Positions 1-64,000 of a stretch of DNA of 64,000 nt are shown here, in pieces. Position 1 is the stretch's first letter. The number at the start of each line of letters is the position of its first letter. The translations under genes were made by a program, and so were the position numbers. A model generated the notes under the pieces. It searched no databases, was not told where the DNA came from, and saw only the letters and a list, made by a program, of their open reading frames with translations. Origin of the DNA: an uncultured Thermofilaceae archaeon (GTDB lineage: Archaea > Thermoproteota > Thermoprotei > Thermofilales > Thermofilaceae); NCBI GenBank assembly GCA_938036345.1, contig CALHPJ010000013.1, positions 1 to 64,000 of the forward strand, read 5' to 3'.

Positions 1-1
1 C

Positions 2-463
2 CACGACCAGGAGCTCGCCAAGCTGTGGAGCGAGATCGCCAAGCTGAGGGAGGACATGGCCAAGGGCTTTGAGCGCCACGACCAGGAGCTCGCAAGGCTC
101 AGGGAGGACATGGTCGAGGGGTTCAGGCGCCACGACCAGGAGCTCGCCAAGCTGTGGAGCGAGATCGCCAAGCTGAGGGAGGACATGGTCGAGGGGTTCA
201 GGCGCCACGACCAGGAGCTCGCAAGGCTCAGGGAGGACATGGCCAAGGGCTTTGAGCGCCACGACCAGGAGCTCGCCAAGCTGTGGAGCGAGATCGCAAA
301 GCTGAGGGAGGACATGGTCGAGGGGTTCAGGCGCCACGACCAGGAGCTCGCCAAGCTGTGGAGCGAGATCGCAAAGCTGAGGGAGGACATGGCTAAGGGC
401 TTTGAGCGCCACGACCAGGAGCTCGCAAAGCTGTGGAGCGAGATCGCAAGGCTCAGGGAGGAC
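2..463 (+). repeat. In-frame tandem repeat, units of 54 and 75 bp
   Basis: Units begin at 56, 110, 185, 239, 314 and 389, giving lengths 54, 75, 54, 75, 75 and 75, with a partial unit before 56. The two lengths encode 18 and 25 residues and differ by exactly one heptad (LWSEIAK). Copies are almost identical at the DNA level, which points to recent expansion or gene conversion. Confidence 0.95.
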
Positions 464-865
464 TTTAACAGGGGCTTTACCTCGCTGGAGAGGCGGCTAG
501 ACGCGCTGGGCGCACGGTGGGGTATAATGGCTGAAGGAGCTTTTAGGGAAGGGTTAAAGGCCCTCCTGAAGGATCTCGGAATTGAAGTGGAGAGATGGAA
601 AGCTTACGATGAAGAGGGGAGGGTCTATGGGTACGGAAGCGAAATCGAAGTCGATGTTGCCATTAGGGATGGAGAACTCATCCTGGTAGAGGTCGCCTCA
701 CACGTTAAGTTATCTGATGCGGCAGAGTTTAAGAGGAAAGCCGAATTTTATGCTGAGAAAACAGGAAGAAAACCCGCTAGACTTGTCATTGTAACGCCCT
801 ACGTTGAGGAAAAGGCGCTGGAGGCTGCTAGAAAGCTTGGAATAGAAATCTACACGAGCGTCTAG
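2..865 (+). CDS. Coiled-coil repeat protein with C-terminal PD-(D/E)XK-like domain (5' end outside window)
   Basis: The reading frame is open from base 2, so the start lies upstream. The first ~155 visible codons are near-identical repeats with heptad and 11-residue spacing (HDQELAKLWSEIAKLRED), predicted to form a long coiled coil. The last ~120 residues form an alpha/beta domain with the pattern EVDVAIRDGELILVEVAS, resembling the D...ExK core of the archaeal DUF3782 PD-(D/E)XK nuclease-like family. The catalytic lysine position holds alanine (EVA), so activity is doubtful. Such proteins are common in Thermoproteota; their role is unknown, and I infer a DNA-binding or structural task. The gene is convergent with the FGGY kinase downstream. 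Family assignment is moderately sure; substrate is unknown. Confidence 0.75.
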   Translation, partial: HDQELAKLWSEIAKLREDMAKGFERHDQELARLREDMVEGFRRHDQELAKLWSEIAKLREDMVEGFRRHDQELARLREDMAKGFERHDQELAKLWSEIAKLREDMVEGFRRHDQELAKLWSEIAKLREDMAKGFERHDQELAKLWSEIARLREDFNRGFTSLERRLDALGARWGIMAEGAFREGLKALLKDLGIEVERWKAYDEEGRVYGYGSEIEVDVAIRDGELILVEVASHVKLSDAAEFKRKAEFYAEKTGRKPARLVIVTPYVEEKALEAARKLGIEIYTSV

Positions 866-1164
866 CCCTCGCCGCGTAGGTAGGCTCCAATTAACGAGCA
901 GAACCCCTGCGAGTACGTCTGCTTGCTTTGCACTGGATATCCATCCCTTTATTCTCTGTTCTCAAGTACGCAAAGCGGCGTAGTTCAGGCCAACGGTTTG
1001 TCGGGCAGCCTTCAACAGCGCACAGCAGCCAAGCGAGCGCAACCGCATAGCGTTGAAAGGCATCCCCACCAGCTCAAACCCCTTTAGGCGTTCAGCGGAA
1101 CCTCCTACCTCATTTTGCGTTGATCACATGTATAGGTAAAAGCGGTGAGTGTAAAATAGCAGCT
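866..1164. other. Intergenic region between convergent genes, nothing recognised
   Basis: About 300 bases between two converging 3' ends. I see no convincing ORF, RNA gene, strong hairpin or repeat here. It may hold terminators of both genes, but no clear T-tract stands out. Confidence 0.6.
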
Positions 1165-2724
1165 TCAGGAATTGGACCGAGCGTTTACCACTTGCTGCCT
1201 ATTCAACCTCTTGTAAATCCCTCTAAGGCTTTTGTATAACTCTAGGAATACCTTAAACTTCCTCCTGTATAGTTCTACAATCCTTGATTCAGGTTCGAAA
1301 ACCTTCTCCACAACCGAAATTCTCTTCGCTATGCCGAAGTCCGCGTAGCCTCTAGCAACGAGGCCAGTTACTATGGCTCCTAGCAGGGTGGCTTCCCTCG
1401 CCCCAGCTACCCTCGCGACCCTCATCTCCAGAGCATTGGCTAGAGCTCTGCAGAGGGTGTTGTAGAGGGATCCACCTCCAACCACGAAAACGGTATCGAC
1501 CCTCCGCCCCAGCAGCTTTTTGAAGTATTGGAACTCCCACTTCATATTGAGAGCGAGGCCTTCGATTACAGCGTGCATCACCTCCCCCCTATCCGCGCCA
1601 AGGGCGATGTTCACCAGGGCTGCGCGCAAGCTTGGATCCTCCACGGGAGATCTTTCGCCAAATAACCAGGGGAGGAAGATTAGCCGGCTACTCTCATCCA
1701 TAACCTTAGCCACGTCCTCATCGACCTCCGCGTAGCTGCTGTAACCGAGGAGCTTCGATAGGTAGTCAATTGCGATAGCGCCAGTCTGCTGCTCAGCTAC
1801 GAGCAGGTAGCGGTTCGGTATCGCGCTTAGTATGCATCCCATGTAGTGAGCCACGTCGAGCCTCCTCTCTGGCACGTGGGAGGCAAACCAGTTTCCGGTA
1901 CCTATGTAAAGGTGGACTTCGAAGTCCTCCACCCCGCCCGACCCTATGGCAGTGGCTGGAACGTCTCCGCATCCAGCTACGACTTTGACGTCTTGCCGGA
2001 GATTCAGCTCCTTCGCCGCATCTGCTGTTAACGAGCCTACAACATCCGTGGCCTTCACTATCTCTGGCAGCTTCCCCTCATCTAGGCCGAAGGATTCGAT
2101 AAGCTCCCTGCTCCATTTCACGTCTCCAGGGTTACGGGTATCCGCCAACCAAGTTATGCTGGCTTCGTCTACCGTGACCACGGCTTTCGAGGTCATCCTA
2201 TGTAGCAGATAGCCCTTAACGTCCAAAAACTTCCACGTTTTGGCGTAGAGGTCCGGTTGCTCAGCCATCAGCCACGCATACTTCGACAGCGGGTCTTTTC
2301 CAAGCTTGCCTGGAGCTCCACCGCTGATCCTCAGCAACTTCGTAAGCAGCAGGAGATTGTAGCCGGAGACTTTCGGGTACCCCCCGAAGAGCTCCCTAGG
2401 GTAGCCGGCCGCCCTTGAGTCGAGCCATGTGAGTACGTTGGTAAGGGGAGTCCCCTCTTTATCCACGGCGACTACGCCGGCCATCTGCGTGTCCATAGCT
2501 ATGGCTTCGACGCTGCGCGTGTCCACGCCCGCCCTATCGACGAGGTCCTGTACAACCTTAACCAGGGCTTCCCAGAGCTCCTCCGGTTTAAGCTCTACGC
2601 AACCGGGCTTCGGCGTGAACAGGTTTACGCTAGCCCTGCTGTAGGCCTCGCTCACACACTTTTCAGCGTTAAACAGGGCCGCCTTCAGCGCAGACGTGCC
2701 GACATCCACAGCTATAATGCGCAT
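1165..2724 (-). CDS. FGGY-family carbohydrate kinase (xylulokinase-like)
   Basis: ATP-dependent sugar kinase of the ribulokinase/xylulokinase/gluconokinase group, cytoplasmic. The 519-residue length is usual. The N-terminal phosphate loop is intact (VDVGTSALKAALF, residues 6-18), followed by a sugar-binding DTQMAG segment, the catalytic aspartate region (AGCGDVPATAIG, about residue 252) and the C-terminal nucleotide-binding VVGGGSLYN. The start ATG lies four bases after the stop of the upstream saccharopine-dehydrogenase-like gene, so the two are co-transcribed and probably translationally coupled. The substrate cannot be read from sequence; xylulose, ribulose or gluconate are all possible. 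Confidence 0.88.
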   Translation of the reverse strand: MRIIAVDVGTSALKAALFNAEKCVSEAYSRASVNLFTPKPGCVELKPEELWEALVKVVQDLVDRAGVDTRSVEAIAMDTQMAGVVAVDKEGTPLTNVLTWLDSRAAGYPRELFGGYPKVSGYNLLLLTKLLRISGGAPGKLGKDPLSKYAWLMAEQPDLYAKTWKFLDVKGYLLHRMTSKAVVTVDEASITWLADTRNPGDVKWSRELIESFGLDEGKLPEIVKATDVVGSLTADAAKELNLRQDVKVVAGCGDVPATAIGSGGVEDFEVHLYIGTGNWFASHVPERRLDVAHYMGCILSAIPNRYLLVAEQQTGAIAIDYLSKLLGYSSYAEVDEDVAKVMDESSRLIFLPWLFGERSPVEDPSLRAALVNIALGADRGEVMHAVIEGLALNMKWEFQYFKKLLGRRVDTVFVVGGGSLYNTLCRALANALEMRVARVAGAREATLLGAIVTGLVARGYADFGIAKRISVVEKVFEPESRIVELYRRKFKVFLELYKSLRGIYKRLNRQQVVNARSNS

Positions 2725-2728
2725 GGTT

Positions 2729-3952
2729 TCAGTCGAACAACTTCTCTATGCTGTACTCGACTCTGGCGCCCGCCCCCTCCTCTATAACGTTGATCGGTAT
2801 CCCCTGCCCCAGCTTCGTCACTACCCACCGTTTCGCAAGCCTGAACAGCTCCACGGGGTCTATAACCTCCTCCGGCGGGTACACGCCCCGCTTAGTTACC
2901 GCCCCTCCGGCCATTATTATCCCTCCTAAGCCGAGGGGTATGCCGGTCGCGTCGCCCATACCCAGCCCCCTAGCTGTAGTGTAGAAAGTGTACCTGCGCA
3001 GCTCGGGGCCGCGCGTACCTTCAACAACGATTACCAGGGAGCCGGATGGCTCCCCAGGCCCGTACTTCTCTAGAAACTCCCGCCTTTTCTTCAGCACATA
3101 CGCGACGGCAAAATCCATCGCCTTTACCCTAACCCCCTCCACCTCCACTTCCTCGTCGGTAAAAAGGCCAGCCTTTACGAGGGTTCTTATTAGCGCCGGG
3201 AACTGTGGCGGGAGCACGACACCCAGGTTAGTCACCCTACGCTTTATCTTGAAGTACTTGGGCAGTGTCACAGTCTCGGGATGCGGGTAAAGGTAGACAG
3301 GGAACCTGCCCAGCCCCGGGAACTCGGCTTCGTACTCGAACTGCTTAGCTAAATCAGACTCCAAAGTGGTGTAGATGATCCTCCCATCCAAGTAAACCGG
3401 GATCTCTATCATCATCGAGTGGGCCCGATGCAGTATAACGGCTGGCCCCTCGTATGGCTCGCCGCCGTGCACATGTAGAATATCCACCGAGTCGATTTCG
3501 TCAAGCAACTTTTGCGCGGCAAATTTAACTATGATGTTGCTCAGCCCGGGGGAGCTGCCCATACCCACAAGCGCCCTCACACCATTCTCAGCCGCCCTCT
3601 GATTCAGCTCCAACATCTTTAAGGTCGCATCGAGGTCGTCACAAACATCAACGTAGTCTACACCCACCTCCACAGCCCGCTCGAGAACCTTGGGGCCGTA
3701 AATGTAGAAGGGCCCGACGGCGTTCAGGACTATTTCCGACTCCTTCATAAGCTGCGACAGCATTTGCGGGTCGTTTACATCGACATATTTGACCTCGACA
3801 CCTTTGACACCGGCTTTCTCAACTAGCCCCCTCAGAGCGTCGACTCTCTTATCAGCCAAGATCAGCTGGTCGAACGCCTTCACCTGGGAAAGGAAAAACC
3901 AGCACGCCCTGCCTACAGAGCCGGCCGCCCCCAATATAAGGGCGCGGAGCAT
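2729..3952 (-). CDS. Saccharopine dehydrogenase-like NAD(P)-dependent oxidoreductase
   Basis: Begins with a Rossmann motif (ALILGAAGSVGRA) and contains the VLNAVGPF segment typical of saccharopine dehydrogenase-like reductases, followed by GMGSSPGLSNI and a C-terminal catalytic/dimer domain ending near residue 407. Known family members work on lysine, carboxynorspermidine or homospermidine; this one may be an uncharacterised dehydrogenase. It is the first gene of a two-gene operon with an FGGY kinase, which is not the setting of classical lysine biosynthesis and hints at a sugar or polyol substrate (inference). Family call firm, substrate unknown. Confidence 0.8.
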   Translation of the reverse strand: MLRALILGAAGSVGRACWFFLSQVKAFDQLILADKRVDALRGLVEKAGVKGVEVKYVDVNDPQMLSQLMKESEIVLNAVGPFYIYGPKVLERAVEVGVDYVDVCDDLDATLKMLELNQRAAENGVRALVGMGSSPGLSNIIVKFAAQKLLDEIDSVDILHVHGGEPYEGPAVILHRAHSMMIEIPVYLDGRIIYTTLESDLAKQFEYEAEFPGLGRFPVYLYPHPETVTLPKYFKIKRRVTNLGVVLPPQFPALIRTLVKAGLFTDEEVEVEGVRVKAMDFAVAYVLKKRREFLEKYGPGEPSGSLVIVVEGTRGPELRRYTFYTTARGLGMGDATGIPLGLGGIIMAGGAVTKRGVYPPEEVIDPVELFRLAKRWVVTKLGQGIPINVIEEGAGARVEYSIEKLFD

Positions 3953-4060
3953 ACGGTTTCCATGTACAATTCCAGCTGGAATGAAAAAGCTTAACGCTGC
4001 GCATGGATTCAGCAGCGGTTAAGGCCCTCAGGTTTTTAACGGCTACGGGTCTAAACCGCT

Positions 4061-4954
4061 GTGGAGAACTCCGACGTGCTAAAGTATGCGCTAGACGAGT
4101 TTTTCGACTACACACTGTACTCGAGGATGGCCTCCTCTGAGAGAAACCCTAAGAACAGGAAGCTGCTTTCGGAGCTCGCGCGGCAGGAGTATGAGCACTA
4201 CCTCTTCTGGAGCAGGTTTACCGGCCCTTTAAAGCTAGGCTTGCGCGACAGCATAAGGGTAGAGCTCCTGCTAGCCGCCTCGAGAGTGCTGGGAAGGGTT
4301 TTCATCGTAAAGTACCTTGAGAGGCGGGAAGAGGCGGTATCTGAAGCTTACCGAAGGCTTGCTGGCGATCCGAGATTCAGCGAGAAGGACAGGGCAACTC
4401 TAGATAAAATTGCGAAGGACGAAGAAACCCACGAGAAAGAGCTCTCCAGCCAGGTCGACGAGTTCGCCGTACGGCACCTAGGTTCAATGGCTCTCGGCAT
4501 GAGCGATGCCATGATTGAAATGGCCGGCGTGCTTGCGGGCTTCCTAGGCTACACGGAATCCCCGTTCCACACGGGAGTCGCTGGCCTCATCGTGGGGGTC
4601 AGCGCCTCGATGTCAATGACTGCCGCGTCCTTTCTCCAAGCCAAGCACGAAGCGGGGAAAACGCCGGGGTCGACGGCGCTCACCACGGGGCTCTTCTACT
4701 TAAGCACTGTAGGGCTCCTTACTTCACCATTCCTCATCGGACTGCCGATGCTAACCGCCCTAACCCTCTCTGTATCGCTCGCACTAGCGGTTTTAGCCGC
4801 TTTTACGTTCTACAGCTCCACCATACTGGGCGGGAAATTCCTGAGAGAGTACCTGGAAAACGTGCTAGTTATCGCTGCAGTGGTGGTGGCGGGCTTCGTG
4901 TTCGGGAACATCGTCAAAGAGCTGATAGACTTAACGCTCATATCACATACTTAA
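4061..4954 (+). CDS. Ferritin-like/VIT1 (CCC1)-family iron or manganese transporter
   Basis: Residues 1-130 form a rubrerythrin-like four-helix domain with ExxH metal ligands (QEYEHYLFW near residue 43 and KDEETHEKE near 127). The remainder is a VIT1/CCC1-type membrane domain of about five helices (GMSDAMIEMAGVLAGF; a Met-rich SASMSMTAASF segment). Proteins of this architecture move Fe2+ or Mn2+ across the membrane, with the ferritin-like domain sensing or delivering the ion. Start is GTG at 4061; a TATA-like GTTTTTAACG is centred about 26 bases upstream, so the mRNA is probably leaderless. Divergent from the saccharopine-dehydrogenase-like gene. Confidence 0.85.
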   Translation: MENSDVLKYALDEFFDYTLYSRMASSERNPKNRKLLSELARQEYEHYLFWSRFTGPLKLGLRDSIRVELLLAASRVLGRVFIVKYLERREEAVSEAYRRLAGDPRFSEKDRATLDKIAKDEETHEKELSSQVDEFAVRHLGSMALGMSDAMIEMAGVLAGFLGYTESPFHTGVAGLIVGVSASMSMTAASFLQAKHEAGKTPGSTALTTGLFYLSTVGLLTSPFLIGLPMLTALTLSVSLALAVLAAFTFYSSTILGGKFLREYLENVLVIAAVVVAGFVFGNIVKELIDLTLISHT

Positions 4955-5063
4955 GAAGCGCAAGCGTATTCAGCTATGCAGAGCTACGCAGGCCATGTTG
5001 CCTACTCCATACCCCAGTAAACATATAAAAAAATAAATAGATAGAGGCCCAGTGCACGGAGGC

Positions 5064-5612
5064 CTAGAGGAAAGCCTTCATAACCCTCGTCTTCGCTAGC
5101 AAGTACACCATTACCGCGCTAATTACGAACTCGACTCCCAAATAGCCTCCGTTGTATATGGCCGAGTAGAGAGCCGGGTGCTGGCCGGCTGGCGCATACT
5201 CCGCAAAGAAAATGATGCCTGAAACCCAGTGGCTAAGGAAGCGCCCCCCGATGCCCAGCGCTGTGCCGACTACCGTGTGCATGGGCTTGTCCCCGCCTGT
5301 TTTGATCAATCCGGCCAACCCGAGCGCGCCGAACGCTAACGGGTAGTCGAGCAGCAGCTGTACGGGGTGAACAACGTACATGCCGAGATAAAGGCGCACA
5401 AGGCCGAAAAGCACCCCGGCTAGGATCCCGTACTTGGCACCCCTCCTCATGGCGAATAGGAGTATGGGAACCATCGAGCCGAGCGTTACAGACCCTCCCT
5501 GCGGCATTCTAAACACCTTGAATAGGCTGAGCGCGGAAGCCAGAGCAATCATCATAGCCGCTTCCGCGGCTATCTTCACCGGCACCGACAGCTTGCCGTT
5601 ACCCCCCTTCAC
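5064..5612 (-). CDS. thiT: Thiamine ECF transporter S component (ThiT-like)
   Basis: Small membrane protein of about six helices, 182 residues, the usual S-component size. It carries the ThiT-type segment QGGSVTLGSMVPILL (near residues 38-52) and FGLVRLYLGMY. S components bind the vitamin and work with a shared ECF energising module, which is not in this window. It faces a ThiR-like regulator, and the intergenic region has the same palindrome at both promoters, supporting thiamine as substrate. GTG start at 5612 with a TATA box about 24 bases upstream. Confidence 0.85.
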   Translation of the reverse strand: MKGGNGKLSVPVKIAAEAAMMIALASALSLFKVFRMPQGGSVTLGSMVPILLFAMRRGAKYGILAGVLFGLVRLYLGMYVVHPVQLLLDYPLAFGALGLAGLIKTGGDKPMHTVVGTALGIGGRFLSHWVSGIIFFAEYAPAGQHPALYSAIYNGGYLGVEFVISAVMVYLLAKTRVMKAFL

Positions 5613-5713
5613 ACGCCTCCAATAACGGGGTTATATAAATTGTTTCTATTACCCGGAAATCGTCGATACCGGTAGAGATAAGCTTTTAAATTATATGATA
5701 ACTTAGTTATATC
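5613..5713. promoter_or_regulatory. Divergent thiT/thiR promoter region with two ATAAC-N3-GTTAT palindromes
   Basis: The minus-strand TATA box (ATTTATATAA, 5631-5640) serves thiT and the plus-strand box (CTTTTAAATT, 5683-5692) serves thiR; both sit about 24-27 bases from the start codons. ATAACGGGGTTAT (5622-5634) overlaps the thiT TATA/initiation zone and ATAACTTAGTTAT (5698-5710) lies between the thiR TATA box and its ATG. Identical arms and 3-base spacer suggest one regulator, probably ThiR, binds both and blocks initiation (inference). Confidence 0.72.
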
Positions 5714-6619
5714 ATGTTGCCGCTCGACATCGGGAGGGAGCTCTATGTGACGCCGCTTCGGGCGGCGTTAGCGAAGGAGTTGAGCAGCCGTGGATGGAGC
5801 CAACGGGAAGTAGCTAAAGCGCTCGGTGTGACTCAAGCGGCTGTCAGCAAGCTCCTCAAATGGGGGAAGCCTATCGAGAGGATGAAGCTTTTGGAGATCG
5901 ATGAACTCGAGGCGGAGCTACTGCTCAACTCTCTGCTCGAGCAGCTCGAAATGGGGCGCGCGGAGAAAGCCGCGGCGCTAGCCGGTAGGTACTGGCTCCT
6001 TGTAGCAGCTTCGGGGGGCGCGTGCAGAGCACACGTGAGTTCCGGGTGGGGAATTACCACCTGCACGGCCTGCATGCGCTCTGTTTACCCCAGGCTGGCA
6101 CCGGCTAAAGCAGAGGCGCTAGCCGATCTCGAGAGAGCCGCCTTTCTGGCGGAGTCCTCCCGGCTCCTGGCGAAGGTTGTGCCCGAGGTGCTGTCCAATA
6201 TCGCGAGGGCCATGAAGGGTGCAAGCACTGTCGGCGAGGTTGCCGCCATACCCGGGCGCCTCGCCAAGGTTGGGGGTAGGGTTAAGGCTAGACCGCCGGC
6301 GTTCGGCGCTTCGAGGCATCTGGCGGAGGTTCTGCTCTCTTCCGGCTACACATCTTGCATCAACATCAAGTATGATAAGGCTGTCAGAGAGGCACTAGGG
6401 GCTTTAGGGTTAGGTTTCCTGGAGTTCTCCAGCGAGGACTTCCCGGGCCCAAACCCGGCTGCAACCGCCATAGGTAAGATGAGGGAGAAGGGCGGCGTTC
6501 CGAGGGTGGTTGCAGACCGCGGAGGGCTGGGAATCGAGCCAGTAACCTATGTGCTCGGCGCAACCGCAGTCGAGGTCGTGCTAATCGCTGAGAAAATAGC
6601 TCGAACAGCCCATGCGTGA
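5714..6619 (+). CDS. thiR: ThiR-type thiamine-responsive transcription regulator (HTH + ThiN domain)
   Basis: Residues 15-50 form a helix-turn-helix (SQREVAKALGVTQAAVSKLLK). A middle segment has a cysteine cluster (GACRAHVSSGWGITTCTACM). Residues ~185-300 match the ThiN thiamine-phosphate synthase fold (TSCINIKYDKAV, DFPGPNPAATAIGKM, GLGIEPVTYVLG). In archaea such fusions act as repressors that sense thiamine phosphate or diphosphate instead of making it. Divergence from thiT and the palindrome just before its own start suggest autoregulation. ATG at 5714 is probably leaderless. Confidence 0.85.
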   Translation: MLPLDIGRELYVTPLRAALAKELSSRGWSQREVAKALGVTQAAVSKLLKWGKPIERMKLLEIDELEAELLLNSLLEQLEMGRAEKAAALAGRYWLLVAASGGACRAHVSSGWGITTCTACMRSVYPRLAPAKAEALADLERAAFLAESSRLLAKVVPEVLSNIARAMKGASTVGEVAAIPGRLAKVGGRVKARPPAFGASRHLAEVLLSSGYTSCINIKYDKAVREALGALGLGFLEFSSEDFPGPNPAATAIGKMREKGGVPRVVADRGGLGIEPVTYVLGATAVEVVLIAEKIARTAHA

Positions 6620-6624
6620 TCTCC

Positions 6625-8316
6625 TTAGCGGTATTTTATTTTATTGCGTTTTTTCCTAGACTTTGCTTCCAGGACCGCTAAAGCGAGAACGACTGCAAGG
6701 GCGGCTGCTACCGCTAAAGTGACCGCCACGCCAACCCATGTATCCCATATGGGTTTCACGCTGTAGACGGCTACAAGCTCAACTGCCTCGGTGACTGTAA
6801 ACGAGTACGTTGGCGAAGCTGAAACCACCACCCCATTTTGCTTCCAACCTTCGAAAACGTAAACTGTAAAAATATCCCTTGGGAGTACAGCGGGTATTGA
6901 CACCTGTGCGGTTTCACCGTGCCTATACCAACCGAGCCCCTCCGCTTTCGTGCTGGCATGTAAAGGTTCTCCGAATTCTACAGTTGCGTTCACTAAATGG
7001 AGAACCCATGATGTCGGCAAAGGCATGTAGCACCCGCTTAGGTATTGAACGGCGATTTCGGCATCTTTGCCTTGGATGATACAAGGTATCACACAGTCAA
7101 AACTACCTTGGGAATCGGTTTCGCAGAACCCCACCCCCTCGCCGTTCACCAGTACGTACAGCCTCTTTCCAGCTAATCCTTCACCGGCGCCCGAGATTGC
7201 GCCGTTCAGCCTTAACGTTGCAGCACCCATGGGAACCCGAGATGGGCGGCTTAGGTTCAGTTCAGCGGTAGAGGTTTGGAGAACTAGTAAACCATTGGTA
7301 GTTCCGGCGTATATCCTCCACCTATCCGAGTCCACCGCCATCGCGCGGATGCTCGTGTTTCCCGGCCCTAGGCCCTCAGAAGGGAAGCCATCGGCATCGA
7401 TTACCCTGTAAACTCCATTGTCGGTTCCGACAAGAAGTGAGCGGCACCCGGTTTCAAAAACTGCGGAGGAGACCCCGGGGAGATAAGGCCCGATTTTCCA
7501 CGATACACCCGAATCCAACGAAAACTCTAATCCGCCTCCAACCTGCGGGAAAGTTAAAAACCAAATGAAAGCGTATTTAACGCATGCATATACCCTGTTT
7601 GAATCGCAGGGGTTAATGAGTACGCACGTTACACTGTAGTCGAGGGGCAATACGATCATAGCTCCAGCTGTCGCCTCCGCTAGGCTTGCCCGCGTATAGT
7701 TGCTAAACCAAGCGCGCGTCCAGGAGAGTCCACCATCCCTGGATACGTATACGTCGCCTAATTCCGCGAGAAAACCCCATGTACCCGCGTAAATAACTTG
7801 GGGATCTGCAGGATCTGCGGCCAGAGAAGACACGGGTTCTCTGAGGCTTCCGGCTTCCCAGCTCCCCGTTGCAGGCGAGGACTTGTAAACCCCGCGGCCA
7901 GTCCCAGCGTAAACCACGTCCTTCGAAAACGCTAGCGCGTAAACCTCTAGCCCCTTGAGCCCGGCTTCAACCCAAGTCCTACCCTCATCGCTTGACAAGT
8001 ATACCCCATCGGCTGTCCCCGCGAGTATTTTACCATCCCCGAGCGTAAGCAACGCGTAGGTTGGAAGGCGGAGAACAGTGCTCTTCCACGACAATCCATC
8101 GGTCGAAGCGTATACCCCTGCCGCGGTACCCGCGTAGACCGTCCCGCGAACCATTACCAGCGAGTAAACAGTTTTACCCTTTAATTCGGGAACCTCTTCC
8201 CAAGAACAGTTTTCAGGCAAGCAGTACGCTAGGTTCAGAGCCATTGCGAGAGCAGTTAATAGCTGGAAAACACCTGAGCACCGGGGATGTGGCTTCTTGG
8301 GGAACTTTAGCCTCAA
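6625..8316 (-). CDS. Secreted membrane-anchored beta-propeller (BNR/Asp-box) protein
   Basis: An N-terminal signal segment (hydrophobic residues 16-32) precedes about six repeated blades with Asp-box motifs of the type S-x-D-x-G-x-(T/S)-W (STDGLSWKS, SSDEGRTWVE, SRDGGLSWTR, SLDSGVSWKI) and YAGT strands. A beta-sandwich region follows (residues ~350-520) and a single C-terminal helix (~527-550) ends in a basic tail (KSRKKRNK), so most of the chain is outside the cell. Similar folds occur in sialidases and YCF48-like proteins, but I see no sialidase catalytic set. Start is TTG, with a TATA-like CTATAAGTAT about 30 bases upstream. Function unknown; glycan or protein binding is plausible. Confidence 0.78.
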   Translation of the reverse strand: MRLKFPKKPHPRCSGVFQLLTALAMALNLAYCLPENCSWEEVPELKGKTVYSLVMVRGTVYAGTAAGVYASTDGLSWKSTVLRLPTYALLTLGDGKILAGTADGVYLSSDEGRTWVEAGLKGLEVYALAFSKDVVYAGTGRGVYKSSPATGSWEAGSLREPVSSLAADPADPQVIYAGTWGFLAELGDVYVSRDGGLSWTRAWFSNYTRASLAEATAGAMIVLPLDYSVTCVLINPCDSNRVYACVKYAFIWFLTFPQVGGGLEFSLDSGVSWKIGPYLPGVSSAVFETGCRSLLVGTDNGVYRVIDADGFPSEGLGPGNTSIRAMAVDSDRWRIYAGTTNGLLVLQTSTAELNLSRPSRVPMGAATLRLNGAISGAGEGLAGKRLYVLVNGEGVGFCETDSQGSFDCVIPCIIQGKDAEIAVQYLSGCYMPLPTSWVLHLVNATVEFGEPLHASTKAEGLGWYRHGETAQVSIPAVLPRDIFTVYVFEGWKQNGVVVSASPTYSFTVTEAVELVAVYSVKPIWDTWVGVAVTLAVAAALAVVLALAVLEAKSRKKRNKIKYR

Positions 8317-8433
8317 CCCAACCTCTATTTAAGCATCTTCTAGATACTTATAGATTCCGCTCTCCGGGCTGTGCTTCCCTAAAGGCTGAAAACTCTTCAA
8401 CACCCTAACAGCCGTTCCCGCTTGAGCGCACGA

Positions 8434-8443
8434 GCTTATAATC
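8434..8443 (+). promoter_or_regulatory. TATA box deciding the start of the 8464 sugar isomerase
   Basis: GCTTATAATC lies 26 bases upstream of GTG 8464 and downstream of the alternative ATG 8422. A transcript from here could not include the upstream ATG. Confidence 0.6.
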
Positions 8444-8463
8444 CCCCGAGTAGATTAACTTGC

Positions 8464-9375
8464 GTGCCAAGTGCGAATATTTGCTTGGCGTGGCTTTACG
8501 CCATCACGAAGTACGGGTATCCCACCCCCCTCGATGCAGTGTACCGCGTCTTCGATGACGCTGCACGGCTCGGCTTTACCCACATAGAAATTGAGGCGGT
8601 AGGTGCCAGCAACCTGAAGGAAATTGAGGAGGGGAAAGAGAAGCTTAAAGCGAAGCTCGAGGAGCTTGGGCTGAAGGTTGTGAATTTTGCCGGCATTTTC
8701 CGCGAGCTTGTCTCACCCAGCGAGGCGGAAAGGAGGAAGGCTGTCGAGTTGATGTGCCGCTCAGCCGATCTAGCTGTGTTCTTCGGAGCCGAAATGCTGC
8801 AAACCGATACCTTCACCCCGCCTCTAGATTTCGTCGGACCGCGGCCGTACTCGACCGCCGTAGCCTTCGCCGAGCGCTATAGAGTTAAGGTTAGCCCGCT
8901 CTTCTCTTGGCGCGCTTTCTGGAGCACGCTTGTGGACTCGATGAAGCTGGTAGCGCGCGTAGCGGCTGATCGCGGCTTGAAATTCGTGGTTGAACCTAGG
9001 ATCGGTGAAACGGTTAGCAATAGCGACGCGATGCTCCGCCTCATCGACGAGGTGGGCGAGGACAACTTCGGCGCAGTTCTAGACGTTGGCCACCTTCACG
9101 CCGCCAAGGAACTGATACCGCTGTCTGTAGAGAAGCTGGGTGGAAGGATATTCTACGTCCACGCGTCGGACAACGACGGGCGGGATAACTACCACTGGGC
9201 TATCGGGAGGGGGACTGTGGATTGGGATGGCGTATTTGAAGCCCTCCGGAAGCACGGCTTCGCCGGGCCGATCGCTGTTGACGTAGGTGGGCCTGACATA
9301 GCGGACAGGCTTGATGGGGAGGTTTCAGCATCCAAAGCGGCTTTAGAAGAGCTAGTGAGAAGGTATTTGGCTTAA
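8464..9375 (+). CDS. Xylose isomerase-like TIM barrel sugar isomerase/epimerase
   Basis: AP-endonuclease-2/xylose-isomerase-like barrel. Metal and substrate ligands appear in order: E in THIEIEAVG, VEPRIGE, DVGHLHAAKE, HASDNDGRDNYH, and the final GRGTVDW. Family members isomerise or epimerise sugars, keto acids or inositol derivatives in the cytoplasm. An in-frame ATG exists at 8422, but a clear TATA box (GCTTATAATC, 8434-8443) is centred 26 bases before GTG 8464, so I use the latter (303 residues). It stands alone, convergent with the alcohol dehydrogenase. Substrate unknown. Confidence 0.82.
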   Translation: MPSANICLAWLYAITKYGYPTPLDAVYRVFDDAARLGFTHIEIEAVGASNLKEIEEGKEKLKAKLEELGLKVVNFAGIFRELVSPSEAERRKAVELMCRSADLAVFFGAEMLQTDTFTPPLDFVGPRPYSTAVAFAERYRVKVSPLFSWRAFWSTLVDSMKLVARVAADRGLKFVVEPRIGETVSNSDAMLRLIDEVGEDNFGAVLDVGHLHAAKELIPLSVEKLGGRIFYVHASDNDGRDNYHWAIGRGTVDWDGVFEALRKHGFAGPIAVDVGGPDIADRLDGEVSASKAALEELVRRYLA

Positions 9376-9412
9376 GAAGAGCCAAATCCGGCGTTGAAAG
9401 AAAACCGAGAGT

Positions 9413-10549
9413 TCAGAGGGCCCGCTTGAGTATATCGAGGACCTCGCTCGAGCTTAAGCCTAGGGGCCACCCGCCCCTTTCAGCTATAGTAGCTAGGTCC
9501 TTCTCGGCGAAGCCGTACTGCCGAAGAGATCGATCAAACCCAACGCTTTCCTGGAACCTCTTCACTACGCTTTCGGCTTTCTCGGCATCCTCCGCAGTCG
9601 GCCGGATCGATTGATCAAAAATCCTCAGCAGCTTAGCCGAGGCCTCGGGGGCGCGCCTGTGCACGTAGTAGATTGAGCGGGGGCCTACGGTCGCCAACCC
9701 GCACCCGTGGGCGAGCTCCGGTCTCATGCCGCTGAGGGCGTGCTCGATCAAGTGGACAACGTGCGTGCCGGCCATGTCGATGGCGATCCCGGCCAGCATT
9801 GAGGCGTAGAGAAGCCAGTAACGCGGCTCAAGGTCCCCGGGTTTTTCGACTACTCTGGGTAGCCAATCCCGCAGCAGCCTGAGAGCCTCGGACGCGAGCA
9901 GCTCCACGAATGGCGAAGCCCAAGGTTGGGTTGCAGCCTCGTACGCGTGGTAGAAAGCGTCGAGCGAAACGTAGATTGACTGGTCCCTAGGTAGGGTTAG
10001 CGCGTACCTCGGGTCGTCCACAGATGCCACAGGATATACCGATACCATTCCCCGCTTCTCACCAGTTTCCTCAACTGTAAGCACGGAGTACCTGTCGACC
10101 TCCGTGCCGGTACCGTGGGTCAAGTTAACCGCGTAAACCGGGATGCAGCCACGCCCCTTGCGCTCGCCGTAAACGTATTCCCTAGCTTTCCCGCCCCCAA
10201 CCGCAATCATCGCCGCAACCTTAGCCGTGTCAATTACGCTCCCGCCCCCAACCGCTACGATCGCGTCTGCGCCCATGCTCCACGCGTGCTGCGCCATCCT
10301 ATCCGCTTGGCTGGCCCAGGGATTCGGCGTTACGTCGCTGAAAATTTCATAGTTTACCCCTAGCTTCCTAAGCACCGAGATCAGGTCGTCAAGTGCGCCG
10401 CTCACTTTCGCGGACCGCTTCCCGGTAGCTATGAGAACGTTTTCATAGCCTTCGAGCTCACCCTCCAAGTTGCTAATAGCTCCAGGCCCAAAGTAGAGGG
10501 TAGTTGAAGCGTAGCTCAGCATGAAATTTTTGAGCTCGGATGCGGACAC
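9413..10549 (-). CDS. Iron-containing (group III) alcohol dehydrogenase
   Basis: NAD(P)H-dependent alcohol/aldehyde oxidoreductase. The dinucleotide-binding GGGSVIDTAK is at about residues 100-109, with the family TPNP-type segment just before (DVTPNPWASQ). The divalent metal site is formed by the Asp/His ligands of SLDAFYHAYEA, HVVHLIEHALSG and ELAHGCGLA. Length 378 is typical. Likely disposes of fermentation reductant by reducing aldehydes (inference). A TATA-like CCATTAATA is centred 26 bases before the ATG. Monocistronic by spacing. Confidence 0.9.
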   Translation of the reverse strand: MSASELKNFMLSYASTTLYFGPGAISNLEGELEGYENVLIATGKRSAKVSGALDDLISVLRKLGVNYEIFSDVTPNPWASQADRMAQHAWSMGADAIVAVGGGSVIDTAKVAAMIAVGGGKAREYVYGERKGRGCIPVYAVNLTHGTGTEVDRYSVLTVEETGEKRGMVSVYPVASVDDPRYALTLPRDQSIYVSLDAFYHAYEAATQPWASPFVELLASEALRLLRDWLPRVVEKPGDLEPRYWLLYASMLAGIAIDMAGTHVVHLIEHALSGMRPELAHGCGLATVGPRSIYYVHRRAPEASAKLLRIFDQSIRPTAEDAEKAESVVKRFQESVGFDRSLRQYGFAEKDLATIAERGGWPLGLSSSEVLDILKRAL

Positions 10550-10648
10550 AGTACGGAGTTTAACGCCTGGTATTAATGGTTATTCTCAGCCGTGGAGCGG
10601 CTCGGCTTTCATTTATAATTTTCGCATCATTTTTTTAAGGAAAGACCG

Positions 10649-12736
10649 TTGAATGTTACGGGGGAGCCCATGGGTGAGGAGGGTAAAGCCGAGGTCAAAG
10701 GTTCGCTTCTAACACCCCCTCTCCTTCTCGCGGCTACACTCGTGATCGTGGCTTCGCAGTTCGTGTGCGCGCTTGTAGTTTCGCTCTCCTCCGTAATCAG
10801 GGGTTGGTTCATCGGGCCAATCTACATACTGATACTTGTGGAGCTGCTGGGTAGAGTTAGCCCAAAGTTTAGGCTTAAGCCCGGCCAGTTGCTGATACTC
10901 CTCCTTCCGTTCTGGTTTGCGGCGGGTAAGGCCTTCATGATCACTGGAGCCGGCGGCGAGGGTTGGGGGGATCTCATATCGGTTGTTGAAAGCTTCAGAG
11001 TTAGGGCTTTAGCCGACTCAGCCGTGAGAAGTTGGACGTGGGATTTAACCCCGGACTTGATAGCCCCTAAAAACATTTTAGTGCTCGAGAAAGCTTGGAG
11101 GGGCCTGAGCCCCGGCGAAGCTATAGACTGGGTTGCGTGGCTTCCCTCGACAGTATTCTGGGCCGTGTGGCTGGTTACGACAACGCTTATGCTGATCACA
11201 GCCGTCTACATACTCGTAGGCCCTTACACGGTCGAGGTTGAGCGCCTAATCTACCCGATGAGCGTTCCGGCTACGATCATTCTGACAAAAGCCGGAACCT
11301 GGGTTGAGGAAAAGGGGAAGAGTAGAAGCAAGCTGTTCACGCTGGGGGAGCCTAAGATGAAAGCGTTCTGGGTCAGCTTCGCTTTAGGCGCTGTCTTCCT
11401 GTCGGTCATCCCCATGGTTATGGAGGTTTTGCCTATAGTGCCGATCCTGGGTGCCAGCTTATGGGGGGAGATTCCTCTGCCGTTTCACCAGTTCACGGCG
11501 GGCCTGCTACCCGGCTCTTACACCTACACGGTTTTCATAATACACCAGGCTATCCTGATGACCCTGCTACCCTACGACATAATGGTGACGGCGCTGATCA
11601 CCTGGCTGATCTTCTGGGTTATCTACCCTACGGTTGGCGTGAGGGCCGGTTTCCTACCCTACCAGCCCGGTGTTGAGCAGCAAGCCCACCTTTGGTTTGG
11701 CGTTATGCCGCCCTTCCCGATTACGGAGTTCGGCGCGCTCAGTCTAACGCTTGGTATAGGTCTCCTAACCCTCTGGGAGGCGAGAGGCACGTTAAGCAGG
11801 ATAGCAAAGGGGGAGCTAAAAGCGGGGTCGGAGCTCCCGGTTAAACACCTGGCCGCGACGTTTGCGACGCTCTTTCTCGTATGGCTGGTTATATGGGTCT
11901 CGGCTGGCGCGAACCCCCTAACTCAGACCTATCTCTTCATACTCTTCATGCTCTGGCAGATCGCCGTTGTAAGGTGCTACGCTGAGGTTTGGTGGCACCC
12001 GCCAGTTATGGACATGTACTATGTGATCATGTGGCCGGTCGGCAACTCGCTGGGGTTGTGGGGTACTCCGCCCTCGCAAAGTAGATCGCTTTTCATGCAG
12101 AATATAGCTCTAGTAGCTCACGGGAGCTGGCCTAGTTACCGGCAGGTCCCCTACAACATGGGTTGGATCGCCCACACGTACAAGTGGGCGCACGACATGG
12201 ATGTGAACCTCAGGGATCTCCTGCTGGTGTTATTCACTGTAGCTATAGTCGGGTGGCCTTTAGCGTCCGTGATAAGCCTGTGGTGGATGCACCACGTGGG
12301 CGGCTACGCGAAGCTGAACTACATATACAACAGCTGGGTGGTTGATACGGCGCTCGACATGGGTGTCCGCAGCTTCGCCCAGTACAGCACCCTACTCCAA
12401 ATGCCCTTCTGGTACCACGGTGCGCTCGCAGCGCTGGGCGTTGCTGTCGTGTTCGCCATAAACTTCCTGAGAGCTAGGTTCGCGTGGTTCATGATCAACC
12501 CGACAGCTCTCGCCATAACCATGTGGTTACCTCAATACATGTGGAGCGCGTCGCTTGTAGCGTTGATCGCCAAGTACCTGGGGAATAAGGTGTTCGGCGC
12601 TAGGAGGTACGAGGAATACGCATCCTACGTAGCAGCCGGGCTGTGCTGGGGTTTGGGTTCGGGATACCTCATAGCGGGGATCTACAGCCTCCTTCTAGAG
12701 GTGCTACCTAAGTTCAGAGCACTCTACGTACCCTAA
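10649..12736 (+). CDS. Large OPT-like multi-pass membrane transporter (DUF6785/DUF6784 type)
   Basis: 695 residues with roughly 14-16 hydrophobic helices and a conserved cytoplasmic or loop motif (NMGWIAHTYKWAHDMDVN, near residues 500-520). The pattern resembles the oligopeptide-transporter-like DUF6785/DUF6784 proteins of archaea and some bacteria, here by recognition only. If that is right it imports small peptides or metal chelates. TTG 10649 and ATG 10670 are both possible starts; a TATA-like TTTATAATTT at about 10611-10620 leaves a short leader in either case. Convergent with the GH1 gene, with a T-rich stretch (GTTTTATTTTC) after the stop. Confidence 0.65.
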   Translation: MNVTGEPMGEEGKAEVKGSLLTPPLLLAATLVIVASQFVCALVVSLSSVIRGWFIGPIYILILVELLGRVSPKFRLKPGQLLILLLPFWFAAGKAFMITGAGGEGWGDLISVVESFRVRALADSAVRSWTWDLTPDLIAPKNILVLEKAWRGLSPGEAIDWVAWLPSTVFWAVWLVTTTLMLITAVYILVGPYTVEVERLIYPMSVPATIILTKAGTWVEEKGKSRSKLFTLGEPKMKAFWVSFALGAVFLSVIPMVMEVLPIVPILGASLWGEIPLPFHQFTAGLLPGSYTYTVFIIHQAILMTLLPYDIMVTALITWLIFWVIYPTVGVRAGFLPYQPGVEQQAHLWFGVMPPFPITEFGALSLTLGIGLLTLWEARGTLSRIAKGELKAGSELPVKHLAATFATLFLVWLVIWVSAGANPLTQTYLFILFMLWQIAVVRCYAEVWWHPPVMDMYYVIMWPVGNSLGLWGTPPSQSRSLFMQNIALVAHGSWPSYRQVPYNMGWIAHTYKWAHDMDVNLRDLLLVLFTVAIVGWPLASVISLWWMHHVGGYAKLNYIYNSWVVDTALDMGVRSFAQYSTLLQMPFWYHGALAALGVAVVFAINFLRARFAWFMINPTALAITMWLPQYMWSASLVALIAKYLGNKVFGARRYEEYASYVAAGLCWGLGSGYLIAGIYSLLLEVLPKFRALYVP

Positions 12737-12762
12737 AGCGAGTTTTATTTTCAAGCTGCGCG

Positions 12763-14214
12763 TTATCTGCTCTGCCGAGGGGGCTCGGCTAGATGCAGTA
12801 GGTAGTCCGGGATCTCCTTACCTTTTGCGATTTCACTAAATACTAAGGCGCTGGGCCTTGCGTACCTTTTCTTTGTCGCCAAGTCAACGTAGAAGAGCCC
12901 GAAGCGCATCCTGTAACCCTGGGCCCACTCTAGGTTGTCGAACAGATTCCAGTGGAAGTAGCCTCTCACATCTACGCCTTCAGCAGCAGCCATATAGATC
13001 TGGTACAGGTGGGACACGATAAAGTGGGACCGCAATCTGTCCGCAGCATCGGCGATCCCGTTTTCGGTCACGTATATGGGGAGGCGGTATCGATCCCAGA
13101 GCTTCTTAAGAACGTTGAAAACGCCCTCAGGGTAGATCTCCCAGCCGAAGTCGCTGGCCGGTCTGCCATCCCTCGACAAGCCCCCCGGCGGGCACGAGTA
13201 CCCGTAACCCGGAAGAACCGCGTAGCCGCTGGAGGTTTTCCTCACTGCGTTCCTCGTGTAGTAGTTGAGGCCAACCCAATCTAAACGCTTCCTAAGGTCT
13301 TCCCGCACAGATCCGGCGAGCAACCCGTTAATAGCGGCTTCGTAGGGCCAGATGTTGCGTTCAAACCCCTTATCTGCGGCTTCTCTATCCTGCTCAGTCA
13401 TAGGGGTCCAGTCGGCAACGGACTCAACTATGCCTACGGGCTTTTTCGAGAAAAACTTCACCGCGTCGTAAGCCCGAGCGTGGGCCTCGGCCATGTGCTT
13501 CCTCGCCTTCTCGTAGCATTCGAGATCCAGGTAGCCCGGTGGGAAGCCGCTTTTCACGCTAACGTACCCCAAGCTAGCTACTACCTCAGGCTCGTTCATA
13601 GTGTACCACGCATCAACCAAGTCTCCAAACTCGCTGGCAGCGAAAGCCGCGAACTTGGCGAACTCTACAACTATGCGCTGATCCAGCCACCCGGAGGGGG
13701 CGCGATCCGGGCCGAGCTTTCTTACCTTAATCGGGTCATGCAGCCACAGGGGGATGGACCAATGGAAAAGGTTAGCCACTAGGAAGCCTCCGCGCTGCTT
13801 CCAATCCTCGAATATCTCCCTGTACCGCTTAACCGCCTCGGGGTTTGACAGCCTCCGCAGCTTCTCGATGTGCTCAAGGTCCACGTTTACGGCTTTCACG
13901 CCCTCCTTATCCTTCTCAACCGGCACTTCTACTTCAAAAGTAGGTTTAGGGAAAATTCTCGCCCACTCAATGGTAAACCATGCAGCGTCCATGCCTATGG
14001 AAACGGCACGCTCGTTATCCTCCCTGAAGAGGTGCCAGTACCCGGGCCCATCCTCGGGGCAGTCGCCGCTAACGATTCCAGCCGCAATGTTCTCGTGATC
14101 GTGTAGCCAGAGAACCCAGTCGCTGCTAAACTCCGAGCCTGGAAGACCCATTTCATGCTGAACGCCTACGGTGCTGAAGCCGAACCTGAAGTCCCGGTTA
14201 AACTTCACCGACAT
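12763..14214 (-). CDS. Family 1 beta-glycosidase (beta-galactosidase/glucosidase, LacS-like)
   Basis: Retaining GH1 TIM barrel of 483 residues, close to the ~489 of the Sulfolobus enzyme. The acid/base glutamate is in YTMNEPEV (E208) and the nucleophile in YVTENGI (about E388). Other family marks are EWARIFP, NLFHWSIPLWL, SDFGWEIYPEG and GYFHWNLFDNLEWAQGY. There is no signal peptide, so it acts in the cytoplasm on imported beta-linked oligosaccharides. TATA-like CATAAAAATA about 27 bases before the ATG. Confidence 0.93.
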   Translation of the reverse strand: MSVKFNRDFRFGFSTVGVQHEMGLPGSEFSSDWVLWLHDHENIAAGIVSGDCPEDGPGYWHLFREDNERAVSIGMDAAWFTIEWARIFPKPTFEVEVPVEKDKEGVKAVNVDLEHIEKLRRLSNPEAVKRYREIFEDWKQRGGFLVANLFHWSIPLWLHDPIKVRKLGPDRAPSGWLDQRIVVEFAKFAAFAASEFGDLVDAWYTMNEPEVVASLGYVSVKSGFPPGYLDLECYEKARKHMAEAHARAYDAVKFFSKKPVGIVESVADWTPMTEQDREAADKGFERNIWPYEAAINGLLAGSVREDLRKRLDWVGLNYYTRNAVRKTSSGYAVLPGYGYSCPPGGLSRDGRPASDFGWEIYPEGVFNVLKKLWDRYRLPIYVTENGIADAADRLRSHFIVSHLYQIYMAAAEGVDVRGYFHWNLFDNLEWAQGYRMRFGLFYVDLATKKRYARPSALVFSEIAKGKEIPDYLLHLAEPPRQSR

Positions 14215-14251
14215 GTTAGCGAGATGGAACCCTTGGTATTTTTATGTTGTG

Positions 14252-15364
14252 TTAAGGATCCGGCGGCGCGTCTACGCGCTCGATTTTCTCCATTTCGAGG
14301 GCCCTAGCTCCCTCTTCCATGTAAACCCTCTGGGCATAGCTTAGCTTCCCGATAAAGCTGCCCTCGCCAACGTACGCCTCCTCAGCGTGTAGTTCCCTAA
14401 CTCTGCAGCCTTCTCCGCAGTAAAAGGACTCAGCATAAATGACGTCCGCTACACACCCGTCGCCTAGCCTTACGTCGCCTGCAACGACGAGCCCCTGGAG
14501 TTCGCCGTCATCTTCAACCTTGAGTGAGAGGATCCACGCGCCTTTACCGGTTCTGAGTTTAGACCCTATGGAGGCGGATGCCGCCTTCACCACCCCTCCC
14601 ACGTCCAGTTCACCTCTAACCGATATACTCTCCGCGAAAACATCTCCGACGACCCTCACTCTGCCTCCCGTGCTTACGGTCTCGCCAACCAGTTCGCGGG
14701 CTTCTACATCCCCGCCAGCGCTTAGCCGCTCAACGTTTAACACTCCCTCGACTTCAACGTCTCCACCAACTGACAGTTGAAGCGCGCGTATCTCCCTCGC
14801 TTTAACATCACCACCCGTTGAAACACGCTCTGCCTCGAGCCTTCCGGCTCGGATCTCGTCCCCAGCGGTAACGCTTAAAGCTACTATCAGGTTCGCGGCT
14901 ACCCCGTCGCCAGCGGTGACGTTCTCGGCGAATACCTCCCGTACCTCCACTGAGTCGCCAGCACTTAGTTTTCTAGCGCTAGCCTTTACAGCCTTAAGTG
15001 TACCCCCCGCTGATGCAGAGTTCGCGATAATCTCATCTGCGATAAGGGTATCAGCAACAGCTGCTTCCTCAACCGATAACACTCCCTTTGCTTCGAGGTT
15101 TTCAGCGCGAAGCCGGCGGCAGTAAACGCCGCCCGCCACTGTAAGTGCACCATCTACAAATATGTCGCCCGCCACCTGCAGCCAACCGTTAACTTCGACA
15201 TCTCCACCGGCCTTGAGGGATACTGCCTCAAGCGGTCCCTGGAAGCGGCAGCTACCCCTGCAAATCACCGAGCCTTTAACCTTGATTTCCCTCCCCTCAG
15301 GCGTGACCGTGGCTCCATACTCGAGTACCAAGTCCCCTTCGAATTCGCCCACTCGGAGCTCCAT
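14252..15364 (-). CDS. Bactofilin-like/polymer-forming beta-helix protein
   Basis: Almost the whole chain is a run of short rungs with alternating Val/Ile/Leu and Gly, for example LSAGGDVEARELV, VSTGGRVRVVGDVF and ISVRGELDVGGVV, which predicts a right- or left-handed beta-helix as in bactofilins and DUF342-type proteins. No catalytic motif is visible. An in-frame GTG at 15403 exists, but a TATA box (CTTTATAG, 15387-15394) is centred 26 bases before ATG 15364, so I choose that start (370 residues). No signal peptide; probably a cytoplasmic scaffold or filament, by analogy only. Confidence 0.7.
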   Translation of the reverse strand: MELRVGEFEGDLVLEYGATVTPEGREIKVKGSVICRGSCRFQGPLEAVSLKAGGDVEVNGWLQVAGDIFVDGALTVAGGVYCRRLRAENLEAKGVLSVEEAAVADTLIADEIIANSASAGGTLKAVKASARKLSAGDSVEVREVFAENVTAGDGVAANLIVALSVTAGDEIRAGRLEAERVSTGGDVKAREIRALQLSVGGDVEVEGVLNVERLSAGGDVEARELVGETVSTGGRVRVVGDVFAESISVRGELDVGGVVKAASASIGSKLRTGKGAWILSLKVEDDGELQGLVVAGDVRLGDGCVADVIYAESFYCGEGCRVRELHAEEAYVGEGSFIGKLSYAQRVYMEEGARALEMEKIERVDAPPDP

Positions 15365-15386
15365 ACCAGGTGTCACTTGCGCCGGG

Positions 15387-15394
15387 CTATAAAG
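15387..15394 (-). promoter_or_regulatory. TATA box deciding the start of the bactofilin-like gene
   Basis: CTTTATAG on the minus strand sits 26 bases upstream of ATG 15364 and inside the longer alternative reading from GTG 15403. Confidence 0.55.
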
Positions 15395-15450
15395 GGCTTC
15401 CACACAGTTGGTGAGAAACTGCTATAAGCAAACCAGAGTGACGCGACAAG

Positions 15451-15717
15451 GTGGTTAGGAAAAAGCGGTGCCATCACGAGGTTATCGCCGATATTCTCGA
15501 ATACCTTAGCGGTGCTAACCGGGCACGGGTTTCATGGATAGCCATGCACGCCAACATGCCGCTGGATAGGATGAGTTTTTTACTGCGTGAGTTGGAGAGG
15601 CGGGAGCTTGTGAAAAAGGTGAGGGGTAAGGGGGTTGAATACTACGAGCTGGGCAGGCGTGGGCACGAGTACCTGGAGCTCTGGAGGAGGCTGGAGCTCC
15701 TAACAGGCAGGATTTGA
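15451..15717 (+). CDS. Small winged-helix DNA-binding protein (ArnR1/HTH_45-like)
   Basis: 88 residues forming one winged helix: ADILEYL...RVSWIAMHANMPLDRMSFLLRELERRELV followed by a wing (KKVRGKGVEYYELGRRG). This single-domain layout is common among archaeal transcription regulators. GTG start at 15451; GCTATAAGC (15421-15429) is centred 26 bases upstream. The next gene, a SpoIIM-like membrane protein, follows after 50-70 bases and may be a target or partner. Confidence 0.75.
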   Translation: MVRKKRCHHEVIADILEYLSGANRARVSWIAMHANMPLDRMSFLLRELERRELVKKVRGKGVEYYELGRRGHEYLELWRRLELLTGRI

Positions 15718-15788
15718 GAACGGGGACGCGCTTTTACGCGTGTTCCTGCTAGGGTAACGTATATCACTTGGTGCCGGCACAGCACAGT

Positions 15789-16358
15789 GTGCCAGGGCGC
15801 CGTGCAGTAGCGAGGCTGCTACCCGTAACCGCGCTTGCCTATGTTTTAGGCATGGTGCTCGGTTTCTACGCCCCGGAGCCGCTGGCCGAGACGCTCTTAG
15901 AGGTCATAAGGGGGCTAGCGAGAAGGATCATCACGGAGAACCCCTGGGAATTAGCTCTCCGCATATTCATCCACAACTCGGAATCGCTCCTAAAAGTGGC
16001 GCTGCTGAGCCCCCTCATAGTGGTCCCGGTGATCGCGGCTTTCCTCAACGGCGTTATCCTCGGCGTGGCCGTAGCTTACATGCTGGAAAGCAGCTCGTGG
16101 CTTTTCATTTTCCTAGCTTTAGCTCCCCACGGAGTCGTAGAGATTCCAGCCCTGCTCTATTTTTGCGCGACCTCCACGAGCTTTGGAATTGACCTGTGGC
16201 GCTCGTTGCTGGGTAAGGATCGCGACGCTTGGAGGAGGGGGGTGGTTAAGCTGGCTAAGGGGCTAGCTATCTCGCTGGCTTTGCTCGCGCTGGCAGCCTT
16301 TATTGAGGCACTTGTGACACCGGCGATAATTGCCGTGTACCGTAGGAGCGCCGTTTAA
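15789..16358 (+). CDS. SpoIIM-like (DUF95) integral membrane protein
   Basis: About five membrane helices with the DUF95/stage II sporulation M marks: an N-terminal helix, IFIHNSESLLKVALLS, a glycine-rich FLNGVILGVAVAYM helix and ALAPHGVVEIPALL. Archaea keep this family without sporulation; its role is unknown, possibly membrane shaping or transport. TTG 15768 is an alternative start in the same frame, but TATATC at about 15760-15765 is 26-27 bases before GTG 15789, which I prefer (189 residues). Confidence 0.78.
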   Translation: MPGRRAVARLLPVTALAYVLGMVLGFYAPEPLAETLLEVIRGLARRIITENPWELALRIFIHNSESLLKVALLSPLIVVPVIAAFLNGVILGVAVAYMLESSSWLFIFLALAPHGVVEIPALLYFCATSTSFGIDLWRSLLGKDRDAWRRGVVKLAKGLAISLALLALAAFIEALVTPAIIAVYRRSAV

Positions 16359-16435
16359 CGGTACGTAGGAGGCCAGCACTTAACGTTAAGCATCGAGGCC
16401 TAAGCCCGGGCGCGGACACCGGTGGAAGGGGAGTC

Positions 16436-16831
16436 TTACATGCAAGTTGGTATGTAGTGGCACGCCCTACAGATCCCGCTAATCGATGAGCGGAAATTCC
16501 AGGTGTCCTCCGAGGATCCACGGAGGTATAGCACTTCGATGCAACAGCCGTTTCTTGCGTGGAAATGCGAGCGGCCGACTATAATCCGGGCACTGTCCTC
16601 TATGAGTTCATCAATCTGAGCCCTACTTTCTGAAGCGTAGCTCACCACTAGAACCCCTTCACACTCGTGAGCTCTCGCGAAGTGGAGCTCCTTCGATAGG
16701 AACTCTTTCGTGGCCATAGAGATGATTTTGGAGCGGTCTACGCCGATCGCCCGCGAGAGGCGCGCCAGCTCCTCGAACACCTCCTCGCTTAACGAAACGC
16801 CGAACCTCCTTTTCCTCGCCATGCTCATCAA
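16436..16831 (-). CDS. NikR-like ribbon-helix-helix metal-responsive regulator
   Basis: Residues 8-50 form a ribbon-helix-helix (RFGVSLSEEVFEELARLSRAIGVDRSKII). The rest is an ACT-like NikR sensing domain. The HxHx5CxE signature is present (HFHARNGCCIE), matching three of the four high-affinity nickel ligands of NikR, but the fourth histidine (11 residues before) is replaced by Glu/Asp. The C terminus is Cys/His-rich (CRACHYIPTC). It overlaps the ABC permease gene by 4 bases and ends that operon, so it probably senses the transported metal and represses the transporter. Confidence 0.8.
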   Translation of the reverse strand: MMSMARKRRFGVSLSEEVFEELARLSRAIGVDRSKIISMATKEFLSKELHFARAHECEGVLVVSYASESRAQIDELIEDSARIIVGRSHFHARNGCCIEVLYLRGSSEDTWNFRSSISGICRACHYIPTCM

Positions 16832-17652
16832 CCCCGAAGCAGCGACGCTATATAAAGCGCTAGCAGCGCGAAGCCGAAGGCCGCTGCCGGAGCCACGTTC
16901 AGCTGAACGGAGAGCAGCAGCCCAGCGCTGCTAGCCGCCAGCGCCGATAGAATGCTGAGAATGTAAAACTCCCTCGCGCCTCTAGCGACCCGCGCAGCCA
17001 CAGCAGCTGGAAGCAGGATTACTATGTGCTCTATTGCGAAACCCACCACCCTTAGCAGGCTCACGGAGGACAACGTGAGGAGGATGGCTAAAACGTAGTC
17101 GTGCAGGCTAGCACGAATACCTGATAAGGTGGAGAACTCCCGATCTAAGCCGATCAGCACATGCTTGTAGTAGGTAAACGCCGATACCGTAACCATCGCT
17201 GCGCCCACGGCGACTACGGTCCACACGTCCTCCCACCCAGCTAGAAGCGGATCACCTAAGATGTAAGACCAGAGGTTGACTCGGACAGGGAACTTGGTGA
17301 GCACATAGTAGACGGTCGCTACGCTCCCCGAGACAGTAAATGCGACGAAGGCCGACGTAGCGTTATCTTCGCTGGCGCCCCTATGTATAAAGAAGACTAA
17401 GAGGCAGGACAAGGGTATGCTAAGGACCACGGCCCAGGCTGTAGGGTGCCCGCCTAGCGTGGCTGAGAGAAGGTATCCGAGAGCGACCGAGAAGAGCGCG
17501 GAGTGGGGGAGAGAGGCGGCGAAGAAGTTGAACCTCCTAGCGTGCACTAGCGGGCTCAAAGAGCTGAACGTCGCGGCGCTGCCCACGACCACTATAACCC
17601 ATCTAGGGTCCACGTACATCCTTAGCCACCCTAGCTCAGCACGTGCAGGCAC
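16828..17652 (-). CDS. ABC-3 family metal permease (ZnuB/TroC-like)
   Basis: 274 residues, about eight membrane helices, with the family segments FAASLPHSALFSVALGYL and LLRVVGFAIEHIVILLPAAVAAR. It forms the membrane channel of a Zn2+/Mn2+/Fe2+ importer. It overlaps the upstream ATPase gene by 22 bases and the downstream regulator by 4, indicating tight coupling. The metal cannot be fixed from sequence alone. Confidence 0.87.
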   Translation of the reverse strand: MPARAELGWLRMYVDPRWVIVVVGSAATFSSLSPLVHARRFNFFAASLPHSALFSVALGYLLSATLGGHPTAWAVVLSIPLSCLLVFFIHRGASEDNATSAFVAFTVSGSVATVYYVLTKFPVRVNLWSYILGDPLLAGWEDVWTVVAVGAAMVTVSAFTYYKHVLIGLDREFSTLSGIRASLHDYVLAILLTLSSVSLLRVVGFAIEHIVILLPAAVAARVARGAREFYILSILSALAASSAGLLLSVQLNVAPAAAFGFALLALYIASLLRG

Positions 17653-18398
17653 TTTTCGATTGAAAGCACACCCGGCCCGTAGGCAGCTCTCAGGAGATCC
17701 AGCCTGTACACCTCATCGGGCGTCCCTACGCCTTTCACCCCCCTATTGAAAACAACTACTAGTTTGCTCTTATTTAGAGTTAAAATCGGGTCGTGGGTTG
17801 AAACTATCACTAGTTTGTTCGCCCCCAGCTCCTCGATAACCTTGGCGATGGCCTCGCGCCCCCTTGGATCGACGCCGGAGAACGGTTCATCCATAACCAG
17901 TATAGGCGTTTCCGCCGCTATAGCGCGGGCGATTAGGATGCGCTGAAGTTGCCCTCCGCTCATGGAGCTGATCTTCCTCCCGGCGGAGTCGGCGGCGCCG
18001 ACAAGGCTCAGCGCGCTCTTTACCCTCTCCCTACGCTCCGGGTTCCGCACCCCCCTGCTCCTCAGAGCCATCTCGATAAGCTCGTATCCTGTTACAGGCA
18101 AATCCCTCCTAACGCTCGCTAGCTGCGGTACCAAACTTGCGTGCACACCGGCTTTCAATGGATTCCCCGTTACGTCTTCGCCGTTAAGGTACACGCGGCC
18201 TCTCATCGGCTTGAGAACACCCAACAGCAGTTTGAAAAAGGTAGTCTTACCGGCCCCATTCGGACCTAGAAGCGTGACGAGGCCAGGCCCCTTCAACTCA
18301 AGATTCTCACCTGCGACGATATAATCGCCGTTGTAGGCGAACGTTAAATCCATAACTTTGATAGAGACCTCTCCACTGTGCACAACATGGGTTAACAT
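17631..18398 (-). CDS. ABC transporter ATP-binding protein (ZnuC-like)
   Basis: Walker A LLGPNGAGKTT (about residues 43-53), signature SMSGGQLQR, Walker B ILVMDEPFSG and H-loop VSTHD are all intact in 255 residues. Powers the permease encoded just downstream. ATG 18398 has a TATA box (TATTTAAA, minus strand, 18423-18430) about 28 bases upstream, so it is probably leaderless. A TGTGCACA palindrome lies at codons 5-7 (18377-18384), a possible operator site. Confidence 0.9.
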   Translation of the reverse strand: MLTHVVHSGEVSIKVMDLTFAYNGDYIVAGENLELKGPGLVTLLGPNGAGKTTFFKLLLGVLKPMRGRVYLNGEDVTGNPLKAGVHASLVPQLASVRRDLPVTGYELIEMALRSRGVRNPERRERVKSALSLVGAADSAGRKISSMSGGQLQRILIARAIAAETPILVMDEPFSGVDPRGREAIAKVIEELGANKLVIVSTHDPILTLNKSKLVVVFNRGVKGVGTPDEVYRLDLLRAAYGPGVLSIEKCLHVLS

Positions 18399-18496
18399 CA
18401 GGGAAAAGGCGGGTTACTCCGGTTTAAATATTTTCATTTACCTTCGTGTGCACAATAAGCTAGTGATAGAGGCCTGCCCGTGCACAATACTTATAT
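18377..18496. promoter_or_regulatory. Divergent metal-transporter promoter region with three GTGCACAA sites
   Basis: GTGCACAA occurs at 18378-18385, 18448-18455 and 18480-18487; the first two extend to the palindrome TGTGCACA. The first overlaps the start of the znuC-like gene, the second lies between the two promoters, and the third abuts the TATA box (CTTATATC, 18490-18497) of the binding-protein gene. The likely binder is the NikR-like protein of the same operon (inference). Confidence 0.65.
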
Positions 18497-18520
18497 CGGG
18501 ATTATGAGAAGCTGTTATTC

Positions 18521-19450
18521 GTGGCCCTAGGCCGGCTTTCCACTAAGCTCCTAAGTCGTAAGTTCATATACTTAGCTGCGGTGGTGAGCGCACTCATAGT
18601 CTCGGTGCTCCTCTTAAGGGTTAACACGCCTAACCGGTACGGCGGGGGCGAGGGGCTGCGGATAGCGGTTACCTTCCCCTCGCTAGCCTCAGACATTGAG
18701 CATCTCCTGTGTGAGGGCGACGCTGTTGTTTCCGTAGCACCCGCCGGCATCGATCCGCACGAATACCAGCTTGCGCCAGGCGATGTCGGCATCCTCAAGG
18801 AAAGCGACTTAATAGTGTCCACAGCTCACGCCCCCTTCGAAAGCCGGATAGCCGAGCTCTACTCGAAAGGCGAGTTGAAAGGGGTTCTAATTGAAATCCC
18901 GAGGATCCCCGGTATACGCCTCAAGGTGAACCCCGCTACGGGTGGGGAGAACATGCACTGGCCGATCTACGATCCCGAGAACTACGTAGCGTTTGTAAAG
19001 CACATTGCACGCTTAATGTCCGAGAAACGGCCCCAGTGCTCTCAAATATACACCGCGAAAGCCGATGAAATAGAGTTAAGAGTGAGGGAAATAGTTGCCG
19101 GTACAAAACCGCTGAACGCAAGTGCGATTGCCGTAAGCCCCATAGTCCAATACGCGGTCGAATGGGCTGGGGTAAGGGTGGACTTCCTGCTTGCAGCGGA
19201 GCACGAGCTGCCAGTAGACCCGGGGACTCTTGCCAAAGTCGAGGCGGCGCTCTCGGCGGGCAAAGTTTCACTCGTAGTATCTATAAAGGGTATTGAGGAT
19301 ACCCCGCTGGGGAGGAAGGCCGAGGAACTCGCATCAAAGTACGGGATACCCATCCTCTACGTAGCCTCACCACTAGCTCCCAACAGCACGCTCATTAAGC
19401 TCGAAGAGCTGCGCGATGAGCTGCTACGCCTGCACTCCTACGGTGGTTAA
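18521..19450 (+). CDS. Metal ABC transporter substrate-binding protein (ZnuA/TroA-like)
   Basis: An N-terminal hydrophobic segment (residues 15-32) exports and anchors the protein. Metal ligands of the cluster A-I family are visible: H80 in GIDPHEYQL, H146 in NMHWPIYDPENY and the AEHELPVDPG segment. The long His-rich loop of many zinc-binding homologues is absent, so zinc and manganese are both possible. GTG start with TATA box 27 bases upstream; no leader. Divergent from the permease/ATPase operon and sharing its operator-like sites. About 310 residues, usual length. Confidence 0.88.
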   Translation: MALGRLSTKLLSRKFIYLAAVVSALIVSVLLLRVNTPNRYGGGEGLRIAVTFPSLASDIEHLLCEGDAVVSVAPAGIDPHEYQLAPGDVGILKESDLIVSTAHAPFESRIAELYSKGELKGVLIEIPRIPGIRLKVNPATGGENMHWPIYDPENYVAFVKHIARLMSEKRPQCSQIYTAKADEIELRVREIVAGTKPLNASAIAVSPIVQYAVEWAGVRVDFLLAAEHELPVDPGTLAKVEAALSAGKVSLVVSIKGIEDTPLGRKAEELASKYGIPILYVASPLAPNSTLIKLEELRDELLRLHSYGG

Positions 19451-19532
19451 CCCCTGCTAATTAAACTGTAAAAATTTATACTGTGTAAAATTTACTTTTA
19501 CCTTTTTATCCTGCACTCCTACGGTGGTTAAC
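19429..19532 (+). repeat. 23-bp perfect direct repeat, 81 bases apart
   Basis: Bases 19429-19451, covering the last codons and stop of the metal-binding protein gene (CTGCACTCCTACGGTGG...), are repeated exactly at 19510-19532. The 58 bases between are AT-rich. Looks like a small duplication of the gene's 3' end. Confidence 0.9.
19491..19509 (+). terminator. T-rich terminator after the metal-binding protein gene
   Basis: A run of T-tracts (TTTACTTTTACCTTTTTAT) about 40 bases after the stop codon. Archaeal RNA polymerase terminates on such tracts without needing a hairpin. Moderate support only. Confidence 0.45.
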
Positions 19533-19718
19533 TCCGCCCGCCGGAAGCTTTTAAACTCCTGGAATGTAATTTCTCGTGCCGCGTGATGACCAACTCCGAT
19601 GCTGAACGGTGAGGTAAGCGGCCGTAGCTGACCCTCTCCGGTAAGCGGCCCCACGCTCCGCTCCCAGAGCCCTCCGACACCAGCGTGCAGCTTAAATACA
19701 GAGTATCGTCGTTGCCCC

Positions 19719-20306
19719 ATGCGCTCGCCCGGACTTACGAAGGCGCTCCTGCTCTTAGGCCCGGTAGCGTTCCCGCTATTTCACCTCGTGGTCCTAGCGT
19801 CGGCGCTACGCAATCCCTGGTGGAGCTTCTACAAGCACGCATTCAGCGACCTGGGGGCGCAAACGGCTACAGACCCGTGGATCTATAATGTCGGCTTAAT
19901 GGTATTGGGCGCACTGGTAATGCTTTTCTCGCTCGGCCTTTTACTTGCAGCTAAGAGCAAATGGTCGGGTTTTGCGTCAGCTCTCTTCTTCGTAGCCGGC
20001 ATCTTTCTGGCGTTGATTGGAATTTACCCCGGCGGGACCAGACCGCACGTTTTCGTCTCCACGTGGTTCTACGTGCAGTCCTTCATTGCATCAGCAGCCC
20101 TGGGCGCGGCCTTGCTGCTGGAGGGTAACCATCCCTACGGGGTTCTCCTGTGCGCGCTCGGTGTGCTGCCGCTACCCCTCGGCGCACTGGTGGAAGCTGC
20201 AGTGGGCTGGCCGTCCGTGGCTGTAGCGGAGTACGCCGGCGCGGTTTTCATAGCCGTCGCAGCTACCGCGGGCTGCTACGCCTACTGGCCGAGGAAGTCG
20301 AGCTGA
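19719..20306 (+). CDS. DUF998-family membrane protein
   Basis: 195 residues with six predicted helices. The first loop carries the DUF998 mark HAFSDLGAQTATDPWIYN and a later loop GIYPGGTRPHVFVSTWFY. Function is not known for the family. TATA-like CTTAAATAC (19691-19699) is about 24 bases before ATG 19719, so the transcript is leaderless. It is flanked by unrelated genes. Confidence 0.78.
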   Translation: MRSPGLTKALLLLGPVAFPLFHLVVLASALRNPWWSFYKHAFSDLGAQTATDPWIYNVGLMVLGALVMLFSLGLLLAAKSKWSGFASALFFVAGIFLALIGIYPGGTRPHVFVSTWFYVQSFIASAALGAALLLEGNHPYGVLLCALGVLPLPLGALVEAAVGWPSVAVAEYAGAVFIAVAATAGCYAYWPRKSS

Positions 20307-20436
20307 GGTGCTCTTGCGCTCGACTCCGCGTGGCCAGCTGACAACCGCGGTGTGGGTCTTACGTGGGTTATGAATAAAAGGTCCTGTGTGTTGGTGCTAG
20401 CATGATAGCGGGGGACACTACCGGGCGTGGTGGGCC

Positions 20437-21882
20437 GTGAGCTACTACCTGGTCCTGGATGTAAGGGTTAACAGCGTTAAAGCCTGCGCTTACTCCCAGG
20501 GCAGGCTACTGGGCAGCGCGGAGGATGGCGTACGCGTCCATTGCTCGCAACCGGGTTGTGTGGAACTGGATCCAATGGATGTGATGAGGGCCGTTTACAG
20601 GTTACTGGGAGAGATGGAGAGCAAGTACGGAAAACCCACAGGAATAGGGATAACTAACCATAGGGGAAGCACGGTTGTTTGGTACAAGGATGCGGGTGAG
20701 CCGCTCTACAATATCATTACATGGCAGGATAGGAGGGGCGTCGAAGTAGCGGAGGAGATTCTATCAAAGGGGACGGTAAAGCCCCTGAAGACTGAGCGCG
20801 GCGCTTACCTCGCGGCTTTCGAGTGCGCGATGCTCGGCCTTACCAACCCTCTGCTACACCTAAAGTGGATCGCGGAAAATGTCGAGGGGGCTAAAACGGC
20901 TCTGGAAAGGGGCGGCGCCGTATTCGGCACCGTGGATTCGTGGATCGCGTGGAACCTTACTGGGGAGCACGTTACCGATTGTACCAACGCGAGCGCGACG
21001 GGATTGTTCGACCTCTACAGCATGAAGTGGAGCGATGGCGCGATGAAGCTCACGGGCGTTTCCCTGAACTCTCTCCCACGCGTGGTAACAAACGATACAC
21101 CTATAGGGTACGTGAAAGAGCTCGACGCGCCTCTGCTAACGGTTATAGCGGACCAGCAGGCGTCTCTGTACGTCGCTGGGGTTCAGCGGGGGACTGCGAA
21201 GCTCATGTTTGGTAGCTGGGCCTTCGTCGGTGTCAATGTCGGGGAGAAGCCGCCGCGCAGGGGGAAGGGGGTCTACCCCGCGGTTGCGCTCTCCACTAAA
21301 GAAAAAACCCTGTACATGCTGGAGGGGGTCGTAACCTCAGCTGGTTCCGTAGTGGAATGGCTGGCGAATTTAGGAATATTGAGGGATTACAGCGAGCTGA
21401 GCGAGGCGCTCATTAAGGGTAGCGGAAGTGTGCTGTTCATTCCAGCCCTAAACGGCCTGGGAACCCCGTTTATGAAACCCGAGGCCATGGCCGCTATTCT
21501 CAACCTATCGAGCGCTACCCGGAGAGAGGACGTGATACGCGCTGCGCTGGAGGGGGTTGCCGTCATGTGCGCTGCAGCTATAGCGCGCCTCGCGAGGGCC
21601 TCCAGGACCTCCATCAGGCAGGTCATCGCAGACGGCGAGCTAGCTAACTACGACCCCTTCCTCCAACTAGTGGCGGACTACTCCGGTAGGAGGATCGCGA
21701 AAACGGAGCATGCGGATAACTCGGCGATGGGCGCTTACATGATCTGCGAGAGCATCGGCATGCACCTCGACCCCATAAAGGGTTGGAGGTCCCCGGCCAT
21801 CAGCAAGCTCTTTGAGCCCAGAGCCGCTAGAGGCGACTACCCGGAAAGGCTCTCAAAGGCTTTAGAGCTACTGGCCTACTAA
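20437..21882 (+). CDS. FGGY-family kinase-like protein (glycerol kinase-like) with altered phosphate loops
   Basis: Overall layout and the middle segments (ITNHRGSTVVWYK, NIITWQDRRG, VIADQQASLYVAG, LEGVVTSAGSVVEWL) match glycerol kinase-type FGGY enzymes, including the catalytic aspartate of ADQQ. However the N-terminal DxGT(T/S) phosphate loop reads LDVRVNSVKA, and the C-terminal GG nucleotide-binding motif reads ADGELANYD. ATP binding may therefore be changed or lost. 481 residues. GTG start at 20437 with a GGTGGG ribosome-binding-like stretch just before; a TATA-like region near 20370-20380 implies a short leader. Substrate unknown. Confidence 0.78.
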   Translation: MSYYLVLDVRVNSVKACAYSQGRLLGSAEDGVRVHCSQPGCVELDPMDVMRAVYRLLGEMESKYGKPTGIGITNHRGSTVVWYKDAGEPLYNIITWQDRRGVEVAEEILSKGTVKPLKTERGAYLAAFECAMLGLTNPLLHLKWIAENVEGAKTALERGGAVFGTVDSWIAWNLTGEHVTDCTNASATGLFDLYSMKWSDGAMKLTGVSLNSLPRVVTNDTPIGYVKELDAPLLTVIADQQASLYVAGVQRGTAKLMFGSWAFVGVNVGEKPPRRGKGVYPAVALSTKEKTLYMLEGVVTSAGSVVEWLANLGILRDYSELSEALIKGSGSVLFIPALNGLGTPFMKPEAMAAILNLSSATRREDVIRAALEGVAVMCAAAIARLARASRTSIRQVIADGELANYDPFLQLVADYSGRRIAKTEHADNSAMGAYMICESIGMHLDPIKGWRSPAISKLFEPRAARGDYPERLSKALELLAY

Positions 21883-22012
21883 AACCGATCTATACCTGAT
21901 CGCCGATTCGCTAACTAGTTGCTGAACCATCGAACTGGCTTGACAAAATTTTAACAAACATTCCCGTTTAAAGCTAAAAGTTTTTTTATAGGCGCAGTTG
22001 ACAAGCTTCGCG

Positions 22013-23830
22013 ATGAGCCCGATGGAGAATGCTGAGAGGGGGCTTTGCAGCCGCGCGGTGGGCAGCTTAACCCCCGAGAGAAAACATGCTTCCCTATCCG
22101 AAAAACTGAGGCTGTTGGAGGCAATTATTACGACACCGATCTACACCTCGATCGGCTACGCTTCGGGGCAGGTAGTTTACACTTCAACGGTAGAGGGGGC
22201 TGTGGATCTGTGGGCTTTAGACCTGGGGAGCGGTTGCAGCCGGCGGTTAACCGAGGGGGGTGTGCACTTGGTGGCGCCAACGAGGCATGAATCACCATAC
22301 GTTATATACACCCAAGACGTAAGTAAGGGAAGAGAGCTGCAACAGGTTTACGCGGTTAATATCAAAAACTCTGATAGCTTTGCCCTGGAGGGCTTTGAAC
22401 CCCGCCGTATTTTAGGGCTGGGTTTTGACGGGAAGAGCGTAGCGCTCGCAGCCGCTGGCGACGGCGTTGAGTTGTGGCTTCTCAGCCTAGGCGGGGGCGC
22501 GGAGAAACTCCACTCCGTAGCCAGCATGATGTACGTCACGGATTTCAATGACGGGGTCATCGTAGGCCAGGGGGTCTTAAAGGGCAATCCGCGGTCCTTC
22601 GAAGTTTTCATGTACGATCTAGGAACAGGGGAGTTCGAGGTATACACGCCCCGAGAGGGGGCAGTCAACAAGAGGCCGGTTACTAGAGGGGGGAGAGTGC
22701 TTTTCGCCACGAACGCGTTCGGCAAAGATGAGTTAGTGCTCTATGATCGCAGGAGCGAGGAGCTTCAGAAAGTGGAGTTCAGTGGCTCGGACCTGAGGGA
22801 GTACGACCCTACCGAGTACTTGGACTTCGGGTGGACTAGCGAGGGGGTAGTATGGGCGATCGGCAAAAGAGACGGCAGGTCCAAGCTTTTCCTGGACGGC
22901 AAAATACTGCCACTTCCCGACGGCTTAGTTTACGGCGCGGACTTCGTAGGCTCCAAGGCGTACGTTACCCACTCCTCGCTCACGTCTCCTCCCAAGATCT
23001 GCGAGGTAGACCTCTCAGGAGGATATCGCGTCATTTTAGGCGGAGAGCTGCGCGAGGAGATTTTAAGGCTTATCGGTAGATCCTACATGGTTAGGATTAG
23101 GTCCTTTGACGGCCTGGAGATCCCGACTTTCGTGGTTGAAAGCAACGCTTCCCCGAAGCCGGGACCCTCCGTGGTTTATGTCCACGGAGGGCCTTGGAGC
23201 GAGGTGGCCGACCGCTGGGATATGTTCATCGCTTCGCTGGCGGCGTTAGGTTACCACGTCATAGCGCCCAACTTCCGCGGGTCGACTGGTTACGGTGAAG
23301 AGTTCAGGGTAATGGATATAGGTGACCCGGGCGGCGGCGACCTGGAGGACGTGGCTAAAGCTGCCGAGTGGGCTGTGAACCATGGTTTGGCTTCGAAAAT
23401 CGCGGTAATGGGCTACAGCTACGGTGGATTCATGACGTTCCTGTCTACGGTCAAGAAACCCCACATCTTCGACGCCGGTGTCGCAGGCGCGGGTGTAGCC
23501 GACTGGGAGGAGATGTACGAGTTGAGCGATGCCTTCTTCAGGCAGTTCATAGACATCCTCTTCAACGGCAAGCGGGAACTCTGGAAGGACAGGTCTGCGA
23601 TAAACTTCGCCGAAGAGCTCAGAGCGCCCCTATGCATAATTCACCCGCAGAACGACTCCCGAACCCCGTTTAAACCCGTTTTAAGGTATGTGTGGAAGTT
23701 GATGGAGCTGGGCAAGACCTTCGAGCTACACGTGGTACCGGAGGCTGGTCACGCCATAACGAATCTGGAGAACGCTATAAAGCTGCTAATGCCAGCCGTG
23801 ATCTTCCTCGAAAAATACCTGGGCAGATAG
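22013..23830 (+). CDS. S9 family acylaminoacyl-/prolyl-oligopeptidase-type serine peptidase
   Basis: An N-terminal beta-propeller (residues ~40-340) precedes an alpha/beta-hydrolase domain. The triad is visible: Ser469 in GYSYGGF, Asp548 in HPQNDSRTPF and His580 in PEAGHAI; HGGPW forms the oxyanion region. Such enzymes remove acylated or short peptides in the cytoplasm. TTG 21998 is an alternative start, but TTTTATA (21984-21990) is centred 26 bases before ATG 22013, giving 605 residues. Length and motifs are typical; no signal peptide. Confidence 0.92.
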   Translation: MSPMENAERGLCSRAVGSLTPERKHASLSEKLRLLEAIITTPIYTSIGYASGQVVYTSTVEGAVDLWALDLGSGCSRRLTEGGVHLVAPTRHESPYVIYTQDVSKGRELQQVYAVNIKNSDSFALEGFEPRRILGLGFDGKSVALAAAGDGVELWLLSLGGGAEKLHSVASMMYVTDFNDGVIVGQGVLKGNPRSFEVFMYDLGTGEFEVYTPREGAVNKRPVTRGGRVLFATNAFGKDELVLYDRRSEELQKVEFSGSDLREYDPTEYLDFGWTSEGVVWAIGKRDGRSKLFLDGKILPLPDGLVYGADFVGSKAYVTHSSLTSPPKICEVDLSGGYRVILGGELREEILRLIGRSYMVRIRSFDGLEIPTFVVESNASPKPGPSVVYVHGGPWSEVADRWDMFIASLAALGYHVIAPNFRGSTGYGEEFRVMDIGDPGGGDLEDVAKAAEWAVNHGLASKIAVMGYSYGGFMTFLSTVKKPHIFDAGVAGAGVADWEEMYELSDAFFRQFIDILFNGKRELWKDRSAINFAEELRAPLCIIHPQNDSRTPFKPVLRYVWKLMELGKTFELHVVPEAGHAITNLENAIKLLMPAVIFLEKYLGR

Positions 23831-24097
23831 CTTCCAAGCGCTTAGCGTTGTTCTCACTTTCCACACCGGCAGGGTAACGGCTGCAGTGCATAGCCCGAGC
23901 CGTGAATCTTACGTTACGAAAACTTTAGCGCTACCCATGTAGGCACCCCCATCTCTTTCCCGCATCCCAGCTCGGAGAAAGCTGGAGCACTGGAGCTTGA
24001 CATAACCGGCATTGCCAGGAGGTACAGCATGGTTAGAAAACGCACTTTCACGGACTTCGCAACTAAAATAATTTTAAAAGCTGAGTATAGGCGTTTT

Positions 24098-25009
24098 TCA
24101 GAGACTTGCAGCTCTAAGTAGTCTCTCAGTTGGCACGAGAGTCTTGGGAACTCTCACCCTAACCGTTTTCCTTGGGTCGACGAGCTGACTGAGCTCCAGG
24201 TCCACCGAAAGGCTGGCTAGCATGTAGGCGTCGTACCAGTTTAGGTTTAGCGCTCTTGAGAGTATCTTAACCGCTTCCTCTACAGCTGTTTGCACTGCTT
24301 TTTCCAGACCTTCAAGGGAGACGAGCAAGTAGCAGGCGTCTTCGGTTTCGACTATGGGCCAGCTGGGCGCTAGTCCCTTTATCACATCGACCTCCGCTAT
24401 GACTCTGCCGGGGACTTCGCACGCGGCCACGCACACTTCGCCGTCGCCCATCACCGCGTGGAGGTCGCCTATCCCGAGCAACGCGCCGTCGAACATTACA
24501 GGGAGGTAAACAGTCGCCCCCGTGGTAATCAACCTCGTGTCCAGGTTGCCGCCGTGCCTGCCCGGAACACCCGTAGGTGGGCGCTCGGGGGAGGCCACGC
24601 CGATAACTCCGATCATCTTCCTAGCCTTGAGCCTAAAGCCCATGAACTCGACAAAGTCGCCTAGAACCCTGCACACCCTGGTTCTAGCCTCCTTGGCCAG
24701 GTGCGGGAGAGCGCCCTCGTTCGGAACAGTCACAACTATCCCTCTCTCCTCTGTTTCGATCCCCAGGATCCTGACAGCCAGCGCATCGCCTTTCTCAGCC
24801 CCCTCGATGTATATGGGCCCCGTAGCCGGGTTCACCCGATTCCAGTCGATGCCCTCAACGCTCTGGGACTCGCTAGTTATCTGGTTACCTAAAGCATCGA
24901 GGCACTGAACCTCAAGCAGGCTACGGGGTTTAACCGAGGCAGCTGGAGGGGTTTCGGGGTCGAACCTGTAGAAAACCTTATCGCTTGCGATTTTTACTAA
25001 CCCCTGCAT
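24098..25009 (-). CDS. Acetamidase/formamidase family protein
   Basis: Matches the FmdA/AmdA fold that hydrolyses formamide or short amides to the acid and ammonia. Family segments: VNPATGPIYIEGAEKGDALAV, GRHGGNLDTRLITTG, LPVMFDGALLGIGDLHAVMGDGEV and DAYMLASLSVDLELSQLVDP. Residues coordinating the metal (D, H in GDLHA, E in GDGEV) are present. TTG 25030 is the longest start, but a weak TATA (GGTTATCTTT) is ~25 bases before ATG 25009, which I use (303 residues). Monocistronic. Confidence 0.88.
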   Translation of the reverse strand: MQGLVKIASDKVFYRFDPETPPAASVKPRSLLEVQCLDALGNQITSESQSVEGIDWNRVNPATGPIYIEGAEKGDALAVRILGIETEERGIVVTVPNEGALPHLAKEARTRVCRVLGDFVEFMGFRLKARKMIGVIGVASPERPPTGVPGRHGGNLDTRLITTGATVYLPVMFDGALLGIGDLHAVMGDGEVCVAACEVPGRVIAEVDVIKGLAPSWPIVETEDACYLLVSLEGLEKAVQTAVEEAVKILSRALNLNWYDAYMLASLSVDLELSQLVDPRKTVRVRVPKTLVPTERLLRAASL

Positions 25010-25332
25010 AGGGCTAAATCCCTCCCTCAAAGATAACCTTGACGGATGTCCTTAGTGGGTGCACGCCAAGTTTCATACTTTTACTCGACGACGTAGAGAA
25101 CCACCGATTCCTCCGCTCAGTTTACTGGCCCAAACATCGTGGTAACAGGGCATCCCCAATAGACAGCTACGATATGTGGGGGCAGCGGAATTACGGGGTA
25201 CTTCATGCAAAGCTGGGTTTAGCACATAGTTAAACTCCTGTAATCGCCCCCTATAAGAAAAACTTAGGTAAACTGAACGAAATTAAACATAGCATTTGGA
25301 AATGAGTGTAAATAAACTTGCGAAGCGATAGC
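25010..25332. other. Divergent intergenic region, promoters only
   Basis: About 320 bases between the formamidase and the broken methyltransferase. It holds the weak formamidase TATA and, at the other end, GTAAATAAAC (25305-25314) about 24 bases before the methyltransferase ATG. A 64-codon open frame at 25039-25233 shows no family feature and is probably chance. Confidence 0.5.
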
Positions 25333-26283
25333 ATGTCTTTAAGTTCATACATTTTCAGGAAGTTTTTGAGCAGCCCCGCGGAGGCGCTTCGACTCCGGCG
25401 AGTGGGTACCGAGTTGAAAAACTATATCGTTTGGAGGCTTTACACTTCTCTTGCCGAGTCTGGTTGTCTTTCTAAGCTTCAGGAGAGGCCTTGGTGGAGT
25501 TTTAAAGACAAGGACCTGGCGAGACTGGCCAGCGGCATCCTAGCGGAAAGCGGTCCGGCGAAGCGCACAGGCGAAGCCATTCAAGTAACTTCGCTCCCTG
25601 AGAAAACGGTCATCGCTACGCAGGATGCGGCCGACCTCATTCCAGTGATCGACAGGGGCATGCTAGCACTGCCGCAGGCTTTAGAAGCTGGGGTTAAGCC
25701 AAACTTACCGGAAGAGAGCCGCTTGCGCGAAGCTTCTCGGAGGTCTGACGTTCAGGTTAGTTCTTGAAGCTGCTATCGAAGAGGGTGATCTCAGCAAGCT
25801 TGGTGAGGGGGCTGTGATAGCGGATATTTACCCAAGGATTGGTACATCAACCCTTACGCTTTTAGAGATGACGAAGACCAGAATAGCTGCGGAGCCCTAT
25901 CCTGACAACGTAGAGGCTATTGTAAGGACGATCAAGCTGGCAGGACAGGAGAAACGGGTCACTATGATCCAATCCACTCCTGAGGAAATTTCGCTACCAG
26001 AAAAGTGGGCGTCGTGTTTATGGGTGATATGCTGCACTGGACATGCAATCCGCGATTAGCTTTAATTCGAGCGCGGGAGTCGTTGAAACCTGGCGGTAAG
26101 GTATCTATCGTGCAATTCACATACTCCTCCACAGGGCTAGCTATGGGTTTGCTTCACTACCTCTACGGTGCGGTGAGACCCCCGCCAACTCCCGGTGAAC
26201 TCCGTAAAATGGTTGAAGATGCTGGTTTCGACACAGGTATTTGGCGCGGATCCTTCGGTATAATTGGTGTGCGGAATACCTAG
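25333..26283 (+). pseudogene. Frameshifted class I SAM-dependent methyltransferase
   Basis: Three segments of one protein lie in different frames: an N-terminal helical part (25333-~25720, frame 1), a middle part (~25742-26000, frame 2, with VIADIYPRIGTSTLTLLEMT as motif I region and the acidic end RIAAEPYPDN) and a C-terminal part (~26003-26283, frame 1, with FMGDMLHWTCNPRLAL and RESLKPGGKVSIVQF, the post-motif III turn). Two single-base-type shifts are needed, near 25690-25740 and near 26000. The promoter and ATG at 25333 look intact. Either a recent pseudogene, sequencing errors, or less likely programmed frameshifting. Confidence 0.75.
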
Positions 26284-26332
26284 GGCAGGTTAAGAGTCGC
26301 GGTAGTTGCGCAATTTTACTTCGGTACGCAGG

Positions 26333-26911
26333 CTACTTTCTCTGCGGCGCACCGCAGGTGGGGCATTTCGCCTCGCTTTTGGGGTAAACGGTCCCGCAAT
26401 ATTTGCAGGTTACCATCTGAGGGGGCTGCTGAGCCTGCGCTTGGGAGGGGGCTGCTACCTGCAGCTCCACGGTTTTACTAGTGGCGTCCGGGCGCTTCTC
26501 GACAGCCACCACTCCCTTCATGTTCCACACCACGACCCTATCTAGGCTCTTAAAGGAGGGGTGAGCTGTGGGTGGAATCGTTATCTCGAAGGGGTACCTC
26601 TGCGCAAACCCCTCAGGTATGTGCATCGGGCCAGCCAGTCGGGGCCTGGCTGAGAAAAGGACCGCCGATTCCCAAACCGGCTGCTCGACCTCCCTCTTCA
26701 GCGACTCGCTGTACACCCTCCTCATCCTCCGGACGCGTTCAACGCACTCCAGCTCGCACCTAATTTCCGAGCAATCGAAATCCTCTTGCGACGATATATC
26801 GAGGAAGCCTTCGATGGTTTCACCGAGCAGAAAATACGGTTTACTAAGCGTTAATGAAACGTTTACTTTAGGAGGAGTAACTTTTTCAGAGATTTTCCTA
26901 AGCAGATTCAT
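26333..26911 (-). CDS. Arrestin-fold (Spo0M/Vps26-like) protein with C-terminal zinc ribbon
   Basis: Residues ~15-150 show the beta-sandwich pattern of arrestin-like/Spo0M proteins (VNVSLTLSKPYFLLGETIEGFLDI, YPFEITIPPTAHPSF, VVWNMKGVVAV). A Gln/Ala-rich linker leads to a CxxC...CxxC zinc ribbon (CKYCGTVYPKSEAKCPTCG, about 168-187). Arrestin folds act as protein adaptors; a zinc ribbon adds a second binding module. No signal peptide. TATA-like ACTTAAATCG about 28 bases before the ATG. Function in archaea is unknown. Confidence 0.72.
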   Translation of the reverse strand: MNLLRKISEKVTPPKVNVSLTLSKPYFLLGETIEGFLDISSQEDFDCSEIRCELECVERVRRMRRVYSESLKREVEQPVWESAVLFSARPRLAGPMHIPEGFAQRYPFEITIPPTAHPSFKSLDRVVVWNMKGVVAVEKRPDATSKTVELQVAAPSQAQAQQPPQMVTCKYCGTVYPKSEAKCPTCGAPQRK

Positions 26912-27033
26912 GAGTAAAGAATTCGTTACATCGATTTAAGTTTTACCAAAGCGGAGGAGCGAAGATCCGCGGGTGGGCTTCAGGCCGCCAGAATGCCGGC
27001 GACGCCTTTATATCGGCAGGCTCCAAAAAGAAG

Positions 27034-27091
27034 GTGGATGATGACTTTGCCGAGTGTTGAACAGTGAAATACCATTCATGTTCTGACACTT
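27034..27091 (+). ncRNA. C/D-box sRNA guiding 2'-O-methylation of 23S rRNA (predicted)
   Basis: Box C ATGATGA (27038-27044), 12-nt guide, box D' TTGA (27057-27060), 3-nt spacer, box C' GTGAAAT (27064-27070), 12-nt guide, box D CTGA (27083-27086). AGGTG (27032-27036) can pair with CACTT (27087-27091) to close the kink-turn stem. A TATA box (TTTATAT, 27007-27013) sits about 26 bases upstream. Both guides complement conserved 23S rRNA stretches as I remember them: CAUGAAUGG (domain IV) and ACUCGGCAAA. The remaining intergenic bases 26912-27275 otherwise hold only flanking promoters. Confidence 0.72.
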
Positions 27092-27275
27092 CCGTAAGTC
27101 ACAGCTGAGCTCCTGGTATTATGGTGCGGGCTGGTATGGGCGCAGGCTGGGACAGCGACTTCAAAGGCCCGCGCCCGGTGTGCCGAGGTAGCTAAGAGTT
27201 CTAGCGATGCCGCTTGAGGCAGAGATTGAGTTAGGTTGCCTTTAATGCTTATTAATTCGGGTAAGTAGCCCAGTT

Positions 27276-28106
27276 GTGAGCAGCAAGCTTCTGGATAGGC
27301 TGTACGCTTTCGCAAGGGAGCTGCCTAGGCTGCTTGAAGAGGATGTGCGTTCGGTGGTAGTGTTCGGCTCAGCCGCCCGCTCAGAGGACTTCGTCCCCGG
27401 GTTGAGCGACCTCGACGTCCTTGTTCTCGTTGAGGGGTTGCCGAGGAGGCGGTACTACTACTTCGACGTTGAGGGACACGAGGTGAACGTGGCGGTGTAC
27501 ACGTTTGACGAGTTGCTAGCTCTCTACTCGGTGGGGGACCCCCTGGCGCACATGCTGAGGCGCAGCTTAGTGATCTACGACAGCGGGCTCGCAGAGGCCC
27601 TGCCAGCCGAGGCCGAGGTAACTGGGCACACGCTCCGCGCACTCCGCAGGTCGATTTTCGCGGCTCTCGGACTAGCTGTGGAAAAGTACTTCGCTGGATT
27701 CTATAGGGAGGCGGTCTCCCACGCGTACCATTTAGCGAGACACGTGATCAGGTACGACTGCGCGCTGCACGGGAAGCAATTCCCCGTCTCAGATGCGGAG
27801 GTTAAAGCTGCCGCAAGCGGTGATCTGGAGGCTCTGTTCCTCCTATCTTTCGAGACACGGAAGAGAGAAGTAACCCGCACGGAGGCGGCGTCGCTAATAG
27901 AGAGGGCCATCGACGTTTTATGCCGCTACCTCGGGTTAAAGCCGACAACCCTGCGCCAGCTTGAGGCGGCGGTGTGGGGGGATGCCATGACGGTTGTGGC
28001 TTGCGAGGAGACCGGTTCCCTGGTTTTCAAGGTGGAAAGGTACTCGGAGAGCGGTTTGAAAATCCTCAAAGTAAGGGGGGAAGAGGCCGAGGACCTGACC
28101 TACTGA
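27276..28106 (+). CDS. Nucleotidyltransferase-domain protein with HEPN-like helical region
   Basis: Residues 20-100 are a minimal nucleotidyltransferase: VVFGSAARSEDFVPGLSDLDVLVLVE gives the GSx10DxD catalytic signature (G31-S32 and D46/D48), with a third acidic candidate in the strand EVNVAVY. Residues ~115-225 form a helical bundle like HEPN/substrate-binding domains (REAVSHAYHLARHVIRY). The HEPN RNase motif Rx4-6H is not clear. In two-gene toxin-antitoxin pairs these domains are separate; here they are fused. GTG start; TATA-like CTTATTAATT 25 bases upstream. Confidence 0.75.
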   Translation: MSSKLLDRLYAFARELPRLLEEDVRSVVVFGSAARSEDFVPGLSDLDVLVLVEGLPRRRYYYFDVEGHEVNVAVYTFDELLALYSVGDPLAHMLRRSLVIYDSGLAEALPAEAEVTGHTLRALRRSIFAALGLAVEKYFAGFYREAVSHAYHLARHVIRYDCALHGKQFPVSDAEVKAAASGDLEALFLLSFETRKREVTRTEAASLIERAIDVLCRYLGLKPTTLRQLEAAVWGDAMTVVACEETGSLVFKVERYSESGLKILKVRGEEAEDLTY

Positions 28107-28156
28107 AACAGAGGGTAGTTTACCGGTTCAGGGCTAGGAAAATACAGTTAGACGGG

Positions 28157-29161
28157 TTAAGTGAGGGGTAGCTTCACTCGCCTGCCTTCTAGCTCGCTGA
28201 GGTAGATGGCCTCAATGATCTCCTGCGCTTTCACTCCGTCGTCAACCGTCACTGCGGGATTTCTCCCACTCTTGATTGCCTCTACTATGTCGTCCAAGGC
28301 GCTCCCAGCGTGAGATGCGCTCAGGGCCGGTTTAACCCAGGCTCTCCTGCTCCGCGAGTAGTACATGAGCCCGATGCACGTCCTGAGCGCAGAGCCCTTG
28401 CTGCCGTAGACCTCGAGCGGGGACCATGGCATGTGCTCCACCACCTGGACCCAGCCCGCGTCGAGCACCCCTAGCGCGCCTTTGGAGAACCTGATCACAC
28501 CGATCCCCTGGTCGTCCACCTCGTACGCCCGCGTGGAGTTGGAGACGAGGCCCTGCACCTCGACGGCCTCGTCCTCTAGGATGAACCTAAGGAGGTCGGC
28601 CCCGTGTATGCCTAAGTCCAGAAGCCCGCCGCCCCCGGCCAGCTCCCTCGACGAGAACCAGCCGGTCCAGCCGCTGAACCAGCGGTCGACGGCAGCTGAG
28701 TGGGCTACCCGAACCCTCGCAGTGTATATGTACCCGAGCTCCCCGCTGGCGACCAGATCCCTGACGGCAACGTTCTCTGGGTTGAAGCGGGAGTTGAAGC
28801 CCGTCGTGAAGAGTATACCGCTTTTCTCCACCACTTTCTTGATCTCGACGGCCATCCTGAGGTTCGAGCCGATCGGCTTTTCGCAGAAAACGTGCACGCC
28901 TCTTTCAGCGGCAGCCTTAACGTGCTCCAGGTGCCTCCTGTTCTCGCTATCGATGACCACTAGGTCAGGGTTCCTCTTAAACAGGGATTCGAGGCTTTCA
29001 TAGAACTCGAGATTGTACATCTTGGCGTAATAGCGCCCCCTCTCCTCATCGTCGTCGTAAACCCCGATGACCTCCACGTCACCCCGAGATTTCAGCCGCT
29101 CGAGGTGCCCCGGCGCGTGGACGTGCGCGAAGCTGATTACCCCAACCTTTAGCTTAGCCAC
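28157..29161 (-). CDS. Gfo/Idh/MocA family NAD(P)-dependent sugar dehydrogenase
   Basis: N-terminal Rossmann strand (KVGVISFAHVHAPGHLE), then the family motif CEKPIGSN (about residue 92) that holds the catalytic lysine, and a C-terminal sheet domain with GGGGLLDLGIHGADLLRF (catalytic Asp/His). The nucleotide-binding loop GVISFAHVH is less glycine-rich than usual. TTG 29179 is a longer alternative; a TATA-like AAAATAATAAAG is centred ~25 bases before GTG 29161, which I use (334 residues). Substrate unknown. Confidence 0.85.
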   Translation of the reverse strand: MAKLKVGVISFAHVHAPGHLERLKSRGDVEVIGVYDDDEERGRYYAKMYNLEFYESLESLFKRNPDLVVIDSENRRHLEHVKAAAERGVHVFCEKPIGSNLRMAVEIKKVVEKSGILFTTGFNSRFNPENVAVRDLVASGELGYIYTARVRVAHSAAVDRWFSGWTGWFSSRELAGGGGLLDLGIHGADLLRFILEDEAVEVQGLVSNSTRAYEVDDQGIGVIRFSKGALGVLDAGWVQVVEHMPWSPLEVYGSKGSALRTCIGLMYYSRSRRAWVKPALSASHAGSALDDIVEAIKSGRNPAVTVDDGVKAQEIIEAIYLSELEGRRVKLPLT

Positions 29162-29370
29162 ACCGGTACACTCACCCAAGCTTTATTATTTTAGTCGTAG
29201 ACAAGTACACGCTCGCGCTCCGGGCTGGGTTTGGCTGGGGCCTTCGAGTAGGCGGGAACCTCGGTCAGCAGCTTTACGGACCATGCAACGACGCTTCCCC
29301 CGCAGCGGCATCGGACAAGCCTATCCCGCACCTTCGTTGAACCCCAGGAAACGCGAACCTCCTGAACTCC

Positions 29371-30063
29371 TTAACCGGCCTCCTCGTACCAGGCTCGCCT
29401 CAGCGTTTTCGCGTGCACGGCCGTGAAGGCTTTCAACCGCTTGACAAGAAGTTCAACCTTCCGGAGAGGGGGCTCGGGTAGCCTGTGGCCGTAGTTGTCG
29501 TAGCCGATGTAGACCCTCGAGGGCTTAACCCTCTTTAAAGCCTCCACGAATCCGTCTAAGTCGAAGTCGAGGACGGGCTCCACAACTACGACCTTGTTTG
29601 GCCACTCGAGTTCCATCATGGCCCTTAGGCGCTCGCTTGGACTAGGCGCCCCGGAAAGAGCGCTGTAACCCTCGTCCCTGTTCGTCTCAACCGTGGCGCC
29701 GAGCTCAACGTTGCCAGGCATTTCGCCCAAAAACTCGAGGTACCTGGACGGGTTCTTTGTCAAAAAGAAGAACGTCGTGCTGGGAAAATCCCTGACGCGT
29801 TCCAGCACTTTGAGGATCCACTCGGCGGGGACCCAGGAGCCCCACAAGTCACCCATGTCGCATACGAAAACCCACTCGCCCGGTTTAAAGCGCCTCGAGA
29901 AGGCTTTTTCATTCAAAGCCGGGTTAAAGCCGTGCGCAGCATAGTGCGGGTGCCGTTTCAGCCTAGTCAAAGCCAGCCGGCGAGCCCAGCAGTACGTGCA
30001 AAGGTGCAGGCAGCCGGTCACAGGATTCCAGGACACGTGGATCGCTAAACCATGCTCCACCAC
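29371..30063 (-). CDS. DUF5131 (phage Gp37/Gp68-type) radical-SAM-like protein
   Basis: 230 residues. The N terminus has a cysteine cluster C18-x3-C22-x2-C25 in the setting WNPVTGCLHLCTYCWARR, as in radical SAM enzymes, followed by FVCDMGDLWGSWVP and FFFLTKNPSRY typical of DUF5131. In that family a [4Fe-4S] cluster is expected; function is unknown. The family is often phage-encoded, but no phage genes surround it here. The C-terminal part (VVVVEPVLDFD, VYIGYDNYG) completes a partial TIM barrel. Confidence 0.8.
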   Translation of the reverse strand: MVEHGLAIHVSWNPVTGCLHLCTYCWARRLALTRLKRHPHYAAHGFNPALNEKAFSRRFKPGEWVFVCDMGDLWGSWVPAEWILKVLERVRDFPSTTFFFLTKNPSRYLEFLGEMPGNVELGATVETNRDEGYSALSGAPSPSERLRAMMELEWPNKVVVVEPVLDFDLDGFVEALKRVKPSRVYIGYDNYGHRLPEPPLRKVELLVKRLKAFTAVHAKTLRRAWYEEAG

Positions 30064-30126
30064 CCCTTAATATTTGCGCACACGAAGCCCCGTAAAAGCT
30101 TATGAGCTGGACCCGCTTGCCGCCGT

Positions 30127-32244
30127 GTGGCCGCTCCAGCCTGGCTTCTGGTAGCCGTGGCGCTCTTAGCCTTCTCTTCCACGGCTTACTCCATGCCCTA
30201 TGCGGCCCCCACGCTTGAACTTAGACAAGTTGAGGGGGAGTTGGTACCCATCCAGAACGGTGTTGTGTACCCCAACTTCGCGCTTCAGCGGCAGTCACGC
30301 AAGTACCTAGACTTGGGCGGGGAGTGGGAGATCCTATACGACGAGGCATCGGGGGCCCTTGAGGTGGACGGGGTTCGGCTGTCGCTGGCCGCTAGGACAC
30401 CGCAAGTTCTCGAACTTATGGAGCGGCAACTGCGAGAGGCCCTCGCAAAAAGCGGGTGGAGGAGAGTTAAGGTTCCGCACAGCAACAACGCACGTGGATC
30501 GGACACGGAGGGCTACCAGGGCGTCGTTTGGTATAGGAAGGTGTTCGAGCTGCCCCGCGGTTTCCTCGAGCAAGGTGGGAGGGCGTTCCTGGTCTTCCAA
30601 GGCGTCAATTACTTAGTTGATGTCTGGCTCAACGGTAAATACTTGGGCTACCACGAGGGAGGTTTCACCCCCTTCCTCTTCGATGTCTCAAACTCGCTGG
30701 TGGAGGGCGTTAACGAGCTAGTGCTCAGAGTGGACAACGTGCCCTGGGATGCGCCAGGCTCTCGCTTTCTAACAGTCCCGTACAGGAGGTGCGACTGGTG
30801 GAACTACGGCGGCGTTTACCGGGACGTTTACATAGAGGTCGCCAACTCGACCTACATAGCAAGGCTCGACCTGGTGGCATCGAGAAGCACCGAGGGCTGG
30901 ATTTTGGCGGCTAGAGCCGTAATCGTTAGCAAGTCGAGCGTGAGGGCCCTTTTGAGGCTGAGGCTCCACCCGGCTGACGCAGCCGGGAGGCTTGAGCCTG
31001 ACGCTTATTCCCTCGCCAACAAGTCGGCGGTGGTGGGAGAAGTCGCGGGGGAAATCGATCTCATCCCCGGCATCAACGTAGTTAAGGTGCGGCTGGATGC
31101 AGTTGGCGTAAGGGAGTGGAGCCCGGAGGAGCCGAACCTCTACGTACTCGCGGCTGAGCTCTGGGTCGGAGGATCCATTGTAGACTCCGTGTACGAGCAG
31201 GTGGGCTTTAGGGAGGTAGGGGTAGCTGGGGGTAAGATCCTGCTCAACGGGAAAACGGTTTTCCTAAAGGGTTTGTCGAGGCACGAGGATTACCCGGTTC
31301 TCGGCAGAGCCCTAACCCCGGAGCTGATATACGGCGATCTCCTCATCGTAAAGGAGCTGAGTGCCAACTTCCTTCGAACAGCCCATTACCCCAACCACCC
31401 GCTGACTTACGTTTACGCCGACCGCCTAGGCTTGCTCGTCTGGGAGGAGATACCAGTTTACTGGTTCGATTGCGAGGCCTTCAGGGTCCAGCTCGAGAGA
31501 GGCGTCGCGAAGCAGATGCTGCTGGAAATGATTTTCAGGGACTTTAACAGGCCTTCGATAATCATATGGAGCTTAGCCAACGAGTGCGCTTGCCGCGGGG
31601 AGCGGATTAATTTCCTGAAAGAGATGGCGCAAGCGGCCCGGCTGGTCGACCCCACCAGGTTGCTGACGCAGGCGATAGCGTGGGACTTGAGCGACGACAC
31701 CTCGCTTAAGGCTGGCTTAGACCTGCTCGCGGTCAACATGTACTTCGGCGTGTTCTACGGAAAGCTGGAGGACATGGGCAGCGCGATAAAGAGCTTGAAA
31801 AATAGATACCCGGAGCTCCCGCTCGTAATCAGCGAGATTGGATACTGGTCCGGGGGAGGCGTGGGCGAGGCTGGCCAAGCCGAGTACTTTATCCGAGCTT
31901 GGAGAATAATCGAGGCGAACGCCGAAAGCCTAGCCGGTGCAGCGTGGTGGACGGTTTTCGACTACGACAGCATGATCGTATTCAATACGTTCGGGGCTCT
32001 GGACTGGCAGCGAAGCCGCAGGAAGCTTCTCTACTACGAGATTAAGAAGGCTTTCGAGCTCCCGCTGAGCGGGGGGAAGGATTCCCAGGGGTTGCCACCG
32101 CTGGTGCTCGTGTGCGCTGCTTTGCTGCTGCTGGCATCGCTGGTCGCCATTCTAAAGGTGCTCAGGTTGCGGCGGCGCCGAGAACGGAGCGGCTCTGAGC
32201 CTGCACGTAGGCTGACGACTCCTAGAAGCTGTTGCGTTGCGTAA
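30127..32244 (+). CDS. Exported membrane-anchored family 2 glycoside hydrolase
   Basis: Signal peptide at residues 1-23, GH2 sugar-binding domain (VNYLVDVWLNGKYLGYHEGGFTPF), immunoglobulin-like domain and TIM barrel. The acid/base is E486 in SLANEC and the nucleophile E570 in VISEIGYW; the family SRHEDYPVLGRAL segment is present. A C-terminal helix (~655-675) followed by an Arg-rich tail anchors it outside the cell. Similar enzymes are beta-galactosidases, beta-glucuronidases or beta-mannosidases. GTG start, TATA-like GCTTATGA 25 bases upstream. The stop overlaps the longest reading of the next MFS gene. Confidence 0.9.
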   Translation: MAAPAWLLVAVALLAFSSTAYSMPYAAPTLELRQVEGELVPIQNGVVYPNFALQRQSRKYLDLGGEWEILYDEASGALEVDGVRLSLAARTPQVLELMERQLREALAKSGWRRVKVPHSNNARGSDTEGYQGVVWYRKVFELPRGFLEQGGRAFLVFQGVNYLVDVWLNGKYLGYHEGGFTPFLFDVSNSLVEGVNELVLRVDNVPWDAPGSRFLTVPYRRCDWWNYGGVYRDVYIEVANSTYIARLDLVASRSTEGWILAARAVIVSKSSVRALLRLRLHPADAAGRLEPDAYSLANKSAVVGEVAGEIDLIPGINVVKVRLDAVGVREWSPEEPNLYVLAAELWVGGSIVDSVYEQVGFREVGVAGGKILLNGKTVFLKGLSRHEDYPVLGRALTPELIYGDLLIVKELSANFLRTAHYPNHPLTYVYADRLGLLVWEEIPVYWFDCEAFRVQLERGVAKQMLLEMIFRDFNRPSIIIWSLANECACRGERINFLKEMAQAARLVDPTRLLTQAIAWDLSDDTSLKAGLDLLAVNMYFGVFYGKLEDMGSAIKSLKNRYPELPLVISEIGYWSGGGVGEAGQAEYFIRAWRIIEANAESLAGAAWWTVFDYDSMIVFNTFGALDWQRSRRKLLYYEIKKAFELPLSGGKDSQGLPPLVLVCAALLLLASLVAILKVLRLRRRRERSGSEPARRLTTPRSCCVA

Positions 32245-33439
32245 CGGCGGTATATCAGCGTGTCGTGAGCAAACGTTTTCAGCCAGCGCGAAAAGACCCG
32301 GTGTGCGCCTACTTCAGCTCTGGGTTGCGATGGCCTTACTCTACGCTGCAGCTGGAGTTGTCTACCCTCTTCTTCCACCGTACATGTCGCGAAGCGGGTT
32401 GAGCAACGTTGAGATCGGGTTCCTCGCCTCTATCTCGTCCGCTGCGTCTATCCTGACGCTGGTCATTGCAGGCCGGCTCTCAGACATGCTGGAAAGGCGG
32501 AACGCCCTACAAGCCGCGCTGTGCCTAGGCCAGGCCTCGCTAGTCCTACTCTACGGGTACTCCAGCAAATTCCACGATTTCCTCGTCCTCCACACCCTGT
32601 ATATGTCGGTCTCCTCGGCTTCCCTATCCCTAAGCGGAGCTGTGGCAATGGACTACGTAACCGGTAAAAGGGGGGCGGTTTTCGGCTACTTGAGAACCTC
32701 GGGAGCGGTAGGCTGGATCTTGGGAACCCTGGCCGGGGGGCTCCTCTTTCAATCCAAGGGGCACTTCTCGGCTTTCGCTACCTCTTCATCAGTTTACGCG
32801 GCGTCGGCGCTTGCGTACGGCCTAATGCCTTTACCCTTTACGCGAGTAGCCAGAGGCCAAGCTGGTGTCGGGGGCTTTTCCCAGCTTAAGCGCCGGAGAG
32901 TTGCAGCCGTTCTGGCTGCGGTGCTGGTGGCATCGGTGAGCAACCCCGCGTACTACACCTTCTTACCCCTTTACTTGACCCAGGAAATGGGGGCATCGCA
33001 GCTGCTGACCTCCGCCGCGTTCGCTGTAACGCCATTCGCCGAAATCCCGGTGATGGTCGTCCTCGGCGCGCTGTCCGACAGGGTCGGTAGGGTACCCGTG
33101 CTTTTGATGTGCCTGTCGGCTTTCCCCTTGCGCTACACATTAACCGCGCTAGTTCGAGACGCAGTGTGGGTGGTCTTGGTGCAGCTGCTCCACGGCCTCA
33201 CCTTCGCTGGTCTCTACGTGGTCGGCAGCACTTTACTGGCCGAGGAGGCGCCGGGATCAGTGGGCCTCGCCCTCAGCTTCTTCACCGTGGCTTTCAGCCT
33301 CGGCGGCGTCATCGGCGGCTACCTCCTAGCGTTAGTTCAAGCAAATTACGGGTACTTCGCGATGTACGCGTGCGCCTCGGCTGTCTCGGCAACCTCCATA
33401 CCCCTCCTTTTAGCTCTAAGCCGTTCCAAAGGTTCCTAG
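32237..33439 (+). CDS. Major facilitator superfamily transporter (first of a tandem pair)
   Basis: About 12 helices with the MFS loop 2-3 motif GRLSDMLERRNAL and its second-half counterpart GALSDRVGRVPVL. Longest start is TTG 32237, overlapping the GH2 stop by 8 bases; GTG 32303 is an alternative that removes a polar 22-residue extension and begins right at the first helix. I see no Shine-Dalgarno that decides. Position after an exported glycosidase suggests uptake of the released sugars (inference). Confidence 0.85.
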   Translation: MRNGGISACREQTFSASAKRPGVRLLQLWVAMALLYAAAGVVYPLLPPYMSRSGLSNVEIGFLASISSAASILTLVIAGRLSDMLERRNALQAALCLGQASLVLLYGYSSKFHDFLVLHTLYMSVSSASLSLSGAVAMDYVTGKRGAVFGYLRTSGAVGWILGTLAGGLLFQSKGHFSAFATSSSVYAASALAYGLMPLPFTRVARGQAGVGGFSQLKRRRVAAVLAAVLVASVSNPAYYTFLPLYLTQEMGASQLLTSAAFAVTPFAEIPVMVVLGALSDRVGRVPVLLMCLSAFPLRYTLTALVRDAVWVVLVQLLHGLTFAGLYVVGSTLLAEEAPGSVGLALSFFTVAFSLGGVIGGYLLALVQANYGYFAMYACASAVSATSIPLLLALSRSKGS

Positions 33440-33510
33440 CGGAGATCTGGAGCTGACGAAGGCGGCGCTTATAGTCGAAAACGTTTTTACAGAGCGGGGT
33501 CCGGTGTGAT

Positions 33511-34626
33511 GTGAAGGGTTTTGGCCTATTTCTGGTTAACGCGCTCTACATGCTAGTTTCCGGCGCTCTGTACCCCTTGATCCCGCTGTACCTCGAGCAG
33601 CAATCCGTGGGTGTAATGGAGAGGGGATACATCCTCACAGGTGCAGCCCTCGCGAGCGCCGCCTCCTCGCTTTTCTGGGGTTACCTGTCGGATAAAACGG
33701 GGAAGCGCCGCGTCTTCGTCCTATTAAGCAGCTTAGGGCAGACGGCGGCATACCTGCTGCTCTCAACGCAGCTAAACCTACCCCTCCAAGTAACCCTGTA
33801 CCTCCTCTCCTGCTTCGTCAGCTCGGCGTCTTTTACCCTAGTTATGGCTTCAGCCGGAGGAGGGGAGGGGGTTAGCGAGGCTATGGGCAGCTTCTGGGCC
33901 GGGGGATCGCTGGGTTGGGCAACCGGGACGGCCATCTCGGGACACCTCTTTGAGAGGCACGGAATATCCGCCGTCTTCTTCTTCTCGGCGGTTTTTCTAT
34001 CGTTCTACACGCTACTTGCTTTCAAGCAGTGCAGCGACCTGACCAGGCGTGAAGCTAGAAAAACCGGGGACGGGGGGTTCCCGCCCAAGCTACTGCTCTT
34101 ACTGGCGCTGGTATTCGTGTTCGTATGCGTCGACGTAGTGAAGAACCTCTATATACCGCCGCACTATGCCTACGATTTAAAGCTGGGAGCTGCTACAGCT
34201 ATGCTAACGCTTAGCTTTACCAGCTGGCTGGAAATACCCTCCATACTCGCCTTCAGCAGAGCCGCGCGGAGAGCCAGCAGGTGGCTCCTGTTGGCTTTAA
34301 GCTTCGCCCTAGCGGCGATGTACCTGCTCTTCAACTGCTTTGTCGAGAACACGCTCCAAGCTTTCGCCGTCATGGGCTTCTACAGCCTCGTTTGGGGCTC
34401 GTTCAGCGTATCCAGCAGTACGCTGGTTTCCGAGCTAACGGAGGCCCATGGAACAGCCTACGGTGCCTACAACGCCGTGTACTCTATCGCTAACATCGCT
34501 GCGCCTGTTCTATCCAGTGCCGTAATAGGGGGTTTCGGTTACAACGCTCTCCTTTGGCTCCTCGCCGTAGCCTCCCTGGCCATATTCGCCGCGCTATCGC
34601 TCGTGGGCATGAAAAAGCGTCTGTAA
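33511..34626 (+). CDS. Major facilitator superfamily transporter (second of a tandem pair)
   Basis: 371 residues, about 12 helices. The loop 2-3 motif is WGYLSDKTGKRRVF; the first helix starts at residue 6. It is distantly similar to the preceding carrier and may be its paralogue, though the second-half loop motif is weak. GTG 33511, with a T-rich ACGTTTTTAC about 26 bases upstream as possible TATA box, so it may have its own transcript. Substrate unknown, probably a sugar or oligosaccharide. Confidence 0.83.
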   Translation: MKGFGLFLVNALYMLVSGALYPLIPLYLEQQSVGVMERGYILTGAALASAASSLFWGYLSDKTGKRRVFVLLSSLGQTAAYLLLSTQLNLPLQVTLYLLSCFVSSASFTLVMASAGGGEGVSEAMGSFWAGGSLGWATGTAISGHLFERHGISAVFFFSAVFLSFYTLLAFKQCSDLTRREARKTGDGGFPPKLLLLLALVFVFVCVDVVKNLYIPPHYAYDLKLGAATAMLTLSFTSWLEIPSILAFSRAARRASRWLLLALSFALAAMYLLFNCFVENTLQAFAVMGFYSLVWGSFSVSSSTLVSELTEAHGTAYGAYNAVYSIANIAAPVLSSAVIGGFGYNALLWLLAVASLAIFAALSLVGMKKRL

Positions 34627-34688
34627 AGGCCGGCTGGGGCGCCTAAAGGATACGTTAGCGTTAAGCGTTAATAGCCGTACGCTCCAGC

Positions 34689-35561
34689 TTGCGTGTGGAT
34701 TTCCGCTGGGGCGTGTGGACCTCATGGGTCGCCGAACTCCCTGTAGAAAGGGCTTTGGAGGAGCTTTACAGCGGCGGTTTCAGGTACCTCGAACTCTCCG
34801 TCGAGCACTTTAACGAGATCCTCGCTAGGTCGGGGGAGCTCGGCTACTTGGATGAAACAGAGAGCTTTAAGAGCAGAGCCCTTGCCCTGGCCGGCTTGGG
34901 GGCTGTGGACGTAAACTCGCTGCCGCCTGTCGAGCTCATCCACGCCCACGGCCCTTTTAAGCCGTTCAATCTACAATCATTCGACGAGGCCGAGAAATCC
35001 ATAGAGACTGTCAAGGAGTGGATAAGGTGGTGCAGCAAGCTCGGGGTAAAGGTCCTAGTTTGCCACCCCTTTACCGTAAAGGGCGCCGAGTGGAGAAGCC
35101 TTGAAAACTTAAACGTGAGCTCTTTCAGGAGGCTGGGCAAAGCGGCCGAGGAGCACGGAGTAGTCCTCGCTGTCGAGAACATGGGGCGGGGGTACGCTTC
35201 ATTGGCTAGCCACCTGCTCCGGATAGTCGAGGAGGCTCCGAGCACAGCTGTGTGCGTTGACACAGGGCACGCGAACCTCGAAGCCTACAGGGGTTCCGTC
35301 GAGCGCCTGATTACGGAGCTTGGCTCCACCATAGCCGCCACTCATTTAAGCGATAACGACGGAAGTGGGGATCAGCACGTCTTCCCAGGCAAGGGTACGA
35401 TAGACTGGAGGAGAGTCCTTGAGGCTTTTAAGGAAGTGAGGTACGGTAAGCCGCTGAACCTTGAGATCCCCGGCGAGTCTAAAGCGTTCCCCGATCCCGC
35501 GCAGCGCGTAAAATACCTCGTGGAGTCGATAAATGCCTTAACAAGGAGCATCCTCGCTTGA
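34689..35561 (+). CDS. Xylose isomerase-like TIM barrel sugar isomerase/epimerase
   Basis: 290 residues with the family metal ligands: E in YLELSVEH, VENMGRGY, DTGHANLEAY, ATHLSDNDGSGDQHVFPGKGTIDW and a final LEIPGE. Length and order are close to the 8464 gene, so the two may be distant paralogues. TTG 34689 or GTG 34695 could be the start; TATA-like CGTTAATAG is about 24-28 bases upstream of both. It lies inside a sugar-use gene cluster. Confidence 0.82.
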   Translation: MRVDFRWGVWTSWVAELPVERALEELYSGGFRYLELSVEHFNEILARSGELGYLDETESFKSRALALAGLGAVDVNSLPPVELIHAHGPFKPFNLQSFDEAEKSIETVKEWIRWCSKLGVKVLVCHPFTVKGAEWRSLENLNVSSFRRLGKAAEEHGVVLAVENMGRGYASLASHLLRIVEEAPSTAVCVDTGHANLEAYRGSVERLITELGSTIAATHLSDNDGSGDQHVFPGKGTIDWRRVLEAFKEVRYGKPLNLEIPGESKAFPDPAQRVKYLVESINALTRSILA

Positions 35562-35593
35562 CAAGTAAGCCTCTTCCCGGTCCTGATCCCAAG

Positions 35594-35600
35594 GTTTATA
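35594..35600 (+). promoter_or_regulatory. TATA box deciding the start of the M42 peptidase
   Basis: GTTTATA, 26 bases before GTG 35624 and downstream of the alternative TTG 35558. Supports a leaderless transcript from 35624. Confidence 0.6.
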
Positions 35601-35623
35601 GAGGTGGCTTTCCAGGGCTGGGC

Positions 35624-36646
35624 GTGGTTAACGTAAACCTGCTTGCGAGCCTGGCGGAAACCCCGGGGCCTTCCGGCTTTGAAAACCGCGTTAGGGAGTT
35701 GATAGCGGAGAAGTTAGCTGAAATGGATTACAGCGCAGCGGTCGACCGCGTTGGGAACCTCTACGTGACGCTCGGCCGGGGCCGCCCAGTACTCGTCGTC
35801 GCGGCCCATATGGATGAAGTTGGCCTACTTGTTAAGCACATCGAAGATAGCGGATTCCTAAGGGTTGCGGCGCTCGGCGGGCTTACCCCCAGCACTCTAC
35901 AGGGGTGCGAAGTAACAGTCATGGGGGAGAGGGGGGATTTACCCGGTATCGTGGGCGCAACTCCCCCTCACGTAAAGGAGGGTGCGTCGAGAGAGCTTAC
36001 GGTGGACGACCTCTACATAGACATAGGCGCGGCATCCCGCGACGAAGTTTACCACAAGGGCGCTGCCGTGGGGTCGCCAGTGGCATTCTCAACGCGCCTT
36101 AGGGATTGGGGGGAGTTCGTAGCCGGTAAAGCGTTTGACGACCGCGTTGGGTGCTACACGCTGCTAGAAGCGCTGAAGGAAGCCGAGGAGCCCGAGAAGG
36201 GGACGGTTGTAGTAGCGTTTACCGTGCAGGAGGAAGTTGGCTTGCGGGGGGCCTCAGCACTGGCCCACTCGCTTGAGCCGGACTTCGCCGTGGCAGTGGA
36301 GGGCACGATAGCCAACGACACACCTGGTACACCAGCCGACAGAGTGGTAACAAGGGTGGGGCTTGGACCGGCTTTGAGGGTAATGGATAGGACGATCCTT
36401 GCTTCCCAAAGCCTGCTGAACCACGTTAAGCAGTTAGCAGCGAAGGCTGGGGTGCCCTACCAGCTTCAGATATCGCCTTACAGCGGAACCGACGCCGGAG
36501 GTTTTCTGCACAGTGGTGCGGCCACAACGGCGATCTCGGTGCCCGTTAGGTACATCCATGCCCCTGTGTCATTGGTTAAGAAGAGCGACCTGGATAGCAC
36601 CGTTTTGTTAGTAAGAGAGCTCTTGAATAATCCTTGGCCAAGGTAG
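35624..36646 (+). CDS. M42 family metallo-aminopeptidase
   Basis: Tetrahedral-aminopeptidase type enzyme, often misnamed endoglucanase. Two-metal site residues: H in VAAHMDEVGLL, D in AGKAFDDRVGCY, E-E in VQEEVGLRGA, D/E in FAVAVEGT and H in VRYIHAPVS. TPGPSGFE marks the N terminus. A TTG at 35558 extends the frame back into the isomerase gene, but GTTTATA (35594-35600) is centred exactly 26 bases before GTG 35624; the resulting 340 residues fit the family. Acts on peptides in the cytoplasm. Confidence 0.88.
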   Translation: MVNVNLLASLAETPGPSGFENRVRELIAEKLAEMDYSAAVDRVGNLYVTLGRGRPVLVVAAHMDEVGLLVKHIEDSGFLRVAALGGLTPSTLQGCEVTVMGERGDLPGIVGATPPHVKEGASRELTVDDLYIDIGAASRDEVYHKGAAVGSPVAFSTRLRDWGEFVAGKAFDDRVGCYTLLEALKEAEEPEKGTVVVAFTVQEEVGLRGASALAHSLEPDFAVAVEGTIANDTPGTPADRVVTRVGLGPALRVMDRTILASQSLLNHVKQLAAKAGVPYQLQISPYSGTDAGGFLHSGAATTAISVPVRYIHAPVSLVKKSDLDSTVLLVRELLNNPWPR

Positions 36647-36731
36647 GGCACGACCCTGGCGAGGGTCCACGTTTTCCTTCTGCCTTTTAGGCGCGCGGCA
36701 AATATATTAAAAGGTTTTTCGAAAATCTTAC

Positions 36732-38006
36732 ATGACCGAGTTCAAGCTTTCCAAAAGGGTTTTAGCTTCGATAATACTTCTCTGCTTCGCTGGCCAAATA
36801 GCGTGGACGGTGGAAAACCAGTACTTCAACGTGTTCCTCTACAACGTCATTATACCTGACCCTGTGTACATCTCCTACCTTGTCGCGCTAAGCGCTGCAA
36901 CAGCAACGGTGACGAGCATCCTCGTAGGGGCGTACAGCGACGCTAGGACCACCCGCTGGGGTAAGAGGAAGCCGTTCCTGCTGCTGGGGTACCCGGTATG
37001 GGGTGTAGTTACTGCGCTGTTCCCGTTTTCCGCGTTTTTGAGGCCAGCTGTTGTTGCCGCGTGGTTTGCGATACTGTGGGACTGCGTCATGACCTTCTTC
37101 GGGTCAACCGCCTACGACGCGAACTTCAATGCCTACGTCGTCGACGTAACAACGTTGGAGAATAGGGGGAGGGTTATGGGTATCGTATCCCTGCTCGGCG
37201 GCGCGGCGCTCCTCCTAATATACTCCTTCGCCGGCCTCTTCATCGAGCAGTACGGGTACTTCAGTTTCTTCTACCTTGTGGGCGGTGCAGTATCCGTGCT
37301 GGGTACAATAGGCGCGCTACTTGCCGTCGAGCCTCCGCACCCCACAGGCGAGTCCAGCAGAGTCCTAACCAGAATCAAGGAAAGTTTCAGCAGGGAGTTC
37401 ATTGGGAAAAATCGGGATGTCTTCACCCTGCTGCTAGCCAGCGGCATCCAGGGTATGGGGTCTCAGGTCTACTTCCCCTATATTCTTCTATACCTGCAAC
37501 ACTACCTGGAGCTCCCCCTAGGTTTAGCTTCGGTCCTAATATTTATCGCGCTTTTGATAGGAATGATTGTCGTAATCCCCAGCGGTATAGTAGTGGACAG
37601 GATTGGAAGAAAGAAGGTCGCCATAGCTTCCCTCTTCCTAGGCTGCGCCGCCCTCTACACTTTCTCGCTCGCTAAATCCATCCCGGAAACCCTTGCGCTG
37701 GGGATCGCTTGGGTATCTTTCCTCAACTCTAGTGGCGTAGCGATGGGTGCCTGGCTAAGAGATTTATTCCCAGAGGAGAAGAGGGGGGAGTTCAGCGGCT
37801 ACAACATACTCTTCAACGTAGCTTTCACGATGATACCCGGGCCCTTTATAGGAAGCTGGCTCATACAACTGTACGGAGAAAGGAGGAACATCAACGGAGA
37901 AGTAGCACTTATTCCGGCACCCGTCATCTTTCAAGCCGGCTCAATCATCATGCTGCTCTCGGTGCCTTTACTGCTTAAAGTAAGGGAAACCCTGCGGAGA
38001 AGTTAA
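36732..38006 (+). CDS. GPH-type (MFS_2) sugar:cation symporter
   Basis: 424 residues, 12 helices. The glycoside-pentoside-hexuronide family mark is SDARTTRWGKRKPFLLLGYP after helix 2, and WDCVMTFFGSTAYDANFNAYVVDVT in helix 4-5. Members import glycosides or pentosides with Na+ or H+. ATG 36732 with a strong TATA box (AATATATTAA, 36701-36710) 26 bases upstream, leaderless. Separate promoter from the peptidase gene. Confidence 0.86.
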   Translation: MTEFKLSKRVLASIILLCFAGQIAWTVENQYFNVFLYNVIIPDPVYISYLVALSAATATVTSILVGAYSDARTTRWGKRKPFLLLGYPVWGVVTALFPFSAFLRPAVVAAWFAILWDCVMTFFGSTAYDANFNAYVVDVTTLENRGRVMGIVSLLGGAALLLIYSFAGLFIEQYGYFSFFYLVGGAVSVLGTIGALLAVEPPHPTGESSRVLTRIKESFSREFIGKNRDVFTLLLASGIQGMGSQVYFPYILLYLQHYLELPLGLASVLIFIALLIGMIVVIPSGIVVDRIGRKKVAIASLFLGCAALYTFSLAKSIPETLALGIAWVSFLNSSGVAMGAWLRDLFPEEKRGEFSGYNILFNVAFTMIPGPFIGSWLIQLYGERRNINGEVALIPAPVIFQAGSIIMLLSVPLLLKVRETLRRS

Positions 38007-38035
38007 GTGGAGTGGGCAAGGCGAGTTTACTCACC

Positions 38036-39337
38036 CTAGATAACCTTTTTTGCGAGCTTACGGGTGCCTAGGAGCCTCCACGCGAGGAAGGCCAGTATAG
38101 CGCGCCCGTACATGTCCGTATTTTGGGTCGCCCAAGCTCCAACTGCCCCGTAGCTTGCCGAAAGAATTTGCGCCGGCAGAGCCCTGAGGAAAACGACTGT
38201 GATGCTGCTGATAACGAAGGGCAGCCACACACTGCCCATCCCCCGGATAGCCCCGAAGAAGGCTTGGCTTACGCCCAGCCCGACCTCGCTGGTCGCCGCC
38301 AAAATCAGGTAAACCGTGGTCAGGGAGGCTACCCTTTCGTCTTTTGTGAAAAGCCACCCCGCGAAGGGTGAAACTGCCACCAGGACCGCCGCCGCTAGCC
38401 CCATCCAGGCGGCTCCGACCTTTACGCTATCCTTAACCAGGTGGTCGGCTCTGTTCAAATCCCCCGATCCAACGTCCTGGCCCGTCTTAATGAGGGCGGC
38501 CATGCTAACCGCGAAGCTGGGCTGTATCACTAACCCCTCGATGGTTAAGCCTATGTTGTGCGCCGCTAGCGCGGCGGTTCCGCCCCTGGCCACGGCATTT
38601 ACGTAGATGTTCTGCGCCAAGCTGGCTACAATCCTCTCCGAAGCCATGGGGAGTCCGACCAGGACCACCTTAAATGCCAGCTTCTTAGGCGGCTTTAGCT
38701 TCAGCCTGAGGGGCGGGGGCCAAGCAGCGTAGGCGGCGAGGCCCGCGTAGCTAGCCAAGGCTGAGGCTAAGCCAGCGCCGCCAGCCCCTAACCCGTTGAA
38801 CCCCCCGAAGCCCAGGGTGAGGAGGGGGACGGCCGCGGCGCCTACGGCAGCGCTAGTCAACGAGCTGGCGGCTGTGGGCCAAGGGCGGTTGGCACTCCTG
38901 TAGAGAGCCGATAGGACGGCGTTCGCCATCAAAGCCGGCAGCGAGAGAAGCCTCATTGAGGAGTACGCGTAACCGCCTTCGATCACGTCCGGGTTGCCTT
39001 GCGACGCTGCGTAGAGGTACCCCTTCAGCCACAGCCGCGAGGAGCTTGCAAGGAAGAGAGCAAAAATTACGGAGAGGGACAGGGACTCGCCGGCAATCCC
39101 CTCGGCTAAGTCCCTCCTACCGGCCCCAAGCGCCTGAGCTGCCGTAACCATGACTCCGCCTGCGAAGACCGCCGCGACCGCGTTAACGATGAAGAAGAGG
39201 TAGGACGCCAAGCCGACGGCTGCGATATCGGCCGTCGACAACTTGGACACCGAAACTAGGCTCACCAAGCTGAGCATCGAGTCGGCTGTAACGCTCAGCA
39301 TTATCGGAACAGCTAAGCGGGAGACGTCTGAGCGCAT
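38036..39337 (-). CDS. MATE-family efflux transporter
   Basis: 433 residues, 12 helices in two repeats. Family marks: AVPIMLSVTADSMLSLVSLV at the N terminus, AAVAFAGGV..AQALGAGRRDLAEG, and the second-half KVVLVGLPMASERIVASLAQN with GQDVGSGDLNRADH. MATE carriers export drugs or metabolites with Na+ or H+. TATA-like AAAATAAAG about 30 bases before the ATG. Convergent with the GPH symporter. Confidence 0.87.
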   Translation of the reverse strand: MRSDVSRLAVPIMLSVTADSMLSLVSLVSVSKLSTADIAAVGLASYLFFIVNAVAAVFAGGVMVTAAQALGAGRRDLAEGIAGESLSLSVIFALFLASSSRLWLKGYLYAASQGNPDVIEGGYAYSSMRLLSLPALMANAVLSALYRSANRPWPTAASSLTSAAVGAAAVPLLTLGFGGFNGLGAGGAGLASALASYAGLAAYAAWPPPLRLKLKPPKKLAFKVVLVGLPMASERIVASLAQNIYVNAVARGGTAALAAHNIGLTIEGLVIQPSFAVSMAALIKTGQDVGSGDLNRADHLVKDSVKVGAAWMGLAAAVLVAVSPFAGWLFTKDERVASLTTVYLILAATSEVGLGVSQAFFGAIRGMGSVWLPFVISSITVVFLRALPAQILSASYGAVGAWATQNTDMYGRAILAFLAWRLLGTRKLAKKVI

Positions 39338-39483
39338 GCTTGACAGCCCTCCCCCGTAGGCGGCTTTATTTTACCCTAACGCGCCCATTGCTGCTGACAC
39401 ACGGCAAGCTAGCGACGCGGGCCGGAACGGCTACCTAACACGCTGCGGCGGGTGCCGGGGTTCGAGATGCCTGCAGTTACCCG

Positions 39484-40254
39484 CTAAGCTCGGGTCAGCA
39501 CTTTAACTATTTCCTCGAGTTTGCAGCTTAAAATCCCTCTGGGCGCGTTCGCGTGGAAAACCACCTTAAAACCGGCAGCTTCAGCCAGGGCTGCGAGCCT
39601 TGGAGAGTAGTCAACTTTAGCAAGGCTAGTGGTTATGCAGGCAGTGGGCTTCCCTGGGCACCTCCCGGAGAGCCGCTTTAGGGTTGAGGCCATCGGCGCT
39701 GCTGGCCTTCCAATCCATATTGGGCAGGCGAAGACGAGAGCTGAGTAGAGACACGGGTTGAACTTCTCCGGGATTTCGACTTCGGCCGACCCCCTAAAAG
39801 TATCCAGCACCAGCCTAGGGTTGAGGTGGAGGGGTCTGCGGTACTTACGCTTAAGGCTTACCTCGAATACGTCCACCGCGAGTCCGTTGGCCTCTAGCTC
39901 GGAGGCGAGCTTGCTAACCAAAGCGCGCGTGACCCCCGTCTCCGAATAAAGTAGAATCCCCACGCGCGGGTTACCCCAGCGGAAGCAGGCCTCGGCTCTC
40001 AGCGAGTGCGTTACAAGCTCCGCTGAAACCCTGTACTCACCCTTCAGCGGGGGGTTCCACTGAATCGACGAGCCTCGGTAACCCCCCTCTCCGGCTTTAG
40101 CCCTCCAACCCCACTCCTGGAGAACGCCGCCCGGTCCCTCAACCCTAACCCTCCACTCATGCTCGAGGCAGAAGCACTGAAGCTCCGGCTCTATCGAAAC
40201 GCTCAGCTTTACGCCGCCCCCTTCGAAAGCGACGCTGAGGCGTAGTGCCCCCAT
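39484..40254 (-). CDS. Two-domain protein: unknown beta domain plus flavodoxin-like domain
   Basis: Residues 1-110 are beta-rich with no family I recognise. From ~112 a flavodoxin-like fold begins: RVGILLYSETGVTRALVSKLASEL (phosphate-loop position S-E-T-G-V-T), then ALVFACPIWIGRPAAPMASTLKRL and ACITTSLAKVDYSPRLAALAEAAGF, matching the FMN-loop strands of flavodoxins. It may bind FMN. ATG 40254 with TATA-like AAAAATAGG 27 bases upstream; separated from the upstream gene by a terminator. Function unknown. Confidence 0.6.
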   Translation of the reverse strand: MGALRLSVAFEGGGVKLSVSIEPELQCFCLEHEWRVRVEGPGGVLQEWGWRAKAGEGGYRGSSIQWNPPLKGEYRVSAELVTHSLRAEACFRWGNPRVGILLYSETGVTRALVSKLASELEANGLAVDVFEVSLKRKYRRPLHLNPRLVLDTFRGSAEVEIPEKFNPCLYSALVFACPIWIGRPAAPMASTLKRLSGRCPGKPTACITTSLAKVDYSPRLAALAEAAGFKVVFHANAPRGILSCKLEEIVKVLTRA

Positions 40255-40312
40255 GGGTCGGGGATGCGGCGCGACCTATTTTTCCCTTTCCCTGTTCTTC
40301 TTCAGCCCGAGG

Positions 40313-40348
40313 GGAAAGAAAAAAGAGGTATTCGCCCCGATGCGGGGC
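40313..40348 (-). terminator. Hairpin plus T-tract terminator after the 40375 gene
   Basis: Reading on the minus strand, GCCCC-GCATC-GGGGC (40348-40334) is followed by a T-rich run (CTTTTTTCTTT, about 40326-40316), 27 bases after the Gfo/Idh stop codon and before the promoter of the flavodoxin-like gene. Confidence 0.65.
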
Positions 40349-40374
40349 TGAAACAGCTGGCTATCAGCTGGCTC

Positions 40375-41538
40375 TCAGTAAGAGACCTTTACCCTCTTCC
40401 CCGTCTTGGCTGATTCGAGTATGGCGTCCAGTATCACGTTGCAGCGGTACCCGTCCTCGAAAGTGGCTCCTATCGGGCCTACCTCCTCGTCGTTCACTAT
40501 GGCTTTTACGAAGTGGTATATCTCGTTGATGAACGTGTGTTCCCAGCCAATGATGTGCCCAGGAGGCCAGTATCTATCGATGTAGGGGTGGATCTTCTCG
40601 GTGGCGAGGACTGTGCACCACCCCGTCAACCCTCTCCCCTCCCACTCCCTCAGGTAGACGCTCAGCTCATTCAGCCTCTCCAGGTTGAACTCGATCGAGC
40701 CGTTCTCTCCATTGATCTCGAAGTTGTTGAAGTTCTTCCTGCCTGTAGCGAACCGGGAGGCCTCGAGTGTTCCTATCGCCCCATTCTCGAACTCCACGGT
40801 GGCGGCGAAGGCGTCCTCCACGGTGACCTTACCCCTCCTCGAAGGATCCTCGGGCAGTGGCCTCTCCTCGATAAACGTCCTCGCCGTGGCGGTCACCGCC
40901 TCCACCTCTCCTACGATGAACCGGGCGAGGTCGACGATGTGGCTGCCCAGATCCCCGAGAGGGCCACTCCCGGCTTCCTCAGCCCTGAGCCTCCAGGTCA
41001 GGGGGGCTTTGGGGTCGACGAGCCAGTCCTGGAGGTAGCGGGCCCTGAAGTGGTAGATTCTGCCCAGGGCGCCCGACTTAACGATTTGCCTAGCGAGCTG
41101 GACAGCCGGGACGAAGCGGTAGTTGAACGCCACCATCGCCTTAACCCTGGCCTTCCTGGCGGCGTCCCTCAGAGCTCTCGCCTCCTCAGCGTTCCTCGCG
41201 AGCGGCTTCTCACAGATCACGTGCTTCCCCGCCTCGAAGGCCTCCAGCGTAGGCTCCAGGTGCATATTATTCGGGAGTGAGTTGTCCACGATCTCGACTT
41301 CGGGATCTCTGACAGCTGCCCGCCAGTCGGTTGTGTACCTCTTGAAACCGTAGTTAACGGCCGCTTCCCTCACCCGGTCCTCGTGCCTGCCGTAAATCAC
41401 CACGAGCTCAGGCACGGCCGGGGGAGGGTGGAAGAAGTGGGGCATGCTTTTGTACGCGTGGGAGTGCGCCTTCCCCATGAAAGCGTACCCGAGCAGCGCG
41501 ACCCCTATACGGCGAGGCTGCCCCGAGCTCACCACCAC
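40375..41538 (-). CDS. Gfo/Idh/MocA family dehydrogenase (IolG-like)
   Basis: Rossmann start GVALLGYAFMGKAHSHAY, catalytic-lysine motif CEKPLARNAEEA (about residue 95) and GSGPLGDLGSHIVDLARF with the catalytic Asp/His pair. 387 residues. It overlaps the upstream isomerase gene by 10 bases, forming an operon. Such dehydrogenase/isomerase pairs oxidise and rearrange inositols, aldoses or glycosides; 3-keto-glycoside pathways are another option. Substrate not readable from sequence. Confidence 0.87.
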   Translation of the reverse strand: MVVSSGQPRRIGVALLGYAFMGKAHSHAYKSMPHFFHPPPAVPELVVIYGRHEDRVREAAVNYGFKRYTTDWRAAVRDPEVEIVDNSLPNNMHLEPTLEAFEAGKHVICEKPLARNAEEARALRDAARKARVKAMVAFNYRFVPAVQLARQIVKSGALGRIYHFRARYLQDWLVDPKAPLTWRLRAEEAGSGPLGDLGSHIVDLARFIVGEVEAVTATARTFIEERPLPEDPSRRGKVTVEDAFAATVEFENGAIGTLEASRFATGRKNFNNFEINGENGSIEFNLERLNELSVYLREWEGRGLTGWCTVLATEKIHPYIDRYWPPGHIIGWEHTFINEIYHFVKAIVNDEEVGPIGATFEDGYRCNVILDAILESAKTGKRVKVSY

Positions 41539-42494
41539 GGCTTCACCTCCGGTGGTTTAACCTTCACGAGTGGCTTGAGGAAGTGGATAGCCTGCTCGAC
41601 GCCCGAGTCCCTGCTGAAGCACGGGTCCTCGTGCTCAACGCTCAGCACGTAATCGTAACCCGTCTCCAGCAGCGCCGTAATGACTCTGCGCCACGGCACC
41701 TGGCCCCAGCCGATCGTTCGGAATCTAACGGGCCTTGCTACCTTATTCCAGGGCCCGTAGACAAGCACACCGGTTCTCATCGCCGCGTGCGGGACCACCT
41801 CCACGTCCTTTGCGTGAACGTGGAAGATCCTGCCGTGCAGCTCGTAAATGAAAAGAGCCGGATCCATCCCTTGCCACAGGAGGTGCGAGGGGTCGTAGTT
41901 GAAGCCGAGCGCCGGATGGTTGCCCGAAGCCTCGATTAGCGCCTTGGCGCTGTCGAGGTTATAGTTCAGCTCCATGGGGTGCGTTTCAAACGCTATTTTA
42001 ACCCCGTGGTCCCTGGCGAAGTCCAGAATCGGAAGCCAGCGCTCCTTAAACAGCTCGAAGTACTTTTCCCATATTTCCTCATTGGTGGGCGGGAAGTTGT
42101 ACCACTTACCCCAATCAGGGATGCCGGTGAAGGAGCAGACGACCGGTACCTCGAGAGCTTGGGCAGCTTCGACCGTTCTTTTCATTCGGGAAATCCCGTA
42201 CTCGACCTTCTCCTTCGGCGACCCCTTGAACCATATGTCGGTTGACTCATCGTGCGGACCCAGGATCAGCTGCCCCTCTAAGTGGTTGCTCAAAGCCGAA
42301 ATAGTCAAACCGTACCTGCCGACAAGGCTTCTCACTTCACCCGCGCCGCCAGAGAGCACCTTGTCGACATCGATGTGATTTGACCCCTTCCAGCAGGCGA
42401 GCTCTACTGCCTCGTAGCCTAAGGAGGCAACGTACTGGAGAACTTTCTCGAGCGGGTTGTCGTTGTAGAGAACCGTGAAAATCCCTACTTTCAT
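41529..42494 (-). CDS. Sugar phosphate isomerase/epimerase (IolE-like TIM barrel)
   Basis: TIM barrel with family ligands: E in EAVELACWKG, FETHPMELNYN, NYDPSHLLWQGMDP, HVHAKDVEV and the final LSVEHEDP. An in-frame GTG/ATG at 42521 is longer, but the TATA-like CACTTATACC (42522-42532) lies too close to it and fits ATG 42494 with a short leader, so I use that (321 residues). First gene of an operon with an IolG-like dehydrogenase. Confidence 0.86.
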   Translation of the reverse strand: MKVGIFTVLYNDNPLEKVLQYVASLGYEAVELACWKGSNHIDVDKVLSGGAGEVRSLVGRYGLTISALSNHLEGQLILGPHDESTDIWFKGSPKEKVEYGISRMKRTVEAAQALEVPVVCSFTGIPDWGKWYNFPPTNEEIWEKYFELFKERWLPILDFARDHGVKIAFETHPMELNYNLDSAKALIEASGNHPALGFNYDPSHLLWQGMDPALFIYELHGRIFHVHAKDVEVVPHAAMRTGVLVYGPWNKVARPVRFRTIGWGQVPWRRVITALLETGYDYVLSVEHEDPCFSRDSGVEQAIHFLKPLVKVKPPEVKPWW

Positions 42495-42642
42495 GTTCCC
42501 ACGGGAAGTATGGCCCCCCATGTGGTATAAGTGGATTACCGCTGCGCTGGGAAACCCGGCTCACCGGCCGCTAAAGCGGCAGAACGGCTGGTCAAAGCGG
42601 TTGCGGCCCCGTTCAGCTGATCCGAGTCGTGGAGCTACCCCC

Positions 42643-43788
42643 TCAGTAGTAGTTGCCGAGCAGCCATGGGTTGCCGATCCTCACGTTGAGCAGCCCCTCA
42701 CTCTTTGCCGCTTTTAACGCCTCTTCGGCATGCCTCCTGCTCGTGGGCGGCAAATCGAGCATCCTGTGGTTCGGGTGGAATGCCAGGAGGCTGTAAGGTA
42801 TCTCGGGGGATTGCGATGCAAGAAACCTTGAAATCGCCGCTACCTCCTCTGCGTCCACGTAACCGGGAACGAGGAGTGTGCTGGCCGTGAACAGGGGGAT
42901 CACCGGCCTCCTGTGCATGGCCTTCGCCACAGCCGCAGCGTTTTCGTACAACGAACCCATTTCGACCCCTGTTAAGGCTTTGTAAATGTTGGGGTTCCAA
43001 GCTTTAATGTCGAACTTGATTACGCCCCCGGTTGTAAGTGAAACTTCGATGACTTTCGGCAGGATCTTGGGACTGAAGTGGCCGTTCGACTCCCAGCACA
43101 CCCTCATAACCCTACCCTTCGCATGGGACATCAGCTTGTGCGTGAAGTAGAGGGAGTGGAGAACCTGTGGCGCCGGATCTCCGCCGAAGAAGCATACGCA
43201 CGTAACCCTTTTGTCGAGCGCGGCCGCTAAAAGCTCTTCAACACTTACCTGGGGGCTACGGGATAGGGTGTTGTACCGGTAGAACCAGTTTTGGCAAAAA
43301 GCGCAGTTATGATTGCAGCCCCCGTAGAAGACCGCGAGGTTGACGTAGCCCCTCTCGCAGCCGGGCTTCACCGCGTAGTTCGGGTAGCCGAGGCCTGTGG
43401 CGCCGGGGCAGAACCAGAAGGCTACACAGTTCGTTGGATGGGGATCGTAGTAGTACTCAAGAACGCCGTAGCGAGGCTGACCCGATAAGTGTTTCAGCGT
43501 ACCGCCCTCGCTCTTGACCAGCCCGCAGTAACCCAAGCCGCCTTCCGGTATCCTGCAGCCTAAGTCGCAAAGCCCGCACGGAATGCCCTTGGGGTCGCGT
43601 GGCGGCTCAGGCGGTAGCCCCTGCTGAGCCCTCTCGTGCTTATGCCTTTCAAGCGCGATCTCGGCAGCGCCGGGATCGCTCCTCAGGCACTCGGCACAAA
43701 CCCCGATGGCTTCGGATATGAGTGGGGAGCGCTTCCCGCAAGCCAAGCACTCCTTCTCGCTTGACCACAGCTTCCTACTGGAGAGCAC
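42643..43788 (-). CDS. Radical SAM protein with N-terminal zinc-ribbon-like cysteines
   Basis: The [4Fe-4S] motif C158-x3-C162-x2-C165 (GGCNHNCAFCQNW) and GGDP strand are of the pyruvate-formate-lyase-activase-like group. The N terminus carries C14xxC17...C31xxC34, which could bind zinc, and C71xxC74, C78, C88 may bind a further metal or cluster. 381 residues. Radical SAM enzymes of this group activate glycyl radical enzymes or modify proteins; no glycyl radical enzyme is in the window. GTG start, 31 bases after the upstream gene. Confidence 0.82.
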   Translation of the reverse strand: MLSSRKLWSSEKECLACGKRSPLISEAIGVCAECLRSDPGAAEIALERHKHERAQQGLPPEPPRDPKGIPCGLCDLGCRIPEGGLGYCGLVKSEGGTLKHLSGQPRYGVLEYYYDPHPTNCVAFWFCPGATGLGYPNYAVKPGCERGYVNLAVFYGGCNHNCAFCQNWFYRYNTLSRSPQVSVEELLAAALDKRVTCVCFFGGDPAPQVLHSLYFTHKLMSHAKGRVMRVCWESNGHFSPKILPKVIEVSLTTGGVIKFDIKAWNPNIYKALTGVEMGSLYENAAAVAKAMHRRPVIPLFTASTLLVPGYVDAEEVAAISRFLASQSPEIPYSLLAFHPNHRMLDLPPTSRRHAEEALKAAKSEGLLNVRIGNPWLLGNYY

Positions 43789-43819
43789 GCTATCAAGGTA
43801 AGCTGTGTGGCGTTTAAGC

Positions 43820-44308
43820 CTAGCGCGGGTTTGGAGCTTCCCGAGCGCCGAGCCTTCTTAGCAAGTACTGGATGAGCACGTCCATGTGCACTAGAGCCGC
43901 TACTGCGGCGGCCACGATGGCCGTGATGAGCGCTGCCCCGCCCAGAGCCGGCGATATCGCATGTAGTGGAGGTAGCAGCAGCACTGCGTCCGCCAGGATT
44001 ACCAGCTCCACTGAGAGGAACTTGGCCAGTTTACCCACCTTAGAAACGGTGACGAAGTTTATAACCGCGACCGAGCCCAGGTAGGCTTCAAGCGCGATAC
44101 CTGCCAGGAAGACGAGAGCGATCAGGGGCTCGGCATTGGCGGCGCCTTGCTCCTCAGCGGCTGGCAGGAACACGGCTATGAAGAAGAGCCAAAGGAGGAA
44201 CGCGGTTGTGTAGTTAACTAGAGCTCTGCCCAGATAGATAGCCGGGTCTGGCAACTCGCTTTCCTCTCCCCGCCCTTGCTTAGATAGCCTTTCCCTAGGC
44301 TCTCTCAT
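43820..44308 (-). CDS. Integral membrane protein of unknown function (pair member B)
   Basis: 162 residues with four predicted helices and polar termini. Its gene overlaps the preceding membrane-protein gene by 14 bases, so the two are translated together and probably interact. Order of helices resembles its neighbour, which hints at an old duplication. I do not recognise the family. Confidence 0.65.
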   Translation of the reverse strand: MREPRERLSKQGRGEESELPDPAIYLGRALVNYTTAFLLWLFFIAVFLPAAEEQGAANAEPLIALVFLAGIALEAYLGSVAVINFVTVSKVGKLAKFLSVELVILADAVLLLPPLHAISPALGGAALITAIVAAAVAALVHMDVLIQYLLRRLGAREAPNPR

Positions 44309-44870
44309 CGGTTTTCAACCGCCTCTCCAGGAGGGATGCCCACTCGCTGGCGTAATGCTCGGCTAACCTCGAAAAAGCCCTTCCAGCCCTAATCAGGGTG
44401 ATAACCGACCAGATGGAGATAAGCAGCAGCACGGCAGCAGAGATCGCTGGGTGGAACACGTTCAGGAACTCTTTGAAGATCAGGAAGAGTAGCGAAACTA
44501 TGAGAACGTAGAAGATGCCCCTTAGCCCAGCCCTGTAGTCGCTAATCTCCTCTTCGGTGGCCTGCTTCCGAGCGCCTACCTCAAGCGCCAGGTAAGTGGC
44601 TATAGCGTCGATAAGCTTATGCCCCTTCATAACTATACTCAGGACAAGCGCTGCCACCGCCACCAGCGAGACCAGGCTTATGAGTTGGGGCAGGGGGATG
44701 CCGAGCACCACATACTCCTGCGCCAGGGGGATGAACACGTACTTTGTGAACACCCATATCATGGCTATGATGGCCACGTTAATGATCATCTCGGGCACGC
44801 TCTCCCTCATCTCCTTAATTAGCCTCAGGCGGACTTCTGCGGAGCTGCTTTCTGAACCGACCATGTCCAA
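44295..44870 (-). CDS. Integral membrane protein of unknown function (pair member A)
   Basis: 191 residues. A charged N-terminal helix (VRLRLIKEMRESVPEM) is followed by four membrane helices in two pairs separated by a polar loop (ARKQATEEEISDYRAGLRG), with an amphipathic C-terminal helix. TTG 44870 start fits a TATA-like CTATTTATC about 26 bases upstream; ATG 44864 is an alternative. First gene of a run with its overlapping partner and perhaps the radical SAM gene. Family not recognised. Confidence 0.65.
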   Translation of the reverse strand: MDMVGSESSSAEVRLRLIKEMRESVPEMIINVAIIAMIWVFTKYVFIPLAQEYVVLGIPLPQLISLVSLVAVAALVLSIVMKGHKLIDAIATYLALEVGARKQATEEEISDYRAGLRGIFYVLIVSLLFLIFKEFLNVFHPAISAAVLLLISIWSVITLIRAGRAFSRLAEHYASEWASLLERRLKTDERA

Positions 44871-44992
44871 CGGCGCCTATGGACTTAACCTGATAAATAG
44901 TTAGCGCTCCCATACGTACGACAGCGGCTAGCGACAGCGCGCTAAACTGACGAACGGCAAGCGTTTTTAACCGACTTCAGTTTCATCCCCTT

Positions 44993-45463
44993 GTGGATAC
45001 CGAGAAACTTTACTAGGCTTTGCTCAAGTACTACAAGCACTATCTGGGGGATCGCGCAAGAGGCTGGAAAAAGATACAGCTAAGCTCATGGCATCGGGCC
45101 TCAATAGGGATGAAGCCGTAAAGAGACTTTTCGAGGAGAAGATCGAAGATCACAGGGCGCTTGAGGAGAAAAAGCTCGTTCCCGGGCATTCCCTAAAGAA
45201 CGCGGAGCTCGTCTACGAAGGAGAGAAATACGGTATTCTCTACGCGTACATGGACCCCTTTTTACGATAACTTACCTAAGCTCGGTGAGCTGCTAGATTC
45301 CGTGGAAGAGCTATAGGGGGAAGTGGTCTCGGTGATCCCTAACACAGGGTTCGTTACAGCCAGTGTAGTGCTTGGTACTAGCTTCCAGGGGGTAAAAGGA
45401 GTTGCGGTGATTTTCAAGCTTCGAGGGGGAGGCGCAGCCGAGCGAGCGGCACAGAGCGGTTGA
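44993..45463 (+). pseudogene. Decayed small gene of unknown function
   Basis: A promoter (GTTTTTAA, centred 26 bases before) and GTG 44993 start a frame that reads VDTEKLY, then a TAG at 45014, then ALLKYYKHYLGDRARG. The protein continues in another frame (LEKDTAKLMASGLNRDEAVKRLFEEK...VYEGEKYGILYAYMDP), then shifts again near 45262 (FYDNLPKLGELLDSVEEL), meets TAG 45314 and reads on (VVSVIPNTGFVTASVVLG) to 45463. Two stops and two shifts show a dead gene. Original product perhaps a ~150-residue cytoplasmic protein. Confidence 0.65.
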
Positions 45464-45533
45464 GGGTTAAGCCGCACGCTCTCAGCGTGCTCAATTGCGT
45501 TAAGTTCTAATACTGACCCTCGCATGGCTGCAC

Positions 45534-46469
45534 ATGCCTTTCGACTCAGCAAGCTTCGTCGAGAGTGCGGTAAGGGAGATACAAAGCAAGGTGAACGGCC
45601 AGCTCGCTCTCGCCGCGTGCTCCGGCGGCGTGGATAGCACGGTTGCGGCAGTTTTGGCAAAAAGGGCGATAGGAGACAAGTTGAGGGCGGTGTATATCGA
45701 TGACGGTTTCCGCAGATTTAAGGAGCCCGAGGAAACAGTTAAGCTGCTGAAAAGCTGCGGGCTGGACGTTGAGACTGTTGACGCTAGGGAAGAGTTCTAT
45801 GCGGCTGTTAGAGGTTTGAGAGACGCCGAGGAGAAGAGAAAAGCCTTCAGGCACACCTTCTACACCGTACTGGGCCGCGTAGCCAAAGCGCTCGGCGCCA
45901 GGTTTCTAGTGCAGGGGACCATAGCGCCCGACGTTATCGAAACCGCCGGGGGTGTGAAAACCCAACACAACGTGCTGGCTCAGGTAGGCGTAGACCCCCG
46001 GGCATATGGCTTCGAGGTAATTGAGCCGCTGAGGGAGCTCTACAAGCCGCAGGTAAGAGCCTTGGCTAGGTACCTCGGGCTTCCGGCCGAGATCTCCGAG
46101 AAGATGCCGTTCCCGGGGCCGGGGCTCTTGATCAGGGTGCTGGGCGAGGTGACGCCCGAGAAGGTAGAGATCGTTAGGCAGGCTACGAGGATTGTCGAGG
46201 AGGAAACCAGGGCGCTGGGCGCGTTCCAAGCCTTCGCCGCCCTGCTCGAGGGTAAAGCCACCGGCATAAAGCAGGGCAGGAGGGTATACGGCTACATAGT
46301 CGCCATCAGAGTGGTTGACAGCGCTGAGGCATTAACCGCGACAGCCCGCGAGGTACCCTACCCTCTGCTGAAGAGGATAGCTAGGAGGATAATCGAGGAG
46401 GTACCTGGAGTCGCTCGGGTAGTGTACGACGTAACCGATAAGCCACCGGCCACCATAGAGTATGAATAG
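45534..46469 (+). CDS. guaAb: GMP synthase subunit B (ATP pyrophosphatase subunit)
   Basis: Converts XMP to GMP using ammonia passed from the separate glutamine amidotransferase subunit (split form usual in archaea; subunit A is not in this window). The PP-loop SGGVDS is at residues 30-35; DDGFRR, TIAPDVIE, KTQHNV and the GMP synthase C-terminal PFPGPGLLIRVLGEVTPEKV are all present. 311 residues, usual length. ATG 45534. Confidence 0.95.
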   Translation: MPFDSASFVESAVREIQSKVNGQLALAACSGGVDSTVAAVLAKRAIGDKLRAVYIDDGFRRFKEPEETVKLLKSCGLDVETVDAREEFYAAVRGLRDAEEKRKAFRHTFYTVLGRVAKALGARFLVQGTIAPDVIETAGGVKTQHNVLAQVGVDPRAYGFEVIEPLRELYKPQVRALARYLGLPAEISEKMPFPGPGLLIRVLGEVTPEKVEIVRQATRIVEEETRALGAFQAFAALLEGKATGIKQGRRVYGYIVAIRVVDSAEALTATAREVPYPLLKRIARRIIEEVPGVARVVYDVTDKPPATIEYE

Positions 46470-46532
46470 GGCTGGCCGCTAACGCGCGCCCAGCCTCGGG
46501 GATTCGGCTTACTTTCATACTTAACCGAGCAA

Positions 46533-46541
46533 CCTATAATA
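46533..46541 (+). promoter_or_regulatory. Promoter of the nurA-herA-mre11-rad50 operon
   Basis: CCTATAATA, centred 26 bases before GTG 46563. The downstream genes overlap or are spaced by 1-4 bases and have ribosome-binding sites rather than their own TATA boxes. Confidence 0.6.
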
Positions 46542-46562
46542 TCCTCAGCATACCTGTACACT

Positions 46563-47888
46563 GTGCCTAGGTTCGCCGACCTTCTAGCGGAGGAGGTAAG
46601 GAGGAAGAGGCAGGAGATACTGGCTGTAGTTTCCCGGGGTCTCGAGGCGGCCGAGAGGTACAGGAGCCTCCTCAAGAAGTGGTGGCGCAAGGGTGTACCG
46701 GCCGGTGAGGCCTGGCGCTGTGTGTACGGGGTGGACGGGAGCAGCGATGCCACAGAGGTTTCCGGCGGAGGTGTTGTCCTCTTTACAAGGGCGCTGGCTC
46801 TGTCCAGGGATGGGAGGGAGCTGAGGAAGCTGCTGGTTGACGCGTTTTACCCGAAGTCCGTAAGGGATTATGAGGATTACGTGAGGCTAGTGAGGGAGCA
46901 CGTGGAGCATCTAGCAGCGCTCGAGGCGCTGGAGGCTGGGGCTGAGCTGGTGCTCATCGACGGCTCGCTGTACGGCAGAATGATCCATGTCCTACGCGAG
47001 ATCGACATCCCGGGTAGGGAGGACTTCCTTATGGATTACGTTAAAACCTACAGCGAATTGCTCTCGAAGGCCCTGAGGAGCGGGGCGGTGCTCGCAGGCG
47101 TGAGCAAGGATTCCAGGTCCACGCTTCTCAAAGAGGAGGTCCTCTCCAGCGAGCTGGCGTTGAGCACGGCTTCGCTGCCCGAGCATACACGGGAACGCGT
47201 ACTGAGGCTTTGGAGAGCCCTTCGGCGCACCCCAAACCAAGCTATCAAGGAAGTTAGGGAGATGGCCGCGCGGGGGGCTGTGAACGCCGGAGTCTACGAC
47301 CTCTTCCTGGAGGCCAGAAACCCAATACCCGACTCGAAGGTAATCTCGGCCCTAAACCTGGGCGAGGGGTTCTCCACCCCTTTGAAGCTCAGCTTGAGCA
47401 GCTTGTCCACAGGTATCGGGGACCTCGTCCTCTCGGACTCCGAGGACAAGCTCACCAGCTTGATAGCCGAGGTTTTTGAAAGGACGTGGGATAAACTGGG
47501 GGAGGCATTTGCAGAAAGAGCTAGAGGTCTCATCAAGGCGTTGAAGAGCTATCCCCCCTTGCTCACAAGCTACGCTATCCTCGGAGAAGGAGATGACCCC
47601 CTGCGAGTTGACGCAGTTTTTAAGGGTGTGGAGGAGACCCCGTGCAAGCTTGATAGCGGAGTGCAGCTGCGGTTCACCGATGGGGTTCACCCGGTATTCG
47701 TGTCGGTTATCGGGCAGCTTAAGGCGATGTACGCCGGGCGGAGGTGCTATAACGCTCTGCTCCTCGAAGTTGATAGGAGGGTGAAGGTGACCCGGGAAAC
47801 GGTGGAGACCTATACGAAGATCTTAAGCAAGGAGGTCGGCGAGCTACTTGTGCACTCCAGGGGTGAGAGGCGTGTATTCTACCCTTAA
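46563..47888 (+). CDS. nurA: NurA 5'-3' nuclease
   Basis: Toroidal dimeric nuclease that works with HerA to resect DNA ends in archaeal recombination. The first catalytic aspartate is in YGVDGSSDAT (D58), with a second acidic motif in VLIDGSLYGRM and the C-terminal DGVHPVFVS region. 441 residues. GTG start with TATA box CCTATAATA (46533-46541) 26 bases upstream; this promoter probably drives nurA-herA-mre11-rad50. The stop lies inside the start of herA. Confidence 0.88.
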   Translation: MPRFADLLAEEVRRKRQEILAVVSRGLEAAERYRSLLKKWWRKGVPAGEAWRCVYGVDGSSDATEVSGGGVVLFTRALALSRDGRELRKLLVDAFYPKSVRDYEDYVRLVREHVEHLAALEALEAGAELVLIDGSLYGRMIHVLREIDIPGREDFLMDYVKTYSELLSKALRSGAVLAGVSKDSRSTLLKEEVLSSELALSTASLPEHTRERVLRLWRALRRTPNQAIKEVREMAARGAVNAGVYDLFLEARNPIPDSKVISALNLGEGFSTPLKLSLSSLSTGIGDLVLSDSEDKLTSLIAEVFERTWDKLGEAFAERARGLIKALKSYPPLLTSYAILGEGDDPLRVDAVFKGVEETPCKLDSGVQLRFTDGVHPVFVSVIGQLKAMYAGRRCYNALLLEVDRRVKVTRETVETYTKILSKEVGELLVHSRGERRVFYP

Positions 47889-49479
47889 GCTAGTAGGCAG
47901 GATCGTGGAGGAGGCGACACCGGAGAGCTTTGTCTTCGTCGCATCAAGAGAGGCTTGCCCCCCAAAGTACGAGTACGTGACTGTTAGGTCCCGCGAACTC
48001 GTCGGCGGCAACGAGGGAGAAGTGCACGTATTGGCTCAGGTGACTAAAGTCGTTTCGAGAAGCGCGGCTTACAGCTCGGATTTAGACTTGGAAGCCCTGC
48101 AGAGGGTTTACCAGGTTGGCATCGACGATGCCAACCTTCTCTGCAAGGCCAGGGTGCTCGGCTTCATAGCTGAGGAAGACGGGAGGAAGACCGTGCTGAT
48201 GCCCAGACGGGCTTTCTTCCCGGGGAACCCCGTCTACCTTGCCCCGGACGAGCTGGTTAGGGAGTTCTTCTCCTACGATCCCGAGGAAGGGCTCCGGGTG
48301 GGCTGCCTAGTTACAAGGCCCTCTGTCGACGTTTACCTCTCCGTTAACGGGTTCCGGAGGCACGTGGCCGTCATCGCTCAGACCGGTGCTGGCAAGTCGT
48401 ACACGGTGGGCGTGCTGCTCGAAGAGCTGCTGAGGCTGGGCGCAACAGCCGTCGTGATAGACCCGCACGCGGACTATGTTTTCCTGAGCAGGGACAGGGA
48501 TATGCGCCGGCACGAGTACTCCAGCAGGATCCAGGTGTTCAGAAACCCTAATAGTAGCGGCCGCTATGATCCGAGCCAGCTTGACAACACGCACGAACTC
48601 ACGGTGAAGTTCTCTGAGCTGGAGCCCTACGAGATCGCGAGCATCGCGGGAATGCCTGAGCAGTGGACTAACGTCCAGCGAGCCTTGAAGAAGGCTATCG
48701 ACTTGTTAAGGAAAAACGGAGGGGATTATACGCTGGACGACTTACTGGGTGTGCTGAACGAGATGTCGCAGAGCGGGGGGAGCATCGAAAGGGCTGCGGC
48801 CTTCCGCGCGTACAACAGGGTCGTAAGGTTGAAGAGGTTCAAAGTCTTCGGAGATCGCACCACGTCAGTTGAGGACGAGATACTTAAACCCGGTTTCGTG
48901 TCCGTGCTGGACTTATCTGGGCTTAACGACGCAAGCCAGGACTACATCACCAGCTGGATCTTGGATAGCATTTTCAGGCTGCGGCGAGACGGCGAGTTCG
49001 ACCAGCCAGTTTTTGTAGTCGTAGAGGAGGCGCACAGGTTTGTCCCTGCTAAGGAGAGGAGAGGGAGATCTACGCTATCATCTGCGATCATAAACACGAT
49101 CGCTTCCGAGGGGCGGAAGTTCGGCGTTTTCCTAACTCTCGTTACTCAGCGCCCGAGCAGGATTGACAGCGACTCCCTAAGCCAGTGCAACAGCCAGATA
49201 ATCCTCCGAATCACAAATCCAGCGGATCAGCAGGCAGTTGCCGCTGCAAGCGAAAGGCTGAGCCTCGAGTTGATGGAAGACTTGCCCGGGCTGAACGTGG
49301 GGGAAGCCGTGATCGTGGGTGAGCTGACCAGGGTCCCCGTTATCGTAAAGGTGAGGAGGAGATTGACAAGGGAGGGAGGGGCGGATATAGACCTCGTAGG
49401 CGAGCTGAGGCGCACTCGGCAGGCGCTCAATCTCACGCCGACGCGCTACGGGGTGAGCGGCGTCTTCTCCGAGGTGTGA
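47872..49479 (+). CDS. herA: HerA DNA-translocating helicase/ATPase
   Basis: Hexameric FtsK-like ATPase that pumps DNA into NurA. Walker A QTGAGKSYTVG (K175), Walker B VVVEEAHRFVP (E385/E386), TQRPSR sensor and an N-terminal HAS-barrel. The frame is open from 47848, but GGTGA (47862-47866) five bases before GTG 47872 indicates that start (536 residues). It overlaps nurA by 17 bases, so both should be translated in fixed ratio. Confidence 0.92.
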   Translation: MYSTLKLVGRIVEEATPESFVFVASREACPPKYEYVTVRSRELVGGNEGEVHVLAQVTKVVSRSAAYSSDLDLEALQRVYQVGIDDANLLCKARVLGFIAEEDGRKTVLMPRRAFFPGNPVYLAPDELVREFFSYDPEEGLRVGCLVTRPSVDVYLSVNGFRRHVAVIAQTGAGKSYTVGVLLEELLRLGATAVVIDPHADYVFLSRDRDMRRHEYSSRIQVFRNPNSSGRYDPSQLDNTHELTVKFSELEPYEIASIAGMPEQWTNVQRALKKAIDLLRKNGGDYTLDDLLGVLNEMSQSGGSIERAAAFRAYNRVVRLKRFKVFGDRTTSVEDEILKPGFVSVLDLSGLNDASQDYITSWILDSIFRLRRDGEFDQPVFVVVEEAHRFVPAKERRGRSTLSSAIINTIASEGRKFGVFLTLVTQRPSRIDSDSLSQCNSQIILRITNPADQQAVAAASERLSLELMEDLPGLNVGEAVIVGELTRVPVIVKVRRRLTREGGADIDLVGELRRTRQALNLTPTRYGVSGVFSEV

Positions 49480-49483
49480 AGGC

Positions 49484-50659
49484 GTGACAGTGATCAGGAT
49501 CCTCCACACAGCCGACAACCACTTAGACCCCAAGTTGACCCTCCTCGGTCCCAAATCGATGGAGAGGAGGAGGGACTTCGCGGAGGCCTTCCACCGCGCA
49601 ATCGACTACGCGCTCGAGAGAAAGCCCCACCTCTTCCTCGTGTCCGGCGACCTCTTTGACTCAGTGAACCCGAGAAACCCCGCAAGGACATATGTTATAA
49701 GGGCTTTCCGGAGGCTCCACGAGGAGGGGGTCAAGGTGTTCCTGATCGCAGGGAACCACGATATGCCACGGAGCGTGGAGGAGGGGATGTCCCCCCTCAA
49801 TGAGGTGGAGGCCACGGGCTGCGCGCGCTTCTTCTCCTCAGCGGATAAGCCCGAGACTGAGCACGTGAAGGTCGACGGCGTGGACGTAGCCGTGACCGGC
49901 TTATCGTACAATCCCGAGGTGCCGCTTGACGAGAATCCGTTCAGGTTCTCGGGTGTGAAGCTTCCCGTGGAGGGCGATGTCGACATCGCTATGCTGCACT
50001 ACAACTTCTCAGGCGTCAGGGTTCCCGAGGCTTGGAGGGCTCCCGTAATTACCAGGGAGGATATACCTGCAGGCTACATGTATGTCGCGCTCGGGCATGT
50101 GCACTCGCATAAGGAGATCGCCCTCGGGGATCTAATCGCTGCGTACCCTGGTAGCACGGAGAGGAGGAGCTTCAGCGAGGAGGAGGATCCGGCAAAGGGG
50201 TTTCTCTGGGTGGAGCTGCCGCTTGAGGGCAAACCCAAGGTGGAGTTCATCAAGGTGCCAACCAGGCCTATGAAGGCTGTAGAAGTAGATGTGGCTCCAA
50301 GCGTTGAGGATCCCCTGAAGCACATTCTGCAGAGCCTACCCGCCGATAATCCGCAACTATTGTTGAGACTTGTTGTTCGAGGCGTGCTGCCTTTAGCGAA
50401 GCTAGCCAGCTACAGCCGAGCGTCGCTGCTGAAGCGCTTGGAAGAGCGCTTCTTCTACACCCTTGTGGACGACTCCGAGCTTCGCTGCGAGGCGCAGATT
50501 TCGAGTGTTTCCCCAGCTGAGGTGAAGAGCCCGATAGAGGCTTTTCGGGAAGAAATCGCAAGGCGGTTGAGGGATTCGCAGCTGCAGGAGGAGAAGTGGG
50601 TTCTCGAGCGCGCGCTAAGGATCGGCCTCCAGAGGCTCGAGGAGGCCGGGGGGTGGTAG
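49484..50659 (+). CDS. mre11: Mre11 double-strand-break repair nuclease
   Basis: Metallophosphoesterase with all five motifs: TADNHLD, SGDLFD, GNHDMP, ALGHVHSHKE and YPGSTERRSF. 391 residues. With Rad50 it opens and trims DNA ends before HerA-NurA resection. GTG start four bases after the herA stop, preceded by GAGGTG as ribosome-binding site. C-terminal ~60 residues are helical and should bind the Rad50 coiled-coil base. Confidence 0.93.
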   Translation: MTVIRILHTADNHLDPKLTLLGPKSMERRRDFAEAFHRAIDYALERKPHLFLVSGDLFDSVNPRNPARTYVIRAFRRLHEEGVKVFLIAGNHDMPRSVEEGMSPLNEVEATGCARFFSSADKPETEHVKVDGVDVAVTGLSYNPEVPLDENPFRFSGVKLPVEGDVDIAMLHYNFSGVRVPEAWRAPVITREDIPAGYMYVALGHVHSHKEIALGDLIAAYPGSTERRSFSEEEDPAKGFLWVELPLEGKPKVEFIKVPTRPMKAVEVDVAPSVEDPLKHILQSLPADNPQLLLRLVVRGVLPLAKLASYSRASLLKRLEERFFYTLVDDSELRCEAQISSVSPAEVKSPIEAFREEIARRLRDSQLQEEKWVLERALRIGLQRLEEAGGW

Positions 50660-50660
50660 C

Positions 50661-53174
50661 TTGGTTAAAATTGTTAGCCTGAGGGCGGAGGGCTTCCGCA
50701 GGCTCGGCCTCCACGAGCCTTTAGCGTTCCCCGACGGTTTAACAGTTATTCAGGGCAGGAACGAGGCTGGGAAGTCAACAGTCCTCGAGGCCATACTTTT
50801 CGGCCTCTACGGTGACTTCCGCATCCCCGCCGAGCTCAGGGGCGGCCGCCAGGGACTTGGGAGCCTAGTGAACCACAGGTCGAGCCGGGCAAGGGTTGAG
50901 CTGGTTTTCGAGTTGGGGGGTAAGCGCTACAGGGTTGAGCGGATAGTTGAAGGAGGCGGTGAGGGGGGGCGCCAGATAGACGCGAAACTGGTGGAGCTTG
51001 GCAGCGCTGGGGGGAGGCTTCTCGCTTCAGGCGTCTCTAAGGTCAACGAAATGGTGCAGAAGCTCCTCAGGGTTTCGTGGCGGGAGATGTTAGCGACTAA
51101 CGTGATTGCCCAGAAGGACCTCGAGCGCCTACTCCGGATGGACAAGGGCGACAGGGAGCGGATAATCAACATGATGATGGGCTTCGAGAGTTACAACAAG
51201 GCAATCGAGAAACTTTCCGAGGAGGTGAGGGATCTGCGCCGTAGCCTTGAAGGCGCCAGAGTGGAGGAGAAGGCACTGGCGGAGAAAGTCGAGGAGCTTG
51301 AGGGGGAAGCCAGGAAGTTGGGTGAGTGGAAAACCAGGCTACAGGTACTTGGAGAGAGAATTCCGCAGCTCGAACTCGCTGTGAGTCGGGAGAGGACAGC
51401 TTACGAGTACCTTGTTGAACTCGAGGCAGCTCTTAGGCGCAGGCGCGAGCTCAAGCTGCAGCTCGATTCCACCCGGAGGGAGAGGGTAGAGCTGGCCGGA
51501 AAGCTAGGAGAGGCCAGGGAGCGGCGCGAAAGGATGCTGAGGGAGCTGGAGTGCTTGCACAAGGAGAAGTTGGAGCTAGGGCCCCTAGCGGAGCAGGCTG
51601 AGCGCGAGCTGAGCAACGCCGAGGGCAAGGTTAGGCGGCTTCTCGAGGTACGTGTGGAGGTGGAGGAGCTTTGGAGGAGCTACCGCCTAACCGAGCACGA
51701 GCTGGAAAGTCTGAGGTCCAGGATCTCAGACCTCGCTGGGAAGGTGCGAGAAAGGGGATCTCTGGAGGCGGAAAGGGAGAGAGTGAGAGCTTCCCTGGCC
51801 GCCCTTGAAGGCGCTAAAGGGGCTATCCACCTACCTCCGTGGTGCGTTGCTGGAGCCGTTTTCACGGGAGTGGCCTCAATCATACTCGGGCTTATCTTTC
51901 ACCCGGCGGCTCTCGCCGCGCTCTCCTTTGCCCCGCTGCTGCTGCTGGCCGGTCTTCAGTCGAAGCACCGCAGGCTTCAGGCGCTCGAAGAGAAAATCTC
52001 GGATCTTAAGGGCAAAATTCTCTCCCTGGATGCCGAACTGTATAAGGTTAAGAAGGACGAGGAAGAACTCAATGCCCTGAGAGAAAGGGAGCGCAGCCTG
52101 GTGGAGAGACTGAGTGAAGCTAGAGATCGCCTAGTTGCGGCAGCGGAGCGCGTCGGTTTCAAGGGCGGTCCTGAGGGGCTTGCGAGCAGCGTAGCCGAAC
52201 TCCTGAAAGTAGCTGAGGCAGAGAAAGCTGAGGCCTCTAGGAAGTGGAGCGAGCTAAGCGAAAGGCTGTCGAAGATTGAGAAAGAGCTTTCGAGGTTAGA
52301 CACGGCCGTCAAGATGCTTGAAGCCGAGATCGAGAGCGCCGAGAAAAAGGTGGAGGAGCTGGCCTCGAGCGAGCGTATGCTAGAGGAGGAGCTTTCGAGA
52401 GTTGTAGTGCGCGAGCCGCCTTTCGAGATCGGGGGGATGCCATGGCCTCCAGCGGAGGAGGATTTGGAGGGGGTTTCGGCCATCAGGCTGGAACAGGAGG
52501 GGCGCTACAGGCGGGCGGAGGTCGAGCTTGAGAGGGTGAAGAGCGAGGCCGAAGGTCTCAGGAAGCAGATCGGGGAAACCGAGGAAAGGCTGCAGCAGCT
52601 ACCCGACTTGAGAGCAAGGCTGGACGAGGTTAGGAAGAAGATCCAAGAGGTTGAGGTCGAGCTGAGGGCTAGGGAGATCGCTATGGATGCGCTGAAAAAG
52701 GTGGCAGAGCGGCTGAGGGCCGCTTTCGCACCGAGCGTTGAGGGCAACATGAGCTGGATCATCTCGTACATCACGAACGGCAGGTATAAGGCCGTGCGCA
52801 TAGATCCCCAGACCTACGACGTAGAGGTTTACGATGCCGAAGCTGGTAGGTGGATGCGCCGCGATATCTACAGCGGCGGGACCAACGACCAGTTCCTATT
52901 TGCTATGAGGATAGCTTTCATCCTCTCGCTCCTCCCCGCCGCCAAGGGAACCTACCCAAAGTTCCTCTTCCTCGACGAACCCCTCGGCTCCTCCGACTCT
53001 GAGAGGCGGAGCAGAATCGTCGAGCTGTTGAGCAGGGAGCTTACCCGCCTCTTCGACCAGGTGCTCCTAATCACGCATGTAGATGTCGACGAGCCCCCAG
53101 GCTCCACGATTATCGTGATGAGCGATGGCAGGCCGGAGAGAGTATACCGTGCGGGAGCTGTGGAAGCAGAGTAG
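50661..53174 (+). CDS. rad50: Rad50-like SMC ATPase with transmembrane hairpin in place of zinc hook
   Basis: Walker A GRNEAGKST (32-40) at the N terminus; signature SGGTNDQFLFAMR and Walker B FLFLDEPLGSSD at the C terminus; long coiled coils between. Where Rad50 normally has a CxxC zinc hook, this protein has HLPPWC395 followed by two hydrophobic stretches (~396-413 and ~416-432) joined by His-Pro and closed by SKHRR. No CxxC occurs anywhere. NEAGKST and SGGTNDQ resemble bacterial YhaN-type ATPases. TTG 50661 follows GGGGTGGT. Last gene of the repair operon, starting one base after the mre11 stop. Confidence 0.9.
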   Translation: MVKIVSLRAEGFRRLGLHEPLAFPDGLTVIQGRNEAGKSTVLEAILFGLYGDFRIPAELRGGRQGLGSLVNHRSSRARVELVFELGGKRYRVERIVEGGGEGGRQIDAKLVELGSAGGRLLASGVSKVNEMVQKLLRVSWREMLATNVIAQKDLERLLRMDKGDRERIINMMMGFESYNKAIEKLSEEVRDLRRSLEGARVEEKALAEKVEELEGEARKLGEWKTRLQVLGERIPQLELAVSRERTAYEYLVELEAALRRRRELKLQLDSTRRERVELAGKLGEARERRERMLRELECLHKEKLELGPLAEQAERELSNAEGKVRRLLEVRVEVEELWRSYRLTEHELESLRSRISDLAGKVRERGSLEAERERVRASLAALEGAKGAIHLPPWCVAGAVFTGVASIILGLIFHPAALAALSFAPLLLLAGLQSKHRRLQALEEKISDLKGKILSLDAELYKVKKDEEELNALRERERSLVERLSEARDRLVAAAERVGFKGGPEGLASSVAELLKVAEAEKAEASRKWSELSERLSKIEKELSRLDTAVKMLEAEIESAEKKVEELASSERMLEEELSRVVVREPPFEIGGMPWPPAEEDLEGVSAIRLEQEGRYRRAEVELERVKSEAEGLRKQIGETEERLQQLPDLRARLDEVRKKIQEVEVELRAREIAMDALKKVAERLRAAFAPSVEGNMSWIISYITNGRYKAVRIDPQTYDVEVYDAEAGRWMRRDIYSGGTNDQFLFAMRIAFILSLLPAAKGTYPKFLFLDEPLGSSDSERRSRIVELLSRELTRLFDQVLLITHVDVDEPPGSTIIVMSDGRPERVYRAGAVEAE

Positions 53175-53359
53175 AGCACCGAAGGTAAACACCCGACGGA
53201 TTTGCCACACGGCTTCTTCCGAGCACTTCCTTTACCGTGGTCACAGTTAGCTGAAACTCGTCAGCGGTCTTCACGGCCCGCTCTAGCCTCTTAGAGCATC
53301 CCTGCCAGCGCGCTAAGAGCGGGAAACCTATAAAATGCACCGCTCAGATTAGGTGCTGC

Positions 53360-53420
53360 GATGCCAGGTGATGAAGGTTTCTGGTTCGGAGGAGTGAAGA
53401 AAGCTTGATGGGCTGATACC
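53360..53420 (+). ncRNA. C/D-box sRNA (predicted)
   Basis: Box C GTGATGA (53368-53374), 12-nt guide, D'-like CGGA (53387-53390), 3-nt spacer, C' GTGAAGA (53394-53400), 12-nt guide AAGCTTGATGGG, box D CTGA (53413-53416). Spacing is identical, base for base, to the candidate at 27034. A TATA box (CCTATAAAA, 53328-53336) lies ~27-36 bases upstream. The D guide could pair with a CCCAU..AGCUU stretch like that near the peptidyl-transferase centre of 23S rRNA. The rest of gap 53175-53529 shows nothing clear. Confidence 0.62.
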
Positions 53421-53529
53421 GCTGCCGCCACCTTCCTCCGCGCTTTGCTGCAACCGGCGTGAGGATCGGCTTAAAAACATCACCGTAAGCGGCTAAATAC
53501 TTAGACCGGTAGTGCCATAGTAGCTTGGT

Positions 53530-54402
53530 TTACATATCGCTTAGCAGCCTCTCCGAGATCAGTTTCATGAAATTCCGCACATCGACTTCCTTGCAGACTT
53601 CCGCGTTGGGCTCCCCGTCTGTTATTACTGTGTATCCCCGTGTGAACTGACCCGACGTCTCGACCTTTACACAGGCTTTTACGGTTTCCACGACCTCCGG
53701 CTTAAACGTGACGGCAACGGCGAGTGGGTCGTGGAGTATCGGAAGATGCCTGCTCTGCTTCATCCAGGTTTCGGTGTACAACCACAGCGTTCTTGCGTAG
53801 TCCCTCTGTAAGAGGCGTAGGGCATCCAGCATCTCCTGGCTCATCGAACACTTAAGGGTCACATCTAAGCCTACGAGCGTCTTCTTGAAGCCGGCGTTGA
53901 ACACCACGCTTGCGGCTTCGGGGTCGCACTTAACGTTATACTCGCTTGTACTCATGAAGTAGGCTCCACACATGGAGAAGAGCATCACCCGGTCGGCGAG
54001 GTCGGGTCGCTTGAGGTAAAGCAGGGCTATGTTGGTTAGAGGACCTATTGAAATTACCGCGTCGATTTCCTTCTCTTCGATCAGCCCCTCCAGCAGGTCG
54101 ACCGCGTGCTCATTCACGATGTTCGCGTATTTATCACCGGCTCCGGGATGTAGGTAGTAGACAGGCGGCTTATCCGGCTTGGGGTTCAGTAGTGGTTGAG
54201 GAGCCCCACACGCGACTGGTACATCCTCCCTACCTAGGGATTTAAGGAGCCGCGCCGCGAGAACGGCGCGCTTCTCTACATCCCCGTAGACCGTTGTCAC
54301 GGCTACCAAGTCTAGTTCTGGCGAAAGAGCCGCTAAAGCGATCGCAAAAGCATCGTCGATATCATCACCTATATCCGTGTCTAAAGCTACTCTCAGGACC
54401 AT
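53530..54402 (-). CDS. Inosine/uridine-preferring nucleoside hydrolase family protein
   Basis: Cleaves the N-glycosidic bond of ribonucleosides in the cytoplasm. The calcium-binding aspartate cluster DTDIGDDIDDA is at residues 8-18, with SIGPLTNIALL, CGAYFM, EYNVKCDPEAA and the C-terminal HDPLAVA (His and Asp near residue 241). 290 residues, typical. ATG 54402. Monocistronic, likely purine or pyrimidine salvage. Confidence 0.9.
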   Translation of the reverse strand: MVLRVALDTDIGDDIDDAFAIALAALSPELDLVAVTTVYGDVEKRAVLAARLLKSLGREDVPVACGAPQPLLNPKPDKPPVYYLHPGAGDKYANIVNEHAVDLLEGLIEEKEIDAVISIGPLTNIALLYLKRPDLADRVMLFSMCGAYFMSTSEYNVKCDPEAASVVFNAGFKKTLVGLDVTLKCSMSQEMLDALRLLQRDYARTLWLYTETWMKQSRHLPILHDPLAVAVTFKPEVVETVKACVKVETSGQFTRGYTVITDGEPNAEVCKEVDVRNFMKLISERLLSDM

Positions 54403-54586
54403 ACCGCATCGAGTATCTTCAGGGTAAACAAGGTTAATTAGGTTTTAGCCCCTAGGAGTAAGTACGCAACGGAAGCTTAGATTCGGTCGTCCATATGCTA
54501 TTTTCCGCGGGTATCTGGGGTGGAGTTCGGTCAGCGTGGTGCGATTTTGCTGTGCGACTTGCCTTCCCGTTTAAGAGCTTCTTTTT

Positions 54587-55579
54587 TCACTTCAAGCGGG
54601 TGCGGTTGAGCACCTCTACTGCCTTAACAAGGTTCCTAAGCTTCTCCAAGGCTATGTCGTAGGCGCCTGGAACCCCCCTCAACCCCCCAAATCCGCAATC
54701 ACCCGTGAAGAGGTTTACATGCTCTTCCCCAACCTCTTCGAGAATTTTCTCGGATAAACCGACTATTTCGTCAACGCTCTCAATCCTCTTTTCCCTGGTA
54801 CTGAACACCCCCGGGCTCAAGATCTTGTCGCCCCTCTCCAGCAGCTTCCGCCAGGGTAAGGTCAAGTTCACCCGCGTATCGTGGAATTCGTGATTAAGGA
54901 AGTTGAGGCGCTCGGACTCCACCAGAGTGCTTGCGAGCCGCTCGCTCACCTGGCCGCATATGTGAGTTCCGGTAACGCGGCCCTGCGCCGGCTTCAGCTC
55001 GGTGCTGTATACCTCGAGTATCTCCTCTTCCTTGTAGCCGAAAAGCGTCACACGGGGCCCGACGATGCTTCCGAGGACCGGCTCGTCCACCACGATTACC
55101 GACCCCATCAGCCTGGACGCCTTGGACGCTATCCTCGCTACGTACTCGGATAGGATCGCTACAAGCTCCGGTTTAGCTAGAAGTGTGCTCTTCAGACCCC
55201 TGGCCGGCTCTTCAAGGTAGATCCGCGAGGCTAGGGTGAAAGCCCCCGTAATGGGGATCCTCACCCACTTAGCTTGAAGGTACCTGGTTAGCTCATCGGC
55301 TTTCTCCAACTCGCCGAGAGAAGGGGTGACACTGGCGATTTCATCGATCGTACTTAAGTCCGCCCTGTACAGTCCACCCTCCACCCTGAGAACGCCGGCC
55401 TCAACAAGTGGGTCAAGGTACATGGAAATGAAGTCCCTCAGCTGGGGTATGGGTGGTACGTCCAAGCCTACGTTAACGAGGTCCTTGAAGCATTTTTCAA
55501 AGTTTCTCTCGGAGTACTCGAGGGGCAGGCTACCCACGTGGCTCGTAACATACCGGTAGAAAGGCGCCCAGCCCATCAC
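54587..55579 (-). CDS. MetE-like (UROD/MetE fold) cobalamin-independent methyltransferase
   Basis: Resembles the catalytic C-terminal half of MetE. Putative zinc ligands are H and C in GTHICGQ (about 205-208) and C in TGDCGFGG (about 295); SHVGSLP at the N terminus and VDEPVLGS mid-chain are family marks. 330 residues, the size of archaeal MetE core proteins. Likely makes methionine using a methyl donor other than triglutamyl-folate. GTG 55579 or ATG 55576 start, TATA-like GTTTATTAAT about 25 bases upstream. Confidence 0.82.
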   Translation of the reverse strand: MMGWAPFYRYVTSHVGSLPLEYSERNFEKCFKDLVNVGLDVPPIPQLRDFISMYLDPLVEAGVLRVEGGLYRADLSTIDEIASVTPSLGELEKADELTRYLQAKWVRIPITGAFTLASRIYLEEPARGLKSTLLAKPELVAILSEYVARIASKASRLMGSVIVVDEPVLGSIVGPRVTLFGYKEEEILEVYSTELKPAQGRVTGTHICGQVSERLASTLVESERLNFLNHEFHDTRVNLTLPWRKLLERGDKILSPGVFSTREKRIESVDEIVGLSEKILEEVGEEHVNLFTGDCGFGGLRGVPGAYDIALEKLRNLVKAVEVLNRTRLK

Positions 55580-55681
55580 CTGATCCGCGGGGGAGCCATT
55601 AATAAACTATCGCGTGTGCAAGCGGTAAAAGCCTATTCGAGCTGGAAAGCAGCCTCGCCGCTAAACATTAAAGCCTGAGAG

Positions 55682-55951
55682 GTGCCGCCTCCCGTGCTTT
55701 CAACAGTGAGGTCAAGGCTAGCCATGGTGCAGGAGCTGAGAAAGCGGGGTTTCTACGTGAGATGGCATGCTTACGAATTCCTGCTAGGGTACGGCGGCAG
55801 GCTTATTGGGACGCTTTTGCTCGAACCGAGTAAGGGTAAAGCTAGCTTGTTTTTGAGGGAGTATTCGGAGGCCGCGGTTCGGCTGGTCAAGGAGGCCGTC
55901 GAGGCCGCGGGGGGTGAAGTTGAACTCGAAGTCCTTGCGCTTAGGAGCTAA
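55682..55951 (+). CDS. Small conserved-looking protein of unknown function
   Basis: 89 residues, alpha/beta, no cysteine, no signal peptide. The end (VRLVKEAVEAAGGEVELEVLALRS) overlaps the start of the GIY-YIG gene by 38 bases, so the two are coupled. GTG 55682 is the longest start; GTG 55694 fits a TATA-like ATTAAAG about 24-26 bases upstream. Family not recognised. Confidence 0.55.
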   Translation: MPPPVLSTVRSRLAMVQELRKRGFYVRWHAYEFLLGYGGRLIGTLLLEPSKGKASLFLREYSEAAVRLVKEAVEAAGGEVELEVLALRS

Positions 55952-56411
55952 GCTGCCGGTAGCTCCCGGCGTCTACGCACTGGTTATAGCCGTGCCGAGC
56001 GAAATTGAGCTAAGGGTGCACGGACTCCGCTCGAAGCTTGAACCCGGGTGCTACGTCTACATAGGCTCCGCTAGGGGCCCGGGGGGCTTGGCGGCGAGAG
56101 TCTCGAGGCACCTAAGGTCGAGCAAAAGGGTGAGGTGGCATATAGACCACCTGACCACAAAAGCGGTCACTATACGCTACGTCGTATTCTCGCTCGCTAT
56201 GTCGGTTGAATGCCCACTCACCCCGCAGCTGGAGATGCTGGGCTTTAAGCACCCCGTGAAAGGGTTCGGCAATGCTGACTGCAAGGCTCGGTGCATTTCC
56301 CACCTTCTTCTCTTCGAGGGAGGAGTTGATGAATGTGTCACATACGTGGCTGAGGCCTTCAGAGGGGCCGGTTTTGAGCCGCGCGTTCTAGCGCTGGACG
56401 CAAGCAATTAA
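55914..56411 (+). CDS. GIY-YIG (DUF123) nuclease-domain protein
   Basis: The GIY-YIG core appears as GVYALVI...GCYVYIGSARGPGGLAARVSRH (residues 19-67), with the DUF123 HIDHLTTKA segment (W-H-I-D-H) and ECPLTPQL later. In archaea DUF123 proteins occur near or fused to endonuclease III and are thought to be DNA repair nucleases. 165 residues. GTG 55914 lies inside the preceding small gene. The Nudix gene follows 23 bases later. Confidence 0.83.
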   Translation: MKLNSKSLRLGAKLPVAPGVYALVIAVPSEIELRVHGLRSKLEPGCYVYIGSARGPGGLAARVSRHLRSSKRVRWHIDHLTTKAVTIRYVVFSLAMSVECPLTPQLEMLGFKHPVKGFGNADCKARCISHLLLFEGGVDECVTYVAEAFRGAGFEPRVLALDASN

Positions 56412-56434
56412 ACCCTCCAAAGTACGGCGAGCGC

Positions 56435-56968
56435 ATGCGGGAGGAGCCGAGCGTTGTTTCGGAGAGGCTGCTAGCCGAGGGGCGGAGGGTTAAGCTGTGC
56501 AGCCGCACCGTGGAGTTCAGAGGTAAGCTGTTCGAGAAAGACGTTGTTCGCTTCGGGGAAGCCGTCGTAGTCGTGCCGATCATTGACCGGGATAGGGTCG
56601 TAATGGTTAAGCAGTGGAGAGCGGCAGTGGCCGAATGGGTGCTCGAGGTCCCGGCTGGCAGAGTGGAGAGCGGAGAGCAGGCCAGCCTAGCCGCTATGAG
56701 GGAGCTTGAGGAGGAAACTGGGTTCACTGCCGAGGTTTTGGTCAAGCTCGCATCGCTTTACGCCACGCCTGGGTACAGCGATGAAGTTATGCACGTGTTT
56801 GCTGCCCGCGGCCTTTCCAAGCTAGCTCCCCACCCGGAGTCCGACGAAATATTAGAGGTGGTAGAAGTCAGCCCGGACTGGTACTTAAGCCGGCTGGGTA
56901 GCGCGATCTGCGACCTGAAAACCGCTGCCGCGCTTCTGCTCTGCAAGTTCCAAGGGTGGTTATCCTGA
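56435..56968 (+). CDS. Nudix hydrolase (ADP-ribose pyrophosphatase-like)
   Basis: The Nudix box Gx5Ex7REuxEExGu is complete: GRVESGEQASLAAMRELEEETGF (residues 74-96, G to F). VPIIDRDRVVMVKQWR before it and TPGYSDEVMHVFAA after it are typical of ADP-ribose/ADP-sugar pyrophosphatases. 177 residues. The stop overlaps the GTG start of the flippase gene by 13 bases, indicating an operon from 55682 onward. Confidence 0.88.
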   Translation: MREEPSVVSERLLAEGRRVKLCSRTVEFRGKLFEKDVVRFGEAVVVVPIIDRDRVVMVKQWRAAVAEWVLEVPAGRVESGEQASLAAMRELEEETGFTAEVLVKLASLYATPGYSDEVMHVFAARGLSKLAPHPESDEILEVVEVSPDWYLSRLGSAICDLKTAAALLLCKFQGWLS

Positions 56969-58437
56969 GCGTAAGGCGTGTGGGCCTGCTCTTCTACGCT
57001 TCGAAGCTGTACAGCGTACTGGTCGGAGCCCTCTTTGTCCTGGCAGTGACACGCAACCTACCAGTGGACGACTACGGGGCGTGGGGTGTAATCTCCACCT
57101 TGCTAAGCTACGCTACGGCAGCCACATTCATCAATTATTGGGTTACGAGGCTCAGAGCCGCTGGGGAGCTGTCAGCGACCTCCACCGGTTTAGTGATCTC
57201 TTTGTGCTTCGCGGCGGTTTCCACCTCCTTGTACGCACTCTCGATCGGCTGGCTAAGCAGTACGTTCAGCGTAAGGCAAAGCGCCTTGCTGCTCTCCACA
57301 GCATACATCCCGGTGCTCTACGCCGTGAGCGCGCTGTACTCCTCCGTTTACGGGTTTAACCCCTCAGGCGCCGCCATATCCGAGATATGCTTCGAGAGTG
57401 GAAAGCTCGTGGCCGCCGCACCCTCAGTGCTACTTGGAGAAGTCACTCTGGAAAAAGCGCTGGCTTTTGTACTCGCGGGGTATGTTATTCAAGGGGCCTC
57501 TTTAGCGTACTTTTCCAGGAGGGAGTTACTGCGCAAGCCGAGTAGGCGGATTGCCGCAAGGGTGCTTGCGCTCTCTCAGATTAACACGCTCTCCGTAGCG
57601 GTGCCCTTAATTGCGAGCCTAGACGTGGTGCTGCTCTCCTCCCTGGCTTCCAACACCTCGGTAGCCTTCTACACTATCGTAAACCCCTACTTGAACCTCA
57701 TCGGTTACTCGTACTTCCTAGCCAGGGGGCTGTACCCGGCCCTGATAGCAGGGCGAGGCCCCGAGGCGGGCGTCTTGCTGGGAGAGGCGCTGAGGCTCAC
57801 CCTCCTCCTCGCGATTCCCACCGCTGTAGGGGCTGCCGTGCTTGCACCCAACTTGCTGTACCTCTTCAGACCTGAGTACTCGCTCGCGGGGCAAGTGCTA
57901 AGGTTGGCGGCTTTCTCGGCAATGATAGGCTCGGTGAACGGTGTCCTTTCCGACGCGCTGCAGGGCCTCGAGAGAGCCGACCTTGAGGGGGCTCCTCCTA
58001 GGGAGCTTTACAGGAGCCGGATTTTCAAGGCCCAGGCCCTCATGTTCGCCAAAGCCGTGCTGGGGATCAGCGGGGTAGCCTGCGTGCTCTCTCTCACGAG
58101 GGATCCTTTAAGCGCAGCCGTGTATGCTCGCGCCTCCGGGCTCGCAGCAGAGACTCTGGTGCTCCTCACCCTAGTTAGCTGGCTGAGCATGGGGGGCGTG
58201 CTCGCGGGGGTTGCTAAGGAGGGCGCGCGCTTTGCAGCGGCGGCACTTCTCTCGTCTGCTGTGGCCTGGGCGCTTCACCCGCTGAAGATAAGGGAGGCAC
58301 TCTTGGCGGTTGGAGCGGGCGCGGTAGTCTACTTCGCCCTCCTTTACCTCGCAGACGCGTGGTTCCGCGAGCTGGCACAGTTAGCCCTTAGACGGGCGCT
58401 CGCGCCTCTTAAGCCTGGAGTAAGCGGCAGCGGCTAG
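56956..58437 (+). CDS. Polysaccharide/lipid-linked oligosaccharide flippase-like membrane protein
   Basis: 493 residues with about 12-14 helices in the Wzx/MurJ-like MOP pattern (VGLLFYASKLYSVLVGALFVLAVTR, VDDYGAWGVISTLLSY, PEYSLAGQVLRLAAF). Probably moves lipid-linked glycans for S-layer or archaellum N-glycosylation (inference). Its last 57 bases overlap the 3' end of the converging transglutaminase-like gene, so both proteins' tails share DNA. Confidence 0.8.
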   Translation: MVILSVRRVGLLFYASKLYSVLVGALFVLAVTRNLPVDDYGAWGVISTLLSYATAATFINYWVTRLRAAGELSATSTGLVISLCFAAVSTSLYALSIGWLSSTFSVRQSALLLSTAYIPVLYAVSALYSSVYGFNPSGAAISEICFESGKLVAAAPSVLLGEVTLEKALAFVLAGYVIQGASLAYFSRRELLRKPSRRIAARVLALSQINTLSVAVPLIASLDVVLLSSLASNTSVAFYTIVNPYLNLIGYSYFLARGLYPALIAGRGPEAGVLLGEALRLTLLLAIPTAVGAAVLAPNLLYLFRPEYSLAGQVLRLAAFSAMIGSVNGVLSDALQGLERADLEGAPPRELYRSRIFKAQALMFAKAVLGISGVACVLSLTRDPLSAAVYARASGLAAETLVLLTLVSWLSMGGVLAGVAKEGARFAAAALLSSAVAWALHPLKIREALLAVGAGAVVYFALLYLADAWFRELAQLALRRALAPLKPGVSGSG

Positions 58438-60333
58438 GACTGCTGTCACTATGCAAGCTACCAGCTCAGGCGAGGGTAAAACCCATAAACGCTCTACCCG
58501 CGTAGCTCGCTGGTACCCTTCGGACTCTACAGACGCCTCGATTATCAGCTCGCAGGGAAGCAGGGAGGGGCTCAACTTCACCTCGGCCGTTCCCTCCAAC
58601 CCGGTTAGGACAGTAGCACTAGTGCTGCCGTAGCAGGCCTTCGCCGAAACCTTTACGCTCACTCCGGCTGAGGGGGGATTAGTCATCACAATCACCCTCG
58701 GGCTTCTCAGGACCCTCGCGTCGACGATCTCCAGGGAGAGGTTAATTGGCTTCGGCTTTACCTCCACGAGCACTCTGCCGTGGGACGGCAGGTACCCGTC
58801 CATCCAGGCGAACACGTCAATAAGCCAGATGCCGATCTCATTCAGTGTGACTGGGGGAACTTCGCAGCCGCTAACGTAGTACGTAGAGCCGGAGGGGTTC
58901 CTGATCGATACTTCGCATGCCGCACCGGGTGGGGCAGTTGCTATCGGCAAGCTAAGCTGGTCGTTGAAAAACGCGTAAGATGGGGGCGAGATGCTTAAGC
59001 CGAGCCTCCCGCCAAACGAGGCGATGGGGCGAATCGACGCTGCGTAGGTGAAGCTCACCGATACATCCCCTGCGTACTCTACGGCGTAGACCAGGGGTTT
59101 CTTTGCCGGTCCCTCGTACGCGACCTCTTCGTCTCTACCTCTCACGAGGAGGAGGTGCCCGGGAGAGGGCGGGACAACCCCGACATACGCGCCCGGTTTT
59201 TGCGGCTCGATGGGCAGCCACCCGTAGCCTGGTATGTAGGCCTCAACGTAGGCGTGCAAAACGCCGCTCCCGTTAACGCTCGGTGGTTCAATCGAAAATC
59301 CCTCTACCACCCTAGCAGGTATTCCAGCGGCTCTGGCTAAAGCTACGTAAAGCCGGGACATGTGGAGGCAAACGCCTTTCCTAGCGTGTAAAGTCCAAAG
59401 AGCGCTCAGCTTCTCGAATCCCGGTAAGGAGCCGATTTCCTTGCTGTACTCTACGCTGGTCGATACGTAGTCTGCAATCCTTGAAAGAGCTTCCCTAAAT
59501 GTTGAGGCACCTCTCGTTAACTCCGCCGCGAGCGCCACTACGTCGGGGTGGTCCGACTCAATGTAGGCGCTGGGCCTTAGGAAGCGTGCAACCTCCGCCG
59601 GTATCGGGGAAGCCAGTGGCGCGTCCCTGTCCGCGAGCGTTAAACGCATGCTGCCGGCGAGCCACACGCTTATTCTGAGCGCGCCGCCTTCGAGGGACAG
59701 GTTTTCGAAAAGGGCGTACGTGTTCCCGAAGCTGTCGTAAACCACTTTCCCTGGCTTTGGCGAAACAAGCGGCCCCACTGTTACACGGAATGAGGGGTCG
59801 TTGGGCAACGCCAAGGTTAGAGTGCGAGCAAAACCCCTGCCCTTTAACTCAACGGTGTATGCTAGCTCGATGAAGTTCTCCAAGGATACATAGCTTTGGG
59901 TGAAAAACACCTTCGACATAGTTTTTGTAGAAGCCCCGGTGCTCGCCGTCACCTTTAGAGCGTAGTAGCCGGTTGGGAGGCTTTCATCCAGCCTGTAACT
60001 AAAGCTGAAGTCCCACCTGTCGATCCCCCCAGTTAGAACCGATTTCTCCATTTTTTCGCTTTTGATTACAGTAAAACCTAGCGGATGAACGATCTCGACA
60101 GTGAGCGTTATGCTGTAGTTCGTATTCGGCGGCCCCGCTACGTCGACGAGTATCCGGGTAGCGAGCACGTCACCGGCTGGAATAATCCTTTCCGGCACCG
60201 GTACGAAGACCCCGCCGCGGGCAACACCTAACTCCACCTCGACTATGCTCGGTTCGACCGGGTTCAGCTCTGCGTAGGCGAGTGCGCAGCGGATTAGGCA
60301 GGTTACCAGGAGGCATAGGAAGAGAAGCCTCAC
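58381..60333 (-). CDS. Exported transglutaminase-like protein with C-terminal anchor
   Basis: Signal peptide (residues 1-19), beta-rich N-terminal part, then a transglutaminase-like cysteine-protease domain: Cys in RKGVCLHMSRLYVALARAAG (about 321) and His in VLHAYVEAYIPGYGW (about 362); the third position reads PIEPQK, Glu instead of the usual Asp. Two Ig-like domains follow, then a C-terminal helix (~625-640) and basic tail. Likely acts on the outer face of the membrane. 650 residues; GTG start. Confidence 0.82.
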   Translation of the reverse strand: MRLLFLCLLVTCLIRCALAYAELNPVEPSIVEVELGVARGGVFVPVPERIIPAGDVLATRILVDVAGPPNTNYSITLTVEIVHPLGFTVIKSEKMEKSVLTGGIDRWDFSFSYRLDESLPTGYYALKVTASTGASTKTMSKVFFTQSYVSLENFIELAYTVELKGRGFARTLTLALPNDPSFRVTVGPLVSPKPGKVVYDSFGNTYALFENLSLEGGALRISVWLAGSMRLTLADRDAPLASPIPAEVARFLRPSAYIESDHPDVVALAAELTRGASTFREALSRIADYVSTSVEYSKEIGSLPGFEKLSALWTLHARKGVCLHMSRLYVALARAAGIPARVVEGFSIEPPSVNGSGVLHAYVEAYIPGYGWLPIEPQKPGAYVGVVPPSPGHLLLVRGRDEEVAYEGPAKKPLVYAVEYAGDVSVSFTYAASIRPIASFGGRLGLSISPPSYAFFNDQLSLPIATAPPGAACEVSIRNPSGSTYYVSGCEVPPVTLNEIGIWLIDVFAWMDGYLPSHGRVLVEVKPKPINLSLEIVDARVLRSPRVIVMTNPPSAGVSVKVSAKACYGSTSATVLTGLEGTAEVKLSPSLLPCELIIEASVESEGYQRATRVERLWVLPSPELVACIVTAVLAAAAYSRLKRRERPSKG

Positions 60334-60542
60334 GACCGAGCCCGGCCAGTTAACCCGCTACGAGTTAAATACGTTGTGCCCGGTGTTTAACTGCGCGGAA
60401 ATGCCCAAAAGGGGGAAACGCGACACACTACAGCTTTGAACTGCGCTCAACTTACCGGGCTCGCCTCTAACCCTCTCGCTGCTACGCGCGATGTGCCGGC
60501 GCCCGAAGTTGTTTTTAATGTGAGTTTTAGAATTAGTCGAGT

Positions 60543-61289
60543 ATGAACCCTAGATCCATCGCGGCCAGGGCGTTGAAAGAGCCGACCGGTTTAGTCGAGC
60601 TTTACTCCTGCCATAAATGCGCGTTTAAGTGGGCCCTGCTGACCGGGTCGGAGAGCTACAGGCTAGCCGGGGGCAGGGAGGCGGTTATAGCCTGCCTAAA
60701 GGGCCGGTGCAACGTCGAGGTTAACGGCAGATCCCTGGAAATCGGTTGCAAAGATATGCTGTACGTAGCGGGCCCGGCTGAGCTCAAGTTGCACGGTGAC
60801 GGGTGCCTAGTGGTGGCGGCTGAAGCCCTGTCGAGGGACAGGGGCTTGCTGATGGTGAGGAGATTCGCAGAGATACAGCCCGTCGTCTCCGGCATGAAGG
60901 GGTATAGGCGGAGAGTTTACGTGGCAGTTGGCGAGAAAGACCCTAGCTCCAGCCTGCTCGCCGGCTACACGGAAGGTTTCCCGGGCGAGTGGACGAGCTT
61001 CCCGCCCCACAGGCATGACGATAAGCTGGAGGTGTACGTGTACTACGGCTTGGGGAGCGGCTTCGGGATTCAAGTAGTCGAGGACGAGGGGGGCGCGGAT
61101 GCGTATTTGGTCAAAGATTACGACGCCGTGGTGATCTTGAGGGGGTACCACCCCAATGTGGGGTCGCCCGGTGCCGGTATAAGCTACATGTGGATCCTCT
61201 GCCAGATCGAGGGGGAAAAGAACATGCGTGTCGAATTTAAACCCGGGTATGAGAGCTTCCAACTAGGTCCTACTCACTTGCGCCGCTAG
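60543..61289 (+). CDS. IolB-like 5-deoxy-glucuronate isomerase family protein
   Basis: Double cupin of 248 residues. The metal-binding signature is FPPHRHDDKLEVYVYY (H-x-H...E, about 154-169) with GEWTSFP before it, and a later His in GYHPNVGSPGAGISYMW. IolB isomerises 5-deoxy-glucuronate in inositol breakdown; related KduI acts on 4-deoxy-5-keto-uronate. No iolC, iolD or kduD is adjacent. ATG 60543 with TATA-like TTTTTAATG about 27 bases upstream. Confidence 0.83.
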   Translation: MNPRSIAARALKEPTGLVELYSCHKCAFKWALLTGSESYRLAGGREAVIACLKGRCNVEVNGRSLEIGCKDMLYVAGPAELKLHGDGCLVVAAEALSRDRGLLMVRRFAEIQPVVSGMKGYRRRVYVAVGEKDPSSSLLAGYTEGFPGEWTSFPPHRHDDKLEVYVYYGLGSGFGIQVVEDEGGADAYLVKDYDAVVILRGYHPNVGSPGAGISYMWILCQIEGEKNMRVEFKPGYESFQLGPTHLRR

Positions 61290-61300
61290 CGCGGGGAGCC

Positions 61301-62827
61301 TCAGCAGGACCCTTTTAACGCGCACGAGTACACTTGCTCCATTTTTTCAGCCGACTTACTCCACCTAAACTCTGCGTCAACCCTCTCGATACACCTTTTC
61401 CGCAGCTCGCCTTCAGTAAGCGGGGGGTGGGGTAGGGAGAAGCCCTTAACGCTTTCGAGTACGCCGGCCTCGGCTAAGTCGCCCCTTGCCGTAATTGAGA
61501 GCAGGGAGGCTAAGGCTCTGGCCAGCTCCTCCGGGTTCCCGGGTTCCACCAGGTAGCCGGTGCCCCTCGGGTTCTCCCTGAGGTCGACTACCGTCTCCTT
61601 CAGCCCGCCAACTCTGCTCGCCGCTACCGGCACTCCCGATGCCATGGCCTCGATGGCGGTTAAGCCGAAGGGTTCCCACCTACTCGGCACCGCGAAGGCG
61701 TCTGCCCCTAGGTGGGCCAGCGCGTATATGTTCCTGGCGTGACCGGCTACCACCCTCACGTAATCTCTCCGGGCGGCTTCGTCGAGAAGCCAGCTCAGGT
61801 GACCCTCCTCACCCCTTACGGGTATGAGCAGCAGGAGGAGCCTGAAGTTGGGTATCAGCCTCCGGAGGATGTCGGCCGCAAATATTAGTGTATCGAAGCC
61901 CTTCTGCCAGCTAGCCCGCCCTGTAGCCAGTACTAGGGGGCCATCTGAAGGGAAGACTTCGACCTTTCTGGGAAGCCAGGAGAAGGCTGGATCCCTGACT
62001 TCGGGTTCAGCTCGCGCCAGAGCTTGAGTTAGCAAGTACCTCCTCAAGGCCTGCCTCGGAAGCGCGGTCGCTCCGCACTCGTGCCAGACGACTGAAACGT
62101 GCATATCCTCTACCTCCTTGCACAGCCGCTCGAGGCTCCAGTCTGTACCGTTGTAGACATAGGTGAGCTTGCCTCCGGCGATCCACCCTATAGCCGGGGC
62201 AAGGGTCTCCTCAGCGTATGACCTGCTAACGGTAACTACCTTGTCGGCTACTATCGCTGCAACCGCCTCGAGTATGCCGCCAGCGCGCAGGTACGCTTCA
62301 CCGAGCCTCAGCCCCCTCAAAGTCGCATCAGGGTCTAGGCGGCATTCGGAGAAAACGTAATCCCAGCTAACCCACCTATGGGTGTACAGATGCACGTGGA
62401 AAACAAACGCTGTTCTCCGATTCCGGTGTTCAGCCGTGGAGAGTGCTGCGATGCCCGCGGGTACCGCGTGCCAGTCGTTTGAATGAACCACGTCGGGTGG
62501 ACCCTCGAGCTCAGCTAGGCGAGCGACAGCCTTAGCTAGCTCTGCAGCCTTGGCCTCCGTAAGACCGTCGAGGTACACAGCTGCTTCATCCAGTACGGGG
62601 TTTGAGAAGAGGCGGACAGTAGCCTGCCCCAGTTTACACCTGTATACCCTAAACCCCTCAACACCTAAGCTTAGCTCCGGCTCCCCCCTCGCGCCGTGGC
62701 TGGGCATTAGGACTTGGACGTCGTGCCCCCGCTCGGCCAAGCTTGCGGCGTACCCCCGGACCGCCTCCCCCAACCCGCCAACTTTGACTACACCGCCGCA
62801 CTCGAAGCTTATGATCCACACCCGCAC
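61301..62827 (-). CDS. Glycogen/starch synthase-like glycosyltransferase (GT5)
   Basis: GT-B enzyme of 508 residues. N-terminal KVGGLGEAVRGYAASLAERGHDVQVL is the nucleotide-sugar-binding start; HSNDWHAVPAG, ATGRASWQKGFDTLI and PSRWEPFGLTAIEAMASGVPVAASRVGGLKE complete the synthase pattern. Adds glucose from ADP- or UDP-glucose to alpha-glucan. GTG 62827; TATA-like TAGCTATTTT about 27 bases upstream. Divergent from the GH57 amylase, so synthesis and breakdown of glucan may be controlled from one region. Confidence 0.88.
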   Translation of the reverse strand: MRVWIISFECGGVVKVGGLGEAVRGYAASLAERGHDVQVLMPSHGARGEPELSLGVEGFRVYRCKLGQATVRLFSNPVLDEAAVYLDGLTEAKAAELAKAVARLAELEGPPDVVHSNDWHAVPAGIAALSTAEHRNRRTAFVFHVHLYTHRWVSWDYVFSECRLDPDATLRGLRLGEAYLRAGGILEAVAAIVADKVVTVSRSYAEETLAPAIGWIAGGKLTYVYNGTDWSLERLCKEVEDMHVSVVWHECGATALPRQALRRYLLTQALARAEPEVRDPAFSWLPRKVEVFPSDGPLVLATGRASWQKGFDTLIFAADILRRLIPNFRLLLLLIPVRGEEGHLSWLLDEAARRDYVRVVAGHARNIYALAHLGADAFAVPSRWEPFGLTAIEAMASGVPVAASRVGGLKETVVDLRENPRGTGYLVEPGNPEELARALASLLSITARGDLAEAGVLESVKGFSLPHPPLTEGELRKRCIERVDAEFRWSKSAEKMEQVYSCALKGSC

Positions 62828-62910
62828 GCCTTACACTTGATTGACACGAGAAAATAGCTAACGCTGATCGGTCGGTAAAGGAATAATAGTACCCGAAGGG
62901 GAATGGTACC

Positions 62911-64000
62911 GTGCCCGACGTAGTACTGACCTTCGAAGTACACCAACCCTACAGGCTTAACGTGGCTTTCAGAAACAAGCTGAACGAGGTGATCTCCCAG
63001 GGAAGGGAGCCCGCGCCGGACGAGCTTGAACGCATGTACTTCGATGAGGAACTGAACAAAGCGGTATTCCAAAAAGTGGCTTCGCGGTGCTACAAGCCGG
63101 CTACGGCCCTATTCCTGAGGCTGCTGGATGAGCATCACGAGTTTAGAGTTTCGTTCAGTTTTTCAGGGGTCCTGTTGGAGCAGGCTGAACGCTGGGCCCC
63201 CGATACGCTGGAGCTCTTCAAGAGCATCGCCCGCCATAGACATTGCGAAGTGCTCGGCCAGACCTACTACCACTCTCTCGCCTTTATGCTCGGTGCCGAC
63301 GAATTCGTAGAGCAGGTCGAAGAGCATAGGAGGGTTGTTAGGGACCTGCTTGGCGTTTGGCCAAGGGTCTTCGAAAACACGGAGCTCATATACGATAACC
63401 ACCTGGCTAAACTCGTAGCCGGCCTCGGGTTCAACGTCGTTGTAACCGAGGGGAGCGAGAAACTGCTGGGCTGGAGGTCGCCGAACTACGTTTACCGAGC
63501 CAGGGGAGCCGACATAAAGGTGCTGCTTAGAAACTACCGTTTAAGCGATGACGTGGGTTTCAGGTTCGCCTCACGCGGCTGGGAACAGTACCCGCTGACA
63601 GCCGAGAAGTACTCTTCATGGCTCGCCTCAACGCCCGGGCAGGTTGTGTGCATCTTTATAGACTACGAAACAATAGGCGAGCACTTCCCGCGCGAAACCG
63701 GGATCTTCGAGTTCTTCGAGTGGCTACCCCGCGAAGCAGCAAAACTTGGTTTGAGTTTTGCTACGCCGAGCGAGGCGATTAGCCGCTACGAGCCAGTCGA
63801 CTACGTGGATGCCGCTGAGCCTGTCTCGTGGGCCGACCTGGAGAGGGACACCTCCGCTTGGTTGGGTAACCCCATGCAGGTTCTCGCCTTAGCTCGAGCT
63901 GGGGCGCTTGAGCTTCCCGTCAAAGTCTCCGGGTCGCCCGTTTTCCTAAGGCTTTGGAGGCTGCTAACGATCAGCGACCACTACTACTACATGAGCACGA
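62911..64000 (+). CDS. GH57 family alpha-amylase/glucanotransferase (3' end outside window)
   Basis: GTG 62911 starts a frame that is open to the window end (363 codons seen). Conserved regions: HQP at residues 11-13, GQTYYHSLA, the nucleophile glutamate in FENTELIY (E158), EGSEKLLGWRSPNYVYR, and the acid/base aspartate in FIDYETIGEHFP (D251). Cytoplasmic retaining enzyme on alpha-1,4-glucans. TATA-like GAATAATAG (62880-62888) about 26 bases upstream, leaderless. Divergent from a glycogen-synthase-like gene. Confidence 0.92.
   Translation, partial: MPDVVLTFEVHQPYRLNVAFRNKLNEVISQGREPAPDELERMYFDEELNKAVFQKVASRCYKPATALFLRLLDEHHEFRVSFSFSGVLLEQAERWAPDTLELFKSIARHRHCEVLGQTYYHSLAFMLGADEFVEQVEEHRRVVRDLLGVWPRVFENTELIYDNHLAKLVAGLGFNVVVTEGSEKLLGWRSPNYVYRARGADIKVLLRNYRLSDDVGFRFASRGWEQYPLTAEKYSSWLASTPGQVVCIFIDYETIGEHFPRETGIFEFFEWLPREAAKLGLSFATPSEAISRYEPVDYVDAAEPVSWADLERDTSAWLGNPMQVLALARAGALELPVKVSGSPVFLRLWRLLTISDHYYYMST

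Follow-up and report, generated by a model that had tools for sequence, protein, structure and literature searches.

The window analyzed here, 64,000 nucleotides of a contig from an uncultured, heat-loving Thermofilaceae archaeon, carries four neighboring genes in one direction: nurA, herA, mre11, and a rad50-like gene (Table 1), the partners being identified with Pfam and NCBIfam profiles. The mre11-herA-nurA linkage claimed in a preliminary description of this DNA, made from the sequence alone, is present as a four-gene operon. The real start codon of herA may lie slightly downstream of the called one; the rad50-like ORF has a TTG start codon, 1 base downstream of the mre11 stop codon. By alignment, Mre11 retains metal-site residues D56, H92, H172, H205, and H207.

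Table 1. Operon genes and features of the Rad50-like protein (window positions).
Feature	Position	Strand	Evidence or remark
nurA, end-resection nuclease, 441 aa	46563..47888	+	Pfam NurA PF09376 3.1e-19, over cut-off
herA, DNA translocase/helicase, 543 aa as called	47848..49479	+	Pfam DUF87/HerA 7e-40; NCBIfam HerA 225 bits
mre11 nuclease, 391 aa	49484..50659	+	Metallophos 1.2e-12; Mre11_Sulfo 97 bits; alignment
rad50-like hairpin ATPase, 837 aa	50661..53174	+	AAA_23 3.1e-17; Rad50 PRK03918 135 bits; AlphaFold; Foldseek
Walker A GRNEAGKST, residues 32-40	50754..50780	+	NEAGKST invariant among A1 sequences
Ascending coiled-coil arm, ~residues 176-388	51186..51824	+	AlphaFold helices 176-362, 365-388
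Predicted apex transmembrane helix 1, W394-F413 (20 aa), preceded by Pro-Pro	51840..51899	+	AlphaFold, hydropathy, peptide
Turn His414-Pro415	51900..51905	+	Alignment: HP, NP, GP, or SP frequent among orthologues
Predicted apex transmembrane helix 2, A416-L432 (17 aa), then basic QSKHRR	51906..51956	+	AlphaFold, hydropathy, peptide
Descending coiled-coil arm, ~residues 433-660	51957..52640	+	AlphaFold helices 423-498, 504-579, 602-644, 647-704
ABC signature SGGTNDQ, residues 738-744, YhaN-like	52872..52892	+	Alignment
Walker B FLFLDEP, residues 768-774	52962..52982	+	Alignment

A split ABC ATPase head and a long antiparallel coil are confirmed for the Rad50-like protein by AAA_23, the Walker A, signature, and Walker B motifs, AlphaFold, and Foldseek. 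Among sequences of solved structures, archaeal Rad50 heads come closest, and the top PDB match of the AlphaFold model (A1, 11 sequences; mean pLDDT 80) is Chaetomium Rad50 (7zr1). Against the Rad50 equivalog it scores 135 bits, vs. a cut-off of 700; hooked Rad50s of the same family are also below, at 326-368. The likeness of its motifs to those of YhaN was correctly noted: an SxGTx(D/E)Q-type signature is common to both, and the protein passes the Pfam AAA_27 cut-off of 22 just barely, at 23.1 bits (42 for its relative in G017, and 21.5, just below, for that in G076).

The apex of Rad50 is described as a zinc hook (e.g., PMC6969161, PMC4255302). Here, at the middle of the coil and between arms of similar length, there are instead two hydrophobic stretches joined by His-Pro, as first described; the apex peptide translated from the DNA is GAIHLPPWCVAGAVFTGVASIILGLIFHPAALAALSFAPLLLLAGLQSKHRR. 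Also as described, there are only two cysteines (Cys298 and Cys395) and no CxxC in the 837 amino acids; Rad50_zn_hook gives no match to the protein, and does match a hooked control Rad50 (L047). The turn is without charged residues and both outer flanks are basic. In the AlphaFold model the apex runs from arm to helix 393-412, turn, helix 415-421/423 onward, and arm, with a low pLDDT of 52-60 at the tip. The longest segment of the protein lacking K, R, D, E, and Q is 46 residues and falls at the apex; 5000 composition-preserving shuffles gave 27 at most. The peak hydropathy window is equaled by 41 of 2000 shuffles, and because of this the single hydropathy maximum is weak proof by itself and was rejected as sole proof; conservation is strong evidence.

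Relatives of this protein were compared across 60 genomes. The hairpin is found in 22/22 archaeal rows, always centered at 0.48-0.52 of the protein between about equal arms; the uncharged apex stretch is ~36-46 residues long in nearly all of them, despite diverged coil sequence. The hairpin is mid-protein in every full-length orthologue, drawn from Thermofilaceae, a sister family, and no fewer than five further Thermoproteota families. In full-length hairpin proteins the N arm measures 174-216 residues and the C arm 174-249, where the 249 belongs to rows with an assembly gap and a C arm of 181 in one protein (L045) is a parsing effect. In the hooked archaeal Rad50s, CPxC is present and the hydrophobic apex stretch absent. 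Position at the apex, conservation, and the uncharged run thus support in silico the proposal that a membrane hairpin replaces the zinc hook.

The Thermofilaceae genera are divided cleanly between the two kinds of apex: the hairpin, with no CxxC, is found in the archaeon's own genus and in genera g6 and g7, as well as in family f2, and hooked Rad50s (~900 aa; CPLC, CPVC, or CPIC; no hairpin) in genera g2-g5 and in family f7. When 398 Thermoproteota genomes were searched with a profile, more hairpin Rad50s came up in families f22, f27, f30, f40, f48, and f62, and AUK152 (L064) has an additional one; the hairpin clade extends over many Thermoproteota plus a few Chloroflexota. An assembly or frameshift artefact was rejected, the same architecture being present in complete genomes. 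Plasmid or virus origin was likewise rejected: there were only weak matches among plasmids, and the viral matches have CxxC or no hairpin.

A single Mre11 was found in the archaeon's own genome (92% complete), and one each in four 99%-complete genomes (G005, G008, G010, G012); none of these has a hooked Rad50 match as strong as those in hooked genomes. The remaining SMC protein of the own genome is arcadin-4 (G000:C17:6035-8446, L055), with a CPVC zinc hook, so that a hook-type SMC protein persists there although the Rad50 hook is gone. A hidden second hooked Rad50 was considered and rejected, the other CPVC protein being arcadin-4 and Mre11 being found only once.

Other genomes have two systems. 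One (G015:C14, L229:3736-10242) has a complete mre11-rad50(CPLC)-nurA-herA operon besides the hairpin operon, and another (G089) has the hairpin pair at a place separate from its hooked operon. In two more (G076, G161), the hairpin system is accompanied by another operon, with a Rad50 that lacks hook and hairpin alike (L230:5491-8939, L231:5065-8539), and an Mre11-linked archaeal Rad50 without CxxC hook or hydrophobic hairpin is also found in G186 (L227:5321-7459); the partner Mre11s of these three form a tight clade (100), and HerA is linked in L230 and L231. In two near-complete genomes of family f62 (G369 and G344; L211, L218), the hairpin pair is the only Mre11 match. No HerA match was found anywhere in these two, from which it follows that HerA coupling is not obligatory for the hairpin family. 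The expected partnership with HerA-NurA therefore holds in part: it is present in the operon described here, and nurA and herA are linked in an operon in those hairpin genomes of Thermofilaceae with contigs long enough to show it, but it is not fixed, some hairpin genomes being without detectable HerA and some having both systems.

When the hairpin profile was run against GTDB genomes, the matches listed were mostly bacterial NEAGKS proteins. Among sampled bacterial YhaN-like proteins (rows with both head lobes), 44 of 59 have a mid-coil hydrophobic segment, bearing out what the preliminary description had said of YhaN; in most of the bacterial rows an Mre11-like phosphoesterase gene is directly upstream, and in 3/3 proteins checked AAA_27, the YhaN-type head, is far over its cut-off. 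No mid-coil hydrophobic stretch over threshold was found in certain bacterial clades (L091, L118, L136, L139, L142; L112, L126, L128, L129, L134; L102, L111, L133, L137), a pattern suggesting that YhaN-like clades lost the hairpin several times or acquired it independently.

In a tree of head sequences (350 columns, 64 rows), the archaeal hairpin proteins form a clade with two Chloroflexota proteins (98/92). This clade is sister to bacterial YhaN (93/89), itself a clade of its own (100/100) with the archaeal hairpin set outside, and the main hooked archaeal clade is apart (100/99). In the Mre11 tree, all hairpin-linked Mre11s are in one clade (93), beside the Chloroflexota pair and separate from hooked-type Mre11s. 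Kinship of the hairpin Rad50 with YhaN is favored by these sequences, and only favored, because an AU test leaves standing a single clade of hairpin and hooked archaeal Rad50s (p 0.162). A native hooked archaeal Rad50 might then have been converted, its likeness to YhaN being convergence, an origin compatible with a membrane-bound apex but in our view unlikely. Besides the AU test, it could draw on the Walker B sequence, DEP as in Rad50 vs. DD in most YhaN sampled, and on raw head identity, which is 25.5% to hooked archaeal Rad50 vs. 21.8% to YhaN; it has against it the topology of the best tree, on both sides of the hairpin clade, the GTxDQ signature common to hairpin Rad50 and YhaN, and the partner Mre11s, which are also apart from the hooked type. 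A recent transfer from bacterial YhaN is unsupported, the archaeal set being deep, diverse, and outside bacterial YhaN. The grouping of Chloroflexota L065 and L066 with the archaeal hairpin clade is a hint of old gene transfer between lineages.

The HerA sequences are sorted differently. Those of hairpin operons share one clade (98) with those of hooked operons (L212 in G089, L228 in G275), and the wider neighbors of this mixed clade (L056, L060) are hooked too. Since HerA of one clade may accompany either a hooked or a hairpin Mre11-Rad50, the Mre11-Rad50 pair seems, by sequence, to have been exchanged as a cassette beside the same kind of HerA-NurA. The Rad50s of L056:4784-6901 and L060:1422-3545 are short hooked proteins (706-708 aa) with the unusual motifs GHNDAGKSS and SGGGHE, and their branches are long; the HerA-NurA beside them are related to those of hairpin operons.

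The best reading of these results, and one that is probably correct, is a membrane-anchored Mre11-Rad50 feeding HerA-NurA resection, with membrane insertion of the apex as a prediction. The operon would encode a complete end-processing machine, with a Rad50 of the hairpin (YhaN-like) lineage. Two ABC heads, Mre11, and HerA-NurA would be in the cytoplasm, from which antiparallel coils of ~215 residues each (~30 nm) would reach the cytoplasmic membrane, the Rad50 apex spanning it as a hairpin of two transmembrane helices, its flanks both on the inner side. The two protomers would probably pack their hairpins side by side, and the membrane would substitute for the zinc hook, joining the arms of Rad50 and tethering the complex; the dimer would be closed no longer by a hook but by co-residence in the membrane or by packing of the helices. 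DNA ends, whether broken or incoming, could then be captured, clipped by Mre11, and resected by HerA-NurA, all at the membrane, with end processing kept within one arm's length of it. We infer insertion, topology, in-membrane dimerization, and HerA-NurA coupling from the features described above.

Retention of the Mre11 metal ligands and of the Rad50 ATPase motifs speaks for this membrane-anchored complex; shortness of the helices (17-20 aa) and a proline within the second speak against it. A hydrophobic apex could conceivably also be a soluble dimerization device, with the helices of two apices buried in a four-helix bundle that serves in place of the zinc hook as a hydrophobic “hinge” with no membrane involved. 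The hairpin is located exactly where hooks and hinges are, and small residues (Ala, Gly) are frequent in both helices, as such a bundle would have it; the helices are apolar on every face, however, where a soluble bundle normally shows a polar one, and the long uncharged stretch in nearly all of the 22 archaeal rows and the basic flanks, often with Pro-x-Trp at the border, likewise make the bundle improbable. A different function at the same location is likewise improbable: that of a surveillance nuclease posted at the membrane to act on DNA entering by virus or conjugation, and not general break repair. A membrane position would suit the guarding of entry, certain genomes have a second Mre11-Rad50 system alongside, and the PADLOC profile for Lamassu LmuB gives 150 bits; but this profile also matches hooked archaeal Rad50, at 114-154 bits, and in the archaeon's own genome, as in several complete ones, the protein belongs to the sole Mre11-Rad50, inside a core nurA-herA-mre11-rad50 operon. 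Identification as a Lamassu (LmuB) defense system was rejected, the PADLOC match being unspecific and the hooked Rad50 controls scoring alike.

If the membrane-anchored complex is taken as the working model, its significance is first of all for Rad50 itself: the zinc hook has been treated as defining the Rad50 apex, and here is a lineage in which the sole Mre11-Rad50 has, in its place, a predicted membrane hairpin that is conserved. The occurrence elsewhere of same-clade HerA-NurA beside a hooked Rad50 amounts to a natural swap experiment on the purpose of the apex (dimerization, tethering, or location). A further suggestion is that break repair may be membrane-bound. The open-access literature searched on Rad50 (including that of Thermofilum), YhaN, and SbcEF gave no description of a transmembrane Rad50 or of this hairpin architecture. 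The preliminary description proposed a distinct class of Mre11-Rad50 system; this stands in so far as what is new is the hairpin apex serving as an archaeal Rad50 coupled to HerA-NurA, but not for the architecture itself, which is already present in bacterial YhaN/YhaO-like pairs. Taken to its limit, the argument would make these, together with Thermoproteota and some Chloroflexota, a second architectural class of Mre11-Rad50, its ring closed through the lipid membrane and not a zinc hook, with all Mre11-Rad50-HerA-NurA break processing sited at the membrane in many Thermofilaceae; this is possible, although we lean slightly against so wide a claim.

Compared with known systems, the hairpin protein resembles zinc-hook Rad50 with its Mre11 in having a split ABC head, an antiparallel coil, an Mre11 partner, and a nurA-herA-mre11-rad50 operon, and Rad50 structures are its top fold matches; it differs in its lack of CxxC, its predicted transmembrane apex, its GTNDQ-type signature, and a score far under every NCBIfam Rad50 equivalog cut-off. 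Arcadin-4 (Rkd4) is also SMC-like and encoded in the same genome, but keeps its CPVC hook and has no adjoining Mre11 match. The Chloroflexota proteins of YX3bin23 (L065) and Thermogemmatispora tikiterensis (L066) group with the archaeal hairpin clade by both head and Mre11, but are ~1300 aa long; the hairpin is clear in L066, and the hydrophobic part of L065 is unconvincing. YhaN/YhaO, presumably the SbcE/SbcF of Bacillus, shares the NEAGKST Walker A, the SxGTx(D/E)Q signature, a mid-coil hydrophobic hairpin in most cases, and an Mre11-like phosphoesterase encoded immediately upstream, whereas the archaeal set is a sister clade with DEP in Walker B (DD in most YhaN) and is coupled to HerA-NurA. 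SbcEF has been implicated in break repair but is poorly characterized (PMC6452273). The archaeal hairpin Rad50 offers a handle on the little-studied YhaN/YhaO of bacteria.
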